A stretch of 42,538 bases of DNA from NCBI GenBank assembly GCA_019038625.1, contig JAHOYU010000072.1, positions 1-42,538 of the forward strand. The letters run 5' to 3'. The notes under the pieces were generated by a model. That model worked only from the letters and a program-made list of their open reading frames with translations. It had not been told where the DNA came from and did not search any database. This document shows positions 1 to 42,538 of this stretch, piece by piece (positions within the stretch are counted from its first letter, which is position 1; each line of letters begins with the position of its first letter). Source of the DNA: Candidatus Latescibacterota bacterium (GTDB lineage: Bacteria; Krumholzibacteriota; Krumholzibacteriia; Krumholzibacteriales; Krumholzibacteriaceae). A program made the translations under genes and the position numbers.

Positions 1-1064
1 CATATATATAGCCCTGCCAGGCCGAGTTCCGACATGCAGAGGACCACCGAGTTGTGCGCGGTCAGGTGATGGTGCTCTGTGAAATTATGAAACCCCACTC
101 CAAGGATGGGTCGCCAGAAAAGAAGGTTCAGCCCCGTCGCCCAGGCGTCGATACGGCCGCTCGCCGAGGCCTCGTCGATCGACATGTCGGACATCCTGCT
201 AGGACCCAGTGCCAGCGCCGCAGCGCTGAAGATAGCACCTGTGATCAGGCCTTTCACCAGCCCTATCCTTTTGCAGAGCAGCATCGTTGATACGGCCAGA
301 AGCCCGAGGAAGGTACCCCTGGAATTTGTCAGATACAGAGCGTAGATCAATATGGCGAGGGACAGGATCCAGAGGATCCTCTTCAGTATCCCTATCTTTT
401 TATTCAGTGATTTAAGCATGGCGAAAGGTGTAAAGGCGAGTATGGTCAACCCGAGATCGTTCGGGTCTGAGAAGATCCCGATCCACCTGATCCTTCCCTC
501 ATACATCGTCTGTCCCGCGATATCATATCCTCTGACATACTGCAGGATCCCGTTCAGTGAAAGTGCCAGGGTCATGAAAAAGAGCAGGTAAAATGTCTGT
601 TTGAGTTGATTCGGATCGACAATCAGGTTGACGATCATGAAAAAGAGGAGAAACACGGGCAGAAAGTCGCTGAACGATTCCTGCGCGCCTGTCAGGTAGA
701 AACGCTGAAGGTGACTCAGTGGTATAAGCAGGAAGAAGACCAACATGAAGATGCTCTGTCTGTTGTTGACCACTCTCATCGGCCGTTTCTCTATTGCGGC
801 GTGCAGTATGAGAGTGCCGAGGAGCACGAACGCGAGAGCGAGCATCAGTGGTTGTTCCCTCAGCGCCGGAACGAATTCCTGGGGACGCAGGTATGTCATC
901 GTCAGATAGATAAGGAGTCCCTGGTATGGATAGAAGAATACAATGGTTCCCACTATCCCCCCGGCGAACACCACCAGCGCGGCTTTAGCGGAGACCAGAA
1001 GCAGTGTGATCGCGAATGCCGCGAACACCGTTGCCAGGACCGGTATGACAGATTTGTTCCTCAT
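1..1064 (-). CDS. O-antigen ligase / polymerase-like membrane protein (partial, C-terminus outside window)
   Basis: The leftward reading frame is open from an ATG at 1064 to the window edge, giving about 354 residues without a stop. It begins MRNKSVIPVLATVFAAFA and is strongly hydrophobic, with roughly eight to ten predicted membrane segments. Near residues 45-65 it has a YPYQGLLIYL...YLRPQEF segment, which I associate with the O-antigen-ligase-like family of surface-polymer loci. Near the cut end it reads GVGFHNFTEHHH, then HNSVVLCMSELGLAGLY. This matches the H-N-x5-ExGxxG pattern of the Wzy_C domain. Such proteins join or polymerise lipid-linked oligosaccharides on the periplasmic face of the inner membrane. 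It diverges from the two-domain hydrolase gene across 159 bases. Its Shine-Dalgarno sequence is weak. Ligase versus polymerase, and the exosortase-associated subfamily, cannot be settled from sequence alone. Confidence 0.82.
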   Translation of the reverse strand, partial: MRNKSVIPVLATVFAAFAITLLLVSAKAALVVFAGGIVGTIVFFYPYQGLLIYLTMTYLRPQEFVPALREQPLMLALAFVLLGTLILHAAIEKRPMRVVNNRQSIFMLVFFLLIPLSHLQRFYLTGAQESFSDFLPVFLLFFMIVNLIVDPNQLKQTFYLLFFMTLALSLNGILQYVRGYDIAGQTMYEGRIRWIGIFSDPNDLGLTILAFTPFAMLKSLNKKIGILKRILWILSLAILIYALYLTNSRGTFLGLLAVSTMLLCKRIGLVKGLITGAIFSAAALALGPSRMSDMSIDEASASGRIDAWATGLNLLFWRPILGVGFHNFTEHHHLTAHNSVVLCMSELGLAGLYI

Positions 1065-1149
1065 CGGTCAGTCAGTTTATTTTATTCGCGCCTCAATCGC
1101 AATTGATATTTATTTCCGGGTATGTTGAAATCTACCGAAAGGGACTCAT

Positions 1150-1166
1150 CTGGTATTCTTTTTGCA
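1150..1166 (+). promoter_or_regulatory. Candidate sigma-54 (-24/-12) promoter of the two-domain hydrolase gene
   Basis: The 17 bases CTGGTATTCTTTTTGCA fit the sigma-54 consensus YTGGCACGRNNNTTGCW at the most conserved positions: YTGG at -24, TTGCW at -12, and exactly ten bases between GG and GC. The central CACG is not conserved. Transcription would start near 1178, about 45 bases before the preferred ATG. A second element of the same architecture precedes the facing ACP operon at 7173-7189, which raises confidence in both. No enhancer site or activator gene was identified in the window. Confidence 0.55.
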
Positions 1167-1223
1167 GATTGGATGGTTCAAGAGTAAATCGGGTTTTTGA
1201 GGATCAACGGGAAAAGACAGGAT

Positions 1224-3176
1224 ATGCCTGAAGAACGATCATTCTTTTTCAGAACTGAAGACAGGCCTCTATACGGGCGGTTGTATGCGCCTGGTGGGGG
1301 CACTCCGCCAGCCGGGAGCAGGGGGCTGGTGATCTGCGATTCGCTCTTCGAAGAGAAGTTCTGGTGCGAGAGGGTCCATTCCAATCTTGCGAGGCGTCTT
1401 TCCTGTGCTGGATGGACGGTACTGACCTTTGATTATTACGGGTACGGCAATAGCGGGGGAGACAGCGACGATGTGACTCTGACCTCGATATATGAGGATA
1501 TCGGAGCGGCCTGTGACCTGCTAAGGGGAAAGGGTGTGGACACAGTATCGCTGCTCGGGTTGAGATGGGGAGCTCTTCCAGCATGCGAAGTGGCGTCCAG
1601 GAGAGAGGATATCGACAGCATATTCCTGGTAAACCCGGTCAGGAAATGGAAAAAACAGTTTATGAAGGCCCTCAGGGCCAATGTGGCGGGGCAATACGCG
1701 ATCTTTAAAAAGGTCGTCATGACCAGGGATAAGATCATCGAGGAACTTCTCTCCGGCGGCGACTGCGTCAGATCCGGATACCATATGAACAATATCGATG
1801 GATATCTCATATCGAATAAATTCTTCGAAGAGGTATCCGATGCTGCTTTCCCTGAAGCTCTTCCCGGCAATATTTCAAAAGCGGCAGTGATAACGATACC
1901 GGAAAATCAGGCATCGTCCGAAGCCTCAGTCGACCCGCTTGCCGAGACCTGGAGGTCTGCCGGTGCCGACTGCGAAGACGTTTTTATAGCGGAAGACAAC
2001 GCTTTCTGGATAAATAACAGGATATTTACTTCCGATACACCGAGATTTTTCAGTGTCATGGAAGGTCTTCTTGGATCTGTCGGGGATATTGTTCCCGGGG
2101 CCAGCAAGGGAGTTCCATCGATCACCGAGGCACCGTCATGTGTCATCGATGGTGTTCGGGAGGAGGCGGTCACGGTCATCTCGCCGGACGGTCACCAATT
2201 GTGTGGAGTGACTTACGTGCCGGAGAACGGCCCGCGGAATGAGGGCTTTGTTTTCACCCACGGTGGACTGATAGGCATGAACGGCGCTTTCAGGTTCAAT
2301 ACGAGAGCGGCGAGGAGACTGGCCAGGGCCGGTTATCCGGCCATTTGCTGCGACACTCATGGGATGGGCAGGTCGGGCGGACTGATCGAGAACCAGGAGC
2401 AGAGAGTCCTGTTCAGAGAGATCTGCGCCGGACTGTTCGCCGGTGACGTTCATGCTGCGGCATCGTACTTGAAGGAAAAGGCCTCTGTTGAAAAAATTGC
2501 TCTTTTCGGAGTCTGTGGCGGAGCGATAACCAATATCCTCTCCCACAGCATCTATGAAGATATCGACGAATCTATTCTTCTCAGTGTGCCGGTCATGTTG
2601 CCGAGTCTCGATTACGGCGAGGTCAGGATGAGCGAGGGATTCGCGAAGTTCTACCTGGGACTTTATCTGCGGAAGATCTTCAACCCCGTCGCATGGTACC
2701 GTTTCATCACAGGTAAAAGTGAGACTGACAAGATCGGCAAATCGTTGAAAGTCGCCCTGGGCGGTATGATGAAGAAACTGTCGGGAGTCGGCAGAAAGAC
2801 CGGGAACACTCCCAAGCCAGTGGGCAGCGGAGGGACTCCGGCATCTGGTTCCTGCGTGGCTGCGAAAAAGGAAGTCAGGGGCGGGCTCAGTGTCACTGTT
2901 CCCGGTGCGGGAGACCTGCAGTTCAACAAAGGATTTCTCGACGCTTACAACCGTATCACGGGCCGGGGTGGACGCGTGTATTTCATCTTCGGCGAACATG
3001 ACAATTTCAAGTATGAGTTCAACAGCGAATTTGTCGACGCGATGCCGGAAGAGTTCCAGGCGGGAATAGACGCAGTGACTGTCGAAGAGATAGCTCAAGC
3101 CAACCACATGTACACATTGCGCGAATGGCAGGATATCATCATAGACAAATGTATGGCCTGGATAACACCTGGTTGA
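1224..3176 (+). CDS. Two-domain alpha/beta hydrolase, resembling fused exosortase-A-associated hydrolases 2 and 1
   Basis: The product is 650 residues if it starts at ATG 1224; an in-frame TTG at 1197 would add nine. Two alpha/beta-hydrolase units are visible. The first (about 1-170) has a RGLVICDSLFEE segment, TFDYYGYGNSGGD, and a nucleophile elbow reading GLRWGA, with Arg where Ser should be. The second (about 315-650) has VFTHGGL, CCDTHGMGRSGG, and an elbow GVCGGA with Cys as candidate nucleophile. It also has a late Asp in FGEHDN and His in ANHMYT, so a Cys-His-Asp triad is possible, as in dienelactone hydrolases. A Gly/Pro/Ser-rich linker lies around 520-560. From memory, exosortase-A-associated hydrolase 2 has GLRLGA and hydrolase 1 has GLCDGA, so this looks like a natural fusion of both. 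No signal peptide is seen, so it is probably cytoplasmic. The substrate is unknown; removing or transferring an acyl group in surface-polymer assembly is an inference. Confidence 0.75.
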   Translation: MPEERSFFFRTEDRPLYGRLYAPGGGTPPAGSRGLVICDSLFEEKFWCERVHSNLARRLSCAGWTVLTFDYYGYGNSGGDSDDVTLTSIYEDIGAACDLLRGKGVDTVSLLGLRWGALPACEVASRREDIDSIFLVNPVRKWKKQFMKALRANVAGQYAIFKKVVMTRDKIIEELLSGGDCVRSGYHMNNIDGYLISNKFFEEVSDAAFPEALPGNISKAAVITIPENQASSEASVDPLAETWRSAGADCEDVFIAEDNAFWINNRIFTSDTPRFFSVMEGLLGSVGDIVPGASKGVPSITEAPSCVIDGVREEAVTVISPDGHQLCGVTYVPENGPRNEGFVFTHGGLIGMNGAFRFNTRAARRLARAGYPAICCDTHGMGRSGGLIENQEQRVLFREICAGLFAGDVHAAASYLKEKASVEKIALFGVCGGAITNILSHSIYEDIDESILLSVPVMLPSLDYGEVRMSEGFAKFYLGLYLRKIFNPVAWYRFITGKSETDKIGKSLKVALGGMMKKLSGVGRKTGNTPKPVGSGGTPASGSCVAAKKEVRGGLSVTVPGAGDLQFNKGFLDAYNRITGRGGRVYFIFGEHDNFKYEFNSEFVDAMPEEFQAGIDAVTVEEIAQANHMYTLREWQDIIIDKCMAWITPG

Positions 3177-3199
3177 TGGCAGTACGACTTATGCTGCCA
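3177..3199. terminator. Short hairpin between convergent genes
   Basis: TGGCAG (3177-3182) pairs with CTGCCA (3194-3199) across an 11-base loop, in the 79-base gap between the hydrolase gene and the oppositely oriented amidotransferase gene. There is no T-run on either side. It may act as a weak two-way terminator or a 3' stability element. Confidence 0.25.
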
Positions 3200-3255
3200 G
3201 CCAGAGAATCCACACGAAATCTCCGCTAGTCGACCTCAAGTCCGGTCAGCAGGCC

Positions 3256-4263
3256 TCAGTCGCTGTCCGCGGATTTTTCCAGTCTGTCTCTCACCATCTT
3301 GACGACAGACTCATCGGATGCTTCCTCGAGCCTCTCGATGGCTTCCTGCCTCTTCATGTAGCCTCCCCTGACAAGTCCGGCCAGTTCGAAGGCGTAGGGG
3401 TGGAAGCCCAGTCGCTCCTTGTGTACATCGATACCTACCGCGTTGAGCAGGCAGTTGGTCGAGTTTGGATCTGTGTCGTCCGGTTTTTTCCAGCCGAGAT
3501 CCTTGATCTGCTCGATGATGGCCTTTTCATCGTATTCAAGAAAGGCCAGGGGACTCACGTTGGTCGGGAAACGTTCAGGTGTGGAGAAATGATCCTCTGT
3601 GAGGAAGTAGTTCGACACGCCTTCGCCCACTACTTTGGACATGGGGTCGGTGAACTGTTCCTGCATCGAACGGATCATGTCAGGATTGTTTTTGAAGATC
3701 GAGGCTTCCACCGGGGCTTGTCCCGGTGACCAGCCATAGAAGATGAATGGGATGTTTCCCTCGATCGCAAGACGAAGGGCGACAAACTTGACTATCCCCA
3801 TGCATGTCGTGCAGATCGAGCTGGCTCTTTCCAGTCCCTTGCGCGAATAGATGTCCTCGTCGGCGCAATGCAGGAAGAGCTTACTTAAAGTGTCGAGCCT
3901 GGGCTTGTACAGGACATGGTCCACGTTGAGGCCCTCTACGACATTGCGGATATTCTCAAGTGACTGCGGAGAGATAAACCCGTTGTCCAGCGTCATGGCG
4001 AGGATCGAAAGGTCGTACTCGTTTTTCAGTACAGCCATCGTGTACGTCGAATCCTTGCCGCCGCTGAACGCCATAATGGCATCGTATCCACCAGTCCGGT
4101 TTTTTTCTGCCAGAAGCTTCTCGAAGCGGCCTTTGTATTTTGCCATCGATTTTTTCAGACGTTCCACACCTCTGAACATCCTGCAGAAATTACATACGCC
4201 GTCTTCATCGAATTGTATCCCCGGGTATGTTTCGGGGAGAACGCATTTCGTACATCTTTTCAT
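3256..4263 (-). CDS. N-acetyl sugar amidotransferase-like PP-loop enzyme (WbpG/PseA/LegX family)
   Basis: The product is 335 residues from the ATG at 4263. GAGGAAGG lies five bases before that ATG, which favours it over the ATG at 4278 that overlaps the nadE-like stop. It opens MKRCTKCVLPETYPGIQF with zinc-type cysteines C4/C7 and C24/C27. The PP-loop FSGGKDS is at about 67-72 and a further CTTCMG is near 151-155. This arrangement matches WbpG/PseA-type enzymes, which activate a carbonyl or amide oxygen of a sugar with ATP and replace it with nitrogen to make acetamidino groups on LPS, flagellin or capsule sugars. Ammonia partners of the HisH/HisF type are not in the window. It is the last gene of the ACP operon, tightly coupled to the nadE-like gene, suggesting that both amide-forming enzymes act in one surface-polymer pathway. 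The exact acceptor is unknown. Confidence 0.8.
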   Translation of the reverse strand: MKRCTKCVLPETYPGIQFDEDGVCNFCRMFRGVERLKKSMAKYKGRFEKLLAEKNRTGGYDAIMAFSGGKDSTYTMAVLKNEYDLSILAMTLDNGFISPQSLENIRNVVEGLNVDHVLYKPRLDTLSKLFLHCADEDIYSRKGLERASSICTTCMGIVKFVALRLAIEGNIPFIFYGWSPGQAPVEASIFKNNPDMIRSMQEQFTDPMSKVVGEGVSNYFLTEDHFSTPERFPTNVSPLAFLEYDEKAIIEQIKDLGWKKPDDTDPNSTNCLLNAVGIDVHKERLGFHPYAFELAGLVRGGYMKRQEAIERLEEASDESVVKMVRDRLEKSADSD

Positions 4264-4274
4264 TACAGCCTTCC

Positions 4275-5249
4275 TCATAATTTCAGTTCGGGCGCGGGAG
4301 GCAGCTGCCTCAGGGTCGCCGTCGCTTTTTTCTTTCTCTCCAGATCTTTCCAGGCCCTGTCGACCTGTTCTACGGTCATGCCGATCACCTCGGCTGTTTT
4401 TTCTATAGGGACTTCGTTAAACATCGCGTACATCACCAGGTCCAGAGTCTCGTACGGCATGCAGAAGTAGAAATCCTTGTCGCTCACCGGCAGCGAGTAG
4501 GTGTCCGGGCTGGGAGTCCTGTCGAGTACTTCCTGCGGCACACCGAGATGCCTGCCGAGTGCGAATACCTGTGCTTTGTAAAGATCGGTAAGTGGCTCGA
4601 TATCGACCCCTCCGTCTCCAAACTTGACGAAGAAACCCTGGATGGTCTCGGGTAGATTGGTCGTTCCGCATACGATGTAGTGCCGTTTTTCAGCTTCGTA
4701 GTATAGCTGTGTCATCCTGACGCGCTGCTTTATATCGTTTGCAGCCATCATTTTCAGGTAATCCTTGTGAGCCAGTCTTTTCGATTCGATTTTTCCTTCA
4801 GCGATCTCTACCTCGAGATGGTAGGTGCTGATCCTGTCCCTGTCCAGGAGGTCCTGCGGGAGAGTGAGGCGGAATTTCTGATCGCCGTCGTACTCGGGGA
4901 AATATTTTTCTACGACAGAATCACGCTTGGCGTAGACCCCGAAGACATCGAGCATTGGGGATATCTCTACCTCGTGATACCGGATATCGAGTGACTCGGC
5001 ACATTTTCGGCCATACTCCCTGCTGACCGGGCTTGAGTCCCGTTCTGGAAGCAGAACGCCGAAAACACGGTCCTTACCCAGTGCCTTAACAGCCAGGGCG
5101 GCACAGACCGCCGAGTCGATTCCACCGCTGAGGCCTATTATTATCCCTTTTTTGTGAAAATTGTTCTGTACCTGGTCGCGTATGAAATCGACAAGTTGTT
5201 CAGTGATACTTTCTACATCGAAATCAAGTACGTTCCGGTTGAATTCCAT
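4275..5249 (-). CDS. nadE: NAD(+) synthase (NadE)-like ammonia-dependent amide synthase
   Basis: The product is 324 residues. It has the PP-loop GLSGGIDSA at about 39-47 and later the family blocks IKQRVRMTQLYYEAE and FVKFGDGGVDIEPLTDLYKAQVF. These identify the NH3-dependent NAD synthase fold, which adenylates a carboxylate and converts it to an amide. Several spots differ from the usual enzyme: GTTNLPET stands where GTGNKSE is typical, and PSPDTYSLPVSDKDFYF replaces the usual PSAGLW-GQTDE-type block. There is also extra sequence around residues 105-165. No glutaminase domain is fused. The gene sits 16 bases after the ligase gene. Its stop is followed 11 bases later by the preferred amidotransferase start, so it belongs to the surface-polymer operon. 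It may be the cell's NAD synthase, or a paralogue that amidates another carboxylate; I cannot decide which. Confidence 0.8.
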   Translation of the reverse strand: MEFNRNVLDFDVESITEQLVDFIRDQVQNNFHKKGIIIGLSGGIDSAVCAALAVKALGKDRVFGVLLPERDSSPVSREYGRKCAESLDIRYHEVEISPMLDVFGVYAKRDSVVEKYFPEYDGDQKFRLTLPQDLLDRDRISTYHLEVEIAEGKIESKRLAHKDYLKMMAANDIKQRVRMTQLYYEAEKRHYIVCGTTNLPETIQGFFVKFGDGGVDIEPLTDLYKAQVFALGRHLGVPQEVLDRTPSPDTYSLPVSDKDFYFCMPYETLDLVMYAMFNEVPIEKTAEVIGMTVEQVDRAWKDLERKKKATATLRQLPPAPELKL

Positions 5250-5265
5250 TCCTGCTTTCCTTCCA

Positions 5266-6813
5266 TCAGAGATTCTTTGTAGTTATTTTTCCGGTCGTTG
5301 TCCTGGGAAGCGATTCTCTCAGCTCTATTATCTTTGGTACCATGAAATCTTCAAGATTGCGCGAGCAGTGGGCGATGATCGCCTTCTCGCTGAGTTCAGA
5401 TCCATCTTTGAGGACGACGAAGGCCTTTACGGCTTCTCCCAGGATATCGTCGGGAACTCCGGTGACAGCAGCCTCTACCACATCTTCAATGGCGTAGAGC
5501 GCGTTTTCCACTTCCCTCGGGCTGACCTTTTCGCCCCTGCTTTTTATGATATCGTCCCTGCGCGAGACAAAATAGAGATACCCTTCCTTGTCCATCCTGA
5601 AAAGGTCACCTGTATACAGGGACTTTTCCCACGGATGTATGCCGGGCCTGAGCCTGCGGGCAGTCTCTTCGGGCAGTTCCCAGTATCCCTTCATCACGTT
5701 GGCTCCTCTTACGACGAGTTCGCCGGTCACGTCGGGGCGGGTGATGAGGTCATCATTTTCATCGACCAGATAGACCTGCTCGTTCGGCATGCCTTTGCCC
5801 ACCGATTCGGGGCGTATGTCGATCTGGTCCGGGTGAAGGTATGATACCCTCTTGCATTCTGTAAGCCCGTACATCGAGTATATCTTTGTCGAAGGGAAGA
5901 CATCTCTCAGTCCATTTATGTGGCTGACGGGCAGCGCCGCCGCTGTATTCGTAATGTAGCGAAGATTGCTGAAATCTTCTTTGGCCAGCTCTTTCATCTG
6001 GAGCAGGATGGCTGACATCGTCGGTACAATAGGAAAGCCGGTTGCTTTTTCCTCGTGGATGAGTTTGATAGTCTGATATGGATAGGTGAACGAACGCTCG
6101 AGTATCACCGTCCCGCTGAACTGAGCGGCCATTATCACCTGGTATAATCCATAGTCGAAGGAAAGGGGGAGGACGTTTATTATCCGGTCGTTCTCCGTGT
6201 TCTCAAGATATGTAGATACAGAGGTCGATGCCGCGACCATGTTGAGATGGGTCAGCATGACGCCTTTGGGATTTCCGGTCGATCCGGATGTGTAGATCAG
6301 AGCGGCAAGATCGATATCGATAGCTTTTCGTTCGGGCCTTGTTCCGGGCGCGTCGTTCAGTGCTTCGTCCAGCGTCAGGAAAGTAAGGGTGTCCGGCGAT
6401 GATTCCTTCAGTTCCCCGGCCTTATCTCCAGCACAGATAACGGTTTTCAGTGATTCTGCTTCCGCAGCGGCTTCCGCCGCCTGTCTCCAGCGTGACTGGT
6501 GAGTGATCAGGGCGGCTGCCCGGCAATTGCCCAGTATGTATCGTATCTTGTCCGATTTCGTCGTCGGATTGATGATAAGGAAAACGGCATCCGCCTTCAG
6601 GACCGCCCAAAGCGCGATAACGGTCTCGGGAGAATTATCGATCAGTATGGCTACCCTGTCTCCATACCCGACTCCTGAATCACGGAGGGTATGCGCTAGC
6701 TGGTTCGCCATATTATCGATCTCTCCGAAACTCAGCCTTCGGTCACCGGAGACGAGAGCCTCCCTGTCAGGATGACGCGATGCGCTGTTTTCCAGAAATT
6801 CCTGAAGGAGCAT
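5266..6813 (-). CDS. AMP-forming acyl-CoA/acyl-ACP ligase (ANL superfamily), exosortase-associated type
   Basis: The product is 515 residues, full length for the family. The adenylation motifs are all present: YTSGSTGNPKG (about 174-184), YGLTE (315-319), YTGDL (400-404), the hinge block RRDDIIKSRGEKVSPREVE (418-436), and the catalytic Lys in RTTTGKI (about 509). It should activate a carboxylic acid as an acyl-adenylate and load it onto a thiol. The ACP gene 32 bases upstream makes a phosphopantetheine arm the likely acceptor. The overall pattern resembles the ligase of the exosortase-A mini-cluster, although sequence alone cannot exclude an amino-acid adenylating enzyme. AGGCAGG lies about four bases before the ATG. 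It shares a putative sigma-54 promoter with the ACP gene. The substrate acid is unknown. Confidence 0.88.
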   Translation of the reverse strand: MLLQEFLENSASRHPDREALVSGDRRLSFGEIDNMANQLAHTLRDSGVGYGDRVAILIDNSPETVIALWAVLKADAVFLIINPTTKSDKIRYILGNCRAAALITHQSRWRQAAEAAAEAESLKTVICAGDKAGELKESSPDTLTFLTLDEALNDAPGTRPERKAIDIDLAALIYTSGSTGNPKGVMLTHLNMVAASTSVSTYLENTENDRIINVLPLSFDYGLYQVIMAAQFSGTVILERSFTYPYQTIKLIHEEKATGFPIVPTMSAILLQMKELAKEDFSNLRYITNTAAALPVSHINGLRDVFPSTKIYSMYGLTECKRVSYLHPDQIDIRPESVGKGMPNEQVYLVDENDDLITRPDVTGELVVRGANVMKGYWELPEETARRLRPGIHPWEKSLYTGDLFRMDKEGYLYFVSRRDDIIKSRGEKVSPREVENALYAIEDVVEAAVTGVPDDILGEAVKAFVVLKDGSELSEKAIIAHCSRNLEDFMVPKIIELRESLPRTTTGKITTKNL

Positions 6814-6845
6814 GATACCTGCCTGGGCAAAATGGGTCGGCTGAT

Positions 6846-7091
6846 TCAGCCCTGTTTCTTCGTTACGTAGGCTATGAGCTTGTTGAGTGAATCAAAATTG
6901 TCGGGGACGAGTTCCTCGTCCAACACTTCGATATCAAATTCATCTTCAATGAAACCAACGACTTCCAGTACTCCTGTCGAATCGATTATACCCGATTCAA
7001 GAAAGGAGTCATCGTCGCCAATAGTTGCGTCGTCGGATCCGAAAAGGAAGTTTTCGATGACAAAACTTTTTATCTGTTCCCTGATATCCAA
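6846..7091 (-). CDS. Acyl carrier protein
   Basis: The product is 81 residues if it starts at TTG 7091, which has a perfect AGGAGG five bases upstream. An ATG at 7151 would give 101 residues, but the extra stretch lacks family similarity and the start has no ribosome site. The protein is acidic, with the phosphopantetheine attachment block FLESGIIDSTGVLEVVGFIEDEF; the Ser of DST replaces the more common DSL. The fold continues with FDIEVLDEELVPDNFDSLNKLIAYV. It would carry the acyl or aminoacyl group activated by the ligase encoded immediately downstream. It is the first gene of the four-gene operon ending at 3256. This is a specialised carrier rather than the fatty-acid AcpP, because of its neighbours and the DST motif (inference). 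Confidence 0.9.
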   Translation of the reverse strand: MDIREQIKSFVIENFLFGSDDATIGDDDSFLESGIIDSTGVLEVVGFIEDEFDIEVLDEELVPDNFDSLNKLIAYVTKKQG

Positions 7092-7096
7092 GAGGA

Positions 7097-7102
7097 CCTC
7101 CT
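7097..7102 (-). promoter_or_regulatory. Perfect Shine-Dalgarno deciding a TTG start for the ACP gene
   Basis: On the minus strand AGGAGG is followed by five bases and then TTG at 7091-7089, in frame with the ACP. The resulting 81-residue length is typical of carrier proteins. Confidence 0.7.
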
Positions 7103-7172
7103 GCAAATTTTTATTATCATTCGATTGGTACCCTGTATGGACGGTAACCATTTTACATCAGACTGACTATTA

Positions 7173-7189
7173 TGCAAGAAGAAGTCCAA
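7173..7189 (-). promoter_or_regulatory. Candidate sigma-54 promoter of the ACP-ligase-NadE-amidotransferase operon
   Basis: Read on the minus strand, the 17 bases are TTGGACTTCTTCTTGCA: YTGG, eight variable bases, TTGCA, and exactly ten bases between GG and GC. This is the same architecture as the element at 1150-1166 in front of the divergent hydrolase gene. Transcription would begin near 7162, leaving a leader of about 70 bases before the TTG start. The element lies in the 163-base gap after the metallo-hydrolase gene, so it would separate this operon from the upstream redox group. Confidence 0.55.
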
Positions 7190-7254
7190 ATCTCTTGTAA
7201 AATAACAGATTTACCGGGATTCTCCGCGAGGTGTTTCGCCTGGTTTCCCTGTTT

Positions 7255-7893
7255 TCAGAATGTGCCGTTGAGGTATGGGTTTCGGACCTTTTCCTCACCG
7301 ATGGTCGTGGCAGGGCCATGACCGCAGAAGACGGCGGTGTCGTCAGGGAGAGTGAACAGTTCGCTTCTGACCGAGGCCACGAGTGTCTCCATGTCGCCGC
7401 CGAAGAAGTCGGTCCTGCCGATCGATCCGGCAAACAGTGTGTCGCCTGCAAAAACGGCATCACCCAGGACCAGGCTTATTCCTCCGAGAGTGTGTCCGGG
7501 AGTGTGCCGGACCTCTGCTTCGACTTCTCCGAATCGTATCGTGTCACCGGCGGAAAGAAGGGTCTTTACTTCCGGGTATTCCACATCGCCGAGGCCCCAG
7601 TGAGGTGAGTCTTCCACAGATTTTTTCATCGTCTCGATATCGTCTCCATGCATGGCGATCCCGATGTCGAATTCACGCGTCAACCCGGCCGCTGATGCCA
7701 TGTGATCACTGTGTCCATGAGTAAGCACTATCATGACCGGCCTCAGGCCGTCTTCCTTTACAGCGCTGATAATCGAGGGCGAGTCTCCCCCCGGGTCGAT
7801 GATTATGGCTTCCGAGCTTTTTGTGCAGGATACGATGAAACAGTTTGTACCGAGTGGCCCTACTACGAGGTGCCTGATCCGGATATCATCCAT
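7255..7893 (-). CDS. Metallo-beta-lactamase-fold hydrolase (glyoxalase II / YcbL-like)
   Basis: The product is 212 residues from ATG 7893. A GGGGAG stands upstream, and the start overlaps the ferredoxin stop by eight bases. Two-metal ligands are clear: THGHSDH (about 58-64), HTPGHT (130-135), FAGDTLFAGSIGRTD (148-162), and a late CGHGP (190-194). The length and the GSIGRTD block fit the short hydroxyacylglutathione-hydrolase-like group that often lacks the C-terminal glutathione-binding part. It would hydrolyse a thioester in the cytoplasm; the real substrate is unknown. It ends the cupin - barrel - flavoprotein - ferredoxin group and is translationally coupled to the ferredoxin. Confidence 0.88.
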   Translation of the reverse strand: MDDIRIRHLVVGPLGTNCFIVSCTKSSEAIIIDPGGDSPSIISAVKEDGLRPVMIVLTHGHSDHMASAAGLTREFDIGIAMHGDDIETMKKSVEDSPHWGLGDVEYPEVKTLLSAGDTIRFGEVEAEVRHTPGHTLGGISLVLGDAVFAGDTLFAGSIGRTDFFGGDMETLVASVRSELFTLPDDTAVFCGHGPATTIGEEKVRNPYLNGTF

Positions 7894-8116
7894 TCTTCGA
7901 TTTCTCCCCTTTTTGTGGACAGCGCAACGCCCCTGTTGGACAGACAAGCGCCGCCTGCCCGCAGGGGCGGCATCGCTCGGGAACCGACTTCAAGGTCAGC
8001 CCCTCGATAATGAGCGCTTCAGTCGGGCAGACGGCAACACAGGCTCCACAGACGATGCACTTGCTGTCGTCAATGCAAATCAGGTCAATATTTTTTTCAA
8101 CATCTCGTTCTGACAT
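7886..8116 (-). CDS. Small 4Fe-4S ferredoxin with degenerate second cluster motif
   Basis: The product is 76 residues from ATG 8116; an in-frame TTG at 8149 is possible but has no ribosome site. The first motif is canonical, CIVCGACVAVCP (C20, C23, C26, C30). The second reads CRPCGQAALVCP, where the third Cys of CxxCxxCxxxCP is Ala (residue 55); C49, C52 and C59 remain, and an extra C66 follows. The second cluster may therefore be 3Fe-4S, use C66, or be lost. It lies between a geranylgeranyl-reductase-family flavoprotein and a metallo-hydrolase and overlaps the latter. Archaeal geranylgeranyl reductases can take electrons from a ferredoxin, so it is plausibly the electron donor for the neighbouring flavoprotein (inference). 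Confidence 0.85.
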   Translation of the reverse strand: MSERDVEKNIDLICIDDSKCIVCGACVAVCPTEALIIEGLTLKSVPERCRPCGQAALVCPTGALRCPQKGEKSKNG

Positions 8117-8157
8117 GTCAATTATAACTCTTTCGATCAATATTTTCAATCCAAAGA

Positions 8158-9399
8158 CTATGTATTCAATCCTGAAAAGGTCTTCCTGGATCTTTTTCTC
8201 GCCGACAAGGCTTTCATCAAGGTCTTGCCAAGCAGGGATGGTGACGATCTGAGCAGCACTCCGATCAGTTTGGCGCTGCCCAGTCCTTTTCTCGTGATAA
8301 GGCCCTCTCTGGTGTTGAGGGCAGAAAGTACCTTGTCCATCGTTCTGTCGTCGAGACTATAGAAGACCTTTCCAGCAAGATAGAATCTCTTGTTCATTCT
8401 GCCTTCATTCCGTTTCCACTCTTTCGTGTAGGTCGAAAGTCCACTGGAACTGAAGTCTCCCTTTTCGAAGCATCTGCATATAGTGGTTGCCGCCATGTCA
8501 CCAGCCATTATCGCGTTCAGGATGCCACCGCCGGTGAACGGGTTGTTCTGATTCGCTGCCTCTCCGACGGCGATAAATCCGTCCACCGCAAGGGAGGGAA
8601 GAGAATCGGACAAAAGCGTTCCGCCACACACGAAACGTTTTCTATCGCCTTCCGGGCAGACGCGGTCCATGAACTTTTCGAGGTAGTCCCTGGCGGTGAG
8701 GCCTGAGGCCAGCTCGGGGTTGATTCCCACACCGATGTTGGCGCTGCCGTTCCCCTTGGGAAACACCCACCCGTATCCTCCGGGTGCGAAGGTCGACGAA
8801 AGATGGAATTCCACATATTTATCCGGAAGATCCACGCATTCGACCAGGTACTGGGCGCAGGAGAAGATCTCGTCGACCCGGGTAGGGCCTTTCAGCCCCG
8901 CCCATCTGGGCGAAAGAGATTCGACCCCGTCCGATCCGACTGTGATCTTGCTTTGCACACGGTATTTTCTGCGGGTGGATAACTCGAGGACATTTACGCC
9001 GACGACTTTCCCATCTTCGCGAATTAGACCGGTCGCCTGATGTCCAGTTCTTAGTACGGCTCCATTCGAACATGCGGCCTCAGCGATATGGAGGTCGAGG
9101 AGTTCACGGTCGACGATGTAACCTATACCCTTCATCTCTTTCTGGTATCTTTTTCCGTCAGGTGAGACGATGGTCAGGCCGTTCACGACGCTGGTGACGA
9201 ATGGTTCCTTCACATCTATATAGCGGGCTATTCCCTCAGCCGGGCCTATCGCTTCGGCGCAGCGGACCGGGTATCCGATCCTCTCTCTTTTTTCGAGTAT
9301 CAGCGTGGAAAGACCCAGGCGGGAAACACCAGAAGCGGTCCGGGTACCACCAGGACCGCCACCGATGACAACTACATCGAAACGTTCATCAGTCATCAT
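8158..9399 (-). CDS. Geranylgeranyl reductase family FAD-dependent oxidoreductase
   Basis: The product is 413 residues. The N-terminal FAD site is DVVVIGGGPGGTRTA (about 8-22), followed by the family blocks YPVRCAEAIG and later VGSDGVESLSPRW. The second FAD-contact block is GFIAVGEAANQNNPFTGGGILNAI. This pattern is typical of the family that saturates double bonds of isoprenoid chains in archaeal lipids, chlorophyll phytyl chains or menaquinone. In this bacterium, reduction of a quinone or polyprenyl side chain is the likeliest role, but other family members act on unrelated substrates. The start is an ATGATG pair three bases after the barrel gene's stop. The ferredoxin encoded just downstream is the probable reductant. 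The protein is expected at the inner face of the cytoplasmic membrane. Confidence 0.85.
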   Translation of the reverse strand: MMTDERFDVVVIGGGPGGTRTASGVSRLGLSTLILEKRERIGYPVRCAEAIGPAEGIARYIDVKEPFVTSVVNGLTIVSPDGKRYQKEMKGIGYIVDRELLDLHIAEAACSNGAVLRTGHQATGLIREDGKVVGVNVLELSTRRKYRVQSKITVGSDGVESLSPRWAGLKGPTRVDEIFSCAQYLVECVDLPDKYVEFHLSSTFAPGGYGWVFPKGNGSANIGVGINPELASGLTARDYLEKFMDRVCPEGDRKRFVCGGTLLSDSLPSLAVDGFIAVGEAANQNNPFTGGGILNAIMAGDMAATTICRCFEKGDFSSSGLSTYTKEWKRNEGRMNKRFYLAGKVFYSLDDRTMDKVLSALNTREGLITRKGLGSAKLIGVLLRSSPSLLGKTLMKALSARKRSRKTFSGLNT

Positions 9400-9402
9400 T
9401 CA

Positions 9403-10161
9403 TCAGAAGTAGTAATAGAAGTTCATCGCAAGCGAAAGACCCGAATAATCGATGTCGAAATTAGCGTTATGGATATCGAATTTGCTCTGGGACATCTGGT
9501 ACTTACCCTCCATACCTGCAGCCAGCTTGTTGGTCAAAAGGTACCGCATGCCGAATTCGATATGGATCCCCGACTGGAATGTGGTCTGGTCGAGGTTTTC
9601 ATCGGGCAGGTCGTAGCTGGCTCCCAGACCGGTGACGGCGCTGGTCTCAAGCTTCACCATCGGGATCACGCCGGAGAAGCCACCGGCGATATACGGCGCC
9701 AGGGCGCTTACTTTCGGTTCGATCAGGTAGTAGGCGAAACCCAGATCGATGGAGAAATAGTAGATTTTCAGTTCTCTCTCGATATCTAGAGGGATATTGT
9801 CCGCGTCGGGAATCTCCTGGATGAAATAGCCGACACTCGAATTATTCAGGTAACAGAACGATATATTGCCCCTGAAGAAATGGAAGGGAGTGACCATTCT
9901 CTCATACCCTATCGAGGCGTACGGCGATGTGGATATTCCTTCGAAGAAATCCTTTCCACCCTGAAGCTGGGCCCAGAAGCTCAGGTGATCAGTCAGATAC
10001 TCGTCGTCTGGTCCGTCGATGAACCCGAAACTGAAATTGATGTTGCTAATAGGAATGGGACCGAAATACTTCTTCTTCTTGTAGACCGATGGCCCCGCCT
10101 GAATGCTGTTTGCGAAGAAAATGGCAACCAGGACCGAGATGAACAGAAAAGTCTTTTTCAT
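9403..10161 (-). CDS. Outer-membrane beta-barrel protein (OmpA/OprF-like fold)
   Basis: The product is 252 residues from ATG 10161, chosen because GGGAG lies five bases upstream and the protein then opens with a clean signal peptide, MKKTFLFISVLVAIFFANSIQA. The mature part alternates polar and aromatic residues in strand-sized stretches, for example HLSFWAQLQGG, RGNISFCYLNNSS, YYFSIDLGFAYYL, APYIAGGFSG and HIEFGMRYLL. It ends LAMNFYYYF, with the terminal Phe usual for BAM-assembled barrels. About eight strands are likely. No OmpA peptidoglycan-binding domain is present. The function is unknown. It sits three bases before the flavoprotein gene, so co-transcription is likely, although the link may be only positional. 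Confidence 0.8.
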   Translation of the reverse strand: MKKTFLFISVLVAIFFANSIQAGPSVYKKKKYFGPIPISNINFSFGFIDGPDDEYLTDHLSFWAQLQGGKDFFEGISTSPYASIGYERMVTPFHFFRGNISFCYLNNSSVGYFIQEIPDADNIPLDIERELKIYYFSIDLGFAYYLIEPKVSALAPYIAGGFSGVIPMVKLETSAVTGLGASYDLPDENLDQTTFQSGIHIEFGMRYLLTNKLAAGMEGKYQMSQSKFDIHNANFDIDYSGLSLAMNFYYYF

Positions 10162-10250
10162 GAATGCTCCCATCGTCTGCGGATATTTCCCTGGACAGAA
10201 CCCTCTATGGTTAAAGTTACTTCCAGAATTGTTCGAAGTCAATCCAAACA

Positions 10251-10607
10251 TCAATCGTACGACGAGTTTGGTACCAGACAAAGAAATCTCGCAGGTGATT
10301 CTCCGGTGTTCGAGAACCGATGCATATTGCCTCCGGGTACGAAGATAAAATCACCTCCAATGAACGGTTTTTCTTCACCCTCGAATGTCAGGATGCCCTC
10401 GCCGGACACTATATAGACCTCATGTTCCCATTCGTGCGAGTGGAGGGGAGTGTGTCCTCCCGGGCCGACCTCGAACAGTCTCATCGCGAAATTCGGGGCG
10501 CCGTCAGCCTTCGAGATCAGCCAGCGGATCGATACATTCTCGACGCCTTCCATCTTCACTTCGCTGGCTTCGATCTCTGTCGCTTTCCCGATCTTAAGAT
10601 CCAGCAT
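10251..10607 (-). CDS. Single-domain cupin protein
   Basis: The product is 118 residues. GGAAGG lies about six bases before the ATG. The cupin metal motif 1 is GPGGHTPLHSHEWEHEVYIVSGEG (about 48-71) with ligands H-x-H and Glu, and motif 2 is PGGNMHRFSN (about 91-100). Small cupins of this kind bind a divalent metal and act as isomerases, dioxygenases or sugar/ligand sensors; the actual reaction cannot be read here. There is no signal peptide, so it is cytoplasmic. It is the first gene of the leftward group ending at 7255, with an 89-base gap to the barrel gene, so co-transcription is possible but not certain. Confidence 0.85.
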   Translation of the reverse strand: MLDLKIGKATEIEASEVKMEGVENVSIRWLISKADGAPNFAMRLFEVGPGGHTPLHSHEWEHEVYIVSGEGILTFEGEEKPFIGGDFIFVPGGNMHRFSNTGESPARFLCLVPNSSYD

Positions 10608-10987
10608 CTAATACCTTCCTGTCTTTTGAATGCAACATGAGTATTTCCAGGTTCAATGACTCCAATTCAAGAGGACATTAAGAGCATAAGCAGGGGATGG
10701 GGAAGGTTACAAGTGGTTTTTAATGGCCGGGAGCAATTCAAATATTTCCCGCTCAGAAAGAATGCCTTGTCTGTTTCCGGCCCAGTGTGATAAATGTCTT
10801 TGACTGTGTTTTCCAGGCAGGATACACTGCCGCTGAATTGAGAATCGCGAGTTTGAAAGGGAATGAAAATAAATAAAAGTTAAAACACGAATAATGACAG
10901 TCCAGGCAGAGAACCATGCGGACTGAATATTTGTTGTTGTGCAGGGGTAATGAAAAAGGTGACTACAAAACCGAAGGAGGCGACAGG
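10608..10987. other. Intergenic region between divergent genes, no gene seen
   Basis: These 380 bases separate the cupin gene (leftward) from the DUF2059 gene (rightward). The short open frames here have no ribosome sites and overlap the start of the DUF2059 gene, so they are not credible. The right third is AT-rich and should hold the DUF2059 promoter, but I could not assign convincing -35/-10 boxes. Confidence 0.5.
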
Positions 10988-11497
10988 ATGAGAAGAATAG
11001 TAGCAGTGACAATAGTCTTTGTTTTTGCGTGGCTGACAGTGGCCAATGCAAATGAGACACAAAACCGTGCTCTGGCAGAGGAACTACTCGATGCAATGGA
11101 AATGCAGGAGACCATAGAGAAATCGTTCGAGATGGTGAAGGAGATGATTCCCGCCCAGATGAAAGCGATGGGTGTCTCTGAGGAAGCAACCTCGGATGAG
11201 GACAAAGAAGCAGCGCAGAAAATGACGGATCTTATTATGAAGGAAGTCAGTTGGGATAATCTGAAGGATGATTACATTACAATCTATGCCGAGACCTTTA
11301 CGGAAGAAGAGCTCAGGGGGCTTGTCGCTTTCTACAAGAGCCATGTCGGCAGGAAATTCATTGAAAAGCAGCCGGAGCTGATGAAACGATCCATGCAGAT
11401 TTCTCAAATGAAGATGATGGAACTTATGCCAAAGATACAGGCGTTGACTCAGGAGATGGAAGATCAGGAAACTGCCCGGCCTGAAAGTGACGAATGA
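10988..11497 (+). CDS. Secreted DUF2059 domain protein
   Basis: The product is 169 residues from ATG 10988, chosen for the AAGGAGG about eight bases upstream and the signal peptide MRRIVAVTIVFVFAWLTVANA. The body is helical and charged. The segment YAETFTEEELRGLVAFYKSHVGRKFIEKQPELM is the hallmark of DUF2059, in which a FYxSxxGxK pattern is conserved. These proteins are exported to the periplasm and have no assigned biochemical role. It stands alone, with 380 bases before it and about 180 after it. A Met-rich stretch (MQISQMKMMELMPKI) near the C-terminus fits an amphipathic helix. Confidence 0.85.
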   Translation: MRRIVAVTIVFVFAWLTVANANETQNRALAEELLDAMEMQETIEKSFEMVKEMIPAQMKAMGVSEEATSDEDKEAAQKMTDLIMKEVSWDNLKDDYITIYAETFTEEELRGLVAFYKSHVGRKFIEKQPELMKRSMQISQMKMMELMPKIQALTQEMEDQETARPESDE

Positions 11498-11557
11498 GAA
11501 GCTGTTTTTCGCTTGTCTGCCACCTGCGCGTAATGTGAAACGTTTTCTTTGTGTGTA

Positions 11558-11594
11558 TTTCGCAAATGCAGCTTTATCTTGACTTTATGCGAAA
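11558..11594 (+). promoter_or_regulatory. Inverted repeat around a possible promoter of the orphan membrane protein
   Basis: TTTCGCA (11558-11564) and TGCGAAA (11588-11594) form a perfect 7-base inverted repeat with a 23-base centre. A TTGACT box (11579-11584) lies between the arms, with a weak AAAGAT 17 bases later (11602-11607). The arms could be an operator. The evidence is the symmetry alone. Confidence 0.3.
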
Positions 11595-11676
11595 CAACTG
11601 CAAAGATTTTTTCTGTCAGTAATGACGATGATGTCGTTACGACATGATTCGAAAATTCCGGTCCGTGAGGAATCGT

Positions 11677-12912
11677 ATGAATGAAAAGAAGACTCCAGGT
11701 TGGTTGATCGAGACTCAGAACAAGAGTTGGGAACCTGAGATCCTGATTTCAGGGATAACTCTTACTTTTCTGTTCATCATCTCCAGCCACATTTACAACT
11801 TTTATGGAATGCTGACCCAGGATTTTGGTGTATATGACAAGATCACAAAATTGTCATACGGTATTTCAGTATACACACTGGTCGGGCTGAAGATCATCCT
11901 GGTCGTTCATTTAATATTAAGGGGGATATGGACAGGCTTTGTCGGGTTGAGCTATGTGTATCCAGATGGTGTTAACAGACAAAGATTACGCAAGGCTGAC
12001 ACCGATGTTGATTTCTATAAACCTGAACAATATGTCATAATAATTGAAAAGATATGCAGCCTGCTTTTTTCTTTCATCTTTTCTTCTATCACATTTATTA
12101 TCGGCATTTTTATCATATATATTCCGATTACGCTATTGTTCCTCGTCGGCCTGGACATGACATATATCCATTACAGCACTATGGTGATTCTCTCGATCGT
12201 AGCGATTTTGCTCGTCCTCATGGTCATCTTTAATAAAAAACTGAAGAAGACCGGATTTGAACAGCTGGTTGGAAATTCAATCTTCAATAATGCATTTGTG
12301 ATCTATTACACAAATATTGGTAGAATCAAGACCGGAGCAATGTTTGCGTTATATTTTCTGATCGTGATAGGGCTATCTTTTTCTGATATCTCCAAATATA
12401 ATTTTGATAACGATGAAAGCGTAGAAATCAGTTCTACGGCTGATATCGTGGATTTAGATAGAGATCATTATGAAGCACTCAGAAATCAGAAATTAAGGAT
12501 TCCCAGAGCAACGATCGATCGATTCCAGGTGACTGATGACAAGATGGAACTGTTCATCAGTTTTTACAAAGAAGATATATATACGATTAAAAAACTGGAA
12601 AACGACCGCGAACTTGCTCGGGAGTTTAATGTCGGATCGGATAGCACCAGGGTCGGATTGCCGGAACTATACGAGGTGACTATCGATGATACTCCTGTTA
12701 CCGGGCTGAGGTGGTATTCTATTGATAACACTTATACAAGTCAGAAAGGGATCGTAACGAAGATCCCTTTAGGGGCTCTGAGGCATGGATATCATGAATT
12801 AAGGATCAACAAGATATTATGGGATATCAATGATAGTGAAATGATACGAATAGTCAATTGGGACGCCATTCCGTTTGAGATGGATAATACTTTAAAAAAT
12901 ACAGATCGGTAA
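11677..12912 (+). CDS. Integral membrane protein of unknown function, AT-rich
   Basis: The product is 411 residues from ATG 11677, preferred over ATG 11644 because GAGG stands six bases upstream. The N-terminal half is membrane-embedded, with hydrophobic segments at about residues 23-45, 65-85, 120-150, 155-185 and 220-240. There are loops with aromatic and basic residues, including a GLSYVYPDGVNRQRLRKAD stretch. The C-terminal ~170 residues are soluble and look beta-rich, ending LGALRHGYHELRINKI...WDINDSEMIRIVNWDAIPF, possibly an Ig-like extracytoplasmic domain. The gene is clearly richer in A+T than its neighbours and uses AAA, ATA and TTA more freely, which hints at acquisition. I do not recognise a named family. 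It stands alone between DUF2059 and trkA. Confidence 0.75.
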   Translation: MNEKKTPGWLIETQNKSWEPEILISGITLTFLFIISSHIYNFYGMLTQDFGVYDKITKLSYGISVYTLVGLKIILVVHLILRGIWTGFVGLSYVYPDGVNRQRLRKADTDVDFYKPEQYVIIIEKICSLLFSFIFSSITFIIGIFIIYIPITLLFLVGLDMTYIHYSTMVILSIVAILLVLMVIFNKKLKKTGFEQLVGNSIFNNAFVIYYTNIGRIKTGAMFALYFLIVIGLSFSDISKYNFDNDESVEISSTADIVDLDRDHYEALRNQKLRIPRATIDRFQVTDDKMELFISFYKEDIYTIKKLENDRELAREFNVGSDSTRVGLPELYEVTIDDTPVTGLRWYSIDNTYTSQKGIVTKIPLGALRHGYHELRINKILWDINDSEMIRIVNWDAIPFEMDNTLKNTDR

Positions 12913-12925
12913 GATGATCGGACAG

Positions 12926-12940
12926 TCCGGGATTCCCGGA
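12926..12940. terminator. Palindromic hairpin after the orphan membrane protein
   Basis: TCCGGGATTCCCGGA is a near-perfect palindrome 14 bases after the stop codon. There is no T-run, so if it ends transcription it does so weakly or with Rho. Confidence 0.25.
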
Positions 12941-13131
12941 AATGCAAGCTGTTAAATGGTTCGGTAGTTTATTGAAGCTACATATTGAAAATTAATCCCG
13001 ATATATTCCTGTTCCCACTCACAGAAACCTAAAGTAGTTGAATAAAATATAGTGGTAGTACATACTCGCCCCCTCTGGCACGAGATAAGTATCGGTGCCT
13101 TGATTTGGCTGTATCCAAAAGGAAACAGGTA

Positions 13132-14475
13132 ATGAAAACTGTGATAATCGGTGCCGGGAACGCAGGGAAGAACCTGGTAGGCAAGCTTTGCGAGATGGGA
13201 CACGATGTCGTGGTCATAGACAAGGATGCCGGGGTCCTCGACGAACTGGCCCAGCATCATGATGTGATGACACTCGTTGGCCACGGGGCAGATCCCACAA
13301 TACTGGAAAATGATATCATCGGTAATATTGATCTGCTGGCGGCTGTGACAAATAACGATGAAGTCAATTTTCTTGCCTGCTGTTGGGCAAAGACTGCTGG
13401 AGCTGGTCATACTATAGCCCGGCTGTCGGATACCAAGTTTCTTCATTCGTCACTCGTTGATACCGAAAAACTGGGTGTCGACAGGCCGATGGTACACAAG
13501 GGAGAATGCGCAAAAGAGATATTCGATGTCCTCTACATGCCGGGGACACTTGAGGTGACCTCTCTGCTCGACGGCAAGATAGCCGCCATAGGGCTGAAGC
13601 TTCCGGACAACACCCCACTCATTGGCAAATCTTTAAAAGAGTTCAGAGCTGACAAGTGGTTCGGCAAAGTGCGGTTCATCGGTCTGGTCAAACAGGGTAA
13701 ACTGACAATTCCCGACGGCGATTCATGCCCTGAACCTGGAGACGAGATCTATATCGTTCTTCCGGCAGGTGAGACTCATCAATTTCTCGACTGGATAAGA
13801 GGGGGGCGGAGAAAAGCGTTCAAGAAGGTCGTCATCGCAGGGGGAGGAGAACTGGGATTGCAACTTGCCGGGCTTCTGGAGGAAACATCGATGGAAACGG
13901 TGCTGATAGACCGGCACCGTGGGAGGGCGGAGGACGTCTCCCAGACCTTGAAAAAGTGTCTTGTGATCAACGCGGATGCAGCGGAAGCCACTACCTTGAT
14001 CGAGCTGGGGATCGGCTCCGACACAGCGTTCGCGGCGGTCACCGGTGATGATGAGATGAACATCGTATGTTGTATTCAGGCCAAACAGCTTGGTGCGGAT
14101 TTCACCATGGCCCGCATCGATAGATCCGAGTATGTTCCCATTCTCGACAACCTTAAACTGGTGGACCGGGTGGTCAGTCCCAATATCTCTCTGGGCAAGG
14201 CCATTCTGCAGTATGTGCGGGGGGAGATCGTAGAGGGTGTAGGATTATTCCACCACATAATCGGTGAGATCCAGGAAGTGGTTATAAAGGCCGGCAGCAG
14301 GCGCGTGGGGGCCACTATCAGCGAACTGAAACTCCCGCCTAATTCCATTGTCGCTGCAGTACAGCGGGGTGAACAGGCTTTTGTCCCTACCGGCGACTTC
14401 ATGCTCAATCAGGGAGATCGGCTGGCAATCTACTGTTTGCCGGAGACCGCCGAAAAAATCAACTCTGCTTTCTGA
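13132..14475 (+). CDS. trkA: Trk potassium uptake regulatory subunit TrkA
   Basis: The product is 447 residues from ATG 13132, which starts at the Rossmann motif MKTVIIGAGNAGKNL. An upstream in-frame start at 13105 would precede it with a non-conserved tail. The protein is a tandem: TrkA_N (about 1-120), TrkA_C (about 135-220), a second TrkA_N beginning KKVVIAGGGELGLQLAGLL (about 226), and a second TrkA_C to the end. The acid that contacts the NAD ribose is seen in VVIDKD. TrkA is a cytoplasmic NAD(H)/ATP-binding ring that gates the TrkH channel. The trkH gene follows after 12 bases, giving a complete two-gene K+ uptake system. A GGCAC/GTGCC hairpin lies just upstream (13077-13099); its relevance is unknown. 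Confidence 0.96.
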   Translation: MKTVIIGAGNAGKNLVGKLCEMGHDVVVIDKDAGVLDELAQHHDVMTLVGHGADPTILENDIIGNIDLLAAVTNNDEVNFLACCWAKTAGAGHTIARLSDTKFLHSSLVDTEKLGVDRPMVHKGECAKEIFDVLYMPGTLEVTSLLDGKIAAIGLKLPDNTPLIGKSLKEFRADKWFGKVRFIGLVKQGKLTIPDGDSCPEPGDEIYIVLPAGETHQFLDWIRGGRRKAFKKVVIAGGGELGLQLAGLLEETSMETVLIDRHRGRAEDVSQTLKKCLVINADAAEATTLIELGIGSDTAFAAVTGDDEMNIVCCIQAKQLGADFTMARIDRSEYVPILDNLKLVDRVVSPNISLGKAILQYVRGEIVEGVGLFHHIIGEIQEVVIKAGSRRVGATISELKLPPNSIVAAVQRGEQAFVPTGDFMLNQGDRLAIYCLPETAEKINSAF

Positions 14476-14487
14476 CAGGTTAATATA

Positions 14488-15933
14488 GTGAATATCCGCG
14501 CCGTCACTCATTTGATATCCTACCTGGTCGGGGTCATTTCCCTGGCGATGCTTGCGGGCGCCGGCGTGTCATGGTTTTATGGGGAACCCGTCGCAGTAAA
14601 AGGGCTGTTGGAAGCCGCGGTAATTTCGCTGGTCTCGGCTGTGATCATGTGGTTTATCAGCAGGGGCAGCATAGAACTTTCAAGGCGTGACGGGTTTGGC
14701 ATAGCGACTTTCGGATGGCTTTTCGCTTCGATCTTTGGCGCCCTGCCATACATCCTTTCCGGTGTGATTGTGGATCCCATACCTGCTGTATTCGAGACGA
14801 TGTCCGGTTTCACGACTACCGGGGCCTCGGTCCTGACCAATCTGGAAGCTCTGCCGCGAGGCATATTGTTCTGGAGAGCGATGACCCACTTTTTCGGTGG
14901 TATGGGCGTACTCGTGCTGTGCGTTGCTATCCTCCCGTTTCTGAAGGTCGGAGGAATGCAGATCTACAGGGCCGAAGTGCCCGGTCCTTCAAAAGATCGT
15001 CTGACGCCACGTATTTCCACGACTGCAAAGTGGCTCTGGGGCGCGTATCTTCTCTTCTGCGTGCTCGAGACTGTGCTTTTAATGCTGGGAGGCATGTCCC
15101 TTTTTGATGCCTGGTGTCACACGTGTGCTACGATGGCGACCGGTGGGTTTTCAACACAGACAGCCAGCGTGGGTGCTTACAACAGTGCATACTTTGACGT
15201 TGTCATCACTGCCTTCATGTTCATAGCCGGTGTCAATTTCGTCCTCCATCTGAAACTTCTGATGGGGAGACCTTTTGAGTACTTTCGTGATGCCGAGTTC
15301 CGCTTTTATCTGTTCTTCTGGCTGGCGGCCTGCCTCGTGCTTACCTTTAATGTCTGGGGCAGCACCTATGAGTCTTTTCCAAGATCACTGCGGGCTGCGT
15401 TCTTCCAGGGCACCTCGATTTTGACTACAACGGGTTTTGTCACAGAGGATTTCGACTTGTGGCCTGAGACTTCAAGGATGCTGCTCGTCATTCTCATGTT
15501 TGTTGGTGGGTGTGCAGGGTCGACCGGAGGTGGAGTCAAGATCATCAGGGTGTTTACGGGAATCAAAGCGCTCTTCAGGGAAATCCTGCTCTACGTGCGC
15601 CCCAACGCGGTCAAGACGATCAGGATCGGCGGCATCAACATGAAAGATCAGTCAGTCTCGAATATCTGCGCGTTTCTCCTGATATTCCTGGCGCTTTTCG
15701 CCGTCGGATCATTGATGATGACCGCCTTTACACCTGACATCGTCAGTGCCGCTTCCTGTACCATTGCCTGCCTGGGTAACATAGGCCCGGGGCTTAACAG
15801 TGTCGGAGCGACGCAGAATTATTCTTCCATACACGATGCTGGACTGGGTCTGCTGACTATATTCATGCTTCTCGGAAGGCTTGAACTATACACCGTACTG
15901 GTTATTTTCCTGCCGGGTTTCTGGAAAAAATAA
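14488..15933 (+). CDS. trkH: Trk potassium uptake channel subunit TrkH
   Basis: The product is 481 residues with a GTG start and ACAGG nine bases before it. It shows four pore-loop repeats with filter glycines: FTTTGASV (about 108-115), MATGGFST, LTTTGFV and LGNIGPG. About ten hydrophobic helices surround them, the normal four-fold Trk/Ktr/HKT plan. The block MTHFFGGMGVLVL and the GGCAGSTGGGVKIIR gating-loop segment are typical of TrkH rather than KtrB, and the length fits TrkH. It forms the inner-membrane K+ pore controlled by the TrkA ring encoded 12 bases upstream. The next gene begins after 24 bases but is functionally unrelated, so read-through may be incidental. Confidence 0.96.
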   Translation: MNIRAVTHLISYLVGVISLAMLAGAGVSWFYGEPVAVKGLLEAAVISLVSAVIMWFISRGSIELSRRDGFGIATFGWLFASIFGALPYILSGVIVDPIPAVFETMSGFTTTGASVLTNLEALPRGILFWRAMTHFFGGMGVLVLCVAILPFLKVGGMQIYRAEVPGPSKDRLTPRISTTAKWLWGAYLLFCVLETVLLMLGGMSLFDAWCHTCATMATGGFSTQTASVGAYNSAYFDVVITAFMFIAGVNFVLHLKLLMGRPFEYFRDAEFRFYLFFWLAACLVLTFNVWGSTYESFPRSLRAAFFQGTSILTTTGFVTEDFDLWPETSRMLLVILMFVGGCAGSTGGGVKIIRVFTGIKALFREILLYVRPNAVKTIRIGGINMKDQSVSNICAFLLIFLALFAVGSLMMTAFTPDIVSAASCTIACLGNIGPGLNSVGATQNYSSIHDAGLGLLTIFMLLGRLELYTVLVIFLPGFWKK

Positions 15934-15957
15934 CGTGTTCTGAAGGGGGACTACATC

Positions 15958-18240
15958 TTGAAACGAAGTGGATCAGTGTTTGGGCTTATGTGTGCGTGCA
16001 TTTTTCTTTTTGGCACCTGTGTCGTTCACGGGCAACCGAATGGATCAATCGTCGGATCTGGCACCTATGTCGTTGTGGAGCCAGCATCTCTCGACAGTCT
16101 CGTGGCGATTGCCGGGGGAGGGGAACACAGTCTGGCGCTCAGTTCCGATGGGTCTATCGTCGCGTGGGGGGCTAACATATCTGTCCAGTGCAACACTCCT
16201 GCTCCAAACGAGGACTTTATTGCGATATCAGGTGGGTGGGCCCACTCCCTTGGGCTCAGATCAGACGGGACGATAGGGGCCTGTGGATGGAACTATTACG
16301 GCCAGTGCAATATCCCCGCGCCGAACGAGGGTTTTGTTGCGATCGCCGCGGGAGAGGGACACAGTATGGGCCTCGGATCCGACAGTACGATTGTCGTATG
16401 GGGTAATAATAGCTACAGCCAGCGCGATGTTCCTGTGCCGAACGAGGATTTCGTTGCGATCGCGGGGGGTGGAGAACATTGCCTGGGTCTGAAGACCGAT
16501 GGGACGATCGTCGCCTGGGGACGGAACCTGGATGTCCAGTGCAACGTTCCAGCACCGAACGAGGATTTTGTGGCAATTGCCGCTGGTGGTGAACACAGTC
16601 TGGGTCTCAAGTCAGACGGGACGATCGTTGCCTGGGGACAGAACGGCTATGGACAGTGTAACATCCCGGAGCCAAACACAGATTTCATCGAAATAGCCTC
16701 AGGTGGGGATCACAGTCTTGGCCTCAAGTCCGACGGGACGGTAGTGGCCTGGGGACGGAACGACTCCGATCAGTGTAACATCCCGGTGCCGAATGAGAAT
16801 TTTGCTTCGATCGCCGGTGGTGAGGGACACAGTATGGGTCTGCTGGCCAATGGAGGCGTCGTGATCTGGGGATCAAACACTTCTGGCCAGTGCAACGTTC
16901 CCGTTTCAAACGAGGGCTTTGTGGATGTCGCCGGTGGCCAGTATCACACCCTGGGCCTTAAGGCCGATGGGATAGTAGTTGCCTGGGGACAGAACCATCA
17001 ATATCACCAGTGCGATGTTCCCCTGCCGAACTCTGACTTTGTTGATGTCACCTCACTGGGTAATCACAGCTTGGGGCTCAAGTCGGATGGGACCGTCGTA
17101 GCATGGGGGTACAACGATTTCGGCCAGTGCAACGTTCCCGAGCCGAATGACAGCTTTATAGTAATCGATGCTGGGGGAAGGCACAGCCTTGGTCTCAGGC
17201 CAGGAGGGACGATCGTGGCATGGGGGGACAATGGTTCTGGTCAGTGCAATATTCCAGCGCCGAACGTAGACTTTTTAGCTATCAGCGGGGGCGCGTCTCA
17301 CAGTCTTGGCCTGAAGGCCGATGGGACGATCATGGCCTGGGGGAACAACAACTATGGCCAGTGCGTCGTTCCTGCACCGAACGAAAGTTTCATAGCGGTA
17401 GCCGGGGGATATTCTCACAGCCTTGGCCTGAAGACTGATGGGACGATCGTGGCCTGGGGGAGTAACACCTCTGGCCAGTGCAATGTCCCAGCGCCGAACG
17501 AGGGTTTCGTCACGGTCGTATGTGGCGCGCACCATAGCCTGGGTCTAAAAGCCGACGCGACGATCGTGGCCTGGGGAATGAATGCTTATGGCCAGTGCGA
17601 CATGCCGGCTCTGAGCGAAGGTTTTGCATATGTCACAGCAGGATACCATCACAGTCTTGGATTGAATCGCGCGGAACTTATTGCGGTCGCATTCAGCAGT
17701 ATCGCCGCTGACTCCGAAGAAGGGGCAATAACGGTCCACTGGGAAGTTCAGGCTGATGAGGCGTTAAGCGGATTTCGACTGTATCGTGCTCCGATGCAGG
17801 GAGAGTTCTGTTGCATAACAGACATCCCGCTTTCTCCGTGCACGAGAACATTCGAAGACAGGACGATCGAGCCGGGGATGGAGTATCGTTACATGGTAGC
17901 GGTTTTGACGACGGATGGTCGTGAGATCCGTTCACTCGAGGTGACCGCCCATAGTATCGCTCCGCCACTGGCGCTTGGCCAGAACGTCCCCAATCCTTTC
18001 AATCCTCGAACGACAATCAGGTTTTCCGTGCCGGGTTCTCAGCACGTAGGGATCAATATCTACGACCCCGCGGGGCGTCTTGTGATGAAGCTCGTTGATA
18101 AACAGATGGAGGCAGGCAGTCATCAGATCGAGTGGGACGGCAGGGACAGCAGAGGGCGAGCTGTAGCTTCTGGTGTGTATTTCTACCGATTGACAGTGGG
18201 CAAGGAGACATCTACGAAAAAGATGATACTGTTGAAATAG
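15958..18240 (+). CDS. Secreted RCC1-like repeat protein with FlgD-like C-terminal domain
   Basis: The product is 760 residues with a TTG start, and AGGGGGA about seven bases upstream supports it. A signal peptide (MKRSGSVFGLMCACIFLFG...VVHG) is followed by 13 complete and one partial 39-residue repeats (residues about 49-570). The repeat pattern is HSLGLKSDGTIVAWG then N-x-x-GQCN-x-P-x-PN-x-x-F, matching the RCC1/BNR-like beta-propeller blade; each repeat carries a near-invariant Cys. A fibronectin-III-like domain follows (about 577-665), then a C-terminal FlgD-like Ig domain. The latter opens LGQNVPNPFNPRTTIRFSV, contains DGRDSRGRAVASGVYFYRL and ends KKMILLK. The C-terminal type is common on exported proteins of FCB-related candidate phyla and may serve in sorting or anchoring. 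Thirteen blades suggest two seven-blade propellers. No enzyme motif was seen; a binding or adhesion role is a guess. Confidence 0.88.
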   Translation: MKRSGSVFGLMCACIFLFGTCVVHGQPNGSIVGSGTYVVVEPASLDSLVAIAGGGEHSLALSSDGSIVAWGANISVQCNTPAPNEDFIAISGGWAHSLGLRSDGTIGACGWNYYGQCNIPAPNEGFVAIAAGEGHSMGLGSDSTIVVWGNNSYSQRDVPVPNEDFVAIAGGGEHCLGLKTDGTIVAWGRNLDVQCNVPAPNEDFVAIAAGGEHSLGLKSDGTIVAWGQNGYGQCNIPEPNTDFIEIASGGDHSLGLKSDGTVVAWGRNDSDQCNIPVPNENFASIAGGEGHSMGLLANGGVVIWGSNTSGQCNVPVSNEGFVDVAGGQYHTLGLKADGIVVAWGQNHQYHQCDVPLPNSDFVDVTSLGNHSLGLKSDGTVVAWGYNDFGQCNVPEPNDSFIVIDAGGRHSLGLRPGGTIVAWGDNGSGQCNIPAPNVDFLAISGGASHSLGLKADGTIMAWGNNNYGQCVVPAPNESFIAVAGGYSHSLGLKTDGTIVAWGSNTSGQCNVPAPNEGFVTVVCGAHHSLGLKADATIVAWGMNAYGQCDMPALSEGFAYVTAGYHHSLGLNRAELIAVAFSSIAADSEEGAITVHWEVQADEALSGFRLYRAPMQGEFCCITDIPLSPCTRTFEDRTIEPGMEYRYMVAVLTTDGREIRSLEVTAHSIAPPLALGQNVPNPFNPRTTIRFSVPGSQHVGINIYDPAGRLVMKLVDKQMEAGSHQIEWDGRDSRGRAVASGVYFYRLTVGKETSTKKMILLK
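16102..17667 (+). repeat. Thirteen and a half tandem 117-bp coding repeats
   Basis: The units encode 39 residues each (unit 8 has 40), and all lie in frame inside the RCC1-like gene. Words such as GACGGGACGATCGT and TGGGGA recur at the same phase. The copies are diverged at third positions, so this is an old array rather than a fresh amplification. Confidence 0.9.
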
Positions 18241-18274
18241 TATCCGCCACTTGAAGATGAAAGCAGGCAATAAA

Positions 18275-19051
18275 ATGATAATTAAACGAAATTTTTTCAT
18301 TCTGATTGTCTTGATGTTTGCCCTGCCAGTGGCTGGACAAGATATAGTAAAGGGTGATTCTTCGATGGTCCTTATCCCATCAGGAGAATTCATAATGGGG
18401 AAAGATTCTGAAAGAGGATACGATTTCAGCCCTGCACACAAAGTGATAGTCGATCCTTTTTTCATGGATAAACACGAAGTCACAAATGGAGAGTATCTTC
18501 TCTTTTGCGAATCGACTGGTCATAATCTTCCTGAATTCTGGAATACAGATCTTTTCAGAAGTGGGGAAGATTATTCAGACTACCCTGTCATCGGGATAAG
18601 CTGGGGGAGTGCAAAAAAGTATGCGGAATGGGCGGGAAAGAGATTGCCGACAGAAGCAGAATGGGAATATGCGGCGCGGGGCGGCTTGATCGACAAGGAT
18701 TATCCGAATGGCGATGAGTGGACAAAAGAGAGAGCCAGGCAGGATGCTACAGGCTGGAAAAACCTGGTCGAACCAGTGGGAAAGTATGAACCAAATGGAT
18801 ATGGACTTTACGATATGGGGGGGAATGTCTGGGAGTGGGTCTCTGACAGGTATTCAGGAGATTATTATAAAATCAGCCCTTCGGATAATCCTGCCGGGCC
18901 AGAGGATGGAAGTTTTCGTGTGATAAGAAGTGGGAGCTGGCATTCCGGGCCGATGTGCAAAAAAGTATATTTTCGAAAGGGCTTGCCGGGTAACTGGTGT
19001 GATTTCGCTGTCGGGTTCAGATGTGCAAAAGACATTAGAGGTGCTGAGTGA
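18275..19051 (+). CDS. Exported SUMF1/formylglycine-generating-enzyme-fold protein
   Basis: The product is 258 residues from ATG 18275, which gives the signal peptide MIIKRNFFILIVLMFALPVAGQ; a TTG at 18251 and an ATG at 18257 are alternatives. The fold is marked by MVLIPSGEFIMGKDSE near the N-terminus of the mature protein, DKHEVTNGEYLLFC, YPVIGISWGSAKKYAEWAGKRLPTEAEWEYAARGG, GLYDMGGNVWEWVSDRY, and a final RSGSWHS...GFRC. In true formylglycine-generating enzymes a Cys pair sits just after the GSW block. Here the first position is Ser (WHS), and Cys appears only later (GPMC). Genuine sulfatase activation is therefore doubtful and a lectin-like or other role is more likely. The VOC gene overlaps its stop by one base. 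Confidence 0.88.
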   Translation: MIIKRNFFILIVLMFALPVAGQDIVKGDSSMVLIPSGEFIMGKDSERGYDFSPAHKVIVDPFFMDKHEVTNGEYLLFCESTGHNLPEFWNTDLFRSGEDYSDYPVIGISWGSAKKYAEWAGKRLPTEAEWEYAARGGLIDKDYPNGDEWTKERARQDATGWKNLVEPVGKYEPNGYGLYDMGGNVWEWVSDRYSGDYYKISPSDNPAGPEDGSFRVIRSGSWHSGPMCKKVYFRKGLPGNWCDFAVGFRCAKDIRGAE

Positions 19052-19383
19052 TGAAGTATCATCATCTGGGAATTCCGACAGGCGACCACAAGCCGGACGA
19101 AGTGTACCTCGAGCGATTCAAGATGTACTGTACCGATCATGAGAGTAATCCTTTCGGGATCCAGTGGATGCGTTTCGAGCCTGATTGTCCGTTCCCTGAA
19201 ATCGTAAAGACCGTTCCTCACGTAGCATTTGAAGTGGATGATCTCGCCGTGGCTTTGACAGGACAAGAGATTCTGATCAAACCGAATAGCCCCTCGGATG
19301 GGGTACTGGTGGCGTTTGTCCTGTGTGATGGAGTCCCCGTGGAATTCCTGCAGTTTGTAAAAAAAATGAAAATATCAACCTGA
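19051..19383 (+). CDS. VOC-superfamily (glyoxalase/bleomycin-resistance-like) small protein
   Basis: The product is 110 residues from ATG 19051, in a TGATG overlap with the preceding stop; a GTG one codon earlier is also possible. It opens MKYHHLGIPTGD, the usual first beta-strand with a metal-ligand His. The central VPHVAFEVDDLAVALTGQEI and the terminal DGVPVEFLQFV carry the typical second His and the terminal Glu. The family uses paired beta-alpha-beta-beta-beta modules with a divalent metal to isomerise, cleave or bind small molecules. The length of about 110 fits a single VOC protein working as a dimer. Its substrate is unknown; a neighbour-based clue is lacking. Confidence 0.8.
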   Translation: MKYHHLGIPTGDHKPDEVYLERFKMYCTDHESNPFGIQWMRFEPDCPFPEIVKTVPHVAFEVDDLAVALTGQEILIKPNSPSDGVLVAFVLCDGVPVEFLQFVKKMKIST

Positions 19384-19397
19384 CCCGGACGGCAGAG

Positions 19398-19919
19398 TTG
19401 GAAACTTTCACCGAACCTAAAGAACTCGTCAATAATCCCCGCTATCCTGAGCAGAGACAGGAAAGCCTGGCGGCTCTCGATGAGAGCATGATCGACATTC
19501 CCATCAGGGGACTGATTAATGATATTAACAGCGTAAACTGTTGTTTTACTCTGCAATGCTGCTATGGACATTTTGTCTACAACAGTCAGAATGATACTCA
19601 TAATTTTGAACCTTTGCCTCATACTGTGGAAATCGATCAGGTAGAGTACAGGATCGCCTACATCGCCTTTTGTATTGAGAACAGTGCTTCAGGAAGAAGC
19701 TTGATTACCTCTCTTGAAAGGATCACAAAGATCGATCCGGATAACATACAATTCTGCAGCGCGGGGTGGTTCTGGGAAAGACAGGTCAATTCCTACGCGT
19801 TGCAGGTGGAACCGGACAGGGCAAAGCATAAAGATGAGGTCATGCTCGATTACAGAGAGGCGATGCGGGTGGAACAGATCCGAAATGAATTCTTTGTTCG
19901 ACTGAGGGAACTGTTTTAA
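19398..19919 (+). CDS. Conserved-looking protein of unknown function
   Basis: The product is 173 residues from a TTG at 19398. No ATG occurs before codon 31, and the upstream ribosome site is weak, so the start is uncertain. The most notable stretch is INSVNCCFTLQCCYGHFVY (about 43-61), with two Cys pairs and a His. Later come YRIAYIAFCIENSASGRSLI and IQFCSAGWFWERQVNSYALQVEP. The C-terminal third is a charged helix. The Cys pairs could bind metal or be redox-active, but I do not recognise the family. It follows the VOC gene by 14 bases and would be co-transcribed with it and the FGE-fold gene. No signal peptide is visible, so it is probably cytoplasmic. Confidence 0.7.
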   Translation: METFTEPKELVNNPRYPEQRQESLAALDESMIDIPIRGLINDINSVNCCFTLQCCYGHFVYNSQNDTHNFEPLPHTVEIDQVEYRIAYIAFCIENSASGRSLITSLERITKIDPDNIQFCSAGWFWERQVNSYALQVEPDRAKHKDEVMLDYREAMRVEQIRNEFFVRLRELF

Positions 19920-19975
19920 ATATACTTGTCAATTTTCCGGTAGCAGGCCAATAACGGCGATGTTAGATTGCCCAT

Positions 19976-21037
19976 ATGAAGAAACTGACATTTCAGCAAA
20001 AATATGACGCGATCGGCAATAAAGACACTTTCTATGAGGGTGTGTTTATAACAGCCGTCAAAACGACAGGGATATTCTGCCGACCTTCATGCAGAGCAAG
20101 AAAACCAAAATCTGAGAACGTGATATTCTTCGATACCGCTCAGGAAGCTCTCCAGAATGGATTCCGGCCCTGCAAGGTCTGCCGGCCGATGGAAAAGCTC
20201 GATGTGACGCCGGGATATATCAAAGATATTATAAAAGAACTTCACCAAGACCCATACCTGAGGATCCGGGATGAGGATCTGAGAGAACGAGGTGTCGAGC
20301 CGAGCCAGATACGAAGATGGTTCAAAAAACATCATAATCTGACTTTTCATACATATCAGAGGATGCTGCGCATCAACTCAGCTTTTAACAGTATCAACAG
20401 GGGTGAGACTATTACAAACTCGGCCTTTGACAGTGGCTATGAATCGCTCAGTGGATTCAATGAAAGTTACAGCTCCATTTTTGGAGCGTCTCCTACGAAT
20501 GCCGGTGAAAAATCTGTCCTGAATATCGTTCGTTTCACAACTCCGATAGGACCCATGTTTGCGTGCGCCAGCGGCGAGGGAATCTGCCTGCTGGACTTTA
20601 CCGATCGCAGAATGCTGGAAACCGAGTTCAAGGATCTGCGTAAACGACTGAACGCGGTGATCCTTCCAGGAGGAAACCGGCATCTGGATCATGTCCAGTC
20701 AGAGATGCAGGAATACTTCGATGGAACGAGAAAGTCATTTTCAGTTCCACTGCATACTCCGGGAACTGATTTTCAGAATTCTGTATGGAAGATCCTTCAG
20801 GAGATCCCTTACGGAGAGACACGCTCATACAAGCAACAGGCCATCGCTATCGGAAACCCGAAAGCAGTCAGGGCTGTAGCGTCGGCTAACGGGTATAATA
20901 GAGTCGGTATAATAATCCCATGCCATCGGGTCATCGGCTCCGATGGAAGCCTGACCGGCTACGGGGGAGGACTGCACAGAAAAAAATGGCTGCTTGATTT
21001 TGAGAAGGCTAATCTTGCTGATTCAAATGACATCTAG
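19976..21037 (+). CDS. ada: Ada: methylphosphotriester/O6-methylguanine-DNA methyltransferase and transcriptional activator
   Basis: The product is 353 residues, the usual length. Domain order is the Ada zinc domain with GIFCRPSC...FRPCKVC (C35, C39, C66, C69), then an AraC-type helix-turn-helix (about 80-172), then the methyltransferase domain. The last has IIPCHRVIG with the acceptor Cys at about 316 and the preceding YGETRSYKQQAIAIGNPKAVRAVASANGYN block. C35 takes a methyl group from phosphotriesters, converting Ada into an activator, and C316 repairs O6-methylguanine. Upstream is a possible TTGTCA (19926) and AATAAC (19950) pair 18 bases apart; no clear Ada box was found. The ribosome site is weak. 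Its 3' end overlaps by four bases the end of the convergent DUF5916 gene. Confidence 0.96.
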   Translation: MKKLTFQQKYDAIGNKDTFYEGVFITAVKTTGIFCRPSCRARKPKSENVIFFDTAQEALQNGFRPCKVCRPMEKLDVTPGYIKDIIKELHQDPYLRIRDEDLRERGVEPSQIRRWFKKHHNLTFHTYQRMLRINSAFNSINRGETITNSAFDSGYESLSGFNESYSSIFGASPTNAGEKSVLNIVRFTTPIGPMFACASGEGICLLDFTDRRMLETEFKDLRKRLNAVILPGGNRHLDHVQSEMQEYFDGTRKSFSVPLHTPGTDFQNSVWKILQEIPYGETRSYKQQAIAIGNPKAVRAVASANGYNRVGIIIPCHRVIGSDGSLTGYGGGLHRKKWLLDFEKANLADSNDI

Positions 21038-23046
21038 AACACATGCGTGAATTTCAGGAAAATCGTGTTTCCCTGCTCCGAGCGTTGGCCGAATCCTGCG
21101 GTGCCTCTTTGAAATGCCAGTTGAATCGATCCAAAAGGTGGCTGATATCGATAGACGAAAACAGCCTGAAGGTTTGTGCGATCGATAGACGAATTAGTCT
21201 GAAAAAATACGCGCAAAAACAGGTCTTTTGTGAAAAACTGATTTGCTTTCAAAACGTTTATCCAGGTGCTTTCTGACTCAGGGTCCGGGTCCAGGATCAA
21301 CCGCTGAAACTCATACTTGAGCGAGAGACTGGATGTGACTTTGTATCCCGTCTCAACATTCCAGAGATGGAAATCTGAGTCGAAGTTCCTGCCAAACTCG
21401 TAGCCGACCTCTGCCGACTGGAACTCCCGGGTGTTATATCCTGCCGTGATTCCTGCCTGCCTGTTTCGAAAGTCCTTTTCGAATTTCTTGAATTCCTCGG
21501 TATACTCGACTTCGAAACCAAAGCGATTATGCAGGTCGATCTCGATGGATTGATCGATCTGCCAGCTTCGGAGGGTTCCATCCTGCCCCCAGTATATATT
21601 GTAATTGGATGAGTATTGTGTGCGTTCCAGTGTGCCGTCACTGAAACGGACTTTCTCTATGGCACTGTCGATCTCGCGCCGGTTGTCGTCACGCATGTAA
21701 CCGATAGCATTGATGTTCTCTGCCACCTGATCTCCGATATGAGTATATCGAACATGAAAATGACCTGTCGGCGAATCATATGAGGGGCGAATGAAATATG
21801 CCCAGGTATCACCATCACCCTGGCCGTAGCTTTTGACTAGTTGTGTAGTCATTCCCAGGGTCCTGGTAAAAAACAGCGTTGCGTCGGCGCTTGCCGAGCC
21901 TTGATTGTTGCCATTGAGTGCTCGATCAGCAGCCATAAATGAAACATTGGACGAACCCAGGATGTCTCTCTGGACCCGTGCTACAGAGTATGTTGCTTCA
22001 TCCTGGTCATCCAGAGGATCGGAAATGGCGGAAAGCGCCGCGAAGGTCCATGGTCCCTGTTTCCCCAGAATCTTTCCTCCGACCCTTATATCGGGAATGC
22101 GCCGCGAGTAAAATGTGCGGATACGTTGCCTGAAAAGCTCATTACCTTCTATAAAAAACTGGCGTTTCTCTGGCAGGAACAGTTCGAATCGAGACAGGTT
22201 TATCTGCTCCTGATCAGCCTCGATGGTCGCGAAATCCGGATTGACGGTCAGATATGCTGCTGTTTTCGGCGTGAGGGCGTAACGGATGTCAATGCCCGCA
22301 TCCAGTTCACCCTTCTGTTTCTCCTCAAATCGGGAAAGGCCGTATGGGATGATCTGATGCCGCCGGGTGGGTGGAGGTATGTTCAGCTCGACGAGGGTGC
22401 CTGCCTGTGAAATACGAAAGCGATTGTCCAGCGGACCTGACCAGAAACTGACTTCCAGATCCCGGCGCTCGGACCTGCCGAAATTAATTCCCCAGGTCAC
22501 AGATTCCCCAGCATTGTATTTCAGTGAAGTGAAGGGGATAGCGATCTCAACCATCCAGCCTGTCTCCGTGCGGTGCGCCGCGGATCGCCAAGGCGCATCC
22601 CATGTGTTGTCCAGCGTTCTGCCATCGTCGCCGATCCGTCCGTCCGTTTGAGTGCCGAGGGCATTGGTCATGAAATAGTAAGCCGTTCGCCGGTCATTAT
22701 ATGTATCGAGCACTAGGATCACCGCGTCATCGTTGAAAAGGTCAGCATCCCGCCTCGTCAACTGTGCGGTAGGAGGCTCCGTATCACTGAGATAGAATGC
22801 GACATAGAGATGTTCCGAATCGTACACCACCATCGCACGAGTAATATTTCCCGATGGTTGTCCATGTTTCGGTTCGTACTGTATAAAATCCCGGGCGACG
22901 GGAGCATTCTCCCAGACTTTTTCATCAATGATCCCATCAATTACAGGTGGAGTTATAGTCCTGGCAGTTTTAAGCACAAATGACTGATCCGCTAAGGCGG
23001 GACTGGATAACGCGAGCAGGATCAGCAAAAGGTGTATTTTTCTCAT
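21034..23046 (-). CDS. CBM9-like plus DUF5916 outer-membrane protein
   Basis: The product is 670 residues with a signal peptide MRKIHLLLILLALSSPALA. Residues about 25-200 match a family-9 carbohydrate-binding-like beta-sandwich: PPVIDGIIDEKVWENAP, then MVVYDSEHLYVAFYLSDTEP and GWMVEIAIPFTSL. The rest is DUF5916-like: LTVNPDFATIEADQEQINLSRFELFLPEKRQFFIEGNELF, then many alternating aromatic strands to a C-terminal FLKFTHVF with terminal Phe. It is probably an outer-membrane barrel with a periplasmic or surface sugar-binding-like head. Genes of this type are often linked to polysaccharide or peptide use, but no hydrolase or TonB partner is adjacent here. The ribosome site is weak. The stop overlaps ada by four bases in convergent orientation. 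Confidence 0.88.
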   Translation of the reverse strand: MRKIHLLLILLALSSPALADQSFVLKTARTITPPVIDGIIDEKVWENAPVARDFIQYEPKHGQPSGNITRAMVVYDSEHLYVAFYLSDTEPPTAQLTRRDADLFNDDAVILVLDTYNDRRTAYYFMTNALGTQTDGRIGDDGRTLDNTWDAPWRSAAHRTETGWMVEIAIPFTSLKYNAGESVTWGINFGRSERRDLEVSFWSGPLDNRFRISQAGTLVELNIPPPTRRHQIIPYGLSRFEEKQKGELDAGIDIRYALTPKTAAYLTVNPDFATIEADQEQINLSRFELFLPEKRQFFIEGNELFRQRIRTFYSRRIPDIRVGGKILGKQGPWTFAALSAISDPLDDQDEATYSVARVQRDILGSSNVSFMAADRALNGNNQGSASADATLFFTRTLGMTTQLVKSYGQGDGDTWAYFIRPSYDSPTGHFHVRYTHIGDQVAENINAIGYMRDDNRREIDSAIEKVRFSDGTLERTQYSSNYNIYWGQDGTLRSWQIDQSIEIDLHNRFGFEVEYTEEFKKFEKDFRNRQAGITAGYNTREFQSAEVGYEFGRNFDSDFHLWNVETGYKVTSSLSLKYEFQRLILDPDPESESTWINVLKANQFFTKDLFLRVFFQTNSSIDRTNLQAVFVYRYQPPFGSIQLAFQRGTAGFGQRSEQGNTIFLKFTHVF

Positions 23047-23550
23047 ATTGTATCTGGCCTGGGTCGGGGAGTTATCGCATTACAGGAATCTATTCCACTT
23101 CATTTAAGTACTATACATGGCTCGTCTGATGGGGGCTGATTATAATCCCGGACTCTTTCTCAGTCAATGCGTTTGGGCTTTGTGGAGGAATGGTCAAGGC
23201 TGTGCTATTTCGTTAAATTATTGTCACGTGTACTTAACACGAACAAACTGTAAGGTTTCTTATCACCACCGGTGGCGGTAACGGTGTTGTCAGTTGGGTC
23301 GGAGATTGCTTGGTGCCCCGAGGGTCCGTAAAACCCTAATAATACTAATACTATCAGAAACACAATCAGAAATCGCGATTGACACAGGGCCTCGGTCTGA
23401 AATATCCTGTCCTTGTCTATTTCAGGTTATATGGATGGGGGGCGCAAGTCTGGTCCATGATAACCTCACAATGAATCGACAAGGGAAATCCGCTTGACAT
23501 CAATTCCGGTAGCATGATGGTAAAAGGAAAGTGGTGGCCGGGAAAGTCAT
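23047..23550. other. 504-base intergenic region between divergent genes
   Basis: No credible gene was found here; the 67-codon frame at 23294-23497 lacks a ribosome site and family features. The stretch contains two perfect TTGACA boxes, at 23379 and 23494. The first has TATCCT at 18 bases; the second has no good -10. A CACCGGTG palindrome lies near 23268 and the AT-rich direct words AATAATACTAATACTAT at 23338-23354. A small RNA cannot be excluded. Confidence 0.5.
23379..23408 (+). promoter_or_regulatory. Possible sigma-70 promoter upstream of the phosphatase gene
   Basis: TTGACA (23379-23384), an 18-base spacer, then TATCCT (23403-23408). It would give a leader of about 135 bases before the ATG at 23551. 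Confidence 0.35.
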
Positions 23551-24039
23551 ATGAATAACATGAACAAACTCAAAATAACCTTCCTCTGCACTGGCAACAC
23601 CTGCCGTAGTCCGATGGCCGAGGGTCTGCTTCGGGAGATGATGCCCGAGAGTTGGAAGGGCATGGTCGAGGTCTCTTCTGCCGGAGTGATTGCTTATGGA
23701 GAGTCGCCTGCGGCTATCGAGGGAGTTGAGGCTCTTCGGGAGAAGGGGATCGATATCAGCACTCATCGTTCCACTCTCCTGACGAGTGAGATCATCGAGA
23801 ACTCCGACCTGATTGTTACGATGGCCGGCAGCCACGCATCCACTGTTCTGGACATAGCTCCAGATGTTGCCGACAAGGTCCTTATCATAGGAACTCTCGA
23901 CCCGGACAGGGCCGACCCCGATATTTCAGACCCGGTCGGTCAGGGAATAGAGGTCTACAGGCAGACGAGGGACGAACTTGAGAAATTGATATTGCTCCTC
24001 ATAAGAGAGATCTCCTCCCGGTTCGATCTGGAAGCTTGA
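23551..24039 (+). CDS. Low-molecular-weight phosphatase (YwlE-like protein-arginine/tyrosine phosphatase)
   Basis: The product is 162 residues. The P-loop FLCTGNTCRSPMAEG (catalytic C13, R19) begins near the N-terminus, and the general-acid region is DPDISDPVGQGIEVYRQTRDELE. The Thr in GNTCRS is the feature that distinguishes YwlE-type protein-arginine phosphatases from tyrosine-specific relatives, which carry Ile there. The length fits. It would act in the cytoplasm on phosphorylated protein side chains. No arginine-kinase McsB or tyrosine-kinase gene is nearby, so the substrate class is inferred only from that residue. GGGAAAG stands about four bases before the ATG; a second in-frame ATG lies three codons later. 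Confidence 0.9.
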   Translation: MNNMNKLKITFLCTGNTCRSPMAEGLLREMMPESWKGMVEVSSAGVIAYGESPAAIEGVEALREKGIDISTHRSTLLTSEIIENSDLIVTMAGSHASTVLDIAPDVADKVLIIGTLDPDRADPDISDPVGQGIEVYRQTRDELEKLILLLIREISSRFDLEA

Positions 24040-24176
24040 TAACCGTGTATTTATCGACGCTGGATCACATGGCTTGTAATCTACTATCGTAATCTATTGC
24101 AAATCAATTTGTTACCCGATGCACACTTGAATTTTTCCGATATTCTGCAATTTTCGGCACAAAATGAAAATACTGG

Positions 24177-24206
24177 TTGCCGGATATGCTCCCATATTAC
24201 TATAAT
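24177..24206 (+). promoter_or_regulatory. Sigma-70 promoter of ilvE and possibly the genes after it
   Basis: TTGCCG (24177-24182), an 18-base spacer, then a perfect TATAAT (24201-24206). Start of transcription is expected near 24213, giving a leader of roughly 87 bases. Confidence 0.6.
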
Positions 24207-24216
24207 ATCAGGGATT

Positions 24217-24237
24217 GTCGGTCCCGGTGGGAACGAC
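24217..24237 (+). promoter_or_regulatory. Hairpin in the ilvE leader
   Basis: GTCG and TCCC (24217-24220, 24222-24225) pair with GGGA and CGAC (24229-24232, 24234-24237) around a GGT loop, with one G/A mismatch. AGG (24210-24212) and CCT (24238-24240) could extend it. It would lie at the very 5' end of the transcript, so it may protect the mRNA. No leader peptide rich in branched residues and no T-box signature was found. Confidence 0.4.
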
Positions 24238-24299
24238 CCTGTCCTCACCTGCCGATGATCCCGGGTGAATATTTTTTATAAGCCGAAAGGGAGTCTGCA

Positions 24300-25220
24300 A
24301 TGGCGCTGAAGAAATCGGAAAAGATCTGGATGGACGGAAAGTTCGTAGATTGGGACGATGCTAATATCCATGTTTGTTCCCACGTAGTCCATTATGGCAC
24401 ATGCCTGTTCGAGGGAATCCGATGTTACAACACCAAAAAAGGTCCGGCGATCTTCCGGCTCGAGCCTCATATCAAGCGTCTCTATAATTCGTCAAAGATG
24501 TATCGTATGGAACCAGAGATGCCCCAGAAGGATTTCATGGAAGCCTGTCTCGAGACAGTCAGGGTCAACAAGATGGAGGCATGTTATGTGAGGCCCGTCG
24601 TCTATCGCGGATATGATTCTCTCGGAGTCAACCCTTTCCCGAACCCGATCAACATGTTTATTGTGGTCTGGGAATGGGGAAATTATCTTGGCGCGGAAGC
24701 TCTGGAGGAGGGTGTGGATGTCTGTGTCTCCACCTGGGACAGGATCGCTCCGAACACACTTCCCGCACTGGCAAAGTCCGGCGCTAACTACATGAACTCG
24801 CAGTTGATCAAGATGGAAGCCATCACAAACGGATATACCGAGGGTATAGCTCTCGATACCAATGGCTACGTCAGCGAAGGCAGCGGCGAGAATATTTTCC
24901 TGATCGTCGACGACGTGATCATCACCCCGCCCCTGGGCGCAAGCGTTCTTCCCGGTATCACCCGTAACACTGTCATGGAACTGGCCGTGGAGATGGGATA
25001 CAAGGTCAGCGAGCAGCTCGTTCCGAGAGAGATGCTCTACATCGCCGACGAGGTATTCTTCACCGGCACGGCAGCGGAGATATCACCGATACGCAGTATC
25101 GACAAGATAAAGGTAGGCGAGGGCAAGCGTGGTCCTATCACGGCAAAACTTCAGGAAGTCTTCTTCAAGCTCCTGAATGCCGAAGTCGAAGAGCACATGG
25201 ACTGGCTGGACTTCGTATAG
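24300..25220 (+). CDS. ilvE: Branched-chain amino acid aminotransferase
   Basis: The product is 306 residues, normal for the fold-type IV aminotransferase family. The PLP Lys is K159 in LPALAKSGANYMNSQLI, and the phosphate/cofactor block is GYVSEGSGENIFLIVDD. Early HYGTCLFEGIRCY and RLEPHIKRLYNSSKM are typical of IlvE group I enzymes. It transfers the amino group between glutamate and the keto acids of Leu, Ile and Val in the cytoplasm. GGGAG six to seven bases before the ATG fixes the start. It is the first gene after a good promoter at 24177, followed by rpiB 52 bases later. A divergent specificity (for instance D-amino acid or aminodeoxychorismate) is less likely given the length and the motifs. 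Confidence 0.95.
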   Translation: MALKKSEKIWMDGKFVDWDDANIHVCSHVVHYGTCLFEGIRCYNTKKGPAIFRLEPHIKRLYNSSKMYRMEPEMPQKDFMEACLETVRVNKMEACYVRPVVYRGYDSLGVNPFPNPINMFIVVWEWGNYLGAEALEEGVDVCVSTWDRIAPNTLPALAKSGANYMNSQLIKMEAITNGYTEGIALDTNGYVSEGSGENIFLIVDDVIITPPLGASVLPGITRNTVMELAVEMGYKVSEQLVPREMLYIADEVFFTGTAAEISPIRSIDKIKVGEGKRGPITAKLQEVFFKLLNAEVEEHMDWLDFV

Positions 25221-25272
25221 AGGACCCAGGCTTTGTTCAGGGTCTGACATGGATCAGTCAAGGGAGGGTTTG

Positions 25273-25713
25273 TTGAAGGTAGCCGTAGGATCGGATCACC
25301 GTGGATACCTCCTTAAGGAACGTCTGAAAAAAATGCTCGCCGGCGAGGGCCATGAGGTCGTCGACCTGGGCACAGGCAGCACCGAATCGGTCGATTACCC
25401 CGATTTCGGTATCTCTGTCGCGGAAATGACCGCCAGTGGGGATGTCGAACGGGGTATCGTCATATGTGGTAGCGGTATAGGCATCTCGATAGCGGCGAAC
25501 AAGGTGAATGGCGCAAGAGCTGCACTGTGCCGCACTATGGATCAGGCTCGTATGACCAGAAGACATAACGATTCGAACGTGCTGGCGCTTTCAGAAGAAA
25601 GCCAGGACGATCCGGATGTCGAGGAACTGGTCCGTACTTGGCTGGCGACGCCTTTCGACGGGGGCCGTCACCAGTTGCGGGTGGACAAGATAACCGGGTA
25701 CGAGAATCGCTGA
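25273..25713 (+). CDS. rpiB: Ribose-5-phosphate isomerase B
   Basis: The product is 146 residues from TTG 25273, preceded by AGGGAGG at four to five bases. This start gives [18 protein letters not shown], the canonical RpiB N-terminus; an ATG at 25249 would add eight unrelated residues. The active-site Cys is C65 in [18 protein letters not shown], and the His that opens the sugar ring is H98 in [14 protein letters not shown]. It interconverts ribose-5-phosphate and ribulose-5-phosphate in the pentose-phosphate pathway. Some relatives act on allose-6-phosphate or galactose-6-phosphate, but the stand-alone setting and motifs fit RpiB. The adjacent glyA gene (38 bases later) is a frequent neighbour of rpiB in many bacteria. 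Confidence 0.95.
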
Positions 25714-25751
25714 CAATAGACCTGAAAACTCAATCGACAAGAGGGAAAACG

Positions 25752-27020
25752 ATGTTATACGACGAGAACCTGTTCAAGTATCTCGAGGGGACCGACCCCG
25801 AGATCATGGAGACGATGAGATCGGAACTGCACAGGCAGCAGACCACACTCGAACTTATAGCGAGTGAGAACTTCACGAGCAGGGCCGTTCTTGCCGCACT
25901 GAGCAATCCCATGCAGAACAAATATGCAGAAGGGTATCCACGCAGACGCTACTATCGCGGATGCAAGTTCGTCGACAAGGCCGAGGACCTCGCGAGGGAA
26001 CGCGCAAAGGAGCTTTTCGGAGCCGAATACGCAAACGTCCAGCCGCATTCCGGCACCCAGGCAAATATCTCAGCCTACATGTCGTTCATCGAACCTGGCG
26101 ATACGATAATGGGACTCAGCCTTTCTCACGGCGGACACCTTTCCCACGGACATCCGGTAAATTTCTCCGGCCTTTTCTACAAGGTGGTCCACTACGAGGT
26201 CGATCCCGAGACGAAGATGCTCAATTACGATACGATGGAGAAGTTGGCAGTCGAGAGCAGGCCGAAGATGCTCGTGGCTGGAGCCAGCGCCTATCCCCGG
26301 TTTTGGGACTGGGAGAGGCTTCGCGCTATCTGTGACAAGGTAGGAGCCTTCATGATGGCCGATATCGCTCACATCGCCGGATTGATCGCGGCCGGAGTGC
26401 ATCCGAGCCCCATACCCTACGCCGATATCGTTACTTCTACAACACACAAGACCCTTCGCGGGCCTAGAGGCGGACTCATCCTCTGTCCCGAGAAGTACGC
26501 GAAAGCGGTCGACAAGTTCAATTTTCCAGGGACCCAGGGCGGACCCTTCATGCACTGCATCGCCGCCAAGGCGGTCTGTTTCAAAGAGGCCATGAGCAAT
26601 GAGTTCAAAGAGTATCAGAAGCAAGTCGTCGCGAATGCAAGCAAGCTTGCCGACGTCATGATAGAAAAGGGATTCGATATCGTAAGCGGTGGGACGGACA
26701 ACCACCTCTTCCTTGTCGACTTTACGAATAAGGGACTTACCGGCAAGGAAGCGGCCAAGACCCTGCACAAGGCCGGTATCACAGTGAACAAGAATACGGT
26801 ACCTTTCGACCAGCAGTCGCCGTTCGTCACTTCGGGCATCAGGGTCGGGACTCCTGCTCTTACCACCCGCGGGATGAAAGAGGCTGAAATGGCCGTGGTC
26901 GGCGAGCTTATGGCGAAGGTCCTCGATAACATGGGCGACGAAAATGCTATCGAAAAGACGATCGAAGAGGTAAAGGCGGGGACAGCTGAACTGGCTTCGC
27001 GTTTTCCTCTGTATGAATAG
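25752..27020 (+). CDS. glyA: Serine hydroxymethyltransferase
   Basis: The product is 422 residues from ATG 25752, with GAGGGA about seven bases upstream; the longer frame to 25638 overlaps rpiB and is not needed. The signature blocks are [59 protein letters not shown] and the PLP Lys (K233) in [14 protein letters not shown]. The enzyme splits serine to glycine while charging tetrahydrofolate with a one-carbon unit, which feeds thymidylate and purine synthesis. It is followed by the dCMP-deaminase and nrdR genes, giving a nucleotide-centred group. No truncation or unusual residue was seen. Confidence 0.97.
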
Positions 27021-27057
27021 GGGGGACCTGTGTGAGTGTGGGTGAGGAGATTCGATA

Positions 27058-27549
27058 ATGGATGAAAAAATAATGGGAAGAAAGACAATAAAGAGACCCA
27101 CCTGGGATGAGTATTTCATGAAGATCACTCATCTTGTCGCCGAACGCTCGACCTGTCTCAGGCGAAGGGTGGGCGCGGTGATCGTGAAGGACAAAAAGAT
27201 CCTGTCGACGGGCTACAATGGTGCGCCGAAGGGATTGGCGCATTGTCTGGAACTGGGGTGTCTTAGAGACGAGCTGGGTATACCTTCCGGAGAGAGGCAC
27301 GAACTCTGCCGGGGCGCCCATGCCGAGCAGAATGCCCTTATCCAGGCGGCCGGCAGCGGTTCCTCTATGGATGGAGCCACCATGTACTGTACCAATTCCC
27401 CATGTTCGACATGTACCAAGATGATAATCAACGCGGGGATCAGGAGACTTGTTCTGGGCGCGGAATATCCCGACCAGCTCGGCAAGGACCTTATACGTGA
27501 ATCGGGGATTGAAACCGTTTACATCTCGCTCGAACCCGGGGAAGGATAA
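27058..27549 (+). CDS. Deoxycytidylate (dCMP) deaminase family protein
   Basis: The product is 163 residues, with GAGGAG about nine bases before the ATG. Zinc-site motifs are HAEQNAL (H88, E90) and PCSTCTK (C116, C119), in the order of the cytidine/deoxycytidylate deaminase superfamily. The preceding [29 protein letters not shown] is typical of ComEB/dCMP deaminases, and an extra His/Cys set around [12 protein letters not shown]...[12 protein letters not shown] suits a second zinc site. It converts dCMP to dUMP, the precursor of thymidylate. It is sandwiched between glyA, which supplies the one-carbon unit for dTMP, and nrdR, the ribonucleotide-reductase repressor. Confidence 0.92.
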
Positions 27550-27575
27550 CCCCGGAAAAATGAAAAGGGGGCATC

Positions 27576-28034
27576 ATGCGTTGTCCCGCCTGTGGTCATG
27601 AAGAGGACAAGGTAGTCGACAGCAGGTCGACCAAAGAGAACTCCGCCATCAGAAGGCGCAGGGAATGCATCGCCTGCGGCAACCGCTTTACAACCTACGA
27701 ATATGTAGAACACCGGCCCGTGATGGTCGTCAAGAAAGACGGTCGGCGCGAGCATTACTCGCGTGACAAGATCATGAACGGACTTCTCAGGGCATGCGAG
27801 AAGCGGTCGGTCCCGGCCGAGACACTGGAGAACCTGGTCGACGAAGTCGAAAAGGCGGTCACTGGCAGAGTCCGCGACGAGATCCCCACCCAGGAACTCG
27901 GTAATGAAGTGATGACGAGGCTGGCCGGGATAGACCAGGTAGCATACGTCCGATTCGCCTCAGTCTACCGTGATTTCAAGGATATCAATCAGTTTCTCGC
28001 GGAGCTCAAAGGTCTTCTTGAGACGAAAGAATAA
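27576..28034 (+). CDS. nrdR: Transcriptional repressor NrdR
   Basis: The product is 152 residues, the standard length. It starts with the zinc ribbon MRCPACGHEEDKVVDSRSTKENSAIRRRRECIACG (C3, C6, C31, C34). The ATP-cone domain follows (about 49-135: VVKKDGRREHYSRDKIMNGLLRACEKR...), with the conserved VAYVRFASVYRDFKDINQF near the end. NrdR senses dATP/ATP and represses ribonucleotide-reductase genes by binding paired NrdR boxes. AGGGGG stands before the ATG. No nrd gene lies in the window, so its targets are elsewhere. No NrdR box was found upstream of its own gene group by eye. Confidence 0.97.
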   Translation: MRCPACGHEEDKVVDSRSTKENSAIRRRRECIACGNRFTTYEYVEHRPVMVVKKDGRREHYSRDKIMNGLLRACEKRSVPAETLENLVDEVEKAVTGRVRDEIPTQELGNEVMTRLAGIDQVAYVRFASVYRDFKDINQFLAELKGLLETKE

Positions 28035-28059
28035 ACAAAGGAATATAAGGAGGAAGCCG

Positions 28060-28920
28060 ATGACATCTAGATCCTGTATTTATCGCAACCTGATTTCTGC
28101 CGTTCTGTTCATGAGCATCTTATTGATGTGCGGCTCTGTTTCGGCGGACGATAACAAGGAAGTCACAATCAGGTTTTCCCTCGAAGAGGGGACAGTACTG
28201 AAATACAAGGGCTCGTCCATGATGGAGATGAACTGGAAAGGCATCGTTTTAAACAATATGCACTCCGATGAAGTCGAAATGTCCTGGTTGGAGACCCTGG
28301 AAGGCGAAAAACAAAGAGTGGAAGTAAATTATATCGCCTGCTCGGACAGAAGATCGATGGGTGGCGCGGCGGCGATGGATTTTGATAGCCCGGTCAAGCC
28401 CGAAGGTCGCGCGGTCAAGGTTGTAGTCGGGGCAGATGGAAGGCCCGACGAAGCTGCCGGATTCATATTGGGAATAAAGGGTGGCAAGGCCCTCAAGGAT
28501 TATGTGAATAAATGGTTTTTTGAGCTACCCGAGGCCCCTGTGAAAAAAGGTTCAAAATGGACTGTCATTGTGCCCCGTGAGGACGAAAAGAAGGATGAAG
28601 AGGAAGAATCCGGGACTGAATTCAAAGGTGCTTTTGACCTGGAACTGAAGAAGTTTGAGAAGAAAAAGGGTATCGAAGTAGCCGTGATCAAATTCAAGGC
28701 AAAGATTTCTATCCATAACGAATCTGAGCAGGGTGTCCTGGATGGAGAGTCGAAAAGCGAGGGTGAAGTCAAGGTAGCTATTGAAGGCGGATACATAGTC
28801 GAGTTCAAGAGTTCTTCGGAGATGAAGGGCAAGCTGATCAGCCAGGACGAATTCAGCGGCAAGGAGACCTCCACTGATATCGTGCAGATAAGAAGCAGCG
28901 AGATCAAGCTGCAGAAATAG
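28060..28920 (+). CDS. Exported protein of unknown function
   Basis: The product is 286 residues from ATG 28060, which has AAGGAGG seven bases upstream. A signal peptide (MTSRSCIYRNLISAVLFMSILLMCGSVSA) is followed by a soluble, highly charged, beta-rich chain. It opens VTIRFSLEEGTVLKYKGSSMMEMNWKG and contains an acidic-basic hinge EDEKKDEEEESG near 190. It then gives alternating strands such as VAVIKFKAKISIHNES and GEVKVAIEGGYIVEFKSSSEMKGKL. The look is that of a DUF6263-like or lipoprotein-like beta-barrel or sandwich, but I am not certain of the family. The Cys in LLMCGS is not a good lipobox. It lies between nrdR and tatC, possibly only as an operon passenger. Confidence 0.75.
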   Translation: MTSRSCIYRNLISAVLFMSILLMCGSVSADDNKEVTIRFSLEEGTVLKYKGSSMMEMNWKGIVLNNMHSDEVEMSWLETLEGEKQRVEVNYIACSDRRSMGGAAAMDFDSPVKPEGRAVKVVVGADGRPDEAAGFILGIKGGKALKDYVNKWFFELPEAPVKKGSKWTVIVPREDEKKDEEEESGTEFKGAFDLELKKFEKKKGIEVAVIKFKAKISIHNESEQGVLDGESKSEGEVKVAIEGGYIVEFKSSSEMKGKLISQDEFSGKETSTDIVQIRSSEIKLQK

Positions 28921-28924
28921 GGCG

Positions 28925-29725
28925 GTGAATCATTTGCCCGAATCGGAAGAACCTTTGGCAAAAGAGCCATTAGAGGAAGAATCATTGAAAGAGATGGGTT
29001 TTCTCGGCCATCTCGAGGATCTCAGGTCCATGTTGATATGGGTGCTGGCCACATGGCTCGGGACCTCGATCGTCCTGTGGTTCTTCTCCGGGTATGTACT
29101 GGACTTTCTCCTGGCCGGGATCCCTGTCGAGAGCCTTTATTTCCACGCCCCTGTAGAAGCCTTCATGGTACGGCTGAAACTAAGTTTCATAAGTGGTTTT
29201 CTCGTCTCATTTCCATTTGTTCTGTTCAGAGTATGGTCCTTTATCTCTCCTGGCCTGTTCAAGAGTGAGAAGAAGGTCATTATTCCTCTGATCCTGCCGG
29301 CCAGCGTGCTGTTTTACACGGGAGCGGCTTTCGCTTACTGGATAATGATCCCGGTCGTACTGGAATTCCTTATCCAGTTCGGTACCGAGATGCTTTCTCC
29401 ATTGATCTCGGTCGATAGATATTTCGAATTCGTCGCACGGCTCTGTTTCGCTTTTGGTATAGTCTTTCAACTGCCCCTCGTGATCATATCCCTGACTTCT
29501 CTCGGAGTAATATCTCCGAGAGCGCTGCTTCGGCAGTGGAGATGGGTGATCCTCCTGATTTTCGTGACGGGTGCTGTCCTGACACCCCCGGATCCCGCGT
29601 CACAGCTGCTGATGGCCCTGCCGCTCGTCCTTCTTTTCCTGGTGAGCGCCACTCTGTCGCTCATGATCGAGAAACGCAGGCTTGGAAAAAGTGATGAAGA
29701 GGACGAGGATGACGGGGCGCCTTGA
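28925..29725 (+). CDS. tatC: Sec-independent protein translocase TatC
   Basis: The product is 266 residues from GTG 28925; a TTG at 28934 and an ATG at 28994 are alternatives, and the ATG begins the conserved MGFLGHLEDLRSML. Six hydrophobic segments follow, with the family blocks FHAPVEAFMVRLKLSFISGFLVSFPFVLFRVWSFISPGL, then EKKVIIPLI, and FAFGIVFQLPLVIISL. TatC binds twin-arginine signal peptides and forms the core of the Tat translocon in the inner membrane. No tatA/B gene is adjacent. The N-terminal tail is acidic and repetitive (EEPLAKEPLEEESLKE), which is unusual but short. The C-terminal tail is also acidic. Confidence 0.95.
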   Translation: MNHLPESEEPLAKEPLEEESLKEMGFLGHLEDLRSMLIWVLATWLGTSIVLWFFSGYVLDFLLAGIPVESLYFHAPVEAFMVRLKLSFISGFLVSFPFVLFRVWSFISPGLFKSEKKVIIPLILPASVLFYTGAAFAYWIMIPVVLEFLIQFGTEMLSPLISVDRYFEFVARLCFAFGIVFQLPLVIISLTSLGVISPRALLRQWRWVILLIFVTGAVLTPPDPASQLLMALPLVLLFLVSATLSLMIEKRRLGKSDEEDEDDGAP

Positions 29726-29792
29726 CATCGGCCCCTGGAAAGTGCTAATTTCCCCTGTGACTTATATGTAAAGAAAGGAATTGTGCGACCCG

Positions 29793-30803
29793 ATGGAGCC
29801 GACCGACAATGATAGATGTAATAGTTTTCAGGATCCGGTGAGGAGTGAACTCGACATCCTGGAAGACCGGCTTCGGGATACGCTGCATTCCGATATCCCC
29901 CTGATCGACGACATATGTAGACATATCAACAAGACCCCCGGGAAGCGGCTGCGTCCAAATATCCTCTTTCTGGCATCGCGAAGTACCGGAGGAGAGAAAT
30001 CGGCAGCGCTGACGGCCGGGATGGCTGTCGAATTGATCCATACCGCAACATTGATACATGACGATATCATAGATAATCATCTCGTGCGGCGAGGTGAGCA
30101 GACGGTATATGCAAAATGGGGAAACAACATCGCCACGATCATGGGTGATTTTTTATACTCCAGAGCGTTCACCAGCCTCAGTGAAGCAGGATTGCATGAG
30201 TTGATGGCGATCCTGGCAAGGGCGACCAATATAATGAGTGTCGGAGAGATGCTCCAGTTCCAGCAGGCCGGACAGATAGACATAGACGAAGCCCGCTACA
30301 TGGATATGATCTACGGCAAGACGGCTTCTCTGTTCTCCGCCTCCAGCGAGTGCGGCGCAGTGATCGGTACGGACGGCAACGGCAATGGAACAAGAGAGTC
30401 CTATTCGGGCTTTGGAAAGAATATCGGACTTGCATTCCAGATCACCGACGATCTGTTCGACTATATCGCGGTGGACGAGTTGATAGGCAAGCCGGTCGCT
30501 TCGGATTTCACGGACGGCAGAGTGACTCTTCCATTTATTACTGCCTTCAGGAACGCTCCGGACCTCAAGAAGAAACGCGTCAGCGAACTTTTTCATGTGG
30601 GGGTAAAGGAAGATGGCGACTGGGGCGAGATAGTCTCATTCGTTCAGAGTTATGGAGGAGTGGAGTACTCTCTTAATAAGGCCCGGGAGCTCGGTGAAAA
30701 AGCCAAAGATTCATTGAGTTCTATTTCTCCATCGCGTGAAAGGGACGCGCTCTGTTACGCGGCAGACTATATCACCGAACGGGTCCTTCCATTTTCCGCG
30801 TAG
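29793..30803 (+). CDS. Polyprenyl diphosphate synthase
   Basis: The product is 336 residues from ATG 29793; a TTG at 29781 would add four. Both aspartate-rich motifs are intact: LIHDDIIDN (DDIID, about 90-94) and QITDDLFDY (DDLFD, about 219-223). The GKRLRP block is at 50-55, and the QTVYAKWGNNIATIMGDFLYSRAF segment is present. The enzyme adds isopentenyl units to an allylic diphosphate, with Mg2+, to give a trans-polyprenyl chain, usually for the menaquinone side chain. The residues before the first DDxxD (ELIHTATLIHDD) lack bulky aromatic blocks, suggesting a long product such as hepta- or octaprenyl. The flavoprotein at 8158 could later reduce such a chain (inference). Confidence 0.93.
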   Translation: MEPTDNDRCNSFQDPVRSELDILEDRLRDTLHSDIPLIDDICRHINKTPGKRLRPNILFLASRSTGGEKSAALTAGMAVELIHTATLIHDDIIDNHLVRRGEQTVYAKWGNNIATIMGDFLYSRAFTSLSEAGLHELMAILARATNIMSVGEMLQFQQAGQIDIDEARYMDMIYGKTASLFSASSECGAVIGTDGNGNGTRESYSGFGKNIGLAFQITDDLFDYIAVDELIGKPVASDFTDGRVTLPFITAFRNAPDLKKKRVSELFHVGVKEDGDWGEIVSFVQSYGGVEYSLNKARELGEKAKDSLSSISPSRERDALCYAADYITERVLPFSA

Positions 30804-30860
30804 GATTCCAGAAGATCATCCCCGGGCAGATATTTCTTTAATCAGATCGTGACAGAGGTC

Positions 30861-31844
30861 ATGGAAGCTCTTTATTACGAAAAACTTCCAAAAAACGTGG
30901 TCCGATGCCTTCTTTGCCCCAATCTGTGTGTGATTGAAGAGGGTGGGAAGGGGCGGTGCAGGTTGAGAGTGAATGAAGGGGGATTTCTTCAAACACAGTC
31001 ATACGGGATGACTGTGACGGCCGCTGTGGATCCGATCGAGAAGAAACCACTCTATCACTTCATGCCGGGCAGCGAGATCCTCTCTATAGGCCCCAACGGT
31101 TGTACACTGACTTGCGAACATTGCCAGAACTGGAACATCTCCCAGGAGGATTGTCCCGTGACGTACATCCCTCCGGATGAGCTTGCCGCCCACGCACGCT
31201 CCAGAGGATCTGTCGGCGTCGCCTTTACATATACCGAGCCTCTTCTGTGGTACGAGTATCTCATCGATGTGCTTCCGCTTCTGAGGGAGGAAGGACTCAA
31301 ATCGGTCCTTGTGACGAACGGCTATCTGAACGATGGGCCTGCGGAGCGGATCATTCCGATGGTGGACGGTTTCAATATCGACATGAAGAGTTTTAATGAC
31401 GATTTCTACAGAAAGTACTGTGGCGGTTCACTGGAGCCTGTAAAAAGATTCGTCGAGGCCGCGGCCGGGGCAGCGCATGTCGAGGTCACGACCTTGATTA
31501 TTCCCGGCCTGAATGATTCGCCTTCCGAAATAGAGGCTCTCGCACGCTGGCTGGCCGGAATATCGAAAGATATTCCCCTGCATCTGTCGCGGTTTTTCCC
31601 GAGATACAGGATGAAGGATATACCACCTACGTCTTCTTCCACTCTGAAGGAATCATGGGAAACGGCCAGAAGATTCCTTGATTATGTCTATATTGGTAAT
31701 ATATTCATCGAAGGTACAGAGAACACGTTATGCCCCGATTGCGGGGAAAATCTGATAATGAGATCTGGCTATTCCACAACGGTCATGATCGAGGGCGAAA
31801 GTTGCCCGGCCTGTGGGAAACGGATCAAGGGGGTATTGAAGTAA
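30861..31844 (+). CDS. amrS: AmmeMemoRadiSam system radical SAM enzyme AmrS
   Basis: The product is 327 residues from ATG 30861; a GTG at 30849 is an alternative. The N-terminal CLLCPNLCVIEEGGKGRCRLRVNEGG is the family's Cys-rich opening. The radical SAM cluster is CTLTCEHCQNW (C81, C85, C88), followed by VAFTYTEPLLWYEYLIDV and DGFNIDMKSFNDDFYRKYCGG, and the TTLIIPGLNDSP block. Two more CxxC pairs (CPDCG and CPACG) close the protein, likely for a further iron or zinc site. The enzyme works with AmmeMemo-type partners (AMMECR1 and MEMO1 domains) in an as yet incompletely defined redox reaction. Partner genes are not in the window. The start of rsfS follows the stop directly. Confidence 0.93.
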   Translation: MEALYYEKLPKNVVRCLLCPNLCVIEEGGKGRCRLRVNEGGFLQTQSYGMTVTAAVDPIEKKPLYHFMPGSEILSIGPNGCTLTCEHCQNWNISQEDCPVTYIPPDELAAHARSRGSVGVAFTYTEPLLWYEYLIDVLPLLREEGLKSVLVTNGYLNDGPAERIIPMVDGFNIDMKSFNDDFYRKYCGGSLEPVKRFVEAAAGAAHVEVTTLIIPGLNDSPSEIEALARWLAGISKDIPLHLSRFFPRYRMKDIPPTSSSTLKESWETARRFLDYVYIGNIFIEGTENTLCPDCGENLIMRSGYSTTVMIEGESCPACGKRIKGVLK

Positions 31845-32198
31845 TTGGCTACAGCACCAAAGACACTGGCCAAGATGATGATCAGGGCCGCATACGACAA
31901 GATGGCTGAGGACATTGTCCTTCTCAATCTGAAAAAAATATCAAGTTACACCGACTATCTCGTGATTCTCAGTGCGGGAAGCGATACTCATGCACGTACC
32001 ATCGCAGATCATCTGCGGGAACGCTTCAAGAAAAAAGATGTCATCCTTCATGTGGAGGGTTACGAATCAGGTAACTGGATATTGATAGATTGCTTCACGG
32101 TGGTCGTCCATATCTTCCGGCCTGATGTCAGAGAGTACTACGGACTGGAGAAATTCTGGGGTGACGCTGAAAGGGAGGAGTTTCCCGATGGCTTGTAG
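31845..32198 (+). CDS. rsfS: Ribosome silencing factor RsfS
   Basis: The product is 117 residues from TTG 31845, immediately after the amrS stop, with GGGGG about 11 bases upstream; ATG 31875 is an alternative. The family pattern is AEDIVLLNLKKISSYTDYLVILSAGSDTHARTIADHLRER and EGYESGNWILIDCFTVVVHIFRPDVREYYGLEKFWGDAE. RsfS binds L14 on the 50S subunit and blocks subunit joining when nutrients are short. The argS start overlaps its last 11 bases, so the two are coupled. Length and motifs are normal. Confidence 0.95.
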   Translation: MATAPKTLAKMMIRAAYDKMAEDIVLLNLKKISSYTDYLVILSAGSDTHARTIADHLRERFKKKDVILHVEGYESGNWILIDCFTVVVHIFRPDVREYYGLEKFWGDAEREEFPDGL

Positions 32199-33873
32199 CC
32201 CCGATGAGAAGACAGGGCTTTCCGTTAGAAACAGGATCCGGACCGCGGTCGAGACAGCTCTGACGAAAGCCGGCATTGAAGGTATACTCGATGGTATACA
32301 GCTTGAACGTCCGAACAATCCTGAAAATGGTGACATCAGCTGCAATGTAGCCATGATCGCCGCGAAGAAACTGGGCAGAAATCCTCGCGAACTGGCAGAA
32401 ATGATCAGGGACTCTCTGGAACTCGGTGATGATTTTATCGATTGTGTCGAAGTAGCGGGTCCCGGCTTTCTCAACTTCACTTTCTCAATGGAATATCTCT
32501 CAAGTCAGGTTGCGAAGATCAACAGCATGGGAGCCTCCTATGGTGCATCTGACATCGGAAGTGGCAGGAAGGTGCAGGTCGAATATGTCTCGGCCAATCC
32601 GACTGGCCCACTGGTGGTAGTGGCGGCACGCGCCGCCGCGGTAGGCTCTTCGCTAGTCAACATACTCAGGAAGACAGGGCACGAGGTCGAGGCGGAGTAT
32701 TATCTCAACGATGCGGGAAGCCAGGTCAGGAAACTCGGGCTGTCGCTGTTGACGCGGTTCAGGCAGAGGATCGGAGAGGATGTCGAATTTCCGGAGGACG
32801 GATATCCAGGTGACTACCTCGTCGATATAGCGGCAGAAATACCGGAGGAGACAGGACGCGAATGGCTGGACTCCAGCGATGAAAATGCCCGGGAGGCCTT
32901 TGGCTCACTCGCTCTGGAGAAGATAACCGCGTGGATCAGAGAGGACCTGGAAAAGTTCGGCGTGCGTTTCGATACCTTCTTTAACGAATCCACTCTCCAT
33001 CGTGAAGGTGGAGAGGTGACAGAGGCACTCGAACTCTATAAAAGCAAAGAAGTGGTCTACGAAAAAGAGGGCGCGGTCTGGTTCAGATCGACCGATTTCG
33101 GCGACGAGAAGGACAGGGTCCTGGTCAGGTCAGACGGGACTCCCACATATTTTCTCGCTGACGCGGCATACCATCTCAACAAGTTCAGGCGCGGATACGA
33201 CCATGTCATAGATATATTCGGCCCTGACCACCATGGCCATATCAGTAGACTCAAGGCAGCTTCGGCTGTATTCGGCGCGGATAAGGACTGGCTCGACGTT
33301 ATGACTGTTCAATGGGTCAGGCTGATAGAGGACGGACAGCAGGTGAAGATGTCCAAACGCGGTGGTGTCTTTGAAACGCTGGCGAGCCTTGTCGAAGATG
33401 TGGGAAGTGACGCTTCGAAATTTTTCTTCCTTATGAGGAAGACGAACGCGCATCTCGATTTTAATCTTACACTGGCCAGAAAGTCCACCGACGAGAACCC
33501 GGTATATTATGTCCAGTACGCTCACGCGAGGATATGCAGCGTGATTTCATTCGCTGCCGATGAAGGTGTGAAGTTCCCTGAAGACCTTGATTGCGTCGAT
33601 AAACTGGGAGAACCCGAAGAGATCGGCCTGATAAGGAATCTGGTAGTCTTTCCCCAGTTGATCGAAGGGGCAGCAGAGGCATGTGAGCCGCACAGGCTTA
33701 CTACTTACGCGCAGGAGCTGGCGGCGTCCTTTCATCGGTTCTACCATATCTGCAGAATAGTCTCGAACGATACGCGGCTCAGCCAGGCCAGGCTTCTTCT
33801 TGCCGCAGCCACACGGATCGTACTCGCGGAGACCTTGAATCTGCTTGGCGTATCGGCCCCGGAGAGGATGTAG
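32188..33873 (+). CDS. argS: Arginyl-tRNA synthetase with altered HIGH motif
   Basis: The product is 561 residues from ATG 32188, with GGGAGGAG seven bases upstream; it overlaps rsfS by 11 bases. The N-terminal Arg-tRNA-binding domain (about 1-110) is present, followed by VEYVSANPTGPLVVVAARAAAVGSSL. In most ArgRS this place reads SANPTGPLHVGHGRGAA, so both His of the HIGH motif are absent. The second signature, VKMSKRGG, is retained, as are GPDHHGHISRLKAA and the C-terminal DALR domain (HARICSVI...AERM). The rest of the enzyme looks full length, so it is probably active with compensating residues. I recall similar PLVVVxARAAAVG variants in Gemmatimonadota-like genomes. It charges tRNA-Arg in the cytoplasm. 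Confidence 0.95.
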   Translation: MACSPDEKTGLSVRNRIRTAVETALTKAGIEGILDGIQLERPNNPENGDISCNVAMIAAKKLGRNPRELAEMIRDSLELGDDFIDCVEVAGPGFLNFTFSMEYLSSQVAKINSMGASYGASDIGSGRKVQVEYVSANPTGPLVVVAARAAAVGSSLVNILRKTGHEVEAEYYLNDAGSQVRKLGLSLLTRFRQRIGEDVEFPEDGYPGDYLVDIAAEIPEETGREWLDSSDENAREAFGSLALEKITAWIREDLEKFGVRFDTFFNESTLHREGGEVTEALELYKSKEVVYEKEGAVWFRSTDFGDEKDRVLVRSDGTPTYFLADAAYHLNKFRRGYDHVIDIFGPDHHGHISRLKAASAVFGADKDWLDVMTVQWVRLIEDGQQVKMSKRGGVFETLASLVEDVGSDASKFFFLMRKTNAHLDFNLTLARKSTDENPVYYVQYAHARICSVISFAADEGVKFPEDLDCVDKLGEPEEIGLIRNLVVFPQLIEGAAEACEPHRLTTYAQELAASFHRFYHICRIVSNDTRLSQARLLLAAATRIVLAETLNLLGVSAPERM

Positions 33874-33923
33874 ATGTCCTCAGGGGCGCTAAAGACAAAA
33901 TCCCGATTATGAGGAGGAGACTG

Positions 33924-34844
33924 ATGAGCATAGTAATCGTAGGTTCGGTCGCGTTTGATACTATCGAGACACCGCAGGAAAGAGTGGAAAGGGCGATAGG
34001 TGGTTCCGCCACATATTCCTCTATGATAGCGTCGATGTTCTGTCCCGTGAAGCTTGTCGGTGTGGTCGGTGAGGATTTCAGGGCGGAACATCGAGCCGTT
34101 CTTGAGGCGAAGGGTATAGACCTGGAGGGCCTCGAGACAGTAGAGGGAGGGAAGACCTTCTTCTGGGAGGGACGTTACGGGGCCGACCCGAACGAGCGGG
34201 ATACCCTGGTCACAGAACTCAATGTTTTCGAGACGTTCAAGCCGATCCTGCCGGAATCATGGCGAGGGAGCGGTTTTCTCTTTCTGGGAAACATCGATCC
34301 GGATCTTCAGATCGATGTACTCGATCAGATGGATGAGGGTACCGTGTCGGGATGCGATACGATGAATTTCTGGATCGAGGGCAAACCTGAGAGCCTCAAA
34401 AAACTTCTTTCAAAAGTCGATATACTGTTCGTGAATGACGGGGAAGCGCGTCAGCTCAGCGGTGAGAACAATCTTCTCCATGCGGGAAAGGCCATCCTGG
34501 ATATGGGTCCTTCGGTCGTCGTCATCAAAAAGGGCGAGCATGGAGCGATGCTCATGACTGAGGACATGAAGTTTATCACTCCCGCGTTCCCACTTGAGTC
34601 AGTCTCCGACCCGACCGGGGCGGGAGACACATTTGCGGGCGGGTTCATGGCCTGCCTGGCGGCCGCAGGAAAGGTCGACAGCAAGAGCTTGAAGCGCGCC
34701 ATGGTATATGGCACCGTATCGGCAAGTTTCACCTGCGAGCAGTTCTCAGTGGAGAGGCTGAAAGCCCTCTCGCACGGCGATATCAGGAAACGTTTCAACG
34801 AGCTGATGGCGATGGTCAGAGTCGATGACGAGGTCCTGGATTGA
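33924..34844 (+). CDS. PfkB-family (ribokinase-like) carbohydrate or nucleoside kinase
   Basis: The product is 306 residues from ATG 33924, with GGAGGAG six bases upstream. The N-terminus MSIVIVGSVAFDTIETP and RAIGGSATYSSMIASMF match the ribokinase fold. The C-terminal signature DPTGAGDTFAGGFMACLA carries the catalytic Asp and the anion hole. A lid-forming FFWEGRYGADPNERDTLVTELNVF segment is the most variable part. The enzyme phosphorylates a hydroxymethyl group with ATP; the sugar or nucleoside cannot be inferred from the motifs. It follows argS by 50 bases, so co-transcription is likely although the functions differ. Confidence 0.9.
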   Translation: MSIVIVGSVAFDTIETPQERVERAIGGSATYSSMIASMFCPVKLVGVVGEDFRAEHRAVLEAKGIDLEGLETVEGGKTFFWEGRYGADPNERDTLVTELNVFETFKPILPESWRGSGFLFLGNIDPDLQIDVLDQMDEGTVSGCDTMNFWIEGKPESLKKLLSKVDILFVNDGEARQLSGENNLLHAGKAILDMGPSVVVIKKGEHGAMLMTEDMKFITPAFPLESVSDPTGAGDTFAGGFMACLAAAGKVDSKSLKRAMVYGTVSASFTCEQFSVERLKALSHGDIRKRFNELMAMVRVDDEVLD

Positions 34845-34882
34845 TTTTTTTCTTTAAAGCAGCGTTAATCCACCTCCCCATA

Positions 34883-34911
34883 TTGAGTTTCTCGTCAATA
34901 CGTGCTATAAT
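34883..34911 (+). promoter_or_regulatory. Sigma-70 promoter of the two-domain unknown gene
   Basis: TTGAGT (34883-34888), a 17-base spacer and a perfect TATAAT (34906-34911) lie 41 bases before the start codon. Transcription would begin near 34918. Confidence 0.7.
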
Positions 34912-34951
34912 GGGTGTAGATGTGTGAATGATGGGAAAAAGGAGAGATTGA

Positions 34952-35848
34952 TTGTTGGAGGAATTCCCCGAGCGGGATGTTATAGATAAGGCGGAGACCC
35001 TTATTCTCCAGATTCGGGATGTCCAGTCCTGCCGGATCGCTACTGACGATTCGGGACGGATCAGCGAGATTCATGTGGTAGCCGCTACAGACAGGCAACC
35101 GAAGATGATTGCCCGCGATGTCGATGCCTGCCTCAAGGCGCAGCTCGGACTGGCCGTTGATTACAGGAAGATCGGTGTCGTGCTCATTGATGCTCCTTCC
35201 GAGGAAGAGCCCGAGGAACTCGAAGAGGTGGGCGACGATGATATCGAGGTTCGGGAGGAACTCGACGATGATGATATTGAGATCCAGCAGGAACTGGACA
35301 ATGTGATCAAACGGCGGTTCACGGAAAGAGCGAATATTGGAGATACTACAGTGCAGAGACAACATTCAAACGACGATCCGGTAAACACTGATCCGGTCAA
35401 CGACGATCCCGTCAGACTTGAGTTTCTCGAAGATGATAACAGGGCACGTTTCCGTGGACTCAGCCTCAATATAAACGAGAGCAGTATCAGTGTCGAAGTG
35501 AAGCTCGAAAGAAATGGTATAGAGGTCGCCGGGTGTCTCGAAGCTGTCAGAAAGTCCGGGCCGATCTATGAGACGATTGCGGGTGCCACCATCCATGCCC
35601 TGACAGAATTGATAGAGGAAGATTTCCAGATATGCCTTGCGGGGATCGATGAGGTCGAACTGGCAGGGAAGAACGCGATGGTCGCCGCTGTGGATATAGT
35701 CGACGGCAGGTCAGTGCGAAGCTACGCGGGCAGCACATTCGTCGGGCGCGATCCGAACGAGGCGACGGTTCTGGCCGTTCTCGACGCGATCAACAGGCCA
35801 TTCGGCAGATGGAAATCGATCAGGGAGATCCATTACAGGATCAGTTGA
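34952..35848 (+). CDS. Two-domain protein of unknown function with acidic linker
   Basis: The product is 298 residues from TTG 34952, with AAGGAGA about six bases upstream. The N-terminal domain (about 1-82) has VQSCRIATDDSGRISEIHVVAATDRQPKMIARDVDACLKAQLGLAVDYRKIGVVLI. I have seen this block in uncharacterised bacterial proteins. The linker (about 85-150) is very acidic (DDDIEVREELDDDDIEIQQEL), then has a short tandem DDPVNTDPVNDDPV. The C-terminal domain (about 155-298) runs FRGLSLNINESSISVEVKLER through AVDIVDGRSVRSYAGSTFVGRDPNEATVLAVLDAINR. It recalls the fold of regulatory dimerisation domains such as that of LeuA, but only loosely. No catalytic motif was seen. It is cytoplasmic with its own promoter; function unknown. 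Confidence 0.75.
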   Translation: MLEEFPERDVIDKAETLILQIRDVQSCRIATDDSGRISEIHVVAATDRQPKMIARDVDACLKAQLGLAVDYRKIGVVLIDAPSEEEPEELEEVGDDDIEVREELDDDDIEIQQELDNVIKRRFTERANIGDTTVQRQHSNDDPVNTDPVNDDPVRLEFLEDDNRARFRGLSLNINESSISVEVKLERNGIEVAGCLEAVRKSGPIYETIAGATIHALTELIEEDFQICLAGIDEVELAGKNAMVAAVDIVDGRSVRSYAGSTFVGRDPNEATVLAVLDAINRPFGRWKSIREIHYRIS

Positions 35849-35872
35849 CACCACCTTCCGCTACGGAATAAT
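35845..35872 (+). promoter_or_regulatory. Sigma-70 promoter of the HD-GYP gene
   Basis: A perfect TTGACA (35845-35850) overlaps the stop codon of the preceding gene. After a 16-base spacer comes AATAAT (35867-35872), five of six matches. Transcription near 35879 would leave a leader of about 156 bases. Confidence 0.6.
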
Positions 35873-35878
35873 GCAAAC

Positions 35879-36034
35879 CATACACATTATATGTTCCAAT
35901 TTAATCCGGGTTGTGGTAATTTCTGCAACAGCAAGAGGTTGGCACAGATGCTGCAGCTGAAGGGCGGGGGTGGCCCGTGTGGCTGCAAACACGTTAGAGG
36001 TTCTCGCGTAACCAGGTGTCAGGCAGGCAGTTAA
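35879..36034 (+). ncRNA. Structured 5' leader of the HD-GYP gene (candidate regulatory RNA)
   Basis: TGCAGC (35952-35957) pairs with GCTGCA (35982-35987). Inside it GGGC (35962-35965) pairs with GCCC (35973-35976), leaving internal loops TGAA and GTGTG. A competing hairpin can form from CGTGT (35976-35980) and ACACG (35989-35993), which would break the first stem. GGTT and AACC near 36000-36015 can form a third stem. The mutually exclusive pairing is what a switch would need. I could not match it to the c-di-GMP-I (GEMM) conserved core, so a named class is not claimed. Confidence 0.35.
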
Positions 36035-37345
36035 ATGGATAGTAAAGAATCGGGTATTGGCTTTAAATTATTTTATACTGCCTTTATCATCGCTGGTTTT
36101 GCCTTTCTTGCTTATTTTGTCAGGGAGTTACCCACAGATCGCTGGCGGGATATTCTTCTTTTTCTGATTCTCATAATAATAGCTGATTCGGTCCAGATAT
36201 CACTGCCAAAGGGTGGAGCTTCGATATATGCATCGTCTCCGATCGACCTTGCGGGAATAGTTCTTTTTGGGCCAGCCGTGATGGCTGTTATCGAAGCGGT
36301 GGCGACACTTGTCACCGAGGGATTATTCCAGAGACGTCCGTTGATAAAAGTACTGTTCAACATACCTCTGCTCGTTATGACGGTCGGTATCTCCGGAATA
36401 GTCTACAGGTCATTCGGCAGCCTCACTTCGATTGATTCTCCGCTTTTCCTGATACCCCTTTTCACAGCGGGAATCGTTTATTACCTGTTCAACACATGGT
36501 CGGTCAGCCTGATTATTTCGCTGACCAGCAAGAGGAATCCTGTGACTGTGTGGAGACAGAACTACATGTGGAATTTCTTCCATATCCTGGCCTTTTTCCC
36601 AGTGGCGGCAGTCATCGCGCTACTCTACAGCAAGGCGGGAGTCTGGACGATAGCACTCTTCATCATACCGTTGTTCCTGGCGCGATATTCCTTTCAGCTC
36701 TATCTGGATATGCGTGAGACGCATATCAACACGATCGCCGCGCTCACTTCCGCTATCGATGCTTCCGATCCGTTCACTCACGGCCATTCGTTCAGGGTGT
36801 CGAGATACGCGCTTCGCATAGCGAGGGAGATGGGGCAGTCGTCGAAAGAAATGGAGAAGCTCGAATATGCGGCACTGCTGCATGATATCGGCAAGATATC
36901 GGTTCAGAACGATATCCTTCTCAAGGTCGGCCCATTGACCGATGACGAGTGGAAAGCTCTCAGGGCGCATCCTGATATCGGGGCCGACATAGTCGAACAG
37001 CTCAAGTTTCTCAAGGAAGCCGGCAATGTAATACGCTCGCATCATGAGAGACCGGACGGCACAGGATATCCGAGGGGCCTGACCGAGGATAAGATCCCGA
37101 TGGCCGCCCACATCCTCCAGGTAGTAGACGCGTTTGACGCGATGACATCTGACAGGCCTTACAGGAAGGCCCTGCCGATCGAGAGAGTGATAGAGGAACT
37201 GGAGACGTACAATGGCACACAGTTCCATCGAAGGGTCACTGAGATCCTCTTGGACCTTTACCGCAAGGGTGAATTTCCTCTGATCGTAGAAGCCGACGCG
37301 ACCACCGAGATATACAACTCCCTCGCAGAGCACGTCCAGCTCTGA
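36035..37345 (+). CDS. Membrane-anchored HD-GYP domain protein (probable c-di-GMP phosphodiesterase)
   Basis: The product is 436 residues. The first ~220 residues hold about six hydrophobic helices with a GGASIYASSPIDLAGIVLFGP segment, a membrane sensor-like module. The HD-GYP domain (about 230-425) has the pattern TSAIDASDPFTHGHSFRVSRYA, the HD pair LLHDIGK (283-284), and HHERPDGTGYPRGL (about 336-349) with the GYP triad. DAFDAMTSDRPYRKA follows. All expected metal ligands appear present, so it should hydrolyse c-di-GMP at the cytoplasmic face. It stands alone behind its own promoter and a 156-base leader. The ribosome site is weak (AGGCAG). A role in the switch between surface attachment and motility is inferred from the family. 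Confidence 0.92.
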   Translation: MDSKESGIGFKLFYTAFIIAGFAFLAYFVRELPTDRWRDILLFLILIIIADSVQISLPKGGASIYASSPIDLAGIVLFGPAVMAVIEAVATLVTEGLFQRRPLIKVLFNIPLLVMTVGISGIVYRSFGSLTSIDSPLFLIPLFTAGIVYYLFNTWSVSLIISLTSKRNPVTVWRQNYMWNFFHILAFFPVAAVIALLYSKAGVWTIALFIIPLFLARYSFQLYLDMRETHINTIAALTSAIDASDPFTHGHSFRVSRYALRIAREMGQSSKEMEKLEYAALLHDIGKISVQNDILLKVGPLTDDEWKALRAHPDIGADIVEQLKFLKEAGNVIRSHHERPDGTGYPRGLTEDKIPMAAHILQVVDAFDAMTSDRPYRKALPIERVIEELETYNGTQFHRRVTEILLDLYRKGEFPLIVEADATTEIYNSLAEHVQL

Positions 37346-37451
37346 AAACTCATTTTCCTTCTGGATTCAAAGGTGATTTAGGTTTATTATTCCGCGTATA
37401 GGTTGTCCAGGCGTGTTGGGTATGGCTGTCTTTTCGGGAAGGATCTGGATC

Positions 37452-38471
37452 TTGAGTTCAAAATACAGCGAATCGGGTGTCGATATTGATGCCGCGGGAA
37501 AAGCCATGAAAGGCATCGGCAGAATGGTCAAGGCGACCTGGGGTAAGGAAGTACTCTCGGAAATAGGGAATTTCGGGGGATTATTTGCTCTTCCTGCCGG
37601 ATACACCGAACCCGTACTCGTGTCCAGTGCCGATGGAGTGGGAACGAAGCTCAAGCTGGCCTTCATGACCGGACGACACAATACTGTCGGTGAGGACCTC
37701 GTGAACCATTGCGTCAACGACATCCTTGTTCAGGGCGCAGAACCCATGTTTTTTCTCGATTATTTCGGGTGTGGCCGGCTCGAACCTGGAATAGTAGAAG
37801 CAGTAGTGGAAGGGTTGGCGAGAGGTTGTGAAAACAACGGCTGCGCGCTGATCGGTGGGGAGACGGCTGAGATGCCGGGATTCTACAAAGAAGGTGAATA
37901 CGATATTGCCGGGTGCATTGTCGGAATAATCGAAAAAGAGAAAGTGATAGACGGAAAGAAGATCAGGCCGGGCGATTCGGTCTGGGCATTCCCCTCAAGC
38001 GGGTTGCATACTAATGGCTATAGCCTTGCGAGGAAGATCGTTTTTGAGGATGAGAACCTTGGTGTGCAAGACGAGATCCCCGGAACAGACGGTATAGTCG
38101 CGGATCTTCTGCTGCAGGTGCACAGGAGTTATCTGCCCGAGATCCGATCGATGAGGGCGATAGTCGATATCAGAGGACTGGCACATATAACGGGTGGCGG
38201 GCTTATCGATAATATTCCCAGAGTGCTTCCAGAAGGTTGTAGCGTGCGAATCGACAGATCTTCCTGGAATGTCCCTCCATTGTTCGAATATTTCCGTGAG
38301 AAAGGCGGAGTCAGCGACAGAGAGATGCACAGAGTCTTCAATATGGGAGTCGGAATGGTTGCGATCCTCCCTTCAGCCGATGACATTCTCGTAAAAACCG
38401 GAGATTACAGGTGGAAGCCGTTTAAAATAGGTGAGATAACAGAAGGTCCAGGAGATGTGGCCCTTGCATAG
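37452..38471 (+). CDS. purM: Phosphoribosylformylglycinamidine cyclo-ligase
   Basis: The product is 339 residues from TTG 37452, with GGAAGGA eight bases upstream. This start gives MSSKYSESGVDIDAAG, the canonical beginning; a GTG at 37413 would add 13 unrelated residues. The signature SADGVGTKLKLAFMTGRHNTVGEDLVNHCVNDILVQGAEP and the GGETAEMPGFY block are conserved. The C-terminal domain shows AHITGGGLIDNIPRVLP. The enzyme closes the imidazole ring of AIR with ATP in purine synthesis. No other pur gene adjoins it. The size is normal. Confidence 0.95.
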   Translation: MSSKYSESGVDIDAAGKAMKGIGRMVKATWGKEVLSEIGNFGGLFALPAGYTEPVLVSSADGVGTKLKLAFMTGRHNTVGEDLVNHCVNDILVQGAEPMFFLDYFGCGRLEPGIVEAVVEGLARGCENNGCALIGGETAEMPGFYKEGEYDIAGCIVGIIEKEKVIDGKKIRPGDSVWAFPSSGLHTNGYSLARKIVFEDENLGVQDEIPGTDGIVADLLLQVHRSYLPEIRSMRAIVDIRGLAHITGGGLIDNIPRVLPEGCSVRIDRSSWNVPPLFEYFREKGGVSDREMHRVFNMGVGMVAILPSADDILVKTGDYRWKPFKIGEITEGPGDVALA

Positions 38472-38485
38472 GAGGTTCTTCCTCC
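38471..38485 (+). terminator. Short hairpin directly after purM
   Basis: GGAGG and CCTCC pair around TTCTT, immediately at the purM stop. No T-run follows, so it is a weak terminator candidate. Confidence 0.25.
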
Positions 38486-38504
38486 ACTGGAATGACGACA
38501 ATAC

Positions 38505-38533
38505 TTGACACCTGCGAAAACCGATGATACGAT
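38505..38533 (+). promoter_or_regulatory. Sigma-70 promoter of the STAS pair with overlapping inverted repeat
   Basis: TTGACA (38505-38510), a 17-base spacer and TACGAT (38528-38533). CCGATG (38521-38526) and CATCGG (38538-38543) form an inverted repeat that brackets the -10 box, a place suited to a repressor. Further on, GCCTTA and TAAGGC (38575-38580, 38585-38590) form a leader hairpin with a four-base loop. Confidence 0.55.
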
Positions 38534-38646
38534 TCGACATCGGATGATATTCTGTTTGGTTGTGAAGCCAACAGGCCTTATTATTAAGGCAATAGTGAGA
38601 TAACTAAAAGAAAAACGACCATCGTGCGTAAAGAGAGGAGTCAGGT

Positions 38647-38988
38647 ATGCTGACGATCACTAACAGGGATGCCGGCGGAGTGGTCATTCTGGATTTGGAA
38701 GGTCAGATCGACGGTGGACCGAAGTCTGAGAGAATACACGGGATCATCAAGGAAGGAATCGAGCAAGGACAGAAGAAGTTCGTGCTTAACCTCAGAGAAG
38801 TCAAATGGCTCAACTCACTTGGGGCGGGCGTCCTTATTGCTGCCTATGCCTCGGCCAAAAGGGAAGATGCGTTGTTGAAGCTTCACAGCGTCTCGGACCG
38901 CGTCGGCTCTGTGTTGAAGACCTGCGGTCTCATTCCTGAAGTATTCGATGTCTATGATGATGAAGCTGGCGCACTTTCCAGCTTCTGA
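38647..38988 (+). CDS. STAS domain protein (anti-sigma factor antagonist-like) 1
   Basis: The product is 113 residues, a single STAS domain. GAGGAG stands about eight bases before the ATG. The core is VVILDLEGQIDGG (first strands) and FVLNLREVKWLNSLGAGVLIAAYASAKR. The regulatory Ser lies in the loop before helix 2, here NSLG rather than the usual DSSG. It probably works by partner switching with an anti-sigma/kinase protein of the RsbW/SpoIIAB type, being turned off by phosphorylation. No such kinase or a PP2C phosphatase is encoded in the window. It is the first gene of a two-gene unit with a paralogue 33 bases downstream. Confidence 0.9.
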   Translation: MLTITNRDAGGVVILDLEGQIDGGPKSERIHGIIKEGIEQGQKKFVLNLREVKWLNSLGAGVLIAAYASAKREDALLKLHSVSDRVGSVLKTCGLIPEVFDVYDDEAGALSSF

Positions 38989-39021
38989 ACCGGTGTTGTT
39001 CAGCTGTAAACGGGAGAGAAA

Positions 39022-39363
39022 ATGAAGATAAAGAAGAAAGAAATAGATGGGATCGCAGTACTTGAGCTTTCCGGCGAGATGTATGGCGGCCCCGATAATA
39101 TGAAGCTGGTTGAAGTCGTATCCGAACTCGTCGAAGAGAAAAAGCTGGATCTCGTTATCAATCTGTCGAAAGTAAAGTGGATCTCCAGTACCGGTCTGGG
39201 TATTCTCGTCTCAGCCAGGTCGAGGTATGCGAAGGAGGGCGGAGTCATCAAACTTTGCCAGCCTAATGACAGGGTGCTGGGTATCCTTCAGGTTACCCGA
39301 CTGAACCTGATTTTCGATGTTTTCAATTCAGTCAAGGAAGCTATCGAAAACCTGAAAAAATAG
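39022..39363 (+). CDS. STAS domain protein (anti-sigma factor antagonist-like) 2
   Basis: The product is 113 residues, the same length as the preceding gene and clearly a paralogue. GGGAGAG stands a few bases before the ATG. The core is IAVLELSGEMYGGPDNMKLVEVV and LVINLSKVKWISSTGLGILVSARSRY. The Ser loop reads SSTG, closer to the consensus than the first copy. The shared GG-P motif after strand 2 (DGGPKSE and YGGPDNM) suggests that both copies come from one duplication. It is followed by a strong terminator, so the two genes form a complete transcription unit. Partner proteins are not visible. Confidence 0.9.
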   Translation: MKIKKKEIDGIAVLELSGEMYGGPDNMKLVEVVSELVEEKKLDLVINLSKVKWISSTGLGILVSARSRYAKEGGVIKLCQPNDRVLGILQVTRLNLIFDVFNSVKEAIENLKK

Positions 39364-39387
39364 CCGGGATACATAAATCGAATACCG

Positions 39388-39435
39388 AAAGCGTCGGAGC
39401 GCCAGCTGTACAGCATTGGCTTCCGGCGCTTTTTT
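39388..39435 (+). terminator. Rho-independent terminator after the STAS genes
   Basis: AAAGCG (39388-39393) pairs with CGCTTT (39427-39432). CGGA pairs with TCCG and GCCA with TGGC further in, giving a long stem. A six-base T-run (39430-39435) follows. The stem lies directly at the 3' end of the convergent lipoprotein gene and may also serve that gene, with only three Ts on that side. Confidence 0.85.
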
Positions 39436-40718
39436 CATTGGCAGACTATCAATGGTGAGGCGGCGATCCCGTATCTTTCGAAGTCACTCATGGATGTCGA
39501 GAAATCGGTGCTGTCGTACGAACCGAGAATCTCACCTTCAGTAGATATCACAAGCAGACTGTTGTTTATTATGTCGATCAGGTAGAGGCTTCCGTTTGAA
39601 TAAGCGATATCGCCCCACCTGCCGCTCGTGGTGTAGTCGTACAGGTCGAAGAAGACATTCGTCCACACCCCGTCGGGGGACAGCCTGCCTATGCTTATCT
39701 CGCTGGCAGTTCCGTTTAGTACGACATAGATCGTTCCCGTGCTGTCGGCACACATCCCTTCAGGAGTGAACGCGCCGGAGATAAGCGTGGAACTTTTTAT
39801 GGTTCCGAAGTTGTTTCTCCCGTCCCATGCATATCCTGAAAGAGTGAATGATGGTCTGTTGCCGGTGATGATCCACGCGTCACGTGATACAGGTTCCACC
39901 GCCAGGCATTTCGTGCTGATGCTGCTTCTGCTTACTTCAGCGGCGAGTTCCGACGAGGGACAGAAGATGCCGTAAAGGCTGGTCGAATTGACTATTGTCA
40001 GGACGCTGCCGTAGTTCGGTTCCATCTCGATCTGTCCTGGAGAATCGAATGTATACCAGGATGTGAGTTCTTTAGTGTCGGGGTCGACTATGAAGATCTC
40101 TGTCTCAGAGGAGATAAAAAGATCGCCTCTTGAGTCGAAAGTAAGATCGATGATGGTCTCTGTGGTCTCCAGGATTTTTTCGTGGGTCTCTGCCAGCGGG
40201 TCGAACTCTATCAGGACAGATCCGCTTCCGGTCAACAGATCGGAACTGGTGGTCGTAATATAGATCCGGCCGGCGGGCCAGGCGCAGGCAGGAGCAAGAG
40301 ACTCCTGCTCACATTCAGGGATCACCGCTGTCGCTGTGAATGCGGCGCCATCATCTGTGATCGTGGCTGTTACAGTTTGTTCACCAGTGGTCGATCCGAG
40401 GGTGAGCCAGGCAGACGCCAGACCGTCAGCGTCCGTTACCGCTGATGGGGTGATGTCCGAACCCGGGGCCGAAGTGGAGAAATCGATGGTCACGCCAGCG
40501 CGTGGATCATCAAGCAGGTCGGCTACTCTTGCAACGAGTGGTTCCGGGAGCGCAGCTCCTGCCCTTTCTGTCTGATTGTTGCCGGAGTAGACAGAGATGC
40601 GCAGCAGCCCATCTTCGTTATCTACTGGATTATCATCACTGCAGGAGACGGAAAGAACAAGGACCAACAGGAGAGAGAGTCCGGAGATATTCCGGATTGT
40701 TCCACATATATTTCTCAT
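39435..40718 (-). CDS. Lipoprotein-like secreted protein with Ig-like domain and beta-propeller-like body
   Basis: The product is 427 residues, with GGGGGG about seven bases before the ATG. The signal is LSLLLVLVLSVSCSDDNP. The Cys after SVS makes a lipoprotein likely although the -3 residue is Ser rather than Leu. Residues about 40-135 form a bacterial Ig-like domain: ISVYSGNNQTERAGAALPEPLVARVADL...AVTDADGLASAWLTLGSTTGEQTVTATI, the invasin/Big-1 pattern. The remaining ~290 residues are repeated short beta units (IDLTFDSRGDLFISSETEIFIVD; GDIAYSNGSLYLIDIINNSLLVIST) like a six- or seven-blade propeller. No catalytic motif was seen. It probably sits in the outer membrane or periplasm. Confidence 0.82.
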   Translation of the reverse strand: MRNICGTIRNISGLSLLLVLVLSVSCSDDNPVDNEDGLLRISVYSGNNQTERAGAALPEPLVARVADLLDDPRAGVTIDFSTSAPGSDITPSAVTDADGLASAWLTLGSTTGEQTVTATITDDGAAFTATAVIPECEQESLAPACAWPAGRIYITTTSSDLLTGSGSVLIEFDPLAETHEKILETTETIIDLTFDSRGDLFISSETEIFIVDPDTKELTSWYTFDSPGQIEMEPNYGSVLTIVNSTSLYGIFCPSSELAAEVSRSSISTKCLAVEPVSRDAWIITGNRPSFTLSGYAWDGRNNFGTIKSSTLISGAFTPEGMCADSTGTIYVVLNGTASEISIGRLSPDGVWTNVFFDLYDYTTSGRWGDIAYSNGSLYLIDIINNSLLVISTEGEILGSYDSTDFSTSMSDFERYGIAASPLIVCQ

Positions 40719-40771
40719 CGATCATCCCCCCATTCTGGAAGTATCGTTATTATCAGAGTCATAGTCCGATC

Positions 40772-40800
40772 AGTCTATTCCAAAGTGGAGAAAGGGTCAA
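40772..40800 (-). promoter_or_regulatory. Sigma-70 promoter of the Ig-like lipoprotein gene
   Basis: On the minus strand TTGACC (40800-40795), a 17-base spacer, TAGACT (40777-40772). The leader would be about 45 bases. Confidence 0.45.
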
Positions 40801-40842
40801 TGTATGAATGCAGATTGTCTTATCTTGTTAAGAAGCAAATAG

Positions 40843-40871
40843 TTGACGAATGCGCTTCTCTATGATATGCT
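40843..40871 (+). promoter_or_regulatory. Sigma-70 promoter of the right-edge secreted protein gene
   Basis: TTGACG (40843-40848), a 17-base spacer, TATGCT (40866-40871). The start codon follows about 60 bases later. Confidence 0.45.
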
Positions 40872-40931
40872 GGACTTGAATCAGGAAAAATCATGGCGCT
40901 GAAAACTATCTTCATCTTGGGGGGAAAGATA

Positions 40932-42538
40932 ATGTTGAAAGCGAAAGTATGCCTGTTGGTAGCCCTGTCTGCTTTTTTCATCATAACTACAGCTTCAGCC
41001 AGGGAGATCGACAAGAGCGGTCTTCGTCTGATGAAATCACTGCACGAAAACGAAAATCAGGAGTTCATCGACCAGGGAGCGAGGAGCCTCATGACGGCGA
41101 CTGCTGTCGACTCCTATTGTCTCGTCTGGTACGATTTTGAAACGATGAACTGGCAGGGTTGGACGACTTTGGATAATACAGCAGATATCGATACTTTCTT
41201 TCACGTAGATGATTTTGCCGGGCTCGGTGGTGGAGATTATGGAGGTCTCTACGCCCTGGAAGGTACGAAGTCGATGTGGTGTGGAACCAGGCCGGCAGAG
41301 GATGCACGCGCCAAGGCGCCGTTCTGGTATCTCTGCAACTGGAACAGCTCGCCCGGTTATGGGAATAGTTGGAGACAAATGCTTACGACCGAGGCTTTTC
41401 CGATAACAGGGATCCTTACTCTCTCATATAAGGGGTATTTCGATTCAGAGCCCGATTACGATCGGACTTTCATCGAGTATGATCAGGGCGACGGTGTCTG
41501 GGAAGAACTGGCCATGTACGAAGGTCTGGAAAACATCGTAGCCACACACACTATGCTGCTCTCTCAGGTAGCAACAAAACTGCGGTTTCGCTTCAACTCT
41601 GACGGCGCCTGGTCGGATCAGGATGGCCTGTGGGACACCGATGGCGCCTGTATCATAGACAGTATCAGGGTCTCTGATTCATCGGGACAGATCAATTTTG
41701 AAGACTGGGAAGGTGAGAGTCTCGACGCACTTTCATCAGACGATGGATTCTGGTACGCGACTACGGAAGACGCATATGGCAGTTTCGCAGGCCTTGCGTC
41801 AGGTTTGATATCCAAGGATCCCTGCGGTAATAACTACAAGACCCAGGTCATCTTTTTCCAGGGGTCAGCATATCCAAGCGCCGATTATCCCGGCCTCTTC
41901 GATACACCGTTCTGCACAGGATCCGGGGGAACTACCGCTCCTTGTCAGAATGAGTCTCTGTCGTCACCGATTATCGAGGTAGACATGTACAGCAGCAACC
42001 GTGACGAATTCCAGGACACTGCGATTCCTCCGGCTGTGTTACCGAATCTGGGAGGAACTGTTTTCAAGTTCTGTGTAATGCGTGACCTGCCTATTGTGAA
42101 CCTTGTTTTCTATACGTGGAGTGTCCGCGATATAATCGATGGGTGTCCCAGTCAGTGGCAGGATCGGTCATTCGTCTATTATGGAGCGGACCTGGATTAT
42201 ATCCAGATTTCCGCCGATATCAGCGATCTCGTGGGAGGGCACCCCCTGCAGGTTGTGCTGGGAGTTACTGATATGTGTGATGTCTGGATAAATTCGTATG
42301 GCGATTGTGCTAACCATACTCCTTCTCCCTGGTTCGATTCGGTGAGGCTATACAAATATGACGTGTCGGGGCCCCAGTGGTCGTACCGTGACCTCGATAT
42401 TTTCCAGGACAACTTCCCTTCGGAAGAGTTCGCTATCGAGAGCTGGGTACGTATCGATGCTGCCAACGACCTGAAGACCAACTATGATCCTGTCATCGAT
42501 CCGGGCGACTCGGCCGTAATCACCTGCTCGGCTCCTCT
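40932..42538 (+). CDS. Large secreted protein of unknown function (partial, C-terminus outside window)
   Basis: The frame is open from ATG 40932 to the window end, 535 complete codons without a stop; GGGGGGAAAG lies about four bases upstream. The signal peptide is MLKAKVCLLVALSAFFIITTASA. The mature chain is acidic and aromatic, with blocks such as DSYCLVWYDFETMNWQGWTT, SMWCGTRPAED and GYGNSWRQMLTTEAF. The latter two form a WCG...GYGNSW pattern that I recall from large exported proteins of Eisenbacteria-like genomes. Pairs of lamin-like or MAM-like beta-sandwich units are suggested by repeated D-x-I-R-V-x-D and EDWEGESLD segments. A C-terminal FlgD-like sorting domain would be expected beyond the edge. 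No protease motif was seen in the visible part. Confidence 0.8.
   Translation, partial: MLKAKVCLLVALSAFFIITTASAREIDKSGLRLMKSLHENENQEFIDQGARSLMTATAVDSYCLVWYDFETMNWQGWTTLDNTADIDTFFHVDDFAGLGGGDYGGLYALEGTKSMWCGTRPAEDARAKAPFWYLCNWNSSPGYGNSWRQMLTTEAFPITGILTLSYKGYFDSEPDYDRTFIEYDQGDGVWEELAMYEGLENIVATHTMLLSQVATKLRFRFNSDGAWSDQDGLWDTDGACIIDSIRVSDSSGQINFEDWEGESLDALSSDDGFWYATTEDAYGSFAGLASGLISKDPCGNNYKTQVIFFQGSAYPSADYPGLFDTPFCTGSGGTTAPCQNESLSSPIIEVDMYSSNRDEFQDTAIPPAVLPNLGGTVFKFCVMRDLPIVNLVFYTWSVRDIIDGCPSQWQDRSFVYYGADLDYIQISADISDLVGGHPLQVVLGVTDMCDVWINSYGDCANHTPSPWFDSVRLYKYDVSGPQWSYRDLDIFQDNFPSEEFAIESWVRIDAANDLKTNYDPVIDPGDSAVITCSAP

Follow-up and report, generated by a model that had tools for sequence, protein, structure and literature searches.

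The open reading frame (ORF) at positions 1224 to 3176 of the window, by which we mean the whole stretch of DNA analyzed (42,538 nucleotides, the entire contig C72 of a 3.78-Mb draft genome in 269 contigs), almost certainly encodes the single-chain form of a recurring two-protein unit, in which a pseudo-hydrolase with Arg at its nucleophile elbow is followed by an alpha/beta-hydrolase with Cys at that place. At roughly even chances, we infer that this unit is a Cys-dependent acyltransferase of an exopolysaccharide pathway, one that takes an acyl group off a carrier protein and attaches it to a polysaccharide.

The ORF lies on the forward strand, begins with ATG at position 1224, and continues for 650 codons to a stop at 3174 to 3176. 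Its product is one chain of 650 residues with two domains, both of which are predicted to adopt the alpha/beta-hydrolase fold (Table 1). The linker between the domains shows no conservation and varies in length in an alignment, is predicted with pLDDT below 50 at residues 291 to 294, and contains neither a stop nor a frameshift. The C-terminal domain has an insertion at residues 457 to 567, which was predicted with low confidence. Five full-length single-chain orthologs with 52 to 88% identity to the window protein were detected in other assemblies, one of them a single-contig genome, which argues against a chance ORF and confirms an earlier sequence-only reading of the gene as a natural fusion of two hydrolases. 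The elbows GLRWGA and GVCGGA noted in that reading, and the Asp and His downstream of the second, are present; all five orthologs retain both elbows, as G[LI]RWGA and GVCGGA, together with the two downstream residues, and fragments of other orthologs at contig ends are consistent with this pattern.

Table 1. Coordinates of the fused hydrolase gene, its domains and putative active-site codons, and neighboring genes in the window
Feature	Coordinates	Strand	Basis
O-antigen-ligase-like protein, runs off contig	3..1064	-	Nearest TIGR03097, 69.9 bits vs cut-off 188.1
N-terminal alpha/beta-hydrolase domain, hydrolase-2-like, residues 1-289	1224..2090	+	TIGR03101 best NCBIfam match
Arg114 codon, nucleophile elbow of N half (GLRWGA, residues 112-117)	1563..1565	+	20-homolog residue counts
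Inter-domain linker, variable, about residues 290-305	2091..2139	+	Alignment and pLDDT
C-terminal alpha/beta-hydrolase domain, hydrolase-1-like, Cys431-Asp593-His628	2140..3173	+	TIGR03100 best NCBIfam match
Cys431 codon, putative nucleophile (GVCGGA, residues 429-434)	2514..2516	+	Alignment with solved hydrolases; C-half model
Asp593 codon (FGEHDN), putative acid	3000..3002	+	Homolog counts; C-half model
His628 codon (ANHMYT), putative base	3105..3107	+	Homolog counts; alignment with solved hydrolases
WbuX-like N-acetyl sugar amidotransferase	3256..4278	-	TIGR03573, 147.2 bits vs cut-off 203.2
NAD(+) synthase-like (NadE-like) amide synthetase, subfamily PRK00876	4275..5249	-	398.1 bits, above cut-off 313
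AMP-forming acyl ligase	5266..6813	-	Nearest TIGR03098 (exosortase A system-associated), 480.4 bits vs cut-off 592.35
Acyl carrier protein (ACP), DSx phosphopantetheine site, Ser58	6846..7151	-	Profile search and motif

To place the two halves, we searched them separately against NCBIfam and Pfam. The best model for the N half (positions 1224 to 2090) was TIGR03101, hydrolase 2 of the exosortase A system-associated type (83.5 bits, 1.7e-23; curated cut-off, 202.75 bits), and that for the C half (positions 2091 to 3173) was TIGR03100, hydrolase 1 of the same type (65.4 bits, 4.8e-18; curated cut-off, 168.45 bits). The whole protein scored 104.6 bits against TIGR03101 and 104.8 bits against TIGR03100, again below both cut-offs. 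Because both scores miss the curated cut-offs, the halves are, by profile, relatives of these families and not members under the curators' rule; matches over either cut-off were absent from every genome of the phylum sample. The hydrolase 2 and hydrolase 1 assignment proposed earlier therefore stands as the best match for each half and fails as strict membership. Ordinary hydrolase families scored best for neither half, and such a placement was rejected, since the Pfam matches of both were generic alpha/beta-hydrolase families only (Hydrolase_4 and Abhydrolase_1) and weaker. The homologs' elbows read G-x-R-x-G in the N half and G-x-C-x-G in the C half. Of the motifs that the sequence-only reading gave for hydrolase 2 (GLRLGA) and hydrolase 1 (GLCDGA), GLRLGA occurs verbatim in an Azospirillum homolog. 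The order of the halves is that of the separate neighboring hydrolase 2 and hydrolase 1 genes of related genomes; the window protein differs from these in being one chain instead of two and in scoring well below the cut-offs.

Residue counts over 20 aligned N halves and 20 aligned C halves set the two domains apart. Where a nucleophile would stand in the N half, Arg is present in 15 of 20 and Gly in 5, the latter forming a Rhizobiaceae-type group that includes a Roseateles record; Ser, Cys, and Asp never occur there. The earlier suggestion that one half is non-catalytic is thus borne out in all 20 N halves. Glu44 is retained in 19 (Asp once) and a basic residue, Arg or Lys, at position 50 in all 20, so the N-half pocket may perhaps still bind something. 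All 20 C halves have Cys431 and His628, with Asp in 16, Glu in 3, and Ser in 1 at the acid position. In alignments with solved alpha/beta hydrolases, Cys431 coincides with the elbow Ser and His628 with the late His (GGDHTF/GADHTF). Because a fold search with the full chain had mixed both domains, the C half was modelled alone with AlphaFold2 (pLDDT 74, pTM 0.70). In this model, the Cys is residue 142 of the half and is flanked by strand 135-141 and helix 143-154; the Asp (304) lies just past the penultimate strand (295-301), and the His (339) between strand 329-334 and the last helix (344-358). Mean pLDDT of the catalytic-residue blocks was about 88 to 92; the insertion at the would-be lid position was predicted poorly. 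Sequence and predicted topology thus put Cys, Asp, and His at canonical places, the alignment that the sequence-only reading had proposed to look for by structure prediction. That reading's description of two degenerate hydrolases fits the N half, which has no nucleophile, and not the C half, in which Cys and His are invariant and the acid is Asp or Glu in 19 of 20. The C half therefore looks like a working Cys-His-Asp enzyme and the N half like a pseudo-enzyme. Polyhydroxyalkanoate synthases (PhaC) resemble the C half in having a Cys-Asp-His triad, a lipase-like box, and the alpha/beta-hydrolase fold, although no PhaC model was among the matches of the window protein.

The two halves also occur as separate genes. 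In three genomes (G003, G005, and G006) they are adjacent on the same strand with hydrolase 2 first, in a fourth (G007) the two genes overlap by four bases, and these separate genes likewise match TIGR03101 and TIGR03100 best. In Variovorax (L044, 9992-10810 and 10803-11747), the pair consists of overlapping genes adjoining genes for NRPS, phosphopantetheinyl transferase, and polysaccharide export; here and in the four genomes just named, the separate genes are arranged head to tail. Single-chain versions of about 585 to 620 residues are encoded on Azospirillum, Mycetohabitans, Shinella, and Rhizobium replicons and, where annotated, are called only "alpha/beta hydrolase". They share with the window protein an Arg (or Gly) elbow followed by a Cys elbow and a late His, and the halves of the Azospirillum version too score best to TIGR03101 and TIGR03100. 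Relatives of this 603-residue protein were found in 56 plasmid records (24 at 80% or more of its length), by which we rejected the idea that the fusion is unique; the window protein itself returned nothing from plasmids at 1e-5. Plasmid p3 of Rhizobium sp. NLR16a (L051:5420-8731) encodes a 1,103-residue protein in which a membrane-flippase-like N-terminal region is joined to a tandem hydrolase of this kind whose first elbow has Gly.

A tree was built for each half from 20 sequences. In both trees, the Krumholzibacteriota-type fusions and the separate pairs of G003, G005, and G006 form sister groups (support 100/99), and the proteobacterial fusions are placed elsewhere; L044 sits on a long branch in the C-half tree. 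A single clade of all fused forms, which would unite the proteobacterial tandems with the window type, was rejected (AU p = 0.0018 for N halves and 0.0026 for C halves; the trees are unrooted and the p-values indicative). The simplest reading of these sequence trees is therefore that the fusion arose at least twice; alternatively, one ancient fusion may have been repeatedly split afterwards. The main splits are common to the two trees, as would follow from the halves having moved as a pair. Because fusion recurs in other phyla and the trees of the halves are congruent, the earlier proposal that the two separate proteins act together is, by inference, well supported, also by the adjacent separate homologs. 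We conclude that the fusion is real, conserved, and recurrent, and probably convergent.

Within the window, the ACP, ligase, NadE-like, and WbuX-like genes lie on the strand opposite to the fusion gene and are convergent with it. The functional motifs of these proteins are retained: the DSx serine of the ACP, SGSTGNPKG of the ligase, and the SGGxDS loops of the NadE-like and WbuX-like proteins. The O-antigen-ligase-like gene upstream is divergent from the fusion gene, and its nearest model is that of the exosortase A system-associated O-glycosylation ligase. Beyond the ACP gene, positions 7255 to 10281 encode a metallo-beta-lactamase-fold protein, a ferredoxin, a geranylgeranyl-reductase-family protein, and an outer-membrane-barrel-like protein, a set also kept in L027 and L033. 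Farther along (positions 15958 to 18240) is a 760-residue, secreted-looking protein with many imperfect repeats that by eye resemble RCC1 repeats (HSLGLKSDGTIVAWG) and a C-terminal tail that, also by eye, resembles a sorting domain.

Similar gene contents recur elsewhere. The ligase and NadE genes accompany the fusion gene in 7 of the 7 loci whose flank reaches that far; WbuX is present in all of these but L027, and ACP wherever the stretch is long enough. A cassette of asnB, ACP, AMP-forming ligase, and nadE is recurrent in Rhizobiales (L055, L056, L057, and L058) and was found in Mesorhizobium and Sinorhizobium; the Krumholzibacteriota cassette has WbuX where that of the Rhizobiales has asnB. 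In Shinella and in Roseateles sp. XES5 (a record flagged UNVERIFIED_ORG that resembles Shinella), this cassette lies roughly 4 to 9 kb from the fused hydrolase among polysaccharide genes, which the fused hydrolase adjoins in several genomes. Proteobacterial tandems often differ from the window type in being accompanied by amino acid-[ACP] ligase, DUF1839, and GH2 genes and not by the AMP-ligase cassette; in Azospirillum and Mycetohabitans, the fused gene comes last in a row of genes that otherwise encode ACP, acyl-CoA dehydrogenase, amino acid-[ACP] ligase, DUF1839, and GH2. For 7 kb around the tandems of Caballeronia, Rhizobium tumorigenes, and Peteryoungia, no carrier protein is annotated, and the examined flanks of the unfused pairs (G003, G005, G006, and G007) contain no homolog of the window ACP or ligase; in G003, the contig carries a homolog of the ligase at a distance of about 28 kb.

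The genome of the window encodes an exosortase (PF09721, 1.2e-64) at positions 17362 to 18123 of contig C12. It is XrtA-like, scoring 183.8 bits, below the XrtA cut-off of 208. Neighboring genes encode EpsI, a PrsK kinase that scores above its own cut-off, and a protein with a PEP-CTERM tail. In this region (L030:4167-11073), the exosortase gene adjoins that of a choice-of-anchor N protein with the PEP-CTERM tail TPEPGTLSLLGLGLIGIAPLLRKKKVG at its end, and EpsI and PrsK follow. No exosortase is encoded in the fused-hydrolase locus itself, a difference from the exosortase A system-associated hydrolases; with the exosortase on another contig, we rejected the fusion gene as part of an exosortase operon in this genome. 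Only in G003, G005, and G006 are exosortase and hydrolases found in one locus, with the exosortase gene about 3 to 4 kb from the separate pair. Because the two lie on different contigs here and about 1 Mb apart in the single-contig genome G014, and because no exosortase was found in G015, which has the fusion, the fused gene belongs to a polysaccharide and carrier-protein locus that can exist apart from the exosortase.

As for function, the transfer reaction, its donor and acceptor, the role of the N half, and every step of the following scheme are what we infer from these data. The neighboring AMP-forming ligase would load an acid onto the neighboring ACP, and the NadE-like synthetase and the amidotransferase might adjust amide groups of the acid or of a sugar. 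Cys431 would then take the acyl group from acyl-ACP as a thioester and pass it to a sugar of the polysaccharide or of a lipid-linked precursor. The N half would do no chemistry and could position or dock the carrier protein or the acceptor. Acyl transfer is supported by the pairing, fused and unfused, by the conserved Cys, His, and acid of the C half at canonical places, and by links, in several lineages, to genes for carrier proteins and adenylation. Against it count the position of the fusion gene, convergent with the ACP-ligase operon and outside it; the flanks of the unfused pairs, which have no homolog of the window ACP or ligase in the range examined, and three fused loci with no annotated carrier protein nearby (7 kb); the predicted structural neighbors, which are ordinary esterases and lipases; and the putative acid position, which is Ser in one homolog. 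CmaE and SyrC use a Cys nucleophile, and we know of no pseudo-hydrolase partner for either. Both of NRPS pathways, the AT-like protein CmaE and the homologous SyrC shuttle aminoacyl groups between carrier domains and provide the nearest worked precedent (PMC8748450); they are likened to the window protein by literature function, not by sequence.

Other activities were weighed against acyl transfer. The protein could be a Cys-type thioesterase or editing hydrolase that unloads mischarged carrier protein in the neighboring pathway, with the N half as a carrier-protein docking domain. We regard this as unlikely given the invariant Cys (20/20), since within the alpha/beta-hydrolase fold a Cys nucleophile is commoner in acyltransferases than in hydrolases; the fold and the carrier-protein and ligase context nevertheless fit as well, and LgnA, a type II thioesterase, carries out both transfer and hydrolysis (PMC8748450). 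A hydrolase or deacylating esterase acting on finished polysaccharide or a lipid-linked repeat, with the carrier-protein genes as mere neighbors, would suit the adjoining polysaccharide genes and the closest PDB folds, which were esterases and lipases (feruloyl esterases, lipases, and PETase-like enzymes). It is nonetheless quite doubtful with Cys instead of Ser in 20 of 20 C halves and with an association with carrier-protein loading genes that recurs. We consider it improbable that both halves are non-catalytic, as a scaffold or regulator in which Cys431 has a structural or redox role: no nucleophile is present in the N half and one C-half homolog has Ser as the acid, but a Cys and His invariant across phyla at about 25% identity, with an acidic residue in 19 of 20, are hard to explain without catalysis. 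Finally, since the window comes from a draft assembly, two genes might have been merged by an assembly or frameshift error; this reading has virtually no probability, ruled out as it is by the full-length orthologs in other assemblies and the uninterrupted linker.

Carrying acyl transfer further, we tentatively propose, at somewhat less than even chances, that hydrolases 1 and 2 of exosortase-type and related polysaccharide clusters may together make up a single enzyme not yet described, with a pseudo-hydrolase and a Cys-acyltransferase as its subunits, fused at least twice in evolution. It would take acyl or aminoacyl groups from a dedicated carrier protein and decorate exopolysaccharide with them. 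A literature search for the function of exosortase-associated hydrolases 1 and 2 found no paper describing it in the library covered; a search for the amino acid-[ACP] ligase and DUF1839 clusters and the asnB-ACP-ligase-nadE cassette likewise returned nothing on function. The fused forms indicate that hydrolases 1 and 2 are partners rather than independent enzymes and that only one of them is likely catalytic. Their repeated fusion ties exosortase-type clusters to the otherwise seemingly unrelated aminoacyl-carrier-protein clusters of Azospirillum and Mycetohabitans.
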